Below are positions 1 to 43,485 of a stretch of DNA of 43,485 bases, piece by piece; the stretch's first letter is position 1, and each line of letters starts with the position of its first letter. Position numbers and translations under genes: made by a program. The stretch lies in contig PHFX01000014.1 of NCBI GenBank assembly GCA_007618135.1, forward strand, positions 1 to 43,485. Reading direction: 5' to 3'. The notes below the pieces were generated by a model, which did not search any database, was not told the origin of the DNA, and saw nothing but the letters and a program-made list of their open reading frames with translations. The stretch comes from Candidatus Brocadia sp. WS118. Lineage in GTDB: Bacteria; Planctomycetota; Brocadiia; Brocadiales; Brocadiaceae.

Positions 1-20
1 TTCTGAATCTTCTTTACCAT
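1..20 (-). CDS. 5' end of a gene leaving the left edge, possibly an IS transposase
   Basis: Reading the minus strand, a perfect Shine-Dalgarno AGGAGGTG is followed after a few bases by ATG and codons for M-V-K-K-I-Q before the sequence ends. The only visible protein is these six residues, so function cannot be read directly. Upstream on the same strand lie a TATAAT box and a TGGACACC sequence; IS3-type elements begin with TG, and a basic start such as MVKKIQ is common in their OrfA. The proposal of an IS transposase is therefore inference from the leader. The real product could be any protein. Confidence 0.4.
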
Positions 21-22
21 GA

Positions 23-54
23 ACACCTCCTAAAAAAATGAGGTGTCCATTATA
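23..54 (-). promoter_or_regulatory. -10 box and hairpin that would hide the ribosome binding site of the left-edge gene
   Basis: On the minus strand a TATAAT hexamer (54-49) precedes a perfect 7-bp inverted repeat, ACACCTC (46-40) with GAGGTGT (29-23), separated by a 10-base A/T-rich loop. The right arm is the Shine-Dalgarno of the gene starting at 20. A transcript begun at the local -10 box would start inside the left arm, whereas read-through RNA would form the full stem. No convincing -35 box is visible. Such fold-back inhibition is established for IS10 and IS50 transposase genes; applying it here is inference. Confidence 0.4.
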
Positions 55-93
55 AAGTTTCCTGTGGCTATTCGATTTTCAAAGATCGTTTAC

Positions 94-140
94 TGAACGA
101 TGTCCTGAACGTTATTTTTGTGAACGATGTCCTGAACGTT
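94..140. repeat. two 20-bp direct repeats, containing TGAACG four times
   Basis: The 20-mer beginning TGAACGATGTCC and ending TGAACGTT occurs at 94-113 and again, identical, at 121-140 (period 27). Each copy contains TGAACG twice, so the hexamer starts at 94, 106, 121 and 133, spacings 12, 15 and 12. Such an array can be an operator for a multimeric regulator, iterons, or a duplication left by a mobile element. It lies upstream of the left-edge minus-strand gene. Function unknown. Confidence 0.6.
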
Positions 141-803
141 GTCAATTAAGTAATAATCCTAAATTGCACAAATCAGGTACCAAAACAATGAAGTACCTTA
201 ATCTAGATGTTAAATATCCTAAATGGTTGAAATTATTGCTTCTTTAAATTAATTATTTTATTTATTAATTTATCTGAATGATGTGAAGCTGTTTAATTTT
301 TAGTCATATTAGTTAAAATCAACAAAAACATTCAGTAAATAAACATTAAGGCAAAACTTTCAATCTTTCTGGTCGTTGCTGTTAAACAAAAAAAACAATT
401 TATGAATTAATTATCAGCAATACCCGCTTTAGTGTAAATGGAAACCACTTAGAGGTTAGAGTTACACGGTTGACTGAAGTAACCCTCCAATATGCAGTTT
501 AAGTGAGTGTGGGAATTATTTAGAAGATCTTGAGGTGTAAGACATTAAGTAAAAATGCGTGCCAAAGTTATTTTGGTTTAATTGATATTGGCAATAATAT
601 TTCTCCCCCATCCTTTATCGGCTAATTATCTCTTCTTTGTTAAACTCTGATTCTTGATAGCCACCATAGAGCAGTACAAGGTATTTCGTTTAACTATGTT
701 TTTGATGGGGTTCCTTTCTAAATTAATCGGGAAGTTTCTAATTCAAGGAGCAATTTGTTCTATCGGACTGTTCAACAAGAGGAAATATTACCCCATATTT
801 TCC
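141..803. other. AT-rich gene-poor stretch
   Basis: No convincing gene. An open frame at 386-502 and a 68-codon plus-strand frame at 654-860 exist, but neither has a ribosome binding site, and the second runs into the 3' end of the opposing TPR gene. The stretch is very rich in A and T and may be a decayed insertion site between the possible IS at the left edge and the HTH/AAA/TPR module. I see no RNA gene in it. Confidence 0.5.
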
Positions 804-1736
804 TTAACAAAACAACTTGTTCCTTTGAATTTTTTTACCATTTTTTGCCAAGACATTTAAGAGTTTTTGCCCTTTCTTATTTTCCGGATTCATGGACATA
901 ACAAAATCGAGTCTCTGTGTAATCTCTTCTTTCTTGAAACCTTTTGGATTTAAACAATATCGAAAATACTGTATTCTGGCAAGATTCAAATGAATTTCTT
1001 CTTGAAAGGGATTGAGTGAAAGAGCTCGCTGGAAAGCAACGGTTGCTTCTTCGTAATTTTCTAAATCAAGATAAATAGAACCCAAATTATTCCATGCTTC
1101 AATGTTGTTTGGATTCAGTTCCAATATTTTTTTTAAAGAATAAATAGACTTTTGGTAATCACCAAGCTGAAGATAAAGATTCCCCACATTGAATAGAGCC
1201 TTCGTATAATCAGGCTCTCTTTCTAAAACACCTTTATATTCCTCCAATGCCTCATCAAACATATCGTGCAAATCGTAAAGAACCGCCAAATAAAAACGCG
1301 GAATAATGGCGTCCGGTTTTCGTTCAATAGCTTTTTTGTAATATGCGACTGCTCCATGATAGTTACCTTCCAGTTCTAAAATGTGAGCGATATTCATAAT
1401 CACTTCAATATTTTCCGGATTTAATTTTAATGCTTGTTCATACTTTTGTTTTGCACTGCCGAAGCGATTTATTCTTTCGTATATGTAGCCGAGGATATTA
1501 AATGCTTCTTGATTATTTGGTTCTAAATCGGTTACTTTCTGAAAATACGGCAGTGCTTCAACATAATTTTCATTCTTGAGACAAGTAAAACCAAGATTCG
1601 CATAAACATCTGAAATTTTGCTATTCTGTCTTTTGCTTTTCTCGTAAACCTTTATTATATAGTCTGAATTCGGTTTACTACGATTGTTTTGATATCTTTC
1701 TTTAAATCTTTTTTCAGCCAAAATTTTTCTGCCCAT
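804..1736 (-). CDS. TPR-repeat protein
   Basis: A 310-residue soluble protein made almost entirely of tetratricopeptide repeats from about residue 38 to 265. Successive 34-residue units carry the usual pattern, with small residues at positions 8 and 20 and a closing proline (LEPNN, LNPEN, LNPNN, LNPFQ). The first 35 residues and the last 40 are lysine-rich and outside the repeats. No signal peptide or membrane segment is visible, so it is probably a cytoplasmic scaffold. It starts 49 bases after the stop of the AAA ATPase gene on the same strand and is probably co-transcribed with it. No clear Shine-Dalgarno precedes the ATG. TPR proteins often accompany ExeA-type ATPases in secretion or assembly loci. 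The partner protein is not identifiable. Confidence 0.85.
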   Translation of the reverse strand: MGRKILAEKRFKERYQNNRSKPNSDYIIKVYEKSKRQNSKISDVYANLGFTCLKNENYVEALPYFQKVTDLEPNNQEAFNILGYIYERINRFGSAKQKYEQALKLNPENIEVIMNIAHILELEGNYHGAVAYYKKAIERKPDAIIPRFYLAVLYDLHDMFDEALEEYKGVLEREPDYTKALFNVGNLYLQLGDYQKSIYSLKKILELNPNNIEAWNNLGSIYLDLENYEEATVAFQRALSLNPFQEEIHLNLARIQYFRYCLNPKGFKKEEITQRLDFVMSMNPENKKGQKLLNVLAKNGKKIQRNKLFC

Positions 1737-1785
1737 GATAGCTTATTCTGGAGTTCAAAAAAAGGGTATATAGCACGAGAAACTT

Positions 1786-3147
1786 TTAGATTACACAATT
1801 TTCCTGGGTTATTCTGCTCAACACAAAATCTCTGATAGTACACCATACAGAAACCGGATCCGCTGAAGGGGATTTTATGAGTTGCGGATTTTCTTTAAGC
1901 GTTTGCGCCGCCACAACACCAGCTAATTTCATACGATTTTCTGCCGTAGAAATTTGAGCCTGCCGAATAACATGAGAGGGAAAATCTATCTTTACCAGAC
2001 ATTCTCCAATTTCTATTTCTGATGAGCTGTCTTGTATCCCAGAATTGTTTTCCGTAGGAATCGTTGCTAACTTTCTAGAGTCAAACTTTTCTGTAGCCGG
2101 TTTTATTTTTTCTCCACCATCTTTTAAATCCTCGATTATGTTGCTTTCTTCTTTAAAAGATACGGCCGGTTTCGTATGGTTATATTTCTCTGGAACTGAT
2201 ACAAGTTTTTCATTTCCCTGATCTATAAAACTAGCCTCTGAAATACATACGGGTTCTTCAATTACGTCTGAAAACATTCTCTCTTTAGAATTTTTCCTAG
2301 TTGTTCTTTTTGGAGTTCCAGGATTATGCATTTTCCGGAAACGTTCTCCAATCTGACGTACAACCTCCTCGTTAATTTCATTAAATTTATTTGTTTCTCC
2401 TGCTTTTAAAGACAACTTACAAATTTTATTGATAAGACGGGGGACTCCATGTTCTGAGTATTCCCATAGAAATTTAAAGGTATTTTCTTTAAAAATTTCC
2501 TTCGTCCCCCCCGCAAGTTTCAGCCTCGTCTCAACATAGGTCCTTACCAAATCCTCAGTTTGTAACTTATTGATCCTGTTATACGTTCCAATTCGCTGAA
2601 ACAGGTTGGTTAGTTTTGGATGCTCTAATCGACGAGCTAGTTCAACCTGACCTGCAAGAACCAGAGTAAATAAATTTCGACGGTCATCCTGCATATTAGT
2701 AAGAAGTCTCAGATTTTCAAGGTTCGCAGATGAAATTGCATTTGCTTCATCAATAAATATGAGGACTTTTTTCCCCTCATCAATCGTCTCAAATAAAAGC
2801 TTATTAAAGATTTCTAACAAATCAACTTTTCTCTTTTCTTCACATTGCTTTCCTGTTAGTTGACCAATAATTTCTCTCATAATCTGAACAAAGGTTGTGC
2901 TCGGATTAGTAATCAGTGCAATTTTATATTTCCCTTGTTGTAAGGAATCAATAATGATTCTTATAGACATGGTCTTGCCCAAACCCACATCTCCTATTAT
3001 AACAGCAACACAGTCTTCGCCTTCTTCTACGGCAAATAAGGTTTCAGCAATAGCACTCTCCATAGAAGTATGACATTCCGCGTACATTGTTGGATCAGGT
3101 ACATTGTCAAATGGCGGTTTTGAAAGTCCCCAATATTCATAATACAT
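1786..3147 (-). CDS. ExeA/GspA-type AAA ATPase
   Basis: A 453-residue protein whose first 270 residues are an AAA ATPase of the ExeA/GspA (AAA_22) type. It opens with MYYEYWGLSKPPFDNVPDP, the typical ExeA start. Walker A is GDVGLGKT at 51-58, Walker B VLIFIDEA at 127-134, and LVLAGQ near 161-166 fits sensor 1. Residues 275-453 are a low-complexity charged linker and an unrecognised tail; the peptidoglycan-binding and membrane segments of full-length ExeA are absent. Family members use ATP to assemble secretion or pilus machinery or act as MuB/TniB-like DNA-bound ATPases. A strong AGGAGGT lies 8 bases before the ATG. The gene follows the HTH gene at 3183-3662 with a 35-base gap and precedes the TPR gene, giving a three-gene operon. 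Confidence 0.85.
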   Translation of the reverse strand: MYYEYWGLSKPPFDNVPDPTMYAECHTSMESAIAETLFAVEEGEDCVAVIIGDVGLGKTMSIRIIIDSLQQGKYKIALITNPSTTFVQIMREIIGQLTGKQCEEKRKVDLLEIFNKLLFETIDEGKKVLIFIDEANAISSANLENLRLLTNMQDDRRNLFTLVLAGQVELARRLEHPKLTNLFQRIGTYNRINKLQTEDLVRTYVETRLKLAGGTKEIFKENTFKFLWEYSEHGVPRLINKICKLSLKAGETNKFNEINEEVVRQIGERFRKMHNPGTPKRTTRKNSKERMFSDVIEEPVCISEASFIDQGNEKLVSVPEKYNHTKPAVSFKEESNIIEDLKDGGEKIKPATEKFDSRKLATIPTENNSGIQDSSSEIEIGECLVKIDFPSHVIRQAQISTAENRMKLAGVVAAQTLKENPQLIKSPSADPVSVWCTIRDFVLSRITQENCVI

Positions 3148-3182
3148 AAAACACTACCTCCTTCAAAATACAGGCTTATACA

Positions 3183-3662
3183 TCATACCCAACAGTCTTT
3201 CTTTTCCGTGAGATACTCAAGGATGTCTTTCAATGAAAAACGCCTCAGCCTGCCCATTTTATAACTTCTAATCTCTTTTTCTTTTACAAGCTTCATCAAG
3301 AAGCTTTTGCTGACTTGTAGCATTTGACATACATGCTCCGTCTTAAGCATTTTTTCTATATCTACTTTGTCAAAACAAAATTTGAAGACAATGTGACCAT
3401 CTTCAGAATGTTGCATATCTAAACGAAAGCCACTTGATGTACTATCCAGCAAAGACTTGATATGATCGTTTGATTGGACAAACGCGCACTGTTCAGACGT
3501 CAAATTAAATGAAAGGACATAATCACTATCGACGGGCAAGCTTTCGAATAAAGGTTCTTTTTCTCTGAACATATTACCGTTATCCAACAAATCATGGGCG
3601 GTCTCTTTTCCCACTTCTTGAATACTCTTTTTTCTTCTATTTACAATACATAACTTTTCCAT
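3183..3662 (-). CDS. excisionase-type helix-turn-helix protein
   Basis: A 159-residue protein. The C-terminal 50 residues (about 107-155) form a MerR/excisionase-type winged helix: LKTEHVCQMLQVSKSFLMKL followed by KEKEIRSYKMGRLRRFSLKD, matching the helix-turn-helix plus wing of the 'DNA binding domain, excisionase family'. Residues 1-105 are an unrecognised domain. It is the first gene of the HTH/AAA/TPR unit, so it could autoregulate the operon or act as a DNA adaptor for the ATPase. The 270 bases upstream are AT-rich; a weak TTGAGA with an AT-rich -10 region can be drawn there but not with confidence. Target DNA is unknown. Confidence 0.8.
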   Translation of the reverse strand: MEKLCIVNRRKKSIQEVGKETAHDLLDNGNMFREKEPLFESLPVDSDYVLSFNLTSEQCAFVQSNDHIKSLLDSTSSGFRLDMQHSEDGHIVFKFCFDKVDIEKMLKTEHVCQMLQVSKSFLMKLVKEKEIRSYKMGRLRRFSLKDILEYLTEKKDCWV

Positions 3663-3932
3663 AATTATTCCAATCCGTATATTTCAAATTATTTACACCG
3701 GTTTTATGTCTCAACCACACAATTGTTTACCTTTTTTAAATTCATTGATTTATCTTTTCGTAGTATTATCGATTAATAAGCATACCCACTTTTGTGTCTT
3801 TGTTTTTCCTAAAAAATATATTTTTCCATTTTCAAATTTATCGGAATAAATGTAAAAGAGTTTAGAATATTTATATTATTTTCTCATTACTTTGTTCAAG
3901 ATTTTCGGGCATTTAAGATATTTTTGTGATTA

Positions 3933-4871
3933 TTATTTATTCTTTTGGGTCAAAAAATATTTAAGCCATTGTTCAGAAAGTCCCGCTGTATCATTTTCTG
4001 TACTGGCATGAATCCAGTGAATGTTTGTAAAACTTCGGAACCATGTCATCTGCCTTTTTGCAAATCTGCGAGTCCTTTGTTTAATTTCACGAGAAACTTC
4101 TGAAAAGGTATACTTCCCATTAAAAAAATCAATAATTTCTTTATAGCCAAGCGCCTGAGAAGCTTGTCTGCTTAATCCTAATGGATTATTTATCAATCTT
4201 CCGACTTCCTCAACCAGCCCCCGCGCAAACATGCGATCCACACGTGTTTCTAAACGCTTATATAGCGCTTCACGATTATGCTCAATTGCAACGATCGTAC
4301 AATCGTATTTCGGATTTTTATGGCCAAACTGCATTTGTAATGATGAGATACGCCGATGTGTCGCTTTAAAAACCTCGAGTGCCCTGATGATCCTCTTTTG
4401 ATCATTCATATGTAGTTTCCTGGCAGTTTCAGGATCTATTTCACTAAGCATGTTATATAAGTACTGCGGACCTTTTTCCCTGGCGATGGCCTTTAAGGAA
4501 TTGCGATATCCCCAATCTGCCGGAGGGCCTTCAAATAAGCCTTCCATAATAGCTTTTAAATAAAGAGCCGTTCCACCCACAACAATGAATTGCCTGCCTT
4601 GTTGATAAAGACTTTGGGTAACAGCATCAAAATCTTTCACATACCGCCCCACGCTGTATTCCTCCCACGGATCAACAATATCAATCAAATGATGTGGAAT
4701 TTTATCTCTTGCCTCAAGAGAAGGTTTTTCTGTGCCGATGTCCATACCACGATATACCAGCATAGAATCAGCTGAGATTATCTCAACATCGATAGTGTTA
4801 GCAATTTTTAAGCCAATATCTGTCTTTCCACTTGCCGTGGGACCTGTCAGTATCCAAAGGGGTAGGGACAT
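3933..4871 (-). CDS. miaA: tRNA dimethylallyltransferase
   Basis: MiaA transfers a dimethylallyl group from dimethylallyl diphosphate to N6 of adenosine 37 in tRNAs reading UNN codons; it acts in the cytoplasm. The P-loop GPTASGKT lies at 10-17, followed by the family motifs SADSMLVYRGMDIGTEKP and PHHLIDIVDPWEEYSVGRY, and a C-terminal part with RQASQALGYKE and RRFAKRQMTWFR. At 312 residues it has full family length and no damage. It is on the same strand as comEC, 130 bases downstream of that gene's stop, so co-transcription is possible but not compelled. The ribosome binding site is weak. Confidence 0.97.
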   Translation of the reverse strand: MSLPLWILTGPTASGKTDIGLKIANTIDVEIISADSMLVYRGMDIGTEKPSLEARDKIPHHLIDIVDPWEEYSVGRYVKDFDAVTQSLYQQGRQFIVVGGTALYLKAIMEGLFEGPPADWGYRNSLKAIAREKGPQYLYNMLSEIDPETARKLHMNDQKRIIRALEVFKATHRRISSLQMQFGHKNPKYDCTIVAIEHNREALYKRLETRVDRMFARGLVEEVGRLINNPLGLSRQASQALGYKEIIDFFNGKYTFSEVSREIKQRTRRFAKRQMTWFRSFTNIHWIHASTENDTAGLSEQWLKYFLTQKNK

Positions 4872-5001
4872 GTTGGCATACCTTAAAAATAACGTTCAAA
4901 ATGTTTCCGTCTCTGCCTTGAATGTACAAAAATCAATAAATTTGATTATATAATATGATTTAAAATAAGCAAAACAAACTCATCAGGTGACAGTAATTAT
5001 T

Positions 5002-7509
5002 TTAAAGCTTATTTAAAAAAGTAGAACTTGTTATCCCATTTTCATCAATGAGGAGTGTTATCGCCCCTTCCAGATGCGTTTGCAAAACAGTGGTACGGTG
5101 TTTTTTCAGGATATTGAGTGTCTCGCCGGCGACGGTACTATCACTTGAGTTTATGAAGGCGTATGCGGGTTGTACGGCATTGATAAACATTTCCAAGTTT
5201 CGGATGAATGAACCATGATGCGGCACTTGAATGATATCAGACCTGATTTCTGAAGCCTTTGACAAGAGTAATTCGATTCCCTTCTCCTCAATATCTGAAC
5301 ATAAAAGGACGGAATATCCGAGATATTCAATTTTTATGACACAGGAATTGTCATTTATGGTAGTAATGTCAGAAGCAAACGGCAGGGGATTTAATATCTT
5401 TACGGTAGCAGGTTCAAACCCTGTTAACATCTTTCCATAAAAAAGCGGTTCCGTGCGGACGTTGTTTTTTATAAGGGATGAGAGTATTTCCTGTCCCCCT
5501 TGTGAACCAAACAAATGATGTTGTGAGTAAACAGATTTTACCTGAAATCTCTCAATGAGAGATGACAAACCATTCACGTGGTCTTCATGTTCATGCGATA
5601 GAATTACCAGATCGATCTTCTTAACATGCCGACTCCATAAAAAGGGGGCAACAATATATCTTCCTGCATCATAATTTTGCCATGAGCCCGCATCGTACAA
5701 AATATTTTTTCCGTTAGGAAATTGAATGAAGAGAGCACTCCCATGTCCCACATCCAAGCATGTGATTGTAAAAGAACGGCTTGAAAATTTACGGATACCG
5801 GGAAAAATCAAAATATTAGCGCTCAACAGGCTAAATATTACCATTTGAGCAAGATTTATGGACAAATATTTCCGACAGAGAAGAAGGATGAGGAACAAGT
5901 AATATGCAACAATTTCTGCTGGTGAAGGTCTGCTGACATAGAAATACGAATAAGGCAAAGATGCAAGATTTGAAACCAGAGATTCCAGTACAACATTTGT
6001 AATGGATGCCAACCATGCAGAAACAATAGCTAAAGCGGGAAATGCCATTCCAAGGGTTAACAAGACAATGCCACAAACGATAATCACCCAAAACAGGGGA
6101 AATACAAGGATATTTATTATAGAAACAAAAGGAGTGAAAAGATGAAAATAATAAGCCGTGACAGGCAAGGTTGATACCCATGCAGCCAGGGATATACAGA
6201 GAGATTTCCGCAGATATTTTTTTAAGAAAAACAACCGTCCCCGTTCGGCCTTTACTTGTAGTTTTTCAACAAATAGGGCTGTTTTAAACAGAGCCTTTTC
6301 AATCTTAACCGATCCATAGACAATTCCCATCGTCGCCAGCACTGATAATTGAAACCCGATGTTAAAAAGATCCGCGGGGTTTCTGACAAGGATAAAGAAA
6401 ATGGCGGTAAAAATCCCACTCGTAATATCCCACTGCCGCCGCACTAAAAAACTACAGAAAAAAACAAACGCCATAATGCTTGCGCGAAGTACCGGCGGGT
6501 TAAGTCCTGTTAACAAAGTATAGAAAATAACCGCAACCAGGATAATAATCGTTGACAAAATTTGATTTATTCCTAAGAAACGCAACGGCGCAAGTACGGT
6601 AAAGACCACAATTCCCACATTAAAACCACTTACGGCAACAAAATGGATGATACCCGTTTTCATAAAATTATCGATCGTTTCGCTGGAAAGATCGACCCTG
6701 TTGCCCAGTAATACACTACTGATCAACGGGGCACTGTTGCTAAACGTATGCATATAAATGGTATTATTTAATGTATTCGATAAGGCATATATGAAGCGAT
6801 ATATCCCGTTAGCATCATCACGGCCTTTCGTTGTTATATTATTTGTGTTTACTATGGTTATTAAACCACGAACTGAGGGCATTTGTCTTTGCAAATAGCT
6901 TTTATAGTCAAATTCGCACGGATTGGCAGGAGGTTTTGGAAGGAATGCATAACCGAACAGTACCACCCTTTGTCCGTAACCCAATTTTCTTAAAAGAGAA
7001 ATATCCTTATTTACTTCCCCATATTCCTCTTTTGATGGGTACAAATTTACTTTCATGTTTCCGTTTACTTCTTTCCAGCCTGATGCCGTTTCTACTGCTT
7101 TGGCACGGACGGTAAATGATATCTTGTAATGGGTTTTTGAGAGAATTTGTCCCGATTTCACCGAAACTTCACGCCTGTTCTGAGTAGTTTCATCCCATAT
7201 AACAGGTGGATTGATAATTGTTCCGGATATACGGAGGAGAGATTTTTGCGTAGTGAGAATATATTCAATATGATTTACTGGAAGAATATCTGTCCTTGAA
7301 TCGTAATATGCTATTGATGCTATCAGAAAAAAGATTGCCAGACACGGGAGGGAAAATGTACTGCATTTATGAATAGAGAAGGCTATAAAGCAGAACACCC
7401 ATGTTAAAAGACCAACCCCAATGGTAAAATACATGGGAATCTTTGTGCATGACCCTACATAGATGCCACATATAAGCAATAGAGTTATAAGAACAATAGG
7501 CCGTCGCAT
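5002..7509 (-). CDS. comEC: ComEC/Rec2 DNA-uptake channel protein
   Basis: An 835-residue inner-membrane protein with full ComEC architecture. Two N-terminal membrane helices are followed by a DUF4131-type soluble region, then the competence domain with many membrane helices from about residue 260 (LISSVLLGNRVDLSSETIDN, then HFVAVSGFNVGIVV). The C-terminal third is a metallo-beta-lactamase domain: LDVGHGSALFIQFPNGK, the metal motif HEHEDH at 639-644, and VPHHGS further on. ComEC carries single-stranded DNA across the inner membrane during natural transformation; the C-terminal domain may be the nuclease. No other competence genes are nearby. AAGGA stands just before the ATG. Confidence 0.95.
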   Translation of the reverse strand: MRRPIVLITLLLICGIYVGSCTKIPMYFTIGVGLLTWVFCFIAFSIHKCSTFSLPCLAIFFLIASIAYYDSRTDILPVNHIEYILTTQKSLLRISGTIINPPVIWDETTQNRREVSVKSGQILSKTHYKISFTVRAKAVETASGWKEVNGNMKVNLYPSKEEYGEVNKDISLLRKLGYGQRVVLFGYAFLPKPPANPCEFDYKSYLQRQMPSVRGLITIVNTNNITTKGRDDANGIYRFIYALSNTLNNTIYMHTFSNSAPLISSVLLGNRVDLSSETIDNFMKTGIIHFVAVSGFNVGIVVFTVLAPLRFLGINQILSTIIILVAVIFYTLLTGLNPPVLRASIMAFVFFCSFLVRRQWDITSGIFTAIFFILVRNPADLFNIGFQLSVLATMGIVYGSVKIEKALFKTALFVEKLQVKAERGRLFFLKKYLRKSLCISLAAWVSTLPVTAYYFHLFTPFVSIINILVFPLFWVIIVCGIVLLTLGMAFPALAIVSAWLASITNVVLESLVSNLASLPYSYFYVSRPSPAEIVAYYLFLILLLCRKYLSINLAQMVIFSLLSANILIFPGIRKFSSRSFTITCLDVGHGSALFIQFPNGKNILYDAGSWQNYDAGRYIVAPFLWSRHVKKIDLVILSHEHEDHVNGLSSLIERFQVKSVYSQHHLFGSQGGQEILSSLIKNNVRTEPLFYGKMLTGFEPATVKILNPLPFASDITTINDNSCVIKIEYLGYSVLLCSDIEEKGIELLLSKASEIRSDIIQVPHHGSFIRNLEMFINAVQPAYAFINSSDSTVAGETLNILKKHRTTVLQTHLEGAITLLIDENGITSSTFLNKL

Positions 7510-7684
7510 AATTCCTTATTTTACGTATTTGTAATATCGATAGCAATCCTTGACACCATAAACTGCAGAAAATGCTCTCATCGAAAAAAAGAAATCTTGT
7601 AAAACAGCGAACTGTGTTCCAATTCATAACGAACGTCAAGCTTGTATTTAACATTACAACTTTGACAGCTTTAATTCCTTAGTA

Positions 7685-7713
7685 TTGTAATAAGTCGTCT
7701 GAAATATTATAAT
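7685..7713 (+). promoter_or_regulatory. sigma70-type promoter for the coaB-like gene
   Basis: TTGTAA (7685-7690), 17-base spacer, TATAAT (7708-7713). The predicted start lies near 7720, giving a leader of about 65 bases before the ATG at 7785, where GAAAGG provides the ribosome binding site. It lies in the 275-base divergent gap with comEC. Confidence 0.55.
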
Positions 7714-7784
7714 TTGCTGCAGTAAAATGAAGTACGGGATTTCTTACCGGTTCAATTCATAATCTTTCCAGAAAGGTCGTAAAT

Positions 7785-8480
7785 ATGGGGTGTTTGGAAG
7801 GGGTACATGTCATGATAACCTCAGGGCCAATGAGAGGTTATATAGACGCCGTAAGGTACATTAGCAATACATCGACCGGGAAATTAGGGACCATGATTGC
7901 AACCGAACTTCTGAAAAGCGGTGCTTGTGTAACGTTCATTTATGGGGCAGGCAGTAGCATTCCGGATAGTACTTTCTTAGATAACGATTGTGCCCGTCGG
8001 CTGATGCTTATTGAAATAGAAACGATAGACGACCTGGTAAACACGATTCAGGGAAAACTGAAAGACAATTCATTCGATGTGATTGTACATGCTATGGCAG
8101 TGCTCGACTACACTCCGGAGGCGCGTAGTCAAGGCAAGATACCTTCGAGTAAAGACAAACTGGTCGTGACCTTTGTAAAGACCCCCAAGGTTATAAAATT
8201 GATAAGGAGGTTATGGCCACATGCCTTTTTCATAGGGTTCAAACTAGAAGCGGGATTATCACGAGATGCTCTTATCGAAAGGACATATGCATCTCTTATA
8301 GAAAATGGGGCAGATCTCGTTGTCGCCAATAATCAGGATGAGATTGCGGGAAATAAACACCAGGCTTATCTGGTAAATTCACAGAAGAACATTGAATCTT
8401 GCTGTGAAACCAAACAAGACATAGCAAAAGCCCTGGTAACGGTACTTTCAAAATACCCGAAGCTGGGAAAAGCAGAATGA
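7785..8480 (+). CDS. stand-alone CoaB-like (phosphopantothenoylcysteine synthetase-type) protein
   Basis: A 231-residue protein matching the CoaB half of bifunctional CoaBC (DNA/pantothenate metabolism flavoprotein C-terminal family). CoaB ligates cysteine to 4'-phosphopantothenate using CTP. The start MITSGPMRGYIDAVRYISN and NTSTGKLG correspond to the canonical PTREPIDPVRFISN-SSGKMG nucleotide-binding region, and GFKLEAG and DLVVANN match later family motifs. Differences: the PTREP stretch is replaced by PMRGY, and the canonical KIKK loop reads KIPSSKDK. No CoaC domain is attached or nearby. It may be a true CoaB working with a distant CoaC, or a divergent homologue. The gene has its own promoter and ends in an ATGA overlap with a small ORF. 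Confidence 0.8.
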   Translation: MGCLEGVHVMITSGPMRGYIDAVRYISNTSTGKLGTMIATELLKSGACVTFIYGAGSSIPDSTFLDNDCARRLMLIEIETIDDLVNTIQGKLKDNSFDVIVHAMAVLDYTPEARSQGKIPSSKDKLVVTFVKTPKVIKLIRRLWPHAFFIGFKLEAGLSRDALIERTYASLIENGADLVVANNQDEIAGNKHQAYLVNSQKNIESCCETKQDIAKALVTVLSKYPKLGKAE

Positions 8481-8653
8481 AAAGGTCTCTCCGGATATAT
8501 GCGCCAGAACAGGTAGCTCAGTCCAACGAAAAAAGTCCTTCCGGGTTAGGGGCAGATCACGCGGTACCGCAAGGGGTGCAGGGTCATGATATCCTTATCA
8601 AGCAGATGAAACTCGGCAGTAATTTTATTACAGAATCACCCTTTCCACTTTAA
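8477..8653 (+). CDS. possible small protein coupled to the coaB-like gene
   Basis: A 58-residue ORF whose ATG shares the sequence ATGA with the stop of the CoaB-like gene, the classic arrangement for translational coupling. The product starts MKRSLRIYAPEQVAQ, is hydrophilic, has no cysteine, signal peptide or membrane segment, and matches no family I know. Its last 18 bases overlap the 3' end of the opposing adenylate cyclase gene. It has no Shine-Dalgarno of its own, so it may be chance. The frame is open throughout and ends in TAA. Confidence 0.35.
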   Translation: MKRSLRIYAPEQVAQSNEKSPSGLGADHAVPQGVQGHDILIKQMKLGSNFITESPFPL

Positions 8654-9778
8654 GACATTATATACGTCTACCGGCTTGTTAATCCCTTTCAATTTCACGT
8701 TTTTAATTTCTTCTGTTTCCACCAGGTCTTTTATTTCCGACAACGTACGTGGGGTAATCAGTATCTGGCTTGGTTTGGCTTCCATCTGCAATCTGTGGGC
8801 GATATTGACCTGGTGGCCTATTACGGTGTAGTTCATCTGGATTTCCGAGCCGATATTTCCAACCGTTGCGTATCCGGTATTTATGCCAAAATAGATACCA
8901 ATATTGCATCCTGTTTCGAGCCAGTGATTTTGCAGTTCATGCACTCTTTTCCGCATATCAATTGCCATTCTGACTGCCCGCTCGGCGTGGTTACTATATT
9001 CAACAGGATCGCCAAAAAAAACTAAAATTCCGTCCCCCATGAATTTGTCAAGCGTACCTCCGTAATGAAAAACGATTTTCGTCATCTCGGTAAAATATTC
9101 GTTTAACAGAGTTACAGTATCCTCCGGCTCCATATTCTCAGACGCCTCGGTAAAACCCTTAAGATCAGAAAAACATATCGTTAACAATTTTCTGGCATTC
9201 GTCAGGTATTTATCACCGCCGCCCGATATAATACTCTCGGCAATTTGTGGTGAGACGTACCTTTTTAAACGGGATGTCCTCTGAATCTCTTCTACTTGTT
9301 TCTTCACCTTGTCTTCCAGCGACCGATTGAATTCTTCAATCAAAATGTTTCGTTCCCGCAGCGCTTCGTTAAGTTTGACATTTTCTCTTATATTTTTGTA
9401 AGCTCCTACCGCACCGGCAACCGTGTCGAGGAGTTGTTCCGGATCACTGCCTTTAACTACATACGCATGTGGCCGAAAATGCTTGCGGATGTCAACCCGT
9501 TTCTCCCGTTCATCATATCCGCTGTAAAAGATAATGGGGATGTATTGATTTTTCGATTTGATGGCTTCTGAGACTTGCAACCCTGATATATCTGGCATAT
9601 TGATGTCCAGCACGACCGTAAAAACTGTATCGTGAAATTTATCCACAGCCTCTTTTCCGCCACGGCAGGTTAAGACATCATATCCTTCGTCTTCCAATAT
9701 TGCGGCAGTGGTTTGAAGCATAGAGAGGTCATCATCGACAAGCATGACACAAGTTTTTCCGGATAATTCATTTGCCAT
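8636..9778 (-). CDS. response regulator with class III adenylate cyclase output domain
   Basis: A 380-residue protein. Residues 8-125 are a receiver domain with acidic pocket DDD (15-17), phosphoacceptor D58 (LDINMP) and K109. A helical linker likely to be a coiled coil spans 125-172. Residues 195-375 are a class III cyclase: metal ligands D205 (FSDLKGFT) and D249 (MGDG), adenine-selecting K245 and T318 (the class IIIb pattern), and transition-state N325 and R329. All catalytic residues are present, so it should convert ATP to cAMP under control of receiver phosphorylation. It follows the histidine kinase by 13 bases, with AAGGA before the ATG, and is the last gene of the cassette running from 14405. 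The kinase is its obvious partner; this is inference from position. Confidence 0.93.
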   Translation of the reverse strand: MANELSGKTCVMLVDDDLSMLQTTAAILEDEGYDVLTCRGGKEAVDKFHDTVFTVVLDINMPDISGLQVSEAIKSKNQYIPIIFYSGYDEREKRVDIRKHFRPHAYVVKGSDPEQLLDTVAGAVGAYKNIRENVKLNEALRERNILIEEFNRSLEDKVKKQVEEIQRTSRLKRYVSPQIAESIISGGGDKYLTNARKLLTICFSDLKGFTEASENMEPEDTVTLLNEYFTEMTKIVFHYGGTLDKFMGDGILVFFGDPVEYSNHAERAVRMAIDMRKRVHELQNHWLETGCNIGIYFGINTGYATVGNIGSEIQMNYTVIGHQVNIAHRLQMEAKPSQILITPRTLSEIKDLVETEEIKNVKLKGINKPVDVYNVLKWKG

Positions 9779-9791
9779 ATTTTATTATCCT

Positions 9792-11444
9792 TTAGGTGGT
9801 TGCAATAGGTAATTTAACGGTAAAAGTGGTGCCTTTCCCTTCTTGACTCTCTAATTCGATACGCCCTTCATGCCTTTGTATAATGCTATGGCTGACAGCC
9901 AGGCCAAGACCGAGTCCGTTGGATTTTGTCGTGAACAGGGGGTCAAATATCATATGCTTCACATTATCGGGAATCCCGCACCCGGTGTCGGTAAAGGTGG
10001 TCGATAAAACAGAGCTGCCTTCTTTTTGTGCGCGAATCGTTAATGATCCACCCATAGGCATGGCATCGCAGGCATTTTGGATCAAATTCATAAACACCTG
10101 CTCAATCTGAGTGACATCAACAAGGATCGGGGGCAGCGGCTCTTCTGTATGCACAAATTTTTTAATTTTTCCCGGTATCTTGATCCTTGATAGGGAAGAT
10201 TCAATGATCGTGCGAACATTCGCGGGAGATACCGTGGGTTTTGCAGTCCTTGAGAAGCCCAGCAGATCATTGACGATTTTGATACCCCGATCGGTTTCTT
10301 TTTCGATGATCTCCATCAAAGTATTAACTTTTTGGCTTTCACTCTGCACATGAGCGGCAGAAACATTCTTTTTTAAAAGAAAGAGGGCGTTCTTAACGGC
10401 GCCAAGTGGATTTCTCAGCTCATGCCCGACCCCCGAAGCCAACTTGCCAACGGCGGCTAATTTTTCAGAGCGCACCAATCGCTCTTGTGTCTCCTTCAGT
10501 TCTTTGTTTGTGTTATAGAGGTCTTTAATATGATCCCGCAACTGTGCCATAATCTTTTCTTTTTCATCATGAGACGTCTTGAGAGACCTGGTCATTTCAT
10601 TAAAATTTACAGACAGCCGACCAATTTCATCCCGGGAGCGGATGTCAACCGTGCGAGTAAGGTCTCCTCTGGCAATATCCAGGGTAATATTTGCCATATA
10701 TCGAAGCGGTGAAACAAGGTATGTGGTGAGGAAGAACATCATGCACATTCCACCAAAGACAATACCTAACCCCATGGGGACAATGCTTTGCCAGATGATC
10801 TTTCGAGTTCTTTCGTTTAATTTGTGATGGGATAAGCCCATTTGCACAAAACCTAAAACGGACCGTGCTTCTTCCGCATTCACTCCGTATTCACCTAAAA
10901 TCTGTGCGGCAAACTCTTCTTCTGAAAAGGTCTTTTTTTCGAAGACAGGCGCAAAAAAATCACAAAACACCTCCCCTGAACGGGTCTTGATTTTATCACA
11001 GTAAAGTTCCGTTAGAGGACTGAAGTCTGGTGACTCGCTAAGGATACCGCCTCTCGCCCACCGGCTATGGCTGGTAGCCGCATCCTGCTTGTGAAGGGTT
11101 TTTCTCGTGGGAATTTCTTCCATATTTACGTTAATCTTTGGCGTCTTTTCTTCAACCATGACTTTCTGATTATCTGAGATACGCAAGTAACCAATTTCCT
11201 CCTCCCGGTCAAGGTCCCGCAGCCGATTGATGGCGGCATCTAGAAATGCCTCCTGTGCAGACCGCAAGGCATAGGCAACTTCATTGTCCTGCGCAAGCAG
11301 CATGACAAGTGACGTGCCAAATTTCTTCAGCGCTTCCTCCTGCTGTCTTTTCGTATGGTTGAGAAAGAATGCGCAACAGAGTATCCCGATAACAACCACC
11401 AGGATACCCATCAAAAGGATGAGTTTTGTACGAATGCCAATCAT
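9792..11444 (-). CDS. membrane sensor histidine kinase with HAMP domain
   Basis: A 550-residue inner-membrane kinase. The first membrane helix is at 7-29, the periplasmic sensor region about 30-218, the second helix 219-243, and the HAMP linker about 243-296. The dimerisation domain holds H341 in GVGHELRNPLGAVKN. The ATPase domain shows N457 (LIQNACD), DTGCG at 486-490 and GLGLG at 510-514. The sensor region is predicted extracytoplasmic, has several acidic stretches and matches no sensor domain I recognise. Its gene follows that for a periplasmic binding protein by 17 bases and precedes the receiver-cyclase gene, suggesting that the bound ligand is signalled through this kinase to the cyclase. 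No strong ribosome binding site is visible before the ATG. Confidence 0.94.
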   Translation of the reverse strand: MIGIRTKLILLMGILVVVIGILCCAFFLNHTKRQQEEALKKFGTSLVMLLAQDNEVAYALRSAQEAFLDAAINRLRDLDREEEIGYLRISDNQKVMVEEKTPKINVNMEEIPTRKTLHKQDAATSHSRWARGGILSESPDFSPLTELYCDKIKTRSGEVFCDFFAPVFEKKTFSEEEFAAQILGEYGVNAEEARSVLGFVQMGLSHHKLNERTRKIIWQSIVPMGLGIVFGGMCMMFFLTTYLVSPLRYMANITLDIARGDLTRTVDIRSRDEIGRLSVNFNEMTRSLKTSHDEKEKIMAQLRDHIKDLYNTNKELKETQERLVRSEKLAAVGKLASGVGHELRNPLGAVKNALFLLKKNVSAAHVQSESQKVNTLMEIIEKETDRGIKIVNDLLGFSRTAKPTVSPANVRTIIESSLSRIKIPGKIKKFVHTEEPLPPILVDVTQIEQVFMNLIQNACDAMPMGGSLTIRAQKEGSSVLSTTFTDTGCGIPDNVKHMIFDPLFTTKSNGLGLGLAVSHSIIQRHEGRIELESQEGKGTTFTVKLPIATT

Positions 11445-11461
11445 GGAATTTAAATAAAACC

Positions 11462-12442
11462 CTATTGTGGATATAAAACTACATCCGGATACGATTGAAT
11501 AGATGACAGATTTATTCCAATAGTCTTTGCCGTTTGAATGTTTAACGTTAATTTCAGCCTGTTTGGCTGCTGAATGCCCAATGAAGTTGTCGCCGGATTG
11601 GTTAATAGCATTTGAGCAAGTTGGGCCGCCTGTATACCCGTCTCCTTATAATTTGGTGAAACGGAAACCAATGCCCCTGCTTTTACCATGGCATCGGAAG
11701 TGGAAAATATCGGCAGGCGACTCCCTATGGTTATTCTAGGAATACTATTGAGGGTGTTTTTTGTAATTACCGTGCTGTCGGGTATTAACCATAAGGCATC
11801 AATCTTATGGGTAATATTTTTCAGCGCTGATTCGACCTCTTTTTCCAGGAGTACCTCACTTTTAACAAGATTAAAGTCGAATTGCTTTGCCACGGTGTTT
11901 GCTTGTGCAACAATTTTCCGCGTTTTCTCCGGGTCATAAATGACACCAATATTCTTATGCGGGCCCAGAATCTCTTTTAGAACGGAAAATTGGTCTTCGA
12001 TCGATGCCTCCGATGAAATGCCAGTAATATTCGTTCCCTGTAAATTAAAGCGATCGTGATTGATCACCATGCAAAATATGATGGGGATATCAGGGAAATG
12101 TTCTTTTGCAAGGGTTGCGGCAAGTACGCCTACGGCCAAAATAACATCCGGTTTCGATTTGTTCTCTTTGACCGTCCGAATAATTCTCTTCCCCTCTTCC
12201 GTATCACCATGAAGGTCGTAGACGGTTTTTATAGAGATATGTTTCCCTTTGCATCCTTCTTCAAATCCCTGAATTGCCTCGTTATAAGCTGCAATCTGCT
12301 GACTTCGAAAAATAATGGCCGTGTTTTCTGCGGCAACTAACCGGGGAATGAAGGATGACGTCTGAAAAAGAAACATCAGGACAAACCAACATACCAGAGC
12401 AAGCCCGTGATATCTTTCCAATGGAAGGAATTTTCGTTTCAT
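11462..12442 (-). CDS. periplasmic ABC substrate-binding protein (ABC_sub_bind type)
   Basis: A 326-residue exported binding protein. An N-terminal signal peptide (hydrophobic core about 14-37, then LVAAENT) is followed by two alpha/beta lobes typical of the PF04392 ABC_sub_bind group, which includes proteins named for tryptophan/tyrosine uptake. Typical stretches are DVILAVGVLAATLAKE, IPIIFCMV, NITGISSEASIEDQ, and SRLPIFSTSDAMVKAGALVS. No ABC permease or ATPase gene lies nearby; the neighbours are a histidine kinase and a cyclase regulator. A sensory role, presenting a ligand to the kinase, therefore seems more likely than transport. The ligand cannot be deduced. GGAG lies before the ATG with somewhat long spacing. 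Confidence 0.9.
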   Translation of the reverse strand: MKRKFLPLERYHGLALVCWFVLMFLFQTSSFIPRLVAAENTAIIFRSQQIAAYNEAIQGFEEGCKGKHISIKTVYDLHGDTEEGKRIIRTVKENKSKPDVILAVGVLAATLAKEHFPDIPIIFCMVINHDRFNLQGTNITGISSEASIEDQFSVLKEILGPHKNIGVIYDPEKTRKIVAQANTVAKQFDFNLVKSEVLLEKEVESALKNITHKIDALWLIPDSTVITKNTLNSIPRITIGSRLPIFSTSDAMVKAGALVSVSPNYKETGIQAAQLAQMLLTNPATTSLGIQQPNRLKLTLNIQTAKTIGINLSSIQSYPDVVLYPQ

Positions 12443-12516
12443 AGCACCGGGTATTCTCCTTTTACAAAACCGGGAACCAATCCACAGATATGTGGAACAA
12501 TGAGTTCATCAATCCG

Positions 12517-13050
12517 TTAATACTCATGAAGAGATTCGCCTTGATGAACGTACTGTTCGGTTATCGCATGAAGCTTTTCTTGCAGCTGTGTTACAATGGT
12601 AATTATTTTTGGTTCAAGATCTTTTATGCGAACATCTTCGGCCTTCTTCAGCTGCAACAGTGTGTCGCTGGTATGATGCATGGTTCTTTGTGCCGAGATT
12701 AACCTGCCGTTTAAATCCCTGATACGCTGGCACATCTGCTTGATAATGCGGAGAGCAAGCGTAGGATCCATTTTGATCCGTTTGAGAAGCCCCTCATATT
12801 CTATAGCCAGGACCCTTGCCTCTCCAACGGCCTTGATCGTAGCAGAGCGGGGGCTGGCATCAAAAAGGCTCATCTCGCCAAAAATATCCCCCGCCCCGAG
12901 TAAAGCCAAAACCGTTTCACTTCCCTTAGCGCTTTTTACAACCTTCACTTTTCCGCCTTGTATTACATACATGGTTCGGCTCTGCGTGCCTTCCTCAACG
13001 ATGATTTCATCATCCTTGTAAAGCCTTCCCAAGAGAGAATCTTCCGACAT
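12517..13050 (-). CDS. cyclic-nucleotide-binding domain protein without DNA-binding domain
   Basis: A 177-residue cytoplasmic protein. Residues 5-115 form a Crp/PKA-type cyclic-nucleotide-binding domain with the phosphate-binding cassette FGEMSLFDASPRSATI; E59 and R68 are the residues that contact ribose and phosphate. The remainder, about 115-177, is helical and heptad-like and probably a coiled coil. The winged helix of CRP is absent, so this is not a classical transcription factor. It lies 14 bases after the oxidoreductase gene and has a strong AAAGGAGG before the ATG. Encoded with a receiver-adenylate cyclase, it is a natural cAMP effector, perhaps acting on the oxidoreductase or another protein; this is inference. 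Confidence 0.92.
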   Translation of the reverse strand: MSEDSLLGRLYKDDEIIVEEGTQSRTMYVIQGGKVKVVKSAKGSETVLALLGAGDIFGEMSLFDASPRSATIKAVGEARVLAIEYEGLLKRIKMDPTLALRIIKQMCQRIRDLNGRLISAQRTMHHTSDTLLQLKKAEDVRIKDLEPKIITIVTQLQEKLHAITEQYVHQGESLHEY

Positions 13051-13064
13051 GGCACTCCTCCTTT

Positions 13065-14405
13065 CTATCGGTTTATAAAGGAAAAGACCGCTTTTTTAAA
13101 CGGGTAAATAACGACTGCACCTAGCAGGTAAATGATCCACCAGGGGTGTAATGTCCTCATGAAGATGTCCTTATAGCATCTGCTTCCCGTAAACATATCC
13201 CAGAGGATATCACTGTATGGCGTATTTTTTTGCAAGCTTTTTTGTTCGCACCGAACGATATTGAAGTAGCTTCGGGAAATTGGCGATACGACAGACATGA
13301 GATGGTTTGCTGCAAAGAGGAACTGACCAAACAGATTGTCTCTATTCAAGGATTTACAGGTCGGGAAGTAATATTCTCTGAAGTCTTTTTCACCAATTCC
13401 GTGGAGCAATGCTGTATGGGCTGCCGCCTTTGCCGTTATATAGGCAGAGCCTATTCCGTCTTTGTAGAGCCTTGTGCTACTGGCATCTCCTACAAACGCG
13501 GTCCTGCGGGCGAAAGGTTTTCTTGCGGCACCCACGCTGATTTTTGGAAAGCAGTGGCAAAATTTTTCGGGTACTTTAAAACCGGACGGCAGGAACTTTT
13601 TCATTGCGTCATGGTTAAGAAAGGCCTTTATATGGTCTGCTTTGGGATCTTTCCCGAGCACACTGATCGTAATGTAATCTCCTTTTGGTATGACACTGGC
13701 AAACTTTATCCCGGGGATGCGGAGTAAAAAGATGTGGATTGAGTGCCCAAACCGGTGAGCCACCCAATCACTTCCCAGTTCGATCTCAGATTGAGCCGTT
13801 TTGACGGTAGGCGGAACTTTATATCCGGGAATGATGTCCTCATACATTTTACCGGTACCTGCCTTAATTCCAAATGCCCCGACAAGGAGGTCGCAATCCT
13901 GGAGCATATTCCCGCCAGAATAAAGTTCGGGTTTGTCTCCTTCCATACAAACCCTGTCTATAAAGGACCGTTTTACACAAGCGCCATGTTCAATGGCCTT
14001 TTGGAGAAGAAAATCGTCAAAACTCTGTATGCCTTTTGCCACACTTCCGGCAGGTCCACTACCTCTGAAGACGGTAGCTATGCCCCGCTGGCTGAGACGT
14101 GAAGATTTTATCTCTATGCTACCGTCCAGGGTGTGAAAATAATACGATTCTATACCACATTGCACCACGGTGGGTGGCAAATTAATCCCTTCCAAAGCCA
14201 GGGTTTGCACCAAAGATTCAGAAACAACCCCGGCACACATATTGCAACCTGATGCCCCATGGGTGACAAAGGACTTTCTCTCGTAAATCGTGAGATCAAG
14301 CGCCTTGCCCATATCCCTGGCTAATTTGGAGGCGAAAATGCCGAAGAAAGAACCCGCAGGGCCGCCCCCGATTATTGCCACGCGCGCACCGTCATGCAGG
14401 GTCAC
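13065..14405 (-). CDS. FAD-dependent oxidoreductase of the geranylgeranyl reductase type
   Basis: A flavoprotein of about 446 residues. It opens with a Rossmann motif (VAIIGGGPAGS), followed by a cysteine motif GCNMCAGV, a mid-protein region around DLLVGAFG, and the C-terminal FAD motif AFVGDASSTRLYKDGIGSAY, as in geranylgeranyl reductase-like and related oxidoreductases. A hydrophobic segment near the C terminus (WWIIYLLGAVVIYPF) suggests membrane attachment. Start choice: the ATG at 14420 has no ribosome binding site, but GGAGGA lies 6 bases before an in-frame GTG at 14405, so I take the GTG. It is the first gene of the signalling cassette. The substrate is unknown; isoprenoid or quinone-type lipid reduction is possible from the family. 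Confidence 0.85.
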   Translation of the reverse strand: MTLHDGARVAIIGGGPAGSFFGIFASKLARDMGKALDLTIYERKSFVTHGASGCNMCAGVVSESLVQTLALEGINLPPTVVQCGIESYYFHTLDGSIEIKSSRLSQRGIATVFRGSGPAGSVAKGIQSFDDFLLQKAIEHGACVKRSFIDRVCMEGDKPELYSGGNMLQDCDLLVGAFGIKAGTGKMYEDIIPGYKVPPTVKTAQSEIELGSDWVAHRFGHSIHIFLLRIPGIKFASVIPKGDYITISVLGKDPKADHIKAFLNHDAMKKFLPSGFKVPEKFCHCFPKISVGAARKPFARRTAFVGDASSTRLYKDGIGSAYITAKAAAHTALLHGIGEKDFREYYFPTCKSLNRDNLFGQFLFAANHLMSVVSPISRSYFNIVRCEQKSLQKNTPYSDILWDMFTGSRCYKDIFMRTLHPWWIIYLLGAVVIYPFKKAVFSFINR

Positions 14406-14784
14406 TTTTGCTCCTCCCATGTACCGCTCGCTTTTATGAAGGTGGGATGCATTTGTATGAGAGAGTAAGATGCGTATGGTAAAAAATCTCCCTCATACCT
14501 CGAACTCAATTTACTGCGGAAATGCTTCATGCTTGATTTTGAAAGTATTGGCATAATAATAACACATCTTGTATCTCTTTTCAAGCATCCAAACTTCTCT
14601 GCCAATCAAATTTCTTCACCGTGTAAGAATTTGTTTTTCTGTCACAATTGACTCTTGTTGGTGATTCTCAGGAAATTAAATTTGTTGATTGACAACAACT
14701 ACACTTATGATATACTTCCCACACACTGGTTGAAGCATGTTTGATATGGAAGAGAGGTATAATTCTTATTTCGGGAGATACTGC
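14406..14784. other. divergent intergenic region
   Basis: About 380 bases between the minus-strand signalling cassette and the plus-strand amidase. It holds the amidase promoter at 14689-14716. A 67-codon minus-strand frame (14402-14605) overlaps the start of the oxidoreductase gene, has no ribosome binding site and is not accepted as a gene. A minus-strand promoter for the cassette must lie here or just inside, but I cannot fix it. Confidence 0.5.
14689..14716 (+). promoter_or_regulatory. sigma70-type promoter for the amidase gene
   Basis: Perfect TTGACA (14689-14694), 16-base spacer, TATACT (14711-14716, five of six consensus bases). The start would be near 14723, about 60 bases before the preferred ATG at 14785. 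Confidence 0.65.
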
Positions 14785-15396
14785 ATGCGCTTTACGGGAA
14801 AAATTTCTATGTGCCTGTCTTTTCTTGCTATCATCTATTTTTCCGGTTGCAGTGCGCCGCCCGCTTTTAAACCAATAACAACCATACCCGTGAGACCACC
14901 GAAAAAAGAAATTCCCTATAAAGCCCCCTATATAGAAAGTCAGCTGGATCGTTATTCTGTGCGGGACTGGAAGTATATTGTCATACATCATAGCGCCTCG
15001 GCATCGGGCTGTGCCGCTGAATTCGACAGATTCCACCGTGAGAAGAGGGGATGGGAAAACGGTCTGGGATATCATTTTGTCATAGGAAACGGAAAAGGCG
15101 CTGGAGACGGGCAGATTGAGATTGGCAATCGTTGGGTAAAACAGATAGATGGTGCCCATGCTGGTGTACAGGAATACAACCATTACGGCATTGGGATATG
15201 TCTGGTTGGAAACTTCAATGGCTCATATCCAACAACATCCCAAATGGCCTCGCTTTCTGCATTAGTAGACTATCTCCAGGAACGGTGCCGTATCCCAGCC
15301 GAGAACATTATCATGCACCGGCATTTCAGGGAAACAGAATGCCCTGGCAGAAATTTTCCCTATTATAAATTGCTTGCGAAGACCGCCCGATGGTGA
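14785..15396 (+). CDS. lipoprotein N-acetylmuramoyl-L-alanine amidase (Amidase_2/PGRP)
   Basis: A 203-residue lipoprotein that should cut the amide bond between N-acetylmuramic acid and the stem peptide in peptidoglycan, in the periplasm. The signal peptide ends in a lipobox FSGC (lipidated C22). The domain is of the T7-lysozyme/PGRP type: zinc ligands H68 (IVIHHSA), H178 (MHRHF) and C186 (TECPGRNFP), the last two spaced by eight as in T7 lysozyme. An upstream ATG at 14737 would add 16 residues before the signal sequence. I prefer the ATG at 14785 because GGGAG precedes it and the signal peptide begins there. The rhomboid gene follows on the same strand after 33 bases. Confidence 0.92.
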   Translation: MRFTGKISMCLSFLAIIYFSGCSAPPAFKPITTIPVRPPKKEIPYKAPYIESQLDRYSVRDWKYIVIHHSASASGCAAEFDRFHREKRGWENGLGYHFVIGNGKGAGDGQIEIGNRWVKQIDGAHAGVQEYNHYGIGICLVGNFNGSYPTTSQMASLSALVDYLQERCRIPAENIIMHRHFRETECPGRNFPYYKLLAKTARW

Positions 15397-15429
15397 GTTT
15401 CTTTATTCCTCAACTTGGTGCAAGGCTAA

Positions 15430-16110
15430 ATGATACCTATCCGCGATCGAAATCCGTCGGGAACGTTTCACTTTGTTACCGTTAGCATTATTCTCGCCAA
15501 TGTCCTGGTTTTCCTTATTGAGCTTTCGTTAGGCGCCCGGCTCGATTCTTTCCTGTTCCAATTTGGTGTTGTTCCCGTCAAAGTAGCCTATTCTTCCGAT
15601 ATTCCAGACGCCACGTTTCTTAATACCTATTTCCCCTTTCTGAGTTATATGTTTCTGCACGGTGGGTTCATTCATCTGATAGGAAACATGTGGTATCTGT
15701 GGATTTTTGGGGACAATATTGAGGATAGGCTCGGACGCTTTAAATTCATCATATTTTATTTCATTTGTGGTATTGGGTCTGCCATGGTGCATGTTTATTT
15801 CAACAGCCAGTCAGGGATTCCCTGCATAGGGGCAAGCGGGGCAATCGCAGGTGTACTGGGCGCCTATATGGTTACCTTTCCGAAGGCGCGGATACTCGTC
15901 ATCCTTCCCCTTTTTATCATCTGGGAAATCATTGAGTTGCCTGCCATCATTGTGCTGGGTTTCTGGTTCCTGATTCAGTTTTTTAGCGGCGCAGCCACTA
16001 TTTCCTCTGCACACGGCGGAGGAGTTGCGTGGTGGGCACATATCGGAGGGTTTGTTATAGGAATAATTCTTATAAAAGTATTTCCCAAAGCACGGTATCG
16101 TCGTGTATAA
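15430..16110 (+). CDS. rhomboid intramembrane serine protease
   Basis: A 226-residue inner-membrane protein with six or seven hydrophobic segments. The catalytic serine is S136 in GASGAIAG and the partner histidine H204 in WWAHIGGF; N86 in HLIGNMWYLW fits the oxyanion-hole asparagine of the first conserved motif. Rhomboids cut transmembrane segments of substrate proteins within the bilayer. The long loop between the first two helices and the KVAY segment are usual for bacterial members. No substrate is indicated by the neighbours. It is probably co-transcribed with the amidase. Confidence 0.95.
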   Translation: MIPIRDRNPSGTFHFVTVSIILANVLVFLIELSLGARLDSFLFQFGVVPVKVAYSSDIPDATFLNTYFPFLSYMFLHGGFIHLIGNMWYLWIFGDNIEDRLGRFKFIIFYFICGIGSAMVHVYFNSQSGIPCIGASGAIAGVLGAYMVTFPKARILVILPLFIIWEIIELPAIIVLGFWFLIQFFSGAATISSAHGGGVAWWAHIGGFVIGIILIKVFPKARYRRV

Positions 16111-16177
16111 AAATTTGCGTATTTGGGATTTGGGAATTCGGATTTATCATAATGTAAAATTCACCCTCCCATGGTAG

Positions 16178-16197
16178 GACAAGCGTCCCCGCTTGTC
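16178..16197. repeat. REP-like hairpin between convergent genes
   Basis: Perfect 8-bp inverted repeat GACAAGCG / CGCTTGTC around a four-base TCCC loop, followed some bases later by a run of T. It lies between the rhomboid gene and the convergent SMR gene. The GACAAGCGTCCCCGCTTGTC pattern resembles dispersed palindromic elements of many genomes. It may also act as a terminator for the plus strand. Confidence 0.55.
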
Positions 16198-16295
16198 ATC
16201 ATGTTTTTTCCATACTCACAAGTTCCCGCCGGCCATTTGGATTCAAATTTGTATTCCTTTTGCGCTTGCCGTAGTTGAAGGCGATTCCTCGTCGA

Positions 16296-16619
16296 TCATT
16301 GCATTCCCCCGCTCAGACGCAACCCAATCACGCCTATGATAATCAGTCCAATCGAAATTATCTTTACGGCGCTCAATGGCTCCCTGAACCACAAAATGCC
16401 CACGGTTGCTATGAGAGTTGTCCCGACCCCCGACCATACGGCATAGGCAACGCTTACCTCAATCTTTTTGAGGGCAAGGGAAAATGCACTAAAGCTGCAT
16501 CCATATAGGATAAAGAGCAATATGGATGGCAAGGTCTTCGTAAAACCCTGGGATAATTTCAAGCAGGTGGTGCCTGAGACCTCTAACAGTATTGCCAGGA
16601 TCAAATAAAGCCAACTCAT
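16296..16619 (-). CDS. small multidrug resistance (SMR) family transporter
   Basis: A 107-residue protein with four hydrophobic helices, the size and topology of EmrE/Gdx-type transporters. E13 in LILAILLEVSGT is the conserved membrane glutamate that binds proton and substrate; YAVWSGVGT is the conserved third-helix motif. Family members exchange protons for quaternary ammonium compounds or guanidinium. YAVWSGVGT does not settle which group it belongs to. Start choice: an ATG seven codons upstream lacks a ribosome binding site, while AGGAG lies 7 bases before the ATG at 16619. Only 56 bases separate it from the permease gene upstream on the same strand, so it may be the last gene of that operon. 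No guanidine riboswitch is seen. Confidence 0.9.
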   Translation of the reverse strand: MSWLYLILAILLEVSGTTCLKLSQGFTKTLPSILLFILYGCSFSAFSLALKKIEVSVAYAVWSGVGTTLIATVGILWFREPLSAVKIISIGLIIIGVIGLRLSGGMQ

Positions 16620-16675
16620 GGAATATCTCCTTTTGTTCAACGCAATTACTCAAAATTTAACATGGAGATACTATA

Positions 16676-17842
16676 TCAACCCGCCCGCAGTGCGTCCACG
16701 ATATTCATGCGCGCCGATCTGAATGCGGGCAGCACACCACCGAGGAATCCCATGATTAGAGAAAACGCAAGTGATTTATGGATGATACCAAAGGTAAGGG
16801 AAAAGGTAAAGGCGAGTTCAGAAAAGGTCTGAAAGTTCATGGTAGAGACGGTAAGCAATTGCATGAATGACGCAAAAAACAGCCCTATGCAACCGCCCAA
16901 AAATCCGATCATCAGTGATTCCACAAGAAAAGCGCCTAAAATGTTCCTTCTTTGAAAACCGAGTGCGCGTAATGTCCCGATTTCATTCGTGCGGTTTGCT
17001 ACTGCGGAATACATGGTAACCATGGCGCCAATGATAGCGCCCAGGGAAAAGATGATGGTGAGTGATAGCCCCATGATACGCAGGAATTTCGCCATCATCT
17101 TCGATTGATCTTCATAGTAAGTGATTTCCCGTTTTGCCTCCAGGGTCAGTCGCGGATCGCTTTCAATGCGTGTCTTTAATTTTATAAACTCCGAAGAATC
17201 ACGCAATTGAAAGATAACCGATGAATAAACGGGACGCCGGAAGGCCTGCATGAGCTGATCCACATCACCCCATATCTCCGAACTAAAACCGGTGTTCCCC
17301 GCATCAAACGTCCCCACGACCGTCCAGTCCCTCATGCCAAAGCGGAGGGTCTCTCCGATGCCTCCCCCTTTAAACCTTTTTGCGATACTTTGACCTGCTA
17401 TGATCTCGGATGAACCCGTCCTGGGCATACGGCCCTCAGCGAGTTTTACCTGGGGACGCAACACGAGAGAACTTCCTGAAATGCCCCTAATAACCACATT
17501 TGCCGGCTTATTACTCCCCCGTTTGGGGAGGTTGATCAGCACCACCAGCTCTTTTGCCAGCAGGCGCTGGCCATGTGCCCCGAAGGCCGCCTCCGGCTGT
17601 GTCTCTACGATTGACGCCTGCTGCCGGTCGATCCCGCTTTGCACTTCAGAGGATGCGGCCTTGCGGATTACCACCACGTTATTGTAGGAACCGGTATTCA
17701 CCAGGGTCTTCCGCAACCCCTCGGCAAGCATTAAAATCGAGGCAAACACGAAGACTACCAGCGCCATGCCGGATGCAGTGAGTGTGGTGGTGAGTCTGCG
17801 GGTCAGGAGATTGCGAAAGCTGTAGAGAAACGGTATTTTCAT
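16676..17842 (-). CDS. ABC transporter permease, MacB/FtsX type (second permease)
   Basis: A 388-residue inner-membrane protein. One membrane helix near the N terminus (about 20-42) is followed by a large periplasmic MacB_PCD-type domain (about 45-250) and three C-terminal helices of the FtsX fold, with RTNEIGTLRALGFQRRNI between the first two. Such permeases lack a substrate pore and use ATP-driven conformational change to move lipids, lipoproteins or lipophilic compounds. It directly abuts the first permease gene (stop TAG then ATG). Two different permeases with a separate ATPase gene suggest a heterodimer. Confidence 0.9.
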   Translation of the reverse strand: MKIPFLYSFRNLLTRRLTTTLTASGMALVVFVFASILMLAEGLRKTLVNTGSYNNVVVIRKAASSEVQSGIDRQQASIVETQPEAAFGAHGQRLLAKELVVLINLPKRGSNKPANVVIRGISGSSLVLRPQVKLAEGRMPRTGSSEIIAGQSIAKRFKGGGIGETLRFGMRDWTVVGTFDAGNTGFSSEIWGDVDQLMQAFRRPVYSSVIFQLRDSSEFIKLKTRIESDPRLTLEAKREITYYEDQSKMMAKFLRIMGLSLTIIFSLGAIIGAMVTMYSAVANRTNEIGTLRALGFQRRNILGAFLVESLMIGFLGGCIGLFFASFMQLLTVSTMNFQTFSELAFTFSLTFGIIHKSLAFSLIMGFLGGVLPAFRSARMNIVDALRAG

Positions 17843-19000
17843 CTATCCAATCCTCCTCAGACCATCGGCAATCCGGACGTTTATTGCCCGCCAAGTTGGG
17901 ATAATTGCCGCAACCGCACCCACAAGAAGGGAGGCTGCTATGTCAAGGTATATGGTCTTCATCGCCACATGAAACACCGGAAAGTACGTTTCCATGGTAC
18001 TACCAAACACCCTTGCTATCGGGAAGGTGAACAGAATGCCTATGGTGCAGCCCATCATAGCAATACACAGGGATTCTCCGAATATAAGCGCCCCAATGTG
18101 CCAACCGCCGAATCCCAGGGTTTTGAATACTGCATATTCACCAATGCGTTCGCGGGCGGTCATGGCCATGGTATTCGCCAGCACCGCCATGATGATGATA
18201 ATAACTACAAAGGAAACCATCTGTATGGCGACAACAATCGCTTCACTCATGGAAACAAAACCCATCTGGAAGGCCTTTTCGGTCTCGGTCAGGGTTTCTG
18301 CGAGGGAATTTTTAAAGATAGTATCAACTGCTACGGACACTTCGTAGGCCAGGTCCGGATTGTCTACCCCGATGAGATAAAAACCGGTCTGGTCTGCCCT
18401 ACGTGGAGCAGTTACTTTCATCATTTCATTCAGATAATTCCAATGGAAAAAAAATTGAGTTTCATCGGTGCTTTTATCTCTGCCCCGATAGATTCCGCAC
18501 AGGACAAACTCCCAGTTGCCGGGGAAAATCGTTCCCTTTAGGGTTATCAGATCACCGATTTTCCAGCCGTATTTGGTCGCCAGCTTCTCTCCGGCGACAG
18601 CAGCCTTCCGGTCGCGCTGAAAAGCAGCCTTCTGTTCAGGTGGAAGTATATATTCGGGATACAGTTCCAGATAACTTTTCGGTTCCACGGCAAAGTTGGC
18701 AAAAAAGTTTTTTTCGTCGATATAGACGCCGCCAAACCAGTTTCCGTACGATACGAGTTTTACCCCCGGTATTTGCCGTATCTTTTCCTTGTAAGAAATC
18801 GGAAGTGAAAAGACCAGGGATATGGAATTCCTGGTCACCAGGCGGCTCGCCGAAGAAGCCTCTACCCCCGCATACCAGGCGCTCACTACGGTTCTCAAAA
18901 GGCCAAAGGCAAGAATGACAACCGTAACGCCGAGAATCGTGAGCGAGGTGCGGAGTTTGTGGCGAAAGGTGTTTTTAAAGACGAGCTTGAGCAGATGCAT
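17843..19000 (-). CDS. ABC transporter permease, MacB/FtsX type (first permease)
   Basis: A 385-residue membrane protein with the same fold as its neighbour: N-terminal helix about 15-40, periplasmic domain to about 255, then three helices. The motif RERIGEYAVFKTLGFGGWHI is the typical FtsX cytoplasmic coupling region. The ATG lies inside the 3' end of the ATPase gene (26-base overlap), so translation is probably coupled. The sequence differs clearly from the second permease, consistent with a LolC/LolE-like pair. The transported substrate is unknown. Confidence 0.9.
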   Translation of the reverse strand: MHLLKLVFKNTFRHKLRTSLTILGVTVVILAFGLLRTVVSAWYAGVEASSASRLVTRNSISLVFSLPISYKEKIRQIPGVKLVSYGNWFGGVYIDEKNFFANFAVEPKSYLELYPEYILPPEQKAAFQRDRKAAVAGEKLATKYGWKIGDLITLKGTIFPGNWEFVLCGIYRGRDKSTDETQFFFHWNYLNEMMKVTAPRRADQTGFYLIGVDNPDLAYEVSVAVDTIFKNSLAETLTETEKAFQMGFVSMSEAIVVAIQMVSFVVIIIIMAVLANTMAMTARERIGEYAVFKTLGFGGWHIGALIFGESLCIAMMGCTIGILFTFPIARVFGSTMETYFPVFHVAMKTIYLDIAASLLVGAVAAIIPTWRAINVRIADGLRRIG

Positions 19001-19679
19001 TCAAAATACCCTTTTCGAGATGCCTTATGATACGGGCTTTTTCTGCCGCATGGGGATCATGGGTAACCATGATAATGGTCTTACCGAGCTCGGCATTGAG
19101 ACGACCCATTAGTTCCAATATCTCTTTTGCCGAAACCCGGTCCAGATCGCCCGTTGGCTCATCTGCCACCAATAGGGTCGGGTCCGTTATAATGGCGCGC
19201 GCTATGGCCACCCGCTGCTGCTGCCCGCCGGAAAGCTGGCCTGGATAATGATCCATGCGATCGGAAAGGTTGACCATCTGAAGCGCTGTTTTCACATGTT
19301 CTCTCCGCTCCTTTCGGGAAAGTCGTGTCAGAAGCAGAGGTAATTCAACATTGCCAAAGGCGGTGAGCACCGGAATTAAGTTGTAAAACTGAAAGACGAA
19401 GCCGACGTTGGCAGAGCGCCATTGGGCAAGCTCCGTTTCAGACAACCGTGAAATATCAACGCCAGCCACTTTGATCATACCACGGTCAGGCTTGTCGATG
19501 CCGGCGATGAGGTTTAACAAGGTGCTCTTTCCCGAACCTGATGGCCCCATCAACGCCAGAAATTCCCCTTCTTCTATATCAAAGGTAATGTCCTCCAGTA
19601 CCGGTACAATCTGGTTGCCTCTGCGGTAGGATTTGCTCAGATTTTTTATTTCAACCAGAGGCGCTTTATGTCCCATCAT
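18975..19679 (-). CDS. ABC transporter ATPase, MacB/LolD type
   Basis: A 234-residue ATPase with Walker A GPSGSGKS (45-52), signature LSGGQ (149-153), Walker B LLVADEP (169-175) and a D-loop DLD. The spacing and the stretch NVGFVFQFYNLIP are typical of the LolD/MacB subgroup that drives FtsX-type permeases. Its ATG overlaps the adaptor stop by four bases (ATGA) and its 3' end overlaps the first permease gene by 26 bases. These overlaps show one polycistronic unit. Confidence 0.95.
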   Translation of the reverse strand: MMGHKAPLVEIKNLSKSYRRGNQIVPVLEDITFDIEEGEFLALMGPSGSGKSTLLNLIAGIDKPDRGMIKVAGVDISRLSETELAQWRSANVGFVFQFYNLIPVLTAFGNVELPLLLTRLSRKERREHVKTALQMVNLSDRMDHYPGQLSGGQQQRVAIARAIITDPTLLVADEPTGDLDRVSAKEILELMGRLNAELGKTIIMVTHDPHAAEKARIIRHLEKGILNASAQARL

Positions 19680-20896
19680 TTTTCTTTGACCTTTATCTTT
19701 GAACCGTCTTTCAGCTTGTTCAACGGTTTCACTGCCACTTTCTCATCTTGCTTTATCCCGTCGAGGACTTCTATCGTGTCGCCAACCTGCGTCCCTAAAG
19801 TGATTGCGGTCTGTACCACACGGTCGCCTTTGATGAGGAAAACGAAATGCCTGCCGTCGCGGGTTACAATGGCTGCGGGGGTAAGCGTATTCAGCGGCTT
19901 TTGCTCTTCACGGGTTATTGGCCTGGAAAGAAAAGCAACCTTGGCGCTCATTTCCGGCAAGATACGGTTGTCTTTATCAAGAAAACGCACCTTAACCATC
20001 ACCGTTGCCTTGCTGCGGTCAGCAGTCGGAACAATCATATGAACCTCTCCGCGAAAACGGGACCCTGGCAGTGCATCAAGCTGTACCTCGCACGGCTGTC
20101 CTACTTTCACCAATTCCAGGTTTGACTCAGACACATCGGTCTCTACCTGGAGTGAGTCCATATCGGCAATGGTAACAACGGCGGCCTTGGCGTCTGCAGA
20201 CGCTCCGGTGGGGGTAACGATATCGCCGATATCGGCATTTTTGGTTAAAACCACAGCATCGAATGGCGCCCGAATCCGGGTATATTCCACTGAAACATTG
20301 GCAACCTGCAGTGCGGCCGCCTCGGCTTTAACCGCTGCTTTTGCACTGGCAACTGCAGCCTTTGCCTTTTTGTAACGGGCCATGGCGGTATCGTATCCCG
20401 CCTGTGCTGTAACCCCCTTTGCCAGCAAATTTTCTTCCCGGTGAAAAGAAACTGTCGAATCGTGAAGTTCGGCCTCCGCCTGCTGAAGATTGAAACGTGC
20501 AACGTTCAGGTTTGCGACCGCCTGATTCCGCAACGCAAGCACGTCCTCACACTCGAGACGGGCAATGATTTCGCCCGTTTTTATTCTACTTCCCTCTTCA
20601 ACATTGAGCGAAATAAGGCGTCCGGTGATTTTGGAAGCCACAGCGGCCTTGCGCTGGGCTACCACATAGCCGCTGGCATTCAATAAGGCAAGCGCCTGAG
20701 ATGGATATGTCCTGGCAACGATGGCAACTTCAACAGGGACAGCCGGAGCCAAGACCCCCAAAAGGTACAGGAATATTATTCCTGCGACTACGATCACTGC
20801 CACTGCAATGCGATAGTACGGTTTCCGATGCCGTACCGGGCGAATGCCCTTTACTGATTTATCTATCGTTAACTTTAAAAGGTCTTCCTGTGACAT
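19676..20896 (-). CDS. membrane-fusion (periplasmic adaptor) protein, HlyD/MacA type
   Basis: A 406-residue adaptor. A membrane anchor lies at about 27-48, followed by the first half of a biotinyl-lipoyl domain (GYVVAQRKAAVASKITG), a long alpha-hairpin (about 120-190, alanine-rich heptads), the second lipoyl half (VEYTRIRAPFDAVVL) and a beta-barrel. MacA-type adaptors link an inner-membrane ABC exporter to an outer-membrane channel; no TolC-like gene is in the window. It is 4 bases downstream of the flippase-like gene and overlaps the ATPase gene. Co-transcription with both is very likely. Confidence 0.93.
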   Translation of the reverse strand: MSQEDLLKLTIDKSVKGIRPVRHRKPYYRIAVAVIVVAGIIFLYLLGVLAPAVPVEVAIVARTYPSQALALLNASGYVVAQRKAAVASKITGRLISLNVEEGSRIKTGEIIARLECEDVLALRNQAVANLNVARFNLQQAEAELHDSTVSFHREENLLAKGVTAQAGYDTAMARYKKAKAAVASAKAAVKAEAAALQVANVSVEYTRIRAPFDAVVLTKNADIGDIVTPTGASADAKAAVVTIADMDSLQVETDVSESNLELVKVGQPCEVQLDALPGSRFRGEVHMIVPTADRSKATVMVKVRFLDKDNRILPEMSAKVAFLSRPITREEQKPLNTLTPAAIVTRDGRHFVFLIKGDRVVQTAITLGTQVGDTIEVLDGIKQDEKVAVKPLNKLKDGSKIKVKEK

Positions 20897-20900
20897 GAAA

Positions 20901-22010
20901 TTATTTTATTTCTCTTGTTACACCTTCCAGTTTTTCGAGCGTTCCTTCGGCAATTTCTTCTTCCAGCTTTATCACATCACGGAAGGCGATGCCTTCCCGC
21001 CAGAGGAAGAGGAAGCCCAGGAGTGTGGAAGGGAGGATGCTGATAGCCCACAAAACAATGGCATAACTCTGGGCAGCCGTGGTTTCTATTCCAAAAATAT
21101 GCAACGATTTTAGCACCGCGATATGGAAGACACCAATATAGCCAGGGGCCTGGGGCAGGGCAACTGCCAGCGCAAGACACACAGCGACAAGACACGCTCC
21201 AACAAAGGGGAGATGCATATGGAAGGAAAACCCCAGGAGATATATTTCCGCTCCCGCAAGAACCCAGATGAAGAGTGAGAGCACCAGCATCCATACTGCC
21301 TGTGCTTTGTCTTCCAGGATTTTCAGGCCGTAAACAAAGGATTCGTACAATCCCAAAATCTTGTCTTTGATTTTATGCGGCAGAAAGAAGCAACACCTGG
21401 AGAGTATTTTTTTAAAGAAATCGGGTTTTATTACGACGAAAAACAGGCAGATAATGGTGAAGACCCCTATCGCAGCAAATACCTCGGTCCATTTTTTCAG
21501 GGAAGGGATAATTGATTCCTTGATAGCGCTCGCCTGACTCGTGGAAACATGCGCAAGAACATGATGGGAGGGGGAGGGATGCGGCAACAAGGCGATAACA
21601 ACTACGGTAAAGATGATGAGTCCCAGCATGTCAAAAATCCGCTCAACAATTACCGTGGCGAAAGAGGTTGAAAATTTTATATCCTCCTTTTTCGTGAGGA
21701 TAAACGGCCTTAAAACTTCTCCCACACGGGCAGGGAGAATATTGTTTGCCATAAAGCCGATTAAGGTAACCGACAATAAATTCATTATCGAAATTACTTT
21801 AATATGCGACAATAATCCGCGCCAACGAATTGCCCTCACAACGTAAACGACCAGAGTTAAAACGAGCGTAGGGATGATAAACCAGTAGTTTGCACCCCGT
21901 AAGGCATTTTTCAGCAGCGCCCACTCGATATTTCTTACAAACAACCATGTGCAAACGACGCTGGCAAGAATACTGACGATCAACAGAATATTTTTTTTGT
22001 TCAATTTCAT
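20901..22010 (-). CDS. lysylphosphatidylglycerol synthase TM-region / flippase-like protein
   Basis: A 369-residue polytopic membrane protein with about eight hydrophobic helices, matching the PF03706 family (formerly UPF0104). Family features seen are the N-terminal helix pair ending in RAIRWRGLL, the FMANNILPARVGEVLRPF motif, and ERIFDMLGL. Members include the flippase part of MprF; many stand-alone members have no assigned substrate. The aminoacyl-transferase domain of MprF is absent. It is the first gene of the efflux/lipid-export operon running to 16676, which supports a role in moving a lipid. The identity of that lipid is unknown. Confidence 0.88.
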   Translation of the reverse strand: MKLNKKNILLIVSILASVVCTWLFVRNIEWALLKNALRGANYWFIIPTLVLTLVVYVVRAIRWRGLLSHIKVISIMNLLSVTLIGFMANNILPARVGEVLRPFILTKKEDIKFSTSFATVIVERIFDMLGLIIFTVVVIALLPHPSPSHHVLAHVSTSQASAIKESIIPSLKKWTEVFAAIGVFTIICLFFVVIKPDFFKKILSRCCFFLPHKIKDKILGLYESFVYGLKILEDKAQAVWMLVLSLFIWVLAGAEIYLLGFSFHMHLPFVGACLVAVCLALAVALPQAPGYIGVFHIAVLKSLHIFGIETTAAQSYAIVLWAISILPSTLLGFLFLWREGIAFRDVIKLEEEIAEGTLEKLEGVTREIK

Positions 22011-22177
22011 GGCAACCTTTCATACAAGCAATAAACGCACGGCAAAAGCCTCGCCCTGTTTTCTCTCCCTACTCGTTCGGGTTAGGAATTTCAAACCGGT
22101 GGTTTCTCTTCTAGAAAACTTATCATGTTTCACATTTTTTACTGCACACGACGGGTGCCCTATGGTAACTTAGCCGC

Positions 22178-22420
22178 ATGAGAATATGCTGGAAAGAGAT
22201 AGCGGAAGTAACTATAAGTCAGACACAAGGTATAATAGCAGAAAACGGGCAAAAATCCAGAACACAATTATCCCGGCAAATATGCGAAGCCTTAGCATGG
22301 CGTGGTCCGAATGGGAGGCTGAAAGATGCGAGTTGCCGTGTAGTTGTACTGAATTTGCATCGCGAAGGGATAAAGCCAGTGCTTTTGGAGACGTTTACGA
22401 GGTGTTCCATCTTGCTTTAA
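22178..22420 (+). pseudogene. N-terminal fragment of a DUF4338 (DruA-like) protein
   Basis: An 80-residue frame. Residues around 33-65 (RTQLSRQICEALAWRGPNG, then RLKDASCRVVVLNLHREG) match the conserved N-terminal region of DUF4338 proteins, whose usual pattern is LSRxLCExLxWxxPNGxLKDxxCRxxLxxLHRxG. The frame then diverges and stops, so the large C-terminal DUF4338 domain is missing. No ribosome binding site precedes the ATG. DUF4338 is the domain of the Druantia protein DruA and also occurs in IS-like elements. This is probably the remnant of such a gene, inserted between two operons. The family call rests on motif recognition by eye. Confidence 0.6.
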
Positions 22421-22534
22421 GGAAGGCGGTGAATCCAAAACTCCCCGTTCGTGCAGAGCATAATCGTTTGCTTGCGGATGGTCAAGGGCATTTGTGTTTA
22501 TTCTGGCTTGACAAATCGTATTAATTCGGATAGT

Positions 22535-22563
22535 TTGACACACGTATTATATATTACGATACT
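22535..22563 (+). promoter_or_regulatory. candidate promoter for folD
   Basis: TTGACA (22535-22540), 17-base spacer, GATACT (22558-22563, four of six). A start near 22570 gives a leader of about 50 bases. Another TTGACA at 22508-22513 has only a poor -10 partner. Confidence 0.5.
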
Positions 22564-22620
22564 TGTTACGAATATCTGAGTTTTCTTTAAACGTCTTTTA
22601 GAAAGGAATATTGTAAGTTT

Positions 22621-23532
22621 ATGGCTGCAAAATTAATCAAAGGCACTGAAATCGGAGAGCAAATTCTCCAGGAAATCACCGCTGAAGTGGCACAAATTAA
22701 AGGAACATATGGCGTTGTGCCGGGGCTGGTAACGATTCTGGTGGGACAAAATCCTGCCTCTGTTTCCTATATCACTTTAAAAATCAAGACTGCCCATAGG
22801 TTAGGCTTTAAAGAGGTACAGGATAATCAGCCAGCTACTATCTCAGAAAAAGACCTGCTTGCACTTATTGATAAATACAACAAAGATGATTCCATTCATG
22901 GCATCCTTGTTCAGCTCCCCCTCCCAAAACAGATCGATGAAAAGAAGGTGATCAATGCTATAGATCCAGACAAGGACGTCGATGGTTTCCATCCGGTAAA
23001 TGTCGGACGTCTTATGATCGGTGGCGGTGAGGTAAAATTCCCACCATGCACACCGGCTGGTATTCAGGAATTAATTGTACGTTCCGGGATTGAAACAAGC
23101 GGAGCTGAGGCCGTTGTTGTTGGGCGCTCAAATATCGTGGGAAAGCCGATCGCCATCATGCTGGTTCAGAAAGGAAGAGGGGCTGATGCAACAGTGACCG
23201 TTGTTCATACAAAGACCAAAGACTTAGCCGAGCATTGCAAACGCGCAGATATCTTAATCGTTGCTGCGGGTGTTCCGGGCCTTGTGAAACCGGAATGGAT
23301 CAAAGCGGGCGCATGCGTCATTGATGTGGGTGTCAACAGGGTTGGTGAAAAGCCCAGCAAAGACGACCCCAAAAAGATGGTGCCCATTTTAAAAGGCGAC
23401 GTTGATTTTGAAGCGGCGAAGGGAATCGCCGGATACATCACCCCTGTCCCAGGAGGTGTTGGCCCCATGACCATTACCATGCTCATGAAAAACACCTTAA
23501 AATCCCTTAAATGCAAGCTGGGCATCCAATAG
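22621..23532 (+). CDS. folD: bifunctional methylenetetrahydrofolate dehydrogenase/cyclohydrolase
   Basis: FolD interconverts 5,10-methylene-, methenyl- and 10-formyl-tetrahydrofolate with NADP in the cytoplasm. The 303-residue protein shows all family signatures: NPASVSYITLKIKTAHRLG with the catalytic lysine, GILVQLPLPKQ, DGFHPVNVGRL, PCTPAGIQELI, the Rossmann motif VVVGRSNIVGKP and PVPGGVGPMTITMLM. Length is normal. AAGGA lies about 13 bases before the ATG. It faces the convergent pabBC genes 20 bases away, so a folate theme links this stretch although the transcripts differ. In acetogenic or anammox metabolism it would also serve the Wood-Ljungdahl route (inference). Confidence 0.97.
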   Translation: MAAKLIKGTEIGEQILQEITAEVAQIKGTYGVVPGLVTILVGQNPASVSYITLKIKTAHRLGFKEVQDNQPATISEKDLLALIDKYNKDDSIHGILVQLPLPKQIDEKKVINAIDPDKDVDGFHPVNVGRLMIGGGEVKFPPCTPAGIQELIVRSGIETSGAEAVVVGRSNIVGKPIAIMLVQKGRGADATVTVVHTKTKDLAEHCKRADILIVAAGVPGLVKPEWIKAGACVIDVGVNRVGEKPSKDDPKKMVPILKGDVDFEAAKGIAGYITPVPGGVGPMTITMLMKNTLKSLKCKLGIQ

Positions 23533-23552
23533 AATAAAAATACATTTTGGGA

Positions 23553-24416
23553 TCAATGGGTTAATGCCTTGTACTTGTCATGTAAAAGGCTTGTTATGAT
23601 GCCCGGCACAAGCCTCCCTATGGTTTGTCCGTTGATTGTAGAGACCGGCATCGCTTCCATGAGGGAGTTCGTGAGAAAGACTTCATCGGCTGCCAATACC
23701 CTTTCCAGCCCAAAAAGTTCCTCAGATGCATGAATGCGGTTTTCATTGCACAATTCCAGGATGACCCTGCGGGTAACGCCCGGCAGGAGATTGGCCTTCA
23801 GGGAGGGGGTAATCACGGTATTTCTTTCAACAAGAAAGACGTTGCTGACGGCACATTCGGTAACCTGATTCTCGGTATTCAGAATAAGCGCATCGTGGGC
23901 GCCCTGGCCAACAGCCTCTTTCTTCATAAGGTAATTCGTCAAATAACTGAGCGTCTTGTGGCTTGAAATGGGACACGTAACACTTCTCCGGATATGGGAG
24001 GTAATAAGTGATACGCCTGTTTTATAGCATGAGGCAGGATAAGCAGGAAACGGCTTTGTATGAATCAAAAAAGTGGGTTTGCATATACCCGCCGGAATGA
24101 GCCCATTTATGCCAAATCCTCGAGACAGCGTCATACGGACATAGGCATCCTGCAGGTTGTTCCTGGTTAGGAGTTGTTCAATAACCTGCTCCAGGTGCTG
24201 AGCCGTATAATGAAAGGGGATATCAAAATACCGGGCGGAATTCACGAGACGAGCAACGTGGTCGTCGAGTCGAAAGGGTTTCCCGTGGTAAGCTCTCAGG
24301 GTCTCAAAAAGCCCATCTCCGTAAAGAAAACCCCGATCCAGGACCTTCCATCGGCATTCAGTTTCTTCTACCATAGCGTCATTTAAGAATACAACGTTGG
24401 ACATTGCCGTTATCAT
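23553..24416 (-). CDS. pabC: aminotransferase class IV, probable aminodeoxychorismate lyase
   Basis: A 287-residue fold-type IV PLP enzyme. K154 in SSHKTLSYLTNY is the PLP lysine; RGFLYGDGLFETLRAY at the N terminus and DEVFLTNSLMEAMPV at the C terminus are family motifs. Class IV members include branched-chain aminotransferase (IlvE), D-amino-acid aminotransferase and PabC. Position directly after pabB, with an ATGA overlap, supports PabC, which splits 4-amino-4-deoxychorismate to p-aminobenzoate and pyruvate. The ATG at 24404 (MSNVVF) is an alternative start, but the coupled ATG at 24416 is favoured. Confidence 0.85.
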   Translation of the reverse strand: MITAMSNVVFLNDAMVEETECRWKVLDRGFLYGDGLFETLRAYHGKPFRLDDHVARLVNSARYFDIPFHYTAQHLEQVIEQLLTRNNLQDAYVRMTLSRGFGINGLIPAGICKPTFLIHTKPFPAYPASCYKTGVSLITSHIRRSVTCPISSHKTLSYLTNYLMKKEAVGQGAHDALILNTENQVTECAVSNVFLVERNTVITPSLKANLLPGVTRRVILELCNENRIHASEELFGLERVLAADEVFLTNSLMEAMPVSTINGQTIGRLVPGIITSLLHDKYKALTH

Positions 24417-25858
24417 GCACCGCCAATAATCGTAAAATTATGCGTCTTCAAAGAATCAATGAGTGCCTTGGCCTTGTGCATGGTCTCTTCATATTCCTCT
24501 TCTTCATCAGAATCTGCCACAATGCCGCTCCCCACCTGAAAGTACACGCTGTTGCCTTTCATGATGAACGTCCGTATTGCTATATTCAGGTCTGCATTTC
24601 CGTTAAACCCGATGTACCCGATAGCTCCCGTGTAGACGCTTCGCTGGGTGGGTTCCAGTTCATCGATAATCTGCATGGCACGGATTTTTGGCGCCCCGGT
24701 AATGGACCCTCCGGGAAATGCAGCCTTCAGCAGGTCTATGAAATCATACCGTTCATACAAATCCCCTTCAATGGTAGAAACCAGATGATAGACGGTGGGA
24801 TAGGTTTCTAAGGCCTTTCTTTCCGTGACTTTGACGGAACCGTAATCGCACACGCGGCCAAGGTCATTACGCTCCAGATCAATAATCATGGTAAGCTCTG
24901 CATCATCCTTTGGGCTCGAAAGCAATGCTTGTTTCATGAGCTCGTCGGTATTATTATCCTTACCGCGGGGCCGCGTGCCCTTGATGGGACGGGTCTGAAC
25001 ATGTCCAGCATTCATTTTAAGAAATCGTTCCGGCGAGGAACTGATAATGGCAACCTCATCAAAAGCCAGATACCCGGAAAACGGCGCTGGATTCACCGAA
25101 CGCAATTTTTTATACAGTTCATAGGGAGGGATATCGACATGCGTCTCTATTCGTTGTGAGAGATTGACCTGATAAACGTCACCGGCGGCAATGTAGGCCT
25201 TAATGCGCCTGATTGCATCGAGATAGTGTTCTTTTGGGAAGTTGAATTTCAGCGTGGGCTCAGGTATTTCCGGATTGGATGTGTAATGCCCTGGTTCATA
25301 TACCGCATTTGATTTTCTACTCACTGCTTCGCCAAGGTATCCCATTCTGTCTTGCAGGGTAGTATCCAAACCGAAATCTACCCCGATTACATAACATGTT
25401 TGCAGGAAGTTATCATAAGATATCATCGTGTCATAAAATCCCAGATACATATCAGGCAGGCCAAGATCATCAATCGCCCTCGTGGTTAGCCTTTCTATAA
25501 AAAGGCACAGGTCGTAACCAAAATATCCAACCACACCGCATTCGAAAGGAACGGATTCGGTGGTGTTTTTTAGAGAAAACTGCCTGAGCAGCTCGCGGAG
25601 ATGTTCAAAGGGATTCCCTTCAATTTCAAGCACACCATCCCTGTCAGTCAGGGTGATTTTCTGTCGTTTTGCCTTCATAATGAGAAAAGGATTAAAACCC
25701 AAAAAGGAATATCTCGAGACCCCTTTTACCGGCAAGGCGCTGTCGAGAAAAAACAGGTGTGGTTTTGACGAAAATCTGCAAAATGCCTCTAACGGGGTGC
25801 AGGCATTTCTGACTTCCTGGATAAAAACCTCACCGGTTATGTTTTTGCTGGTATTCAT
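24413..25858 (-). CDS. pabB: aminodeoxychorismate synthase component I
   Basis: A 481-residue chorismate-binding enzyme. The N-terminal part has the TrpE/PabB motif SRYSFLGFNPF; the C-terminal chorismate domain has IDLERNDLGRVCDYG, GGSITGAPKIRAMQIID and IGYIGFNG. The motif PIKGTRPRG contains lysine K293 where anthranilate synthase has alanine; that lysine is the PabB-type nucleophile, so PabB rather than TrpE is favoured. It makes 4-amino-4-deoxychorismate from chorismate using ammonia from a PabA glutaminase, which is not in the window. pabC overlaps its stop by four bases. Confidence 0.93.
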   Translation of the reverse strand: MNTSKNITGEVFIQEVRNACTPLEAFCRFSSKPHLFFLDSALPVKGVSRYSFLGFNPFLIMKAKRQKITLTDRDGVLEIEGNPFEHLRELLRQFSLKNTTESVPFECGVVGYFGYDLCLFIERLTTRAIDDLGLPDMYLGFYDTMISYDNFLQTCYVIGVDFGLDTTLQDRMGYLGEAVSRKSNAVYEPGHYTSNPEIPEPTLKFNFPKEHYLDAIRRIKAYIAAGDVYQVNLSQRIETHVDIPPYELYKKLRSVNPAPFSGYLAFDEVAIISSSPERFLKMNAGHVQTRPIKGTRPRGKDNNTDELMKQALLSSPKDDAELTMIIDLERNDLGRVCDYGSVKVTERKALETYPTVYHLVSTIEGDLYERYDFIDLLKAAFPGGSITGAPKIRAMQIIDELEPTQRSVYTGAIGYIGFNGNADLNIAIRTFIMKGNSVYFQVGSGIVADSDEEEEYEETMHKAKALIDSLKTHNFTIIGGA

Positions 25859-26247
25859 GGACGTTATGAGACTTTGTTCTATCTTGACTGGTTCATAGAA
25901 AACAACAGTCCTTTTTCCCTTGCAGGATTTTCCTATCTTTCAATGGAGTCGGGAAATCTTGTTTACGCTGGGTAATTCTAGATATGACGCAAAATTTTGT
26001 CAAGGTAAATCGCTGGTAAAGAGCCTCAAAATGCCGTATTTATCCTTGTCATTTCCATATGAGTATGCTAACATAAAAAAATTGTTGATGTATCAGTTGC
26101 CAGTTTGAGAGAGGAAGGACGAAGCTTCTTTTCCCCGAATCTTCCCGGCACGGTCGGATGCAAACGGTTACTGATTTCTCCGGGCCGTGAATTCGTACGG
26201 TGAATTCATTCTGGTTTTGATTTTAGTAGGATAAATGTTGCAGGCGA
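25859..26247. other. divergent intergenic region between pabB and xerC
   Basis: About 390 bases. A 62-codon plus-strand frame (25920-26108) has no ribosome binding site or recognisable product and is not accepted. A short direct repeat GTGAATTC occurs twice near 26187-26206, each copy containing the palindrome GAATTC. Promoters for both flanking genes should lie here, but no clear pair of boxes stands out. I see no RNA gene. Confidence 0.5.
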
Positions 26248-27129
26248 ATGGTTAAGACGATGCAAGGGCATGTTAAGAAATACCTTGATCATATTGAGCA
26301 CAACAGGAATTTTTCCGTGCAGACCTTAAGGGCTTATCGAAATGATCTCTATCAGTATCTTTCGTTTCTTGTTGGGGAAGGTTGCCATGACCTTGAAAGC
26401 GTTACCCGCTTGTTATTGCGAGGTTTTCTTGCCTACTTAAAAAAGCAAGACTATTCAAAAACCACGATTGCCAGGAAACTGGTGTCAATCCGGTCCCTTT
26501 ATAAATTCCTGTGCCGTGAGGGTATTCTGAAAGGTAATCCCGCGGAGAACATCCGTGCTCCGAAACTGGAAAAAAAACTTCCCGGGTTTATGAGTATTAA
26601 GCAGACCGAAACCCTCTTAGATCTGCCAGTCATGGACACGGTGTCAGGCGTTCGTGACAGGGCTATTATGGAAACCTTGTACAGCACCGGTATGAGGGTG
26701 AGCGAATTGGTTGGAACGGATATTGATGACATAGACTTTTTCAATGAAGTTGTCAAGGTGAAGGGAAAAGGACGAAAAGAACGTTTGCAACCTATTGGAA
26801 ATCATGCTTTGGATGCCATACGATCGTACCTTGACAAAAGGGGATCTGATAATAAAGCCCTTTTTTTAAACAAACGTGGTGGACGACTGACCGAGCGCAG
26901 CGTGGCAAGGATGCTGGAAAAGTATGTAAAAATGGCCGGTATGAGCCTTAATATTTCTCCCCATACTTTTCGGCACAGTTTTGCCACCCACTTGCTTGAC
27001 AGCGGCGCCGATTTACGGTCTGTACAGGAGCTTTTGGGTCACGCCAACCTTTCTTCGACACAAATCTATACTCATATTACCACAGAACGATTAAAGCAGG
27101 TATACGATAAGGCGCATCCCAGGGCATAA
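26248..27129 (+). CDS. xerC: tyrosine recombinase of the XerC/XerD type
   Basis: A 293-residue site-specific recombinase. An N-terminal SAM-like core-binding domain (about 5-90) is followed by the catalytic domain with R150 (STGMRVSEL), K174 (KGKGRKER), H239 and R242 (HTFRHSF), H265 (LLGHANLSS) and the nucleophile Y274 (TQIYTH). Size and sequence style fit chromosomal XerC/XerD, which resolve chromosome dimers at dif with FtsK, rather than a phage integrase. No dif-like site is identified nearby. The assignment to XerC rather than XerD is uncertain. An alternative start is the ATG at 26260. Confidence 0.9.
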   Translation: MVKTMQGHVKKYLDHIEHNRNFSVQTLRAYRNDLYQYLSFLVGEGCHDLESVTRLLLRGFLAYLKKQDYSKTTIARKLVSIRSLYKFLCREGILKGNPAENIRAPKLEKKLPGFMSIKQTETLLDLPVMDTVSGVRDRAIMETLYSTGMRVSELVGTDIDDIDFFNEVVKVKGKGRKERLQPIGNHALDAIRSYLDKRGSDNKALFLNKRGGRLTERSVARMLEKYVKMAGMSLNISPHTFRHSFATHLLDSGADLRSVQELLGHANLSSTQIYTHITTERLKQVYDKAHPRA

Positions 27130-27172
27130 ATGAACGGCCCTATCGGGTCGTTCCCCAAGATGGAAGTCTGTT

Positions 27173-28669
27173 ATGAAATTTTGGTATCTGTCAGTTAATT
27201 TGTTTTTATTGTTTTTTGTGTCCTGCGTGGTTGGTGCCCAGCAAATTCAACAATACAAATTGCAGGAGGCATTTCCGCATCTTTCCTTTGATAGTCCTGT
27301 GGATTTACAACACGCCGGTGACGGCACGAACAGACTTTTTGTTGTATCGCAGCGCGGGATGGTTTCTGTTTTTGAGAATAACCCATTGGCAAAGTCGGCA
27401 CAGACTTTTTTAGACATACGGGACAGGGTAATTGCCGCCGGGGAATTAGGACTGCTTGGACTTGCCTTTCATCCTGACTATGAGCAGAATGGATACTTTT
27501 ATGTGAATTACACGGCGGCGAATCCCCTTCGTTCCATTATTGCACGATATTCAGTAAGTGAAGCAGACCCGAATGCTGCAGATAACAAGAGTGAACTCAT
27601 TCTATTTCACATAAGGCAGCCGTTTCCGAATCATAACGGCGGCCAGCTGGCCTTTGGTCCTGATGGCTATTTGTATATTGCATTAGGCGATGGTGGCTCT
27701 GCTGGCGACCCTCAGAATAACGGGCAAAACCGATCGTCCTTTCTCGGCAAGATATTGCGTATCGATGTAAACGCCACTTCAGGAGAGACCTTTTACGGTA
27801 TTCCGCCCGATAATCCCTTTGCGGGAAATACCAAAGGCTTTAAAGAGGAAATTTATGCGTATGGCTTACGCAATCCATGGAGATTTAGTTTTGACTTTGC
27901 AACAGGATGGCTATGGGCGGGGGATGTAGGCCAGAATTCATGGGAAGAGATTGACATTATCACAAAAGGGGAAAACTATGGCTGGAGGGTGATGGAAGGA
28001 AATCATTGTTATAATCCCTCTCCTTGCAATACTACCGGACTTGCCTTGCCCGTATGGGAGTATGGTCATGACAATCCGGGGGGGTGTTCAATAACGGGTG
28101 GCCATGTTTACCGTGGAAAAAAACTTCCGGAACTTGCCGGAAGATATCTGTATGGTGATTATTGCAGCGGCAGAATCTGGGCGTTGCGATATGATGGTGG
28201 AAATTCCGTTACCAATACCTTGTTATTAAAAGAAGACGTTAATATATCATCTTTTGGAATCGATGAGGATCATGAAATATTCATCTGTGATTTAAATGGG
28301 AAAATTTATGAACTTTCTACCGTTACGTCATCACCAACGGCCACGCCTACCCCAATAATAAAGGGTAAAATCTTCGGATATGTGATGGACAACAAAGGGA
28401 ATTTCATCAAATCTGCAAGAATAAAGCTTAAAGGGAAAGAAACAAGGAAGAAGACCTTATCCGATACGGCCGGCTTTTTTGAATTTACCGGGATAGAGGG
28501 TGCTACCTATAAGGTTATTGCAGAAAAGACCGGATACAAAAAAACCAGACAGATGATAACGATGAATGATGGAGAAGAGAAAGAGATTATGCTGGAGATG
28601 AAAAAAACCGTTGATGGGAAAGTCAATCTCCTGTTAAATAAAGAGGTTTTTTGGCAAGGAGGGGCATGA
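27173..28669 (+). CDS. PQQ-type soluble sugar dehydrogenase with C-terminal carboxypeptidase-regulatory-like domain
   Basis: A 498-residue exported protein. A signal peptide covers about 1-22. Residues 35-385 form the six-bladed propeller of glucose/sorbosone dehydrogenases (YliI-like): RLFVVSQRGMVSVFE, GLLGLAFHPDYEQNGYFYVN, PFPNHNGGQLAFGPDGYLYI, GDGGSAGDPQNNGQN, and YAYGLRNPWRFSFD. These enzymes oxidise aldoses in the periplasm with PQQ and calcium. A Thr/Pro linker (TSSPTATPTP) leads to a beta-sandwich of the carboxypeptidase-regulatory-like type from about 395 (GYVMDNKGNFIKSARIKLKG). GGAAG precedes the ATG. No PQQ synthesis genes are in the window, so the cofactor is not proven. The extra domain may bind carbohydrate or another surface protein. 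Confidence 0.88.
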   Translation: MKFWYLSVNLFLLFFVSCVVGAQQIQQYKLQEAFPHLSFDSPVDLQHAGDGTNRLFVVSQRGMVSVFENNPLAKSAQTFLDIRDRVIAAGELGLLGLAFHPDYEQNGYFYVNYTAANPLRSIIARYSVSEADPNAADNKSELILFHIRQPFPNHNGGQLAFGPDGYLYIALGDGGSAGDPQNNGQNRSSFLGKILRIDVNATSGETFYGIPPDNPFAGNTKGFKEEIYAYGLRNPWRFSFDFATGWLWAGDVGQNSWEEIDIITKGENYGWRVMEGNHCYNPSPCNTTGLALPVWEYGHDNPGGCSITGGHVYRGKKLPELAGRYLYGDYCSGRIWALRYDGGNSVTNTLLLKEDVNISSFGIDEDHEIFICDLNGKIYELSTVTSSPTATPTPIIKGKIFGYVMDNKGNFIKSARIKLKGKETRKKTLSDTAGFFEFTGIEGATYKVIAEKTGYKKTRQMITMNDGEEKEIMLEMKKTVDGKVNLLLNKEVFWQGGA

Positions 28670-28763
28670 AGTTTATACAATATACGTACTCTAAAAAACA
28701 TGGCACTGTTGGATTGTCCCGACGGCATTCACGTTGGTGCATTTTCAATCTTAACTACCATTC

Positions 28764-30830
28764 ATGACGAGATATCCTATGGGAAAGCGAGACAAGACAA
28801 AGAGTGATCCCCCGGTTGAAAATGAAGGCTGCATTGCAGTCACCAACGGAATTGGACAGAAACAATATGAAGAAATTGTAGCCGATGTCTGTTTGTCACA
28901 CCTGATTCTCGAACAAACGATGGAGGGAATTGTGGTATGCGATGAAAACGGCAGGATCGTGTGCGCCAGCAAAACTGCCCATACCTTTTGTGGCGGCGAT
29001 CCGGTGTCCAAACCTTTCGAAACGACCTTTCCCCTTCAAATGAAAAACGAGGGGGACGGGTATAGGGATTTTCGTATCAAAGACGTTTTAAATAACAAAG
29101 TCATTCAAGGCACGGAAGTGAGTCTGACGTATTCTTTCGGTGTCCGTTCAGATGACATGAAGGTATTTCATCTGCTTATGAATGCCTCACCTTTGCGAAA
29201 TTCAGAGAATGCAGTGGTTGGTTGTGTGGTTATCTTGTCTGACGTTACCGAACAGAAACGGGTGAAAAGACGAAAGGGCATATTGTATACCATAACACGC
29301 GTGTTGTCAGAGTCGGCCACGTTTAAAGAAGCCGCCCCAAAGATCCTTCAATCCCTGTGTGAAAGCCTGGAATGGGATGTCGGGGTGTTGTGGACGGTTG
29401 AAAGAAAAACCGACAAGTTGCGTTGTTCAGAAATGTGGCATACGCCCTCCGTAGAAATTCCAGAGTTTGAGGCGCTTACCCGGCAGATTACCTTTTCCCC
29501 TCAGGTTGGACTGCCTGGCACTGTTTATGCCACCAAAGCTCCTCTCTGGATTACCAACGTCGTCTCCAATGCGAACTTTCCCCGGGCGGCAGTCGCAGCC
29601 AAAGAAAAATTGCATGGGGCATTTGGTTTCCCTATCCTGGCCGGGAACACGATCCTTGGCGTAATTGAATTTTTTTGCCATGAAATACAGCCAGCCGATG
29701 ACGACCTGCTCAAGTTAATGGCCTCCATCGGTGAGCAGATCGGTCAGTTCATCGAACGGAAACGATCGGAGGATGCCCTGATACACCGGATAGACTTTGA
29801 AAAGACCGTTGCCAGCATTTCCTCACGATTTGTTGTCTTTTCAGACTTTAATAATGCCGTTTTCAAATCATTGGCTGACGCTGGCCGGTTAAGTGACGCA
29901 GGAAGGGCATACCTTTTTCAATTCCGGGATAATGGCGCTTTTATGGACAACACCAACGAATGGCATGCAGAAGGGGTCGCTCCTGAAATTCAGCATCTTC
30001 AAAATCTTCCCACGGCAATGTTTCCCTGGCTCATGGAGAACTTGCGAGCCGGCAAGGTGATTCATGTCGCAGATGTTTCCCAAATGCCTGCCGAGGCCGC
30101 TTTTGAAAAGCAGGAATTTGAAAAGAGGAGCATCAAGGCAATATTGATTTTGCCGGTACATGCCGAAAAGGAATTAGTCGGGTTCGTTGGCTTTGACAGC
30201 GTGGTGGCTGTTGATCCCTGGCATGAGGAAGATGTTGCACTCCTGCACATCACTGCAGAGATCATAGGAAATGCTATTGCACGTAAACACTCGGATGCCC
30301 TTGTTACCTATATGGCTTACCATGATACCCTCACCGGCTTACCCAACCGAAACTTATTTCAGGACCGTTTGAAACTAGCATTAGTTCATGCAAAACGTTA
30401 TAAAAAGATGGTTGCTGTTATGATCCTTGACCTGGATCACTTCAAAACCATTAATGATGCCCTGGGGCATCACATAGGTGATTTGCTGCTGAAAGAGATT
30501 GCAGGGCGGCTGATACAATGCGTGCGCAAGGGCGATACTATTGCCCGCACAGGTGGTGATGAATTTACCATCATCCTTCCTGATTTAGTTCATGCACTCA
30601 ATACGATCATAGTTGCAAGTAAAGTTATTGACGCACTCAACCAGCCTTTCAGGTTCGAAGGTCGCGAAATCCATGCCACGATTAGCATAGGCATCAGCCT
30701 TTATCCACTCGATGCAGAGAGCCCGGAAGACCTGGTCAAAAAGGCCGATATTGCCATGTACCTTTCCAAGTCACGCGGTAAAAATACCTACCGTTTCTAC
30801 CAATCTGAGATGAATACCGTAAAGAAATAA
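28764..30830 (+). CDS. diguanylate cyclase with PAS and GAF sensor domains
   Basis: A 688-residue cytoplasmic signalling protein with no membrane segment. A PAS-type region lies about 45-165 (LEQTMEGIVVCDENGRIVCA), the first GAF about 180-335 and the second GAF about 345-510. A GGDEF domain follows (about 520-685) with the intact active site GGDEF at 597-601. The inhibitory RxxD motif (RKGD, 588-591) stands five residues before it, so product inhibition by c-di-GMP is expected. It should make c-di-GMP from two GTP. No EAL domain is present. An internal ATG five codons later is an equally possible start. The ligand of the GAF domains is unknown. Confidence 0.93.
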   Translation: MTRYPMGKRDKTKSDPPVENEGCIAVTNGIGQKQYEEIVADVCLSHLILEQTMEGIVVCDENGRIVCASKTAHTFCGGDPVSKPFETTFPLQMKNEGDGYRDFRIKDVLNNKVIQGTEVSLTYSFGVRSDDMKVFHLLMNASPLRNSENAVVGCVVILSDVTEQKRVKRRKGILYTITRVLSESATFKEAAPKILQSLCESLEWDVGVLWTVERKTDKLRCSEMWHTPSVEIPEFEALTRQITFSPQVGLPGTVYATKAPLWITNVVSNANFPRAAVAAKEKLHGAFGFPILAGNTILGVIEFFCHEIQPADDDLLKLMASIGEQIGQFIERKRSEDALIHRIDFEKTVASISSRFVVFSDFNNAVFKSLADAGRLSDAGRAYLFQFRDNGAFMDNTNEWHAEGVAPEIQHLQNLPTAMFPWLMENLRAGKVIHVADVSQMPAEAAFEKQEFEKRSIKAILILPVHAEKELVGFVGFDSVVAVDPWHEEDVALLHITAEIIGNAIARKHSDALVTYMAYHDTLTGLPNRNLFQDRLKLALVHAKRYKKMVAVMILDLDHFKTINDALGHHIGDLLLKEIAGRLIQCVRKGDTIARTGGDEFTIILPDLVHALNTIIVASKVIDALNQPFRFEGREIHATISIGISLYPLDAESPEDLVKKADIAMYLSKSRGKNTYRFYQSEMNTVKK

Positions 30831-30904
30831 GCAAAGCGGGGGTGCCTGGAAATTTTCCCGGAAACCGGGTATTTCATCTGCTGCGCAACTCAGTCAATTT
30901 GTAT

Positions 30905-30933
30905 TTGATAATTTTTTCTATTCGTGATACAGT
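30905..30933 (+). promoter_or_regulatory. possible promoter giving a leaderless radical SAM transcript
   Basis: TTGATA (30905-30910), 17-base spacer, TACAGT (30928-30933, four of six). The predicted start is at or near 30940, the A of the ATG, and no Shine-Dalgarno precedes this ATG. Confidence 0.3.
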
Positions 30934-30939
30934 TACTTT

Positions 30940-31989
30940 ATGAAAAATACCCCTTCATCATCTCCACTAAAACCATACCTTTTAAAGCACCGGTTTTACC
31001 CATTTCGGGAATATCTGAAGGAACATTTCGCTCATAAGGTGCACAAGATCCCGATTCACGCTGGTTTTACGTGCCCTAATCGTGATGGGCGCGTTGCGGT
31101 GGGTGGTTGTACGTACTGTATCAATGAAAGTTTTAGCCCCAATGTCAAAGAGACTTTCCTTCCGGTAAGAGAGCAAATTGAAAGAGGCAAGGTATTCCAC
31201 AAAATGAGATATGGAGCAGAAAAATTTATCGCCTATTTTCAGTCTTTTACCAATACTTACGCCGACAGAGAGACATTACAATCCTGTTATGAAGAAGCGC
31301 TCAGTGACAGGGATGTTGTGGGAATTTCTATTGGTACCAGACCAGATTGCATCACGGACGATATTTTAAGCCTTATCGATGGTTATACAAAAAAATATCA
31401 CGTTTGGATCGAATACGGACTTCAATCCATCCACGACAAGACTTTAGAGCGAATAAACCGGGGGCACGACTCCGGGATATTTCTGGATGCCGTACGTCGC
31501 ACAAAAAAAACTTGCATCAATATATGTGTTCATGTTATTTTAGGTTTACCTGGCGAGACGGAAGCGGAGATGATGGAAACCGCTCAGGCAGTAGCAAGTT
31601 TAGGTATACAGGGTATAAAGCTTCATCATTTGTATGTGGCTAAAAATACGGCATTGGCTGAGGAGTATTTTCAAGGCAAAGTGCAGACTCTGGATAGGTA
31701 TACGTATATGAAACTTGCTGTCGATTTTTTAGAGCATATCCCTTCAGATGTTACCGTACAACGGCTCGTAGGTGACACGCATGGCAATTTTCTCCTGTCT
31801 CCCGTATGGAATGCCAGCAAGGCAGAGATTACTAACGGGATAACACGGGAATTTGAGCGTCGGGGCACCTATCAGGGCTTACGGCATATTCGATCAGTGC
31901 CCATGATGGAGCATCCGAATTCATGTTCCGCACAAACCATGCGGGGACAAGATTCAGAAGAGTTGAAATTGCACACCGTAAAAATATAA
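30940..31989 (+). CDS. radical SAM protein, TIGR01212/YhcC type
   Basis: A 349-residue radical SAM enzyme. The cluster cysteines are C45 (FTCPNRDG), C57 and C60 (GGCTYC), the spacing of the TIGR01212 family. Other family stretches are AYFQSFTNTYADRETLQ, GISIGTRPDC, YGLQSIHDKTLERINRGH and LGLPGETEAEMMETA. The biochemical function of this family is not settled; a tRNA or RNA modification role has been suggested for related Elp3-like proteins. It is followed after a single base by a tRNA gene. This neighbour is suggestive only. No Shine-Dalgarno is present before the ATG. Confidence 0.92.
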   Translation: MKNTPSSSPLKPYLLKHRFYPFREYLKEHFAHKVHKIPIHAGFTCPNRDGRVAVGGCTYCINESFSPNVKETFLPVREQIERGKVFHKMRYGAEKFIAYFQSFTNTYADRETLQSCYEEALSDRDVVGISIGTRPDCITDDILSLIDGYTKKYHVWIEYGLQSIHDKTLERINRGHDSGIFLDAVRRTKKTCINICVHVILGLPGETEAEMMETAQAVASLGIQGIKLHHLYVAKNTALAEEYFQGKVQTLDRYTYMKLAVDFLEHIPSDVTVQRLVGDTHGNFLLSPVWNASKAEITNGITREFERRGTYQGLRHIRSVPMMEHPNSCSAQTMRGQDSEELKLHTVKI

Positions 31990-31990
31990 A

Positions 31991-32064
31991 GCGGGCGTAA
32001 TTCAGTGGTAGAATACCAGCTTCCCAAGCTGGGTATGAGGGTTCGATTCCCTTCGCCCGCTCCA
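31991..32064 (+). tRNA. tRNA-Gly (anticodon CCC)
   Basis: A full cloverleaf can be drawn. The acceptor stem is GCGGGCG paired with CGCCCGC. The anticodon stem CCAGC/GCTGG surrounds loop TTCCCAA, giving anticodon CCC, which reads GGG. The T-arm is GAGGG/CCCTT-like around TTCGATT, and U73 plus an encoded CCA (32062-32064) ends the gene. It begins one base after the TAA of the radical SAM gene and ends 23 bases before the HPF-CSD gene, so it must be cut out of a longer transcript or come from a promoter inside the radical SAM gene. Confidence 0.97.
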
Positions 32065-32087
32065 TTCTATAAGCAGGAGGATGTTAC

Positions 32088-32606
32088 ATGATACTGCCAT
32101 TGCAAATTACGTCGCGAAATATAGAACTCACTGAAGCGATCGAAGCTAATATCCGTGAGCATGCCGAGAAGTTAGATAAATATTACAGCAGAATTACCAG
32201 CTGCAGGGTTACGGTTGAGGCGCTTCCCAATAGATCCCTGTACAACCTGCGTATCGACATGACGGTTCCTGGTACAGAGCTCGTGGTAAAACTTGATCCA
32301 AACGCAGACCTGTATCTTGCCATACGAGATGCCTTTCATGATGCTCGCCGGAAGCTGGAGGATTTTGGCAGAAGGCAGCGCGGTGATGTGAAACAGCATA
32401 CAGAAACGCCCCGTGGTCTTATTAAAACGCTGTTTCCAGATCAGGGTTACGGCTTCCTTACCACCATGGATGGTCGTGAGGTATATTTCCACGAACATAG
32501 CGTTCAAAACCATAAATTTAAACAGCTGACCGTCGGGATGGAGGTGCGCTTTGGTGAAGAAATGGGCGAAAAAGGGCCACAGGCGACGTATGTGAGAGTG
32601 ATATAA
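32088..32606 (+). CDS. HPF/RaiA ribosome hibernation factor fused to a cold-shock domain
   Basis: A 172-residue protein. Residues 1-100 are the HPF/RaiA (sigma-54 modulation) fold: LQITSRNIELTEAIEANIRE, then HAEKLDKYYSRITSC and LYLAIRDAFHDARRKLEDF. Residues 108-172 form a cold-shock OB fold with GYGFLTT at 120-126 (RNP1) and VYFHEHSV at 132-139 (RNP2). HPF binds the 30S subunit at the tRNA/mRNA channel and silences ribosomes in stationary phase. The cold-shock domain replaces the dimerisation domain of long HPF and would add RNA binding. A strong GCAGGAGG lies before the ATG. It directly follows tRNA-Gly. Confidence 0.9.
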   Translation: MILPLQITSRNIELTEAIEANIREHAEKLDKYYSRITSCRVTVEALPNRSLYNLRIDMTVPGTELVVKLDPNADLYLAIRDAFHDARRKLEDFGRRQRGDVKQHTETPRGLIKTLFPDQGYGFLTTMDGREVYFHEHSVQNHKFKQLTVGMEVRFGEEMGEKGPQATYVRVI

Positions 32607-32638
32607 AGCTGGTTAGTAAATTAAGCATACCTTGTACG

Positions 32639-32764
32639 TGTCATTGCAAACGAAGCGAAGCCGAAGTTACGAGCCCAGGCGAAGCAAACCCACGAGATTC
32701 CTCGCTTTGCTCAGAATGACAGTCATAGCAGAGATTGCTTCGGGCTATCGCCCTCGCAATGACA
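32639..32764. repeat. MITE-like repeat with 9-bp terminal inverted repeats
   Basis: A 126-bp element bounded by TGTCATTGC (32639-32647) and GCAATGACA (32756-32764). Inside it are several motifs of the same kind, such as GAAGCGAAG, CGCTTTGCTCAGAATGACA and AGATTGCTTCGGGC. The pattern is like the dispersed 'TCATTGCGAG ... CTCGCAATGACA' repeats found in many genomes. It has no coding capacity. Short frames through it are not genes. It lies between the HPF-CSD gene and the M48 peptidase gene. Confidence 0.7.
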
Positions 32765-32834
32765 ACTTTCTTTTTGCGTTTACTATAAAATCATTCATGA
32801 AGACTGGTCAATTTGTTTGCAGCGAGACTGCACG

Positions 32835-33572
32835 ATGGTATTAACCAAAAGATTGTTATTTCTCATAGCTGTTCCTGCAGTGAGTTTCTTTTTCACAGAA
32901 CGTTTCAGCTTTGCAGCTGATGATTGGCAACTACCTGACACCCCTTCGGAGATAAGCGATGCCGAAGAGACCGAACTGGGAAAACAAGTGGATGAGTATA
33001 TACGACATCAGTTTTACCTGGAAGAAGATCCTGATTTTAACAAAGCCGTTAACAGCATCGTACAAAAGGTAGTTGCCGTATCCGACAGAAACACCCTCCC
33101 CTTTACCTGCACCATCCTGCAGTCTCTTTCAATCAACGCATTTTCCGCCCCGGGCGGGCACATATACCTGACGTATGGATTATTAAAATTTGCGCAAACG
33201 GAAGATGAAGTGGCAGGAATTATTGGCCATGAAGTTGCTCACGTATCCCTGAGACATGCCTCAAAATTATACCACGAGGTTATGGGAATCAATTCCCGGC
33301 ATGACGACGGACTTCGTTCCGCAGCAAATTTATTGATCTTCAATAGCCACCTCGAAGAGTTTGAGCAAGACGCTGATACCAAGGGGATTTTGTATGCACA
33401 AAAAGCCGGGTTTAATCCCAACGGACTGTTGGATTTTTTGGAACGACACCTCAATTTCATGATGCACAGAAGGTTGTTTGGTATGATAGATTCTGGTTTC
33501 ACCGCAATGATCACAGCGAGATTAAACCATTTGAGAGAATGCCTGGCCAACACAGAAAAGAGCAATAATTAG
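32835..33572 (+). CDS. exported M48-family zinc metallopeptidase
   Basis: A 245-residue peptidase with N-terminal signal peptide (hydrophobic 5-21, then SFAADDW). The zinc site is HEVAH at 132-136 with third ligand E177 in EFEQDADTKG. Upstream motifs are FSAPGGHIYLTYGLLKFAQT, typical of the BepA/Oma1-like M48 group, which acts on misfolded envelope proteins. The TPR tail of BepA is absent, so the protein is a compact form. A TTG six codons upstream is open but has no advantage; the ATG at 32835 starts the signal peptide. The ribosome binding site is weak. Confidence 0.92.
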   Translation: MVLTKRLLFLIAVPAVSFFFTERFSFAADDWQLPDTPSEISDAEETELGKQVDEYIRHQFYLEEDPDFNKAVNSIVQKVVAVSDRNTLPFTCTILQSLSINAFSAPGGHIYLTYGLLKFAQTEDEVAGIIGHEVAHVSLRHASKLYHEVMGINSRHDDGLRSAANLLIFNSHLEEFEQDADTKGILYAQKAGFNPNGLLDFLERHLNFMMHRRLFGMIDSGFTAMITARLNHLRECLANTEKSNN

Positions 33573-33586
33573 GCCGGAATCGGACG

Positions 33587-34444
33587 ATGCAAGGCGTAAC
33601 TGGCAAGGACAGCAGGTCGATACCACATTCATCAGGTTCCCCACAAAAAGTCTACGGTGTCGATTTTAGTGGCGCTGCGAATGCAGGAAAGAAGATATGG
33701 ATCACGGGTGGAATACGGGAAAAAGACCGATTGCACATTCAAAGCTGTCTCCGTGCTTCTGAACTGCCCGGCTCAGGGAATGAACGCAACAGGTGCATGG
33801 CGGCGCTTCTGGCTTTCATCAGGAAAGAAAAGACAGGTGCCTTTGGATTCGATTTCCCTTTTGGGTTGCCACGAGACCTCGTAAAAGGGGACAGTTGGCG
33901 GGATTTTGTTGTATCCTTTTCGTTCCGTTACACCAGCGCTGAAGATTTTAGAAAAGCATTATGCATTGCCGCCGGTGGATCAGAACTCAAACGCATGACG
34001 GACAGGGCATGTCAAACTCCGTTTTCTCCCTATAATCTCCGGCTTTATCGTCAGACCTATTACGGCATCTCTGAAGTGCTTGCCCCGCTGGTCAGGAAAC
34101 GCCAGGCTTGCGTCCTCCCTATGCAAAAAGCCCTGCCTGACAGGCCATGGCTTCTGGAAGTTTGCCCTGCGTCGACATTAAAGCAGGAACAGCTTTACGT
34201 TCCGTACAAAGGTAGGACAAGAGCACATTACACAGCCAGAAAGCGCATCCTCAAGTGGATCGAAGGACCGTGCGACATATCTCTCCCAAGGGCAATACGT
34301 CTGACAGCTCTGGGAGACTCTGATGGAGATGCCCTTGACAGTGTTGTAGCTGCATTCGCTACCTTCCGTGCACTTCGTGATCAAGCGGTTACTGCTGTCT
34401 TTGACAAAAAGACTTACCAGCTGGAGGGGTATGTATACGTTTAA
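33587..34444 (+). CDS. DUF429-family protein (predicted RNase H-like fold)
   Basis: A 285-residue protein. The N-terminal region GVDFSGAANAGKKIWI (from residue 24) and FGFDFPFGLPRDL (about 85-97) are the conserved acidic strands of DUF429. WLLEVCPASTLKQE and GDSDGDALDSVVAAFATF near the C terminus carry further conserved acidic residues. The fold is predicted to resemble RNase H, with the aspartates as possible metal ligands, but no activity is established for the family. It lies 14 bases after the M48 gene and may be co-transcribed. No functional link is evident. Confidence 0.8.
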   Translation: MQGVTGKDSRSIPHSSGSPQKVYGVDFSGAANAGKKIWITGGIREKDRLHIQSCLRASELPGSGNERNRCMAALLAFIRKEKTGAFGFDFPFGLPRDLVKGDSWRDFVVSFSFRYTSAEDFRKALCIAAGGSELKRMTDRACQTPFSPYNLRLYRQTYYGISEVLAPLVRKRQACVLPMQKALPDRPWLLEVCPASTLKQEQLYVPYKGRTRAHYTARKRILKWIEGPCDISLPRAIRLTALGDSDGDALDSVVAAFATFRALRDQAVTAVFDKKTYQLEGYVYV

Positions 34445-34502
34445 GTTGTTGTTCCTGATCAAATGAAATCAATTTTATTATTTCATGCCTTATTGTGACA
34501 TC

Positions 34503-34970
34503 TCATTTCAATATTTCTTCCAGCGTCTCAAGCATTTTTGCCCTATGGGTGCCTGACCAGTACAAACGGTTGCATTGGGGACAGATGTCAAATGCATCGT
34601 GTGTTGAGTAGACATAGGGGGGCACCTTATCTTTTACCTGTTCCTTATCAATCCGGTCTAAGAGGGTATTACAGAGCAAACACCTGGTAAAAATACCGGA
34701 CTGGTAATCAACATGATAAGAGGCGATAACTTGTTTGAGTTGTTCTCTGTAATAAGGACTCCTGATCAGCAGGGAGTTTTTTGCTGATTTCCGTTCCGTT
34801 AATTTCCTATCCATGGTTAGGATAATGCGGCTTTCTTGAATAGCCCTGGCAATAAGATCATCGTCAGAGATAAAAGGTTCGTATACGACATCATATCCCA
34901 GGATGCGCAACCATCTCGCAAGCTTACCGAGCATAGCATCAGCAATAAACGTTAAAGATTCCGACGTCAT
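34503..34970 (-). CDS. Mut7-C (PIN-like) RNase domain protein
   Basis: A 155-residue protein of the Mut7-C family (PF01927), related to PIN nucleases. The N-terminal half shows FIADAMLGKLARWLRILGYD (D11), the acidic stretch DDDLIARA and LTMDRKL (D54), the expected metal-binding aspartates. The C-terminal half is a zinc ribbon with C97, C100, C130 and C133 (CLLC and CPQC). Stand-alone bacterial members are predicted RNases; substrates are unknown. It is convergent with the DUF429 gene, 58 bases apart, and has no partner on its strand. Confidence 0.9.
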   Translation of the reverse strand: MTSESLTFIADAMLGKLARWLRILGYDVVYEPFISDDDLIARAIQESRIILTMDRKLTERKSAKNSLLIRSPYYREQLKQVIASYHVDYQSGIFTRCLLCNTLLDRIDKEQVKDKVPPYVYSTHDAFDICPQCNRLYWSGTHRAKMLETLEEILK

Positions 34971-35121
34971 AATAATTGATGCTCCAAAACAGGCATGTGC
35001 CGATGGTATTGTCGTACCTACAAAATCCCGATTATACTGGGTCTTTTCACTTTAACCAACAGAATATGGGTCAATGGTATTCTAGCAATAACGAACCTCT
35101 CAAGTTAAATCGTTCGTTGGC

Positions 35122-35150
35122 TTGTAATTATGCGTGTTTTGTGGTATATT
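35122..35150 (+). promoter_or_regulatory. promoter upstream of the methyltransferase gene
   Basis: TTGTAA (35122-35127), 17-base spacer, TATATT (35145-35150, five of six). The spacer ends GTGG, as in the candidate promoter at 36132-36160. The leader would be about 230 bases long. Confidence 0.5.
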
Positions 35151-35337
35151 GTCGCACCAGAAATCGTTGTGCGAGCTTCACCGCGTGCGGAACAGCATCG
35201 TGAAATACTGGCAGATTCATTTTGAAATGGAGGAGGAAGAGGAATACGGAAAATTTCAGACACAGGCGCAGCCCTTCTCCCAGTTCATCATACGGGAGAT
35301 GCTCGGACTCAAAAGGGGGCGCAGGAGATGAAAGGCA

Positions 35338-35366
35338 GTTTCGTTGGTTAGGTTGAGGAACGAAAC
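35338..35366. repeat. inverted repeat before the methyltransferase gene
   Basis: Perfect 8-bp arms GTTTCGTT (35338-35345) and AACGAAAC (35359-35366) around a 13-base loop. An overlapping alternative stem, GGTTG with CAACC, is possible. It ends 20 bases before the ATG, so it could affect translation or be a dispersed palindromic element. Confidence 0.45.
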
Positions 35367-35386
35367 CCAACCATAATTGAAAAGAT

Positions 35387-36058
35387 ATGACAGCCAAAAT
35401 TAAGTGCCTTGCAATACAATCTGTGTCTTATGGAAAATACCGTGTCCTTTTGTTTATAGGTTTCTTTCTCCTCATAACGTGCGGCATCTGTTGTACGAGC
35501 CTCAAGCGTCTTGCATACGAGGGGTTCTGGCGGGATAGCTGGCAACATCCGGAACAGGTTGTCCATGCCCTTGAGATACAGGCGGGACAGTACATCGCTG
35601 ACCTGGGTTCAGGCAGTGGCTATTTTACTTTCCGCTTTGCAGATGCGGTTGGACCTGCGGGGAAAGTATACGCCGTGGATGTTGATCCCGGGATGAATAA
35701 ATATGTGGAAAAACAAACCGGAAAAAGTGGACACCAGCATATCGAGGTCGTTCAGGCTCAGTATCATGACCCGCTCATTCCGGGGGACGGAGTAGACTTA
35801 ATCTTTACCTGTAATACGTATCATCATCTGAAAGACCGTGTAACATATTTTACTCAAGCCCAAAAATACCTCCGGCCAGGTGGTCGCGTTGCAATCATCG
35901 ACTTCAATGGCAAAGGGTGGTTCTTTAAGATCTTTCGTCATTTCACGGCAAGCGAGGTAATAAAGAAGGAAATGGCGCTGGCCGGCTATCACCTTCAGCG
36001 TGAATTCAGCTTTCTGACGCAGCAACATTTTCTCGTATTTTCTCAAGGCAAAGAATAA
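35387..36058 (+). CDS. class I SAM-dependent methyltransferase with N-terminal membrane anchor
   Basis: A 223-residue protein. Residues about 19-37 (YRVLLFIGFFLLITCGICC) form a membrane helix or uncleaved signal. The methyltransferase core starts near 55, with the SAM motif IADLGSGSGYF at 70-80, an acidic residue after strand 2 (AVDVDPG), and LRPGGRVAIIDFNGKGW later. Class I methyltransferases are normally cytoplasmic, since SAM is. If the helix is an export signal, the domain would be periplasmic, where SAM is not expected, so an anchored cytoplasmic orientation is more plausible. The substrate is unknown. Weak AAAAG precedes the ATG. Confidence 0.85.
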   Translation: MTAKIKCLAIQSVSYGKYRVLLFIGFFLLITCGICCTSLKRLAYEGFWRDSWQHPEQVVHALEIQAGQYIADLGSGSGYFTFRFADAVGPAGKVYAVDVDPGMNKYVEKQTGKSGHQHIEVVQAQYHDPLIPGDGVDLIFTCNTYHHLKDRVTYFTQAQKYLRPGGRVAIIDFNGKGWFFKIFRHFTASEVIKKEMALAGYHLQREFSFLTQQHFLVFSQGKE

Positions 36059-36131
36059 ACGGAATGTTGGTACTCATAACCTTTTCGTTTCTACCGTAAA
36101 CGATCCCCACGATCTCAGTCACTCTTCGCCC

Positions 36132-36160
36132 TTGTAAACATGGGTATTTCGTGGTATCTT
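36132..36160 (+). promoter_or_regulatory. candidate promoter for the pirin gene
   Basis: TTGTAA (36132-36137), 17-base spacer, TATCTT (36155-36160, four of six). The start near 36167 leaves a leader of only about 9 bases before the ATG. Its spacer resembles that at 35122-35150 (GTGG before the -10 box). Confidence 0.4.
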
Positions 36161-36175
36161 TAAGAAAAAACACCT

Positions 36176-36892
36176 ATGATAACCATCAGAAAACCGGAAG
36201 ATATTTATCAGGCGGAAGGGGATATCCAGAGTGGGACATTTCATGGCCGCTGGCACTTTTCTTTTGACGAATACCATGACCCTGAATATCTGCACTTTGG
36301 GACTTTACGGGTATTTAATGACGACACCCTTTCCCCGGGTGCTGTATGGCCATTGCATTACCACCGCGAAATCGAGGTGGTGACGTATTGTGCCGGTGGG
36401 GAGTTCCGACATGCTGATGAAGATGGAGAGGGCGGAGTCTTAAAAAAAGGTTGGGTACAGCACACAACGGTTGGTAAAGGCATGTACCACTCTGAAATTA
36501 ACCATCGGAGGGATGAATCCATGCGTTTCATCCAGATGTGGTTCTTTCCCTCTGAGCCCGGCTTAAAACCATCAGTGGAGCAGAAGAGGGTAGAGTGTCA
36601 GGAACGGACGAATCGTTTTCTTCCCCTCGTTTCGAATAGACACGAGGGCGCCCTCCCCATACATTCCAATGCGCAGGTTCATTCCTCTTTTCTTCAGGCC
36701 GGCCGTATCATTGATTATCATATAGGAGATGACCATGGAGTCTATCTCTATGTGCTTGAGGGCGGCCCCGTCCAGGTAAATAATCACCTTGTCACCGCCC
36801 TCGGTGCTGCAAAGGTTGTTGAAGAAACAATTATTAACGTAAGGGCAGAAACTGAGGCAGAACTCATCCTTGTGGACGTGCATCTTTTGTAA
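36176..36892 (+). CDS. pirin-family bicupin protein
   Basis: A 238-residue bicupin. The N-terminal cupin carries the metal ligands H61, H63, H105 and E107 (LHYHREIEVVTY and GKGMYHSEIN), the classic pirin set. The second cupin (about 150-238) lacks these residues. Bacterial pirins such as YhaK bind iron or other metals; some have quercetinase activity, others act as redox sensors. Here a function cannot be chosen. The segment FIQMWFFP is the usual dimer/inter-domain strand. The gene appears to be transcribed alone. Confidence 0.93.
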   Translation: MITIRKPEDIYQAEGDIQSGTFHGRWHFSFDEYHDPEYLHFGTLRVFNDDTLSPGAVWPLHYHREIEVVTYCAGGEFRHADEDGEGGVLKKGWVQHTTVGKGMYHSEINHRRDESMRFIQMWFFPSEPGLKPSVEQKRVECQERTNRFLPLVSNRHEGALPIHSNAQVHSSFLQAGRIIDYHIGDDHGVYLYVLEGGPVQVNNHLVTALGAAKVVEETIINVRAETEAELILVDVHLL

Positions 36893-37066
36893 TACGCTGT
36901 TTCTCAAGGTACCATTCAAAATAAAACGGTTTAAACTGCCTTACTGCTGGTTTCTGAATTCTGACTTAAGTGGACAGTACATGAGTCACGGGGAAAAACA
37001 AGTTTGTACACGCCACCCCTCAATCTTGAAATTTATGAACCGTTAATTTGAAACAGGCTACACGAC

Positions 37067-37495
37067 ATGTTTAAAGTGGTAACGCGTCTCGAAGACCTGA
37101 TCAAGGTATTTATCATACGCGGTATCGTGTTTATTGAGGAACAAGGCGTTCCGTATACGATAGAACGCGATATGCATGAGCATTCTGCAACGCATGTTTT
37201 GGGTGAAGAACATGGGGAACCTTTTGCTGCTGGGCGTATCCGCAACCTAGGTGAGTATGCAAAGCTGGAGCGCATTGCGATACGAAAAGCGTACCGTGGA
37301 AAAAATCTGGGACACAAGCTGACCGAGTTTATGATAGCAACTGCAAAGGAACGAGGTTTTCAGAAATTCAAGGTGCATGCCCAGGTGTATCTTGCTGGCT
37401 TTTATCAAAAACAGGGGTTTGAGATCGTTGGCGATATGTTTAAAGAGGCGGGTATTGACCATTATGTGATGATCCGTAATGATTCAGGTCAATAA
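37067..37495 (+). CDS. GNAT-family N-acetyltransferase (YjcF/ElaA-like)
   Basis: A 142-residue acetyltransferase. The acetyl-CoA pyrophosphate loop is RIAIRKAYRGKNLGHKL; other GNAT features are RGIVFIEEQGVP at the N terminus and GFYQKQGFEIVGDMF at the C terminus. This pattern fits the YjcF/ElaA group, whose substrates are not established. The ATG has no strong ribosome binding site. It stands alone between the pirin gene and the convergent sugar transferase gene. Confidence 0.9.
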   Translation: MFKVVTRLEDLIKVFIIRGIVFIEEQGVPYTIERDMHEHSATHVLGEEHGEPFAAGRIRNLGEYAKLERIAIRKAYRGKNLGHKLTEFMIATAKERGFQKFKVHAQVYLAGFYQKQGFEIVGDMFKEAGIDHYVMIRNDSGQ

Positions 37496-37574
37496 TGCAC
37501 CGTCTAGTTTTGAGGGTACGGTTCCTGGTTTTACAAGACAATCAAACATCGCTACGGATGTTGAACAATTATTG

Positions 37575-38171
37575 TTATGTCCCTACTTTGCTAAAAACCG
37601 TAAACATGGTAAAGAAAAGGATTTTAAAATCCAAAAAGAGTGACTTTTTCTGCACGTAGGTAATGTCGTAACTTACCCAATCACTGAATCTGCCGCTGGC
37701 TCTTCCCATTATTTGCCATAATCCGGTCATGCCCGGCTTCACGGAGAGTCTGATTTTTTTCCACTGCTCATCTCCCTCCATTTCATCATCCGCCAGAGGT
37801 CTCGGTCCTACAAGGCTCATTTCCCCTTTCAAAACATTCAATAGCTGAGGCAATTCGTCAAGGCTGCATTTCCTCAAAATTCTCCCAATTTCAGTAATTC
37901 TGGGGTCATTTCTCATTTTAAACATAGGACCATCCATCTCATTTTTGAGCTTTTTTTTCAATGCCTCTGCATCTTTAACCATCGTTCTAAATTTGTACAT
38001 ATGAAATACCCTTCCATTCGCGCCACACCGCCTTTGTAAAAAGAAAACCGGCCCTTTGCTATCTATTTTTATCAGTATGGCAATAATGAAAAACAAGGGA
38101 AGGAAAAAAACGAGCAAAAGAAAACTACAAACAATATCCAATATTCTCTTTAAGCAGTCTTCTATTTTCAT
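37575..38171 (-). CDS. polyprenyl-phosphate sugar phosphotransferase (short form)
   Basis: A 198-residue bacterial sugar transferase (PF02397). One N-terminal hydrophobic segment (about 9-33) is followed by the catalytic domain with FFLQRRCGANGRVFHMYKFR, CSLDELPQLLNVLKGEMSLV, GPRPL and KPGMTGLWQIMGRA. It would transfer a sugar phosphate from a nucleotide sugar to undecaprenyl phosphate, the first step of exopolysaccharide repeat synthesis. It is the short form, without the multi-helix N-terminal region seen in the enzyme at 39760-41163. It points away from the rest of the locus across a 362-base divergent gap. Confidence 0.92.
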   Translation of the reverse strand: MKIEDCLKRILDIVCSFLLLVFFLPLFFIIAILIKIDSKGPVFFLQRRCGANGRVFHMYKFRTMVKDAEALKKKLKNEMDGPMFKMRNDPRITEIGRILRKCSLDELPQLLNVLKGEMSLVGPRPLADDEMEGDEQWKKIRLSVKPGMTGLWQIMGRASGRFSDWVSYDITYVQKKSLFLDFKILFFTMFTVFSKVGT

Positions 38172-38397
38172 GACCCTGAAATAGTCTTTGATAATTAGAA
38201 TTAATTAAAATTATTAATCCAACTTTAATGCAAAGACAGGATGTAGCAATAACTATTCCTGACACTCACCCATTTTCAAACTCTGGCCGTATACCCATCC
38301 TTTTAAAATACAACTGGATGAATTATAATAACTAATATACCTTTTTTCAAAAACTATATTTTTTTAAGCAGTATATGGATGACAATGTTTTAATTGT

Positions 38398-38421
38398 CAG
38401 AAAATGCATCAGAAAATGCAT
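38398..38421. repeat. tandem 12-bp repeat
   Basis: CAGAAAATGCAT occurs twice without a gap (38398-38409 and 38410-38421). It lies in the divergent control region, about 75 bases upstream of the TATAAT box, a usual place for activator binding. Function unknown. Confidence 0.5.
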
Positions 38422-38493
38422 AGAATGTTTAGAAAACAACCATTTTTGTGTATTTATTATACATATGGTTTTTCTGCAAGCCACTCGTTAAGA

Positions 38494-38527
38494 TATAATT
38501 ACTCCTGGTTGTTTATGTACCAGGAGT
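38494..38527 (+). promoter_or_regulatory. -10 box and hairpin enclosing a ribosome binding site
   Basis: TATAAT (38494-38499) is followed by a perfect 9-bp inverted repeat, ACTCCTGGT (38501-38509) and ACCAGGAGT (38519-38527), with a nine-base loop. The right arm contains AGGAG, 7 bases before the TTG at 38534. RNA read through from upstream could hide this site; RNA started at about 38506 would lack much of the left arm. It could instead be a DNA operator overlapping the start site. No good -35 box is visible. Confidence 0.45.
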
Positions 38528-38533
38528 TTCCAC

Positions 38534-39766
38534 TTGACTTTGAAATATCATTTACGTAGATTTACCAAAATTATCTATTATTCCCACATATGGCGACTAA
38601 CAAGAGATCACATTGTGCAGGTAGCAATAGTTCATGACTGGCTTACCGGAATGCGTGGAGGAGAGAAGGTTTTGGAGGTATTCTGTGAACTCTTTCCTGA
38701 TGCAGATATTTTTACCTTACTCCATCTCCGGGGCACAGTTTCAAAGATCATCGAGGATAGAAACATACAAACATCCTTCCTCCAGAGAGTGCCTTTGGCT
38801 AAAAGGTATTATCGTTCTTTTCTGATGTTATTCCCTTTGGCAATCGAAGGGTTCAATATGAGTGCATATGATTTGGTTCTGTCCAGCAGCCACTGTGTCG
38901 CGAAAGGTGTCCTAACCTCTTCAACCACAGTCCATGTGTGTTATTGTCATACCCCGATGCGGTATGTATGGGATCAATATCACACCTATTTTGGTGCTGG
39001 TAAAAAGGGACTGGTCTCGAGGACTTTGATGCCTTCTGTTGCCCACTATTTAAGGATGTGGGACGTTATTTCCAGTGAGCGGGTGGATTACTTTGTTGCA
39101 AACTCCTCTCATGTTGCAAATCGGATAAAAAAATATTATAAAAGATCGGCAGACGTTATTCATCCGCCTGTGGATTGCTCGCTTTATACACCGGCAGAGA
39201 GCTATAAAGAAGGAAGCTATTACCTGCTCGTATCGGCCTTTGCCCCATATAAGAGGATCGACATTGCGGTAGATGCGTTTGAAAGAATGGGTTTGCCACT
39301 CGTTCTGATCGGCGGAGGGCAAGAAGAAAGGCACATCAGAAAGTTAATTAAAAAGCATGTACAATGTATCGGGTGGCAATCGAGTGAATCTTTGAGGGAA
39401 TATTATCGGGGATGCAAGGCTTTGATCTTCCCGGGAGAAGAAGATTTCGGAATCGTTCCTTTAGAGGCACAGGCATGCGGAAAGCCGGTAATTGCTTTTG
39501 CTAAGGGCGGCGTGCTGGAAACGGTTCGTGGATTATATGTCCCTTCCCACGATTCGCCTGAGGCAAAGACCTTTGTCTATCCGGAATCACCGACAGGGGT
39601 ATTTTTTACAAAACAAACTCCGGAATCTTTAATGGAAGCGGTAAGGTTCTTTGAACGACAGATACACCTGTTTGACCCACGATTGATTAGGAAACATGCG
39701 GAAGGTTTCGATCGTCTCATATTTAAAGAAAAATTTAAACAATATATTGAAAAACATTTATGCTAA
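38534..39766 (+). CDS. glycosyltransferase family 4
   Basis: A 410-residue cytoplasmic GT-B glycosyltransferase. The acceptor half begins VAIVHDWLTGMRGGEKVLE; the donor half has LVSAFAPYKRIDIAVDAF and the GT4 signature EEDFGIVPLEAQACGKPVIA (the E-x7-E motif). It probably adds a hexose or deoxyhexose to a lipid-linked exopolysaccharide intermediate. Start choice: TTG at 38534 has AGGAG at ideal distance, but the family normally begins near residue 28. An in-frame GTG at 38615 with a weak GAGA is therefore a real alternative. It overlaps the next gene by seven bases. Confidence 0.93.
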   Translation: MTLKYHLRRFTKIIYYSHIWRLTRDHIVQVAIVHDWLTGMRGGEKVLEVFCELFPDADIFTLLHLRGTVSKIIEDRNIQTSFLQRVPLAKRYYRSFLMLFPLAIEGFNMSAYDLVLSSSHCVAKGVLTSSTTVHVCYCHTPMRYVWDQYHTYFGAGKKGLVSRTLMPSVAHYLRMWDVISSERVDYFVANSSHVANRIKKYYKRSADVIHPPVDCSLYTPAESYKEGSYYLLVSAFAPYKRIDIAVDAFERMGLPLVLIGGGQEERHIRKLIKKHVQCIGWQSSESLREYYRGCKALIFPGEEDFGIVPLEAQACGKPVIAFAKGGVLETVRGLYVPSHDSPEAKTFVYPESPTGVFFTKQTPESLMEAVRFFERQIHLFDPRLIRKHAEGFDRLIFKEKFKQYIEKHLC

Positions 39767-41163
39767 AAAAGCATAGTAAGTTTTTTGAATCGGTGCTACT
39801 TCTTGCAGATTGGCTTGCCTTGTCAGGTGCGTGGATATTGGCTTATTACCTGCGTTTTTACTCGGGCATCATACCTGTTTATAAAGGGATTCCCCCCCTG
39901 AAAATATATCTGACCCTCCTCATTTTTATGATTCCTTTGTGGGGGATAGTTTTTCGGATATTTGGGCTGTATCGTCCCCGCAGAGTTTCGACCAGGCTTT
40001 CTGAAGTTGCAGATATTGGCAAGGCATCGACTTTTGCCACGCTGATCCTTATCTCACTTACCTTCCTCTTTCGTCAATATGAATTTTCCCGCCTGACGTT
40101 TTTTTACTTTTGGCTTATGAATATTATATCTCTTAGCCTGACCCGCATTTTATTCCGGGAATTTTTACGTTTTTTACGGCAGAAGGGATATAATCAACGA
40201 TACGCATTGATTATTGGCACAGAAAACCTGGGGCAAGACCTGGTAAAAAAATTGCGGAAACATCCGGAACTGGGGATTCAGATTTCCGGTTTCCTGACCA
40301 ACGACTTAAACTGCATTGGAAATACTTTGCAAGGAATTCGCGTACTGGGAAAGCATTCCGATGTCCGCGCATTCGTTGTGAAGCTTGGCATTGACATCGT
40401 TTTTATCGCTTTGCCTTTTAACGCCCATAATCAGTTGAGAGAAGTGCTGGATTGTATTGGTGATGAGATGGTTAGTATCATGGTCTTACCTGATCTCTTT
40501 GAGTTCATTACCTTACGGGGTAGCGTGAGCGAATTTGAGGGCATGCCGCTTATTAGTCTCCGGGACACGCCGCTGTATGGATGGAATATCATCGTGAAAA
40601 GGCTTTTAGATATCGGTTTTGCCTCTATCGTGTTAATTTGCACGTCTCCTCTTATTGGAATTATCTCGTTCCTGATTAAAATAACTTCTCACGGCCCTGT
40701 CTTCTTTAAACAGGAACGGATGGGAATGGATGGCAAGATATTTAACATGATCAAATTCCGTACGATGGATGTAAATGCAGAAGTAACATCGGGTCCTGTG
40801 TGGGCGAGGCGGGATGACCCACGGCGTACAAAAATAGGCAAGTTGCTGAGAAAGACAAGCTTGGACGAACTTCCGCAGTTTTACAATGTTGTTCGCGGTG
40901 ATATGAGCATTGTTGGACCACGTCCGGAACGGCCTGTCTTTATAGAAAATTTCAGAAATGCTATTCCAAAATATATGTTACGACACAAAATGAAGGCGGG
41001 AATTACTGGTTGGGCGCAGGTTAGCGGTTGGCGTGGAAATACGTCGGTAGAAAAACGAATTGAATACGATCTGTATTACATTGAAAACTGGTCATTACAT
41101 TTCGATCTGAAAATCATATGGCTGACGCTATGGAATGGATTTATCAATAAACATGCATATTGA
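39760..41163 (+). CDS. undecaprenyl-phosphate sugar phosphotransferase (long form)
   Basis: A 467-residue exopolysaccharide polyprenyl glycosylphosphotransferase. Four to five N-terminal membrane helices (about 10-125) precede a CoA_binding_3-type nucleotide-fold domain (RYALIIGTENLGQDLVKKL, about 145-250). A further helix leads to the catalytic domain with FFKQERMGMDGKIFNMIKFR, TSLDELPQFYNVVRGDMSIV and GPRPERP. This is the WcaJ/WbaP-like long form, which links glucose- or galactose-1-phosphate to undecaprenyl phosphate at the inner membrane. It overlaps both neighbours, so the three plus-strand genes form one operon. Confidence 0.95.
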   Translation: MLKKHSKFFESVLLLADWLALSGAWILAYYLRFYSGIIPVYKGIPPLKIYLTLLIFMIPLWGIVFRIFGLYRPRRVSTRLSEVADIGKASTFATLILISLTFLFRQYEFSRLTFFYFWLMNIISLSLTRILFREFLRFLRQKGYNQRYALIIGTENLGQDLVKKLRKHPELGIQISGFLTNDLNCIGNTLQGIRVLGKHSDVRAFVVKLGIDIVFIALPFNAHNQLREVLDCIGDEMVSIMVLPDLFEFITLRGSVSEFEGMPLISLRDTPLYGWNIIVKRLLDIGFASIVLICTSPLIGIISFLIKITSHGPVFFKQERMGMDGKIFNMIKFRTMDVNAEVTSGPVWARRDDPRRTKIGKLLRKTSLDELPQFYNVVRGDMSIVGPRPERPVFIENFRNAIPKYMLRHKMKAGITGWAQVSGWRGNTSVEKRIEYDLYYIENWSLHFDLKIIWLTLWNGFINKHAY

Positions 41164-42910
41164 ATCCGTTGCATCTCTGTGTACGTCGTTTTTGGTAAAA
41201 ATTTATGATCTTCTATTTGCAAGGTATTTTTGCAAACCCCCAATCCCTCATGGTACATCTGAGGCATCTTGGTTTCGGTTAGCCCATGCCGGCAGAATAC
41301 TCATTTTTACCAGTGTCGCCTGGGTAATTTTCAGTTTTCACCATTCTTTCACCGGTTTAAGACATACATGGTTTGTGCTGTTCGCAGACGATTCAGCGCC
41401 AAAACCAGCATGGGAGATCGACCCTCAACCAGCACGCCTTGCAAGGACTGTCTTCGAAATTGCACAAGAATCCTATCCTAAAATCGACATCGACGCATAT
41501 CTCAGGAAACTGGATGAGATTGTGAAGAACATCAAAATAAGTCTCCGGGATGAAACAGAACCAGAGCAGATTATTAAAACGATCAATCTCATCCTTTTTA
41601 ATGAACTCCAATTTACCTATGTTCAAACGGGTGACCTTGATTATCTCTCCCTCAATAAGGTCCTGGATACCAAGACCGGCAACTGTGTAGGACTCTCCAT
41701 CCTCTATCTGTGCATAGCAGAAGGATTACACTTACCCATCTATGGTGTGAGTGTGCCGGAGCATATTTTTGTCCGGTATGACGACGGGGATTTTCGGAAA
41801 AATATTGAGACAGGGTACGAAGGTATGTTTACGCCTGACAGCTACTACATCAATATACCAGGAAAACGTATATCGCAAACAAGCGTGAGAAATGGGTATT
41901 ATCTCAAAAATCTTACCCGGAATGAAGTTCTAGCGGATATTTATCTCAATCGCTCTCTCATACAAAAAGAGAAAGGCAATATACGAGCAGCATTACAAGA
42001 CGTAAACCGCGCCATCCAATTACATGGCAATGACGCCGTAGCCTTTTGTAACCGTGGTGTAATGTATGAAAAGATGCATGATAGTGACCGCGCACTGGAT
42101 GATTACAACAAGGCCATTGCCTTGAATCCTGACTATGCGCCGGTCTATTACAATCGGGGTTCAGTATATGCCTCGATGGAAGTTTTCGATAGGGCTATTA
42201 TGGATTACAGCAAGGCAATATCTTTGAATCCCAATTTCACCCTCTCGTTTTACAACCGGGGCATTGCCTTTAAAATGATTGGCAGGGGGGATTTGTCCAT
42301 TGAAGACTTAAGCCATGTCATCTCTTTAGACCCGAAATTTGCGATGGCGTATGCCCAGCGTGGCCTGGCTTTTGCCGAATCGGGCGAACCGGAAAAAGCC
42401 CTGGCTGACTTCAACAAAGCGCTGGACATTGATCCCAATAATACGGATATTTACATGAAGAGAAGTATTCTCCATGCTGATGCTCAACGCTTTGATGAAG
42501 CGATTGCAGACATATCAACCTTCATAAAATTAAGCAAAGACAATGCCTTTGCCTATTACATTCGGGCTAAGGCGCATCGGGGGAAGGGAGATATCGAAAA
42601 ATCTCTTGAAGACTACAACAAGATGATAGAGCTGAACCCCCGGCTTGCCGGTGTATATTACGAACGAGGCCAAATCAAAAACCAGTTGAAAAGGACTGAC
42701 GAAGCCCTTGAAGACTTTAATACCGCAATCGAACTTTTTCCTTACAATCCATTAGCGTATCTTCATCGCGGAAATACTTTTAAGAAGCTTGGGAAAAATG
42801 AACATGCCCTGAAGGATTACAAAATTTACCTGAAACTCAATCCAGACGCACCCGATGGCGAAGAAATTAAAAAAGCTATAGATGCTCTGAAAAACACTCT
42901 CAACGATTAA
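41135..42910 (+). CDS. membrane protein with SirB1/transglutaminase-like domain and TPR repeats
   Basis: A 591-residue protein. A membrane helix lies at about 53-70. Residues 105-225 are a SirB1/Transglut_core2-type domain with C184 (TKTGNCVGLSILYLC), H210 (VPEHIFVRYDD) and D216, the cysteine-protease-like triad. From about 265 to 590 run at least nine TPR units (for example AIALNPDYAPVYYNRGSVYA). It may be a membrane-bound scaffold or peptidase that helps polymer assembly or export. The ATG at 41135 overlaps the preceding gene by 29 bases; an ATG at 41153 is an alternative. The substrate of the triad, if active, is unknown. Confidence 0.88.
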   Translation: MDLSINMHIESVASLCTSFLVKIYDLLFARYFCKPPIPHGTSEASWFRLAHAGRILIFTSVAWVIFSFHHSFTGLRHTWFVLFADDSAPKPAWEIDPQPARLARTVFEIAQESYPKIDIDAYLRKLDEIVKNIKISLRDETEPEQIIKTINLILFNELQFTYVQTGDLDYLSLNKVLDTKTGNCVGLSILYLCIAEGLHLPIYGVSVPEHIFVRYDDGDFRKNIETGYEGMFTPDSYYINIPGKRISQTSVRNGYYLKNLTRNEVLADIYLNRSLIQKEKGNIRAALQDVNRAIQLHGNDAVAFCNRGVMYEKMHDSDRALDDYNKAIALNPDYAPVYYNRGSVYASMEVFDRAIMDYSKAISLNPNFTLSFYNRGIAFKMIGRGDLSIEDLSHVISLDPKFAMAYAQRGLAFAESGEPEKALADFNKALDIDPNNTDIYMKRSILHADAQRFDEAIADISTFIKLSKDNAFAYYIRAKAHRGKGDIEKSLEDYNKMIELNPRLAGVYYERGQIKNQLKRTDEALEDFNTAIELFPYNPLAYLHRGNTFKKLGKNEHALKDYKIYLKLNPDAPDGEEIKKAIDALKNTLND

Positions 42911-42928
42911 AGTTTTGTGATTGCTTCT

Positions 42929-42953
42929 TGTGGAATATTTGTTAATATTCACA
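42929..42953. promoter_or_regulatory. palindrome upstream of the metal-binding protein gene
   Basis: GAATATT (42933-42939) and AATATTC (42944-42950) form a perfect 7-bp inverted repeat with a four-base loop. TGT and ACA extend it with one bulged G. It lies about 60-80 bases before the ATG at 43012, the usual place for a repressor or activator site. It is not followed by a T-run, so it is not a typical terminator. Confidence 0.4.
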
Positions 42954-43011
42954 TGATAGAATTAGATTTTCATTTTTATAAATAACGTTTTTTTGTATAA
43001 GGAGATGATGT

Positions 43012-43299
43012 ATGAAGCGGATCGGGTATTTTGCAGGTGTTGCTGCGGTAGCTTTACTTTCAACGGCTTTTTATACAACCACTCTTGCCATAGCTGGTGA
43101 TTGCTGTAGCGCAAAACAAGTTTCAACGGCTGAAAAGGCAGAAACGAAATGTGTGGCTTGTGGAAAGGCCATCGGTGATAAAGAGAAGGCAGTAAAGGTT
43201 GAACACGAAGGAAAGACAATTTATCTTTGCTGCGAAGGTTGCGCTGAAAAATTTAAAAAGAACCCGGGCGAATGTATGAAAGATAAAGAACATAAATAG
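43012..43299 (+). CDS. small exported TRASH/YHS-like metal-binding protein
   Basis: A 95-residue protein with a signal peptide (hydrophobic 6-28, cleavage probably after AIA or nearby). The mature part has eight cysteines: C31-C32, C47 and C50 (CVAC), C73-C74 and C77 (CCEGC), and C88. The pattern CxxC-x22-CCxxC with YLCCEGCAEKFKKNPGE matches TRASH/YHS domains, which bind copper or other heavy metals. A periplasmic metal-binding or metal-sensing role is likely. AAGGAGATG lies before the ATG. No efflux pump gene is adjacent. Confidence 0.9.
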   Translation: MKRIGYFAGVAAVALLSTAFYTTTLAIAGDCCSAKQVSTAEKAETKCVACGKAIGDKEKAVKVEHEGKTIYLCCEGCAEKFKKNPGECMKDKEHK

Positions 43300-43485
43300 G
43301 GAAATGTATTGTTCCGGTTAAGGTGTTTTGTTAAAAAGAACCACTAGTGTCCGGTTATAAGTTGAACAAAGACAATTGTTTATAAAGAACGCGCGGTTCG
43401 CTTTTGTAATCAGAATTTGTAAGTACTTGCAAAATAGGGGCTTTCTCAAATAGGGTAATACTCAAAATTTGTAAAATTGTGTAGA
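43300..43485. other. right edge, possible start of a mobile element
   Basis: No gene. GTGTCCGGTTATAAGTTG starts at 43347. It resembles the type of terminal sequence seen in several IS families, and also the sequence GTGTCCATTATAAAGTTT at 43-60 of this window. The rest is AT-rich. The window ends before any transposase could be seen, so the IS idea is weak. Confidence 0.25.

Follow-up and report, generated by a model that had tools for sequence, protein, structure and literature searches.

The locus described here raises the question of what is done by a protein in which a ribosome hibernation domain is joined to a cold-shock domain (CSD). The gene lies in a window (the whole 43,485-nucleotide stretch of DNA analysed) that makes up the entire contig C202 of the 5.04 Mb, 299-contig genome of Candidatus Brocadia sp. 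WS118, an anammox bacterium of the Brocadiaceae (Planctomycetota). An initial annotation, made from the sequence alone, proposed an N-terminal HPF/RaiA domain followed by an OB-fold CSD that occupies the place of the dimerisation domain of long HPF. It further suggested that the protein could retain mRNA or tRNA on a ribosome that has been silenced, or could couple the cold response to hibernation. The features on which our analysis rests are collected in Table 1.

Table 1. Positions in the window of the putative HPFcold gene, its parts and its upstream neighbour
Feature	Position	Strand	Basis
Putative HPFcold gene, ATG start through stop codon, 172 residues	32088..32606	+	Pfam domains; full-length match to PDB 9t0z chain 9
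AGGAGG Shine-Dalgarno sequence of this gene	32076..32081	+	Read in the DNA
HPF/RaiA domain (Ribosomal_S30AE, PF02482), residues 5-97	32100..32378	+	Pfam; superposition on HPF/RaiA chains at Z 16.2
Inter-domain linker, about residues 98-108	32379..32411	+	AlphaFold2 model; residues 99-105 of low confidence
Cold-shock (OB-fold) domain, PF00313, residues 109-171	32412..32600	+	Pfam, motifs, AlphaFold2, structure match
tRNA-Gly (CCC), 23 bases upstream of the gene	31991..32064	+	Context only, outside the claimed function

The open reading frame is a real gene, because both its HPF domain and its CSD evolve under purifying selection (dN/dS in eight pairs). Whole-gene dN/dS is 0.055-0.15 in seven of the eight pairs (pairs with unsaturated dS), and values for the CSD alone are 0.068-0.185 in six of the eight. 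These ratios bear on the notion that the fusion is an artefact of assembly or of reading, or a pseudogene, an idea that draws on the window being one contig of a 299-contig assembly. The fusion is nevertheless found in 10 of 11 genomes of the genus (the host genome included, and one of them a single contig) as well as in the best 80 of 282 loci, which span several phyla. Given this recurrence and the selection on the fusion, the artefact explanation is already refuted, and we assign it a negligible probability. An antisense open reading frame that overlaps the gene (32172-32513) was also considered and rejected; it is broken in all eight relatives tested and is therefore due to chance.

Both domains score far above their Pfam cut-offs, as the initial annotation had supposed. 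Ribosomal_S30AE reaches 56.9 bits (E 3.5e-15, cut-off 23.7) and the CSD 49.7 bits (E 3.4e-13, cut-off 27), with the RNP1-like GYGFL and RNP2-like VYFHEHSV motifs at residues 120-124 and 132-139; the NCBIfam HPF/YfiA equivalog TIGR00741 falls narrowly below its cut-off (40.3 versus 40.9 bits). Pfam finds no long-HPF dimerisation domain (PF16321) in the protein, and a search of the whole genome found none either. The CSD therefore does stand where long HPF carries its dimerisation domain, and 100S dimers formed by that route are not expected. Assignment to the short HPF/RaiA proteins, which consist of the S30AE domain alone, fails on the presence of the CSD.

An AlphaFold2 model built from a 41-sequence alignment is predicted with a mean pLDDT of 88.6, and only the linker residues 99-105 fall below 50. 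A pTM of 0.55 is what one would expect if the HPF and cold-shock domains are not fixed in their relative orientation. The predicted model contains an HPF fold and an OB fold with a short linker between them, the latter comprising five strands past residue 108, which upholds the expectation of an OB fold beyond residue 105. In searches with VIA-align, model residues 3-102 superimpose on HPFs, with Z 16.2 to both 8rd8_D (RaiA; rmsd 1.3 over 99 residues) and 4hei_A (HPF), and residues 106-172 superimpose on cold-shock proteins, with Z 12.1 to 5jx4_A (rmsd 1.4 over 65 residues). The structure library held entries released to 2026-04-08, and the fact that 9T0Z is not among the matches is evidence neither for nor against a relationship.

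The identity of the protein was established by comparison with a class that is already in print. HPFcold was named in 2026 (Nat Commun, June) together with a Coxiella burnetii ribosome structure; entry 9T0Z shows HPFcold (CBU_0020) on the C. burnetii 30S subunit, and 9TZE is also an HPFcold entry (PMC13392368). According to that paper, the HPF domain fills the A site of the 30S subunit, while the CSD is lodged in the mRNA exit channel, binding the anti-Shine-Dalgarno tail of 16S rRNA and protecting it, and bS21 and uS7 contact the protein (PMC13392368). HPF-CSD fusions are reported there from every major class of proteobacteria and from several further phyla (PMC13392368). The same source cites Chan et al. 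2025 (bioRxiv 2025.11.04.686544) as also having found HPFcold. The novelty of the fusion implied by the initial annotation is therefore lost, and anammox members may already be listed in Chan et al. 2025, in the UniProt-wide tree of PMC13392368, or in both. Our search of published articles on the HPF-CSD architecture found PMC13392368 alone, and among the matches listed none was by its title a paper on anammox ribosome hibernation.

The best PDB match of the window protein is 9t0z chain 9, which aligns from query residues 2-168 to chain residues 7-177 (E 1.6e-37) with 76 of 166 aligned residues identical. All remaining PDB matches cover one domain only, at E 2e-9 or weaker. The protein is thus homologous to CBU_0020 across both domains, and it carries PF02482 and PF00313 in one chain, each above its Pfam cut-off, which is the definition of HPFcold used in PMC13392368. 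A CSD model made from 62 HPFcold CSDs, with Brocadiaceae-clade rows excluded, gives the window CSD 108.2 bits, versus 26.4 bits with a model of the five free cold-shock proteins of its own genome; against the HPFcold CSD model, those five reach 36-41 bits. Likewise, an HPFcold HPF model gives the HPF part 132.6 bits versus 22.8 bits for the separate short HPF of the genome. These scores indicate that both halves belong to HPFcold and that the CSD is of the HPFcold type rather than a recently joined free cold-shock protein. We consider it probable from these comparisons that the window gene encodes the HPFcold of Candidatus Brocadia, orthologous to the Coxiella protein, and that its product is a monomer-type hibernation factor whose HPF domain would block the A site and whose CSD would grip the anti-Shine-Dalgarno tail.

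The likeness to Coxiella HPFcold extends to the identical order of the two domains, the short linker and an alignment that runs from end to end. In both genomes, moreover, a short HPF is encoded separately and long HPF is absent, the Coxiella complement being that given in PMC13392368. The two proteins differ in that the Coxiella chain has a β2-β3 loop insertion, of five residues by alignment, that the Brocadia protein lacks, and in that CSD residues H135, K162 and P164 of the Brocadia protein are N, D and A in Coxiella. At some positions, such as H135 versus N, the Brocadia CSD is nearer to ordinary cold-shock proteins. With long HPF (S30AE plus Ribosom_S30AE_C, PF16321) the protein has in common the N-terminal domain and the presence of a second domain beyond a linker, but this second domain is a CSD and not a dimerisation domain. 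Short HPF/RaiA (YfiA) has the same HPF fold but not the added CSD. Free cold-shock proteins (CspA/CspB/CspE) have the OB fold and RNP1- and RNP2-like motifs, with Z of about 12, whereas the Brocadia CSD is fused to HPF. An archaeal protein described in PMC13324472 also has an HPF domain fused to an extra domain, although there the extra domain is a CBS module.

The function of HPFcold in Brocadia, including the binding site and the shielding of the rRNA tail, is inferred from the Coxiella structure. By this analogy, the HPF domain would plug the 30S tRNA cleft, blocking the A site and excluding tRNA, and the flexible linker would bring the CSD to the mRNA exit channel. There its OB fold would wrap the single-stranded 3′ tail of 16S rRNA, which carries the anti-Shine-Dalgarno sequence. 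A tail held in this way would be unable to pair with Shine-Dalgarno sequences, keeping mRNA out, and would be shielded from RNases during dormancy. The proposal implies that the CSD would prefer a short RNA with ACCUCCUUU over a scrambled RNA. Two host components that the HPFcold mechanism requires are present, since the 16S rRNA gene, read in the DNA where the RF00177 match stops, ends in the canonical anti-Shine-Dalgarno tail GGATCACCTCCTTTCT and bS21 is encoded in the genome. Binding data for any anammox ribosome were not found in the literature searched.

Aromatic and histidine residues of free cold-shock proteins take part in nucleic-acid binding. The window CSD keeps Y121, F123, Y133, H135 and F144, which are typical of nucleic-acid-binding CSDs, and could therefore bind other single-stranded RNA. 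This is what would be expected if the HPF domain silenced the ribosome and the CSD served mainly as a clamp on mRNA (or tRNA) left in the ribosome and not on the rRNA tail, much as the initial annotation had envisaged. However, the window CSD stands clearly apart from the free cold-shock proteins encoded in its genome, whose KWF motif is replaced by KTLF, without the Trp. Moreover, in the solved homologue the anti-Shine-Dalgarno tail occupies the CSD site and the protein itself fills the mRNA path (PMC13392368). We found no sign of clamping of mRNA or tRNA and regard it as improbable, and because the Coxiella CSD binds the rRNA tail, we replace that proposal with one in which the CSD most probably grips the rRNA tail of the ribosome itself.

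Residues invariant in all 81 rows of the family alignment include G122, E131, Y133, F134, H135, V153, E157, G160, G163, Q165 and A166, with the proviso that conservation counts are biased at 130-137 and 157-164, because motifs there seeded the species-level scan; G122, V153, Q165 and A166 are free of this bias. The Coxiella chain, with N at residue 135, is outside the 81 rows. The loop after residue 50 is absent in 19 Brocadiaceae-clade rows (that of the window included) and present in the other 62 as well as in the Coxiella chain. In CBU_0020 the β2-β3 loop is described as an insertion relative to the other Coxiella HPF (PMC13392368). G020 and G018, which stand further off within the family, retain a longer version, so the absence of the loop looks like a loss within the Brocadiaceae.

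The five free cold-shock proteins of the genome are encoded separately from HPFcold, whereas Coxiella is described as having lost its own (PMC13392368). The presence of these separate proteins in the Brocadia genome counts against the second suggestion of the initial annotation, that cold response is coupled to hibernation. A related reading would make the product a cold-shock-induced protein whose CSD acts as an RNA chaperone and whose HPF domain merely docks it to ribosomes. The domain name and fold are in keeping with such a role, and E. coli protein Y (RaiA) has been called a cold-shock protein (PMC3633353). We nevertheless found nothing linked to cold at this locus, and the record titles of the carriers among the best 80 of 282 loci point to a wide range of habitats. 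The solved homologue, moreover, is treated as a dormancy factor (PMC13392368). A role in cold response is accordingly very unlikely, and the orthologue of a dormancy factor remains our preferred reading.

The separate short HPF is the second HPF-domain gene of the genome, and it adjoins an open reading frame that we read as PTS IIA-like. The genome also encodes a second CSD fusion, on contig C9 (L009:436-1581, minus strand), a 382-residue protein with an N-terminal CSD and a RAMP domain that is Cmr6-like by its PDB namesake 9arw_H; it probably belongs to a type III CRISPR system.

The immediate surroundings of the HPFcold gene were also surveyed. The upstream tRNA-Gly (CCC) is present at all 10 genus loci (L010-L019) and at L020, at distances of 23 to about 550 bases; around L021-L031 the flanking DNA showed no such tRNA. 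A scan for promoters and terminators between the tRNA and the HPFcold gene found nothing. An operon or regulatory link between the two genes was set aside. Downstream, the intergenic segment 32640-32775 is a dispersed repeat with 43 matches in the genome, nine of which (its own included) cover about 120 bases or more at an identity of at least 89%.

Among 39 genomes surveyed (the host and its relatives), 20 contain a full-length HPFcold match: 10 of 11 in the genus, nine of 13 in the rest of the family and one of 15 in the rest of the order. The match in G017 is cut by a contig end, the copy in G018 has lost its CSD, and the other 17 genomes are without a match. Across the phylum, 14 of 149 genomes match at E 1e-12 or better, nine at full length (six in the family of the window) and five over the N-terminal part only. 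A species-level collection confirmed 282 loci, and the best 80 that were kept come, by record titles, from Planctomycetota, Nitrospirota, several Deltaproteobacteria-titled groups, Gammaproteobacteria, Binatia, Nitrospinota, Acidobacteria and Deferribacteres. The closest named relatives among these 80 are Candidatus Brocadia carolinensis (93% identity), B. pituitae (88%) and B. sapporoensis (83%).

The window protein falls inside Brocadia on an unrooted tree of the 81 rows, whose labels derive from submitters' record titles. Starred branches on this tree call for at least three changes involving Planctomycetota. The Brocadiaceae clade is placed among Nitrospirota and deltaproteobacterial rows, Scalindua stands beside a gammaproteobacterial row, and Isosphaeraceae/Planctomycetales lie elsewhere. 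The simple reading of this pattern is transfer of HPFcold between phyla, with paralogy also possible. The idea that HPFcold is a general substitute for long HPF was rejected, since PF16321 is also carried by 21 of 49 HPFcold genomes (those of 49 of the best 80 of the 282 confirmed loci); HPFcold and long HPF can coexist in one genome. PF16321 occurs in none of 11 Brocadiaceae-clade genomes, a count that is little informative because only one of the 149 phylum genomes has this domain.

Natural variants of this arrangement are found within the Brocadiaceae. In G012, G013 and G021 (loci L025, L021 and L022, respectively), an intact HPFcold is the only HPF-domain gene found, and the last of these genomes is a single contig. 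The HPFcold copy of G018 (20 contigs, 100% complete), at L030:1498-1836, is without a CSD and ends ...VKHHEEKE-stop; none was seen in the three forward frames over the next several hundred bases. Pfam assigns S30AE alone to this copy, which is the sole HPF-domain gene found in G018. We read it as an HPFcold that lost its CSD at the linker and would now serve as a second-hand short HPF.

Anammox bacteria grow very slowly and survive long periods of starvation. HPFcold might be the entire hibernation system of some of them, with the CSD a module that slow growers gain or shed according to the need to guard the 16S tail, although we put this forward tentatively and rate it as rather unlikely. If it is true, genomes with HPFcold only and genomes with a CSD-less copy would be natural tests of what the CSD contributes. 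The interest of this locus lies in the natural variants across anammox genomes and not in the fusion itself. HPFcold, structurally known from Coxiella alone in the literature found, is now placed in anammox bacteria, where genomes that pair HPFcold with a short HPF, genomes that have HPFcold only and one whose copy lacks the CSD offer natural comparisons for anti-Shine-Dalgarno protection in dormancy.
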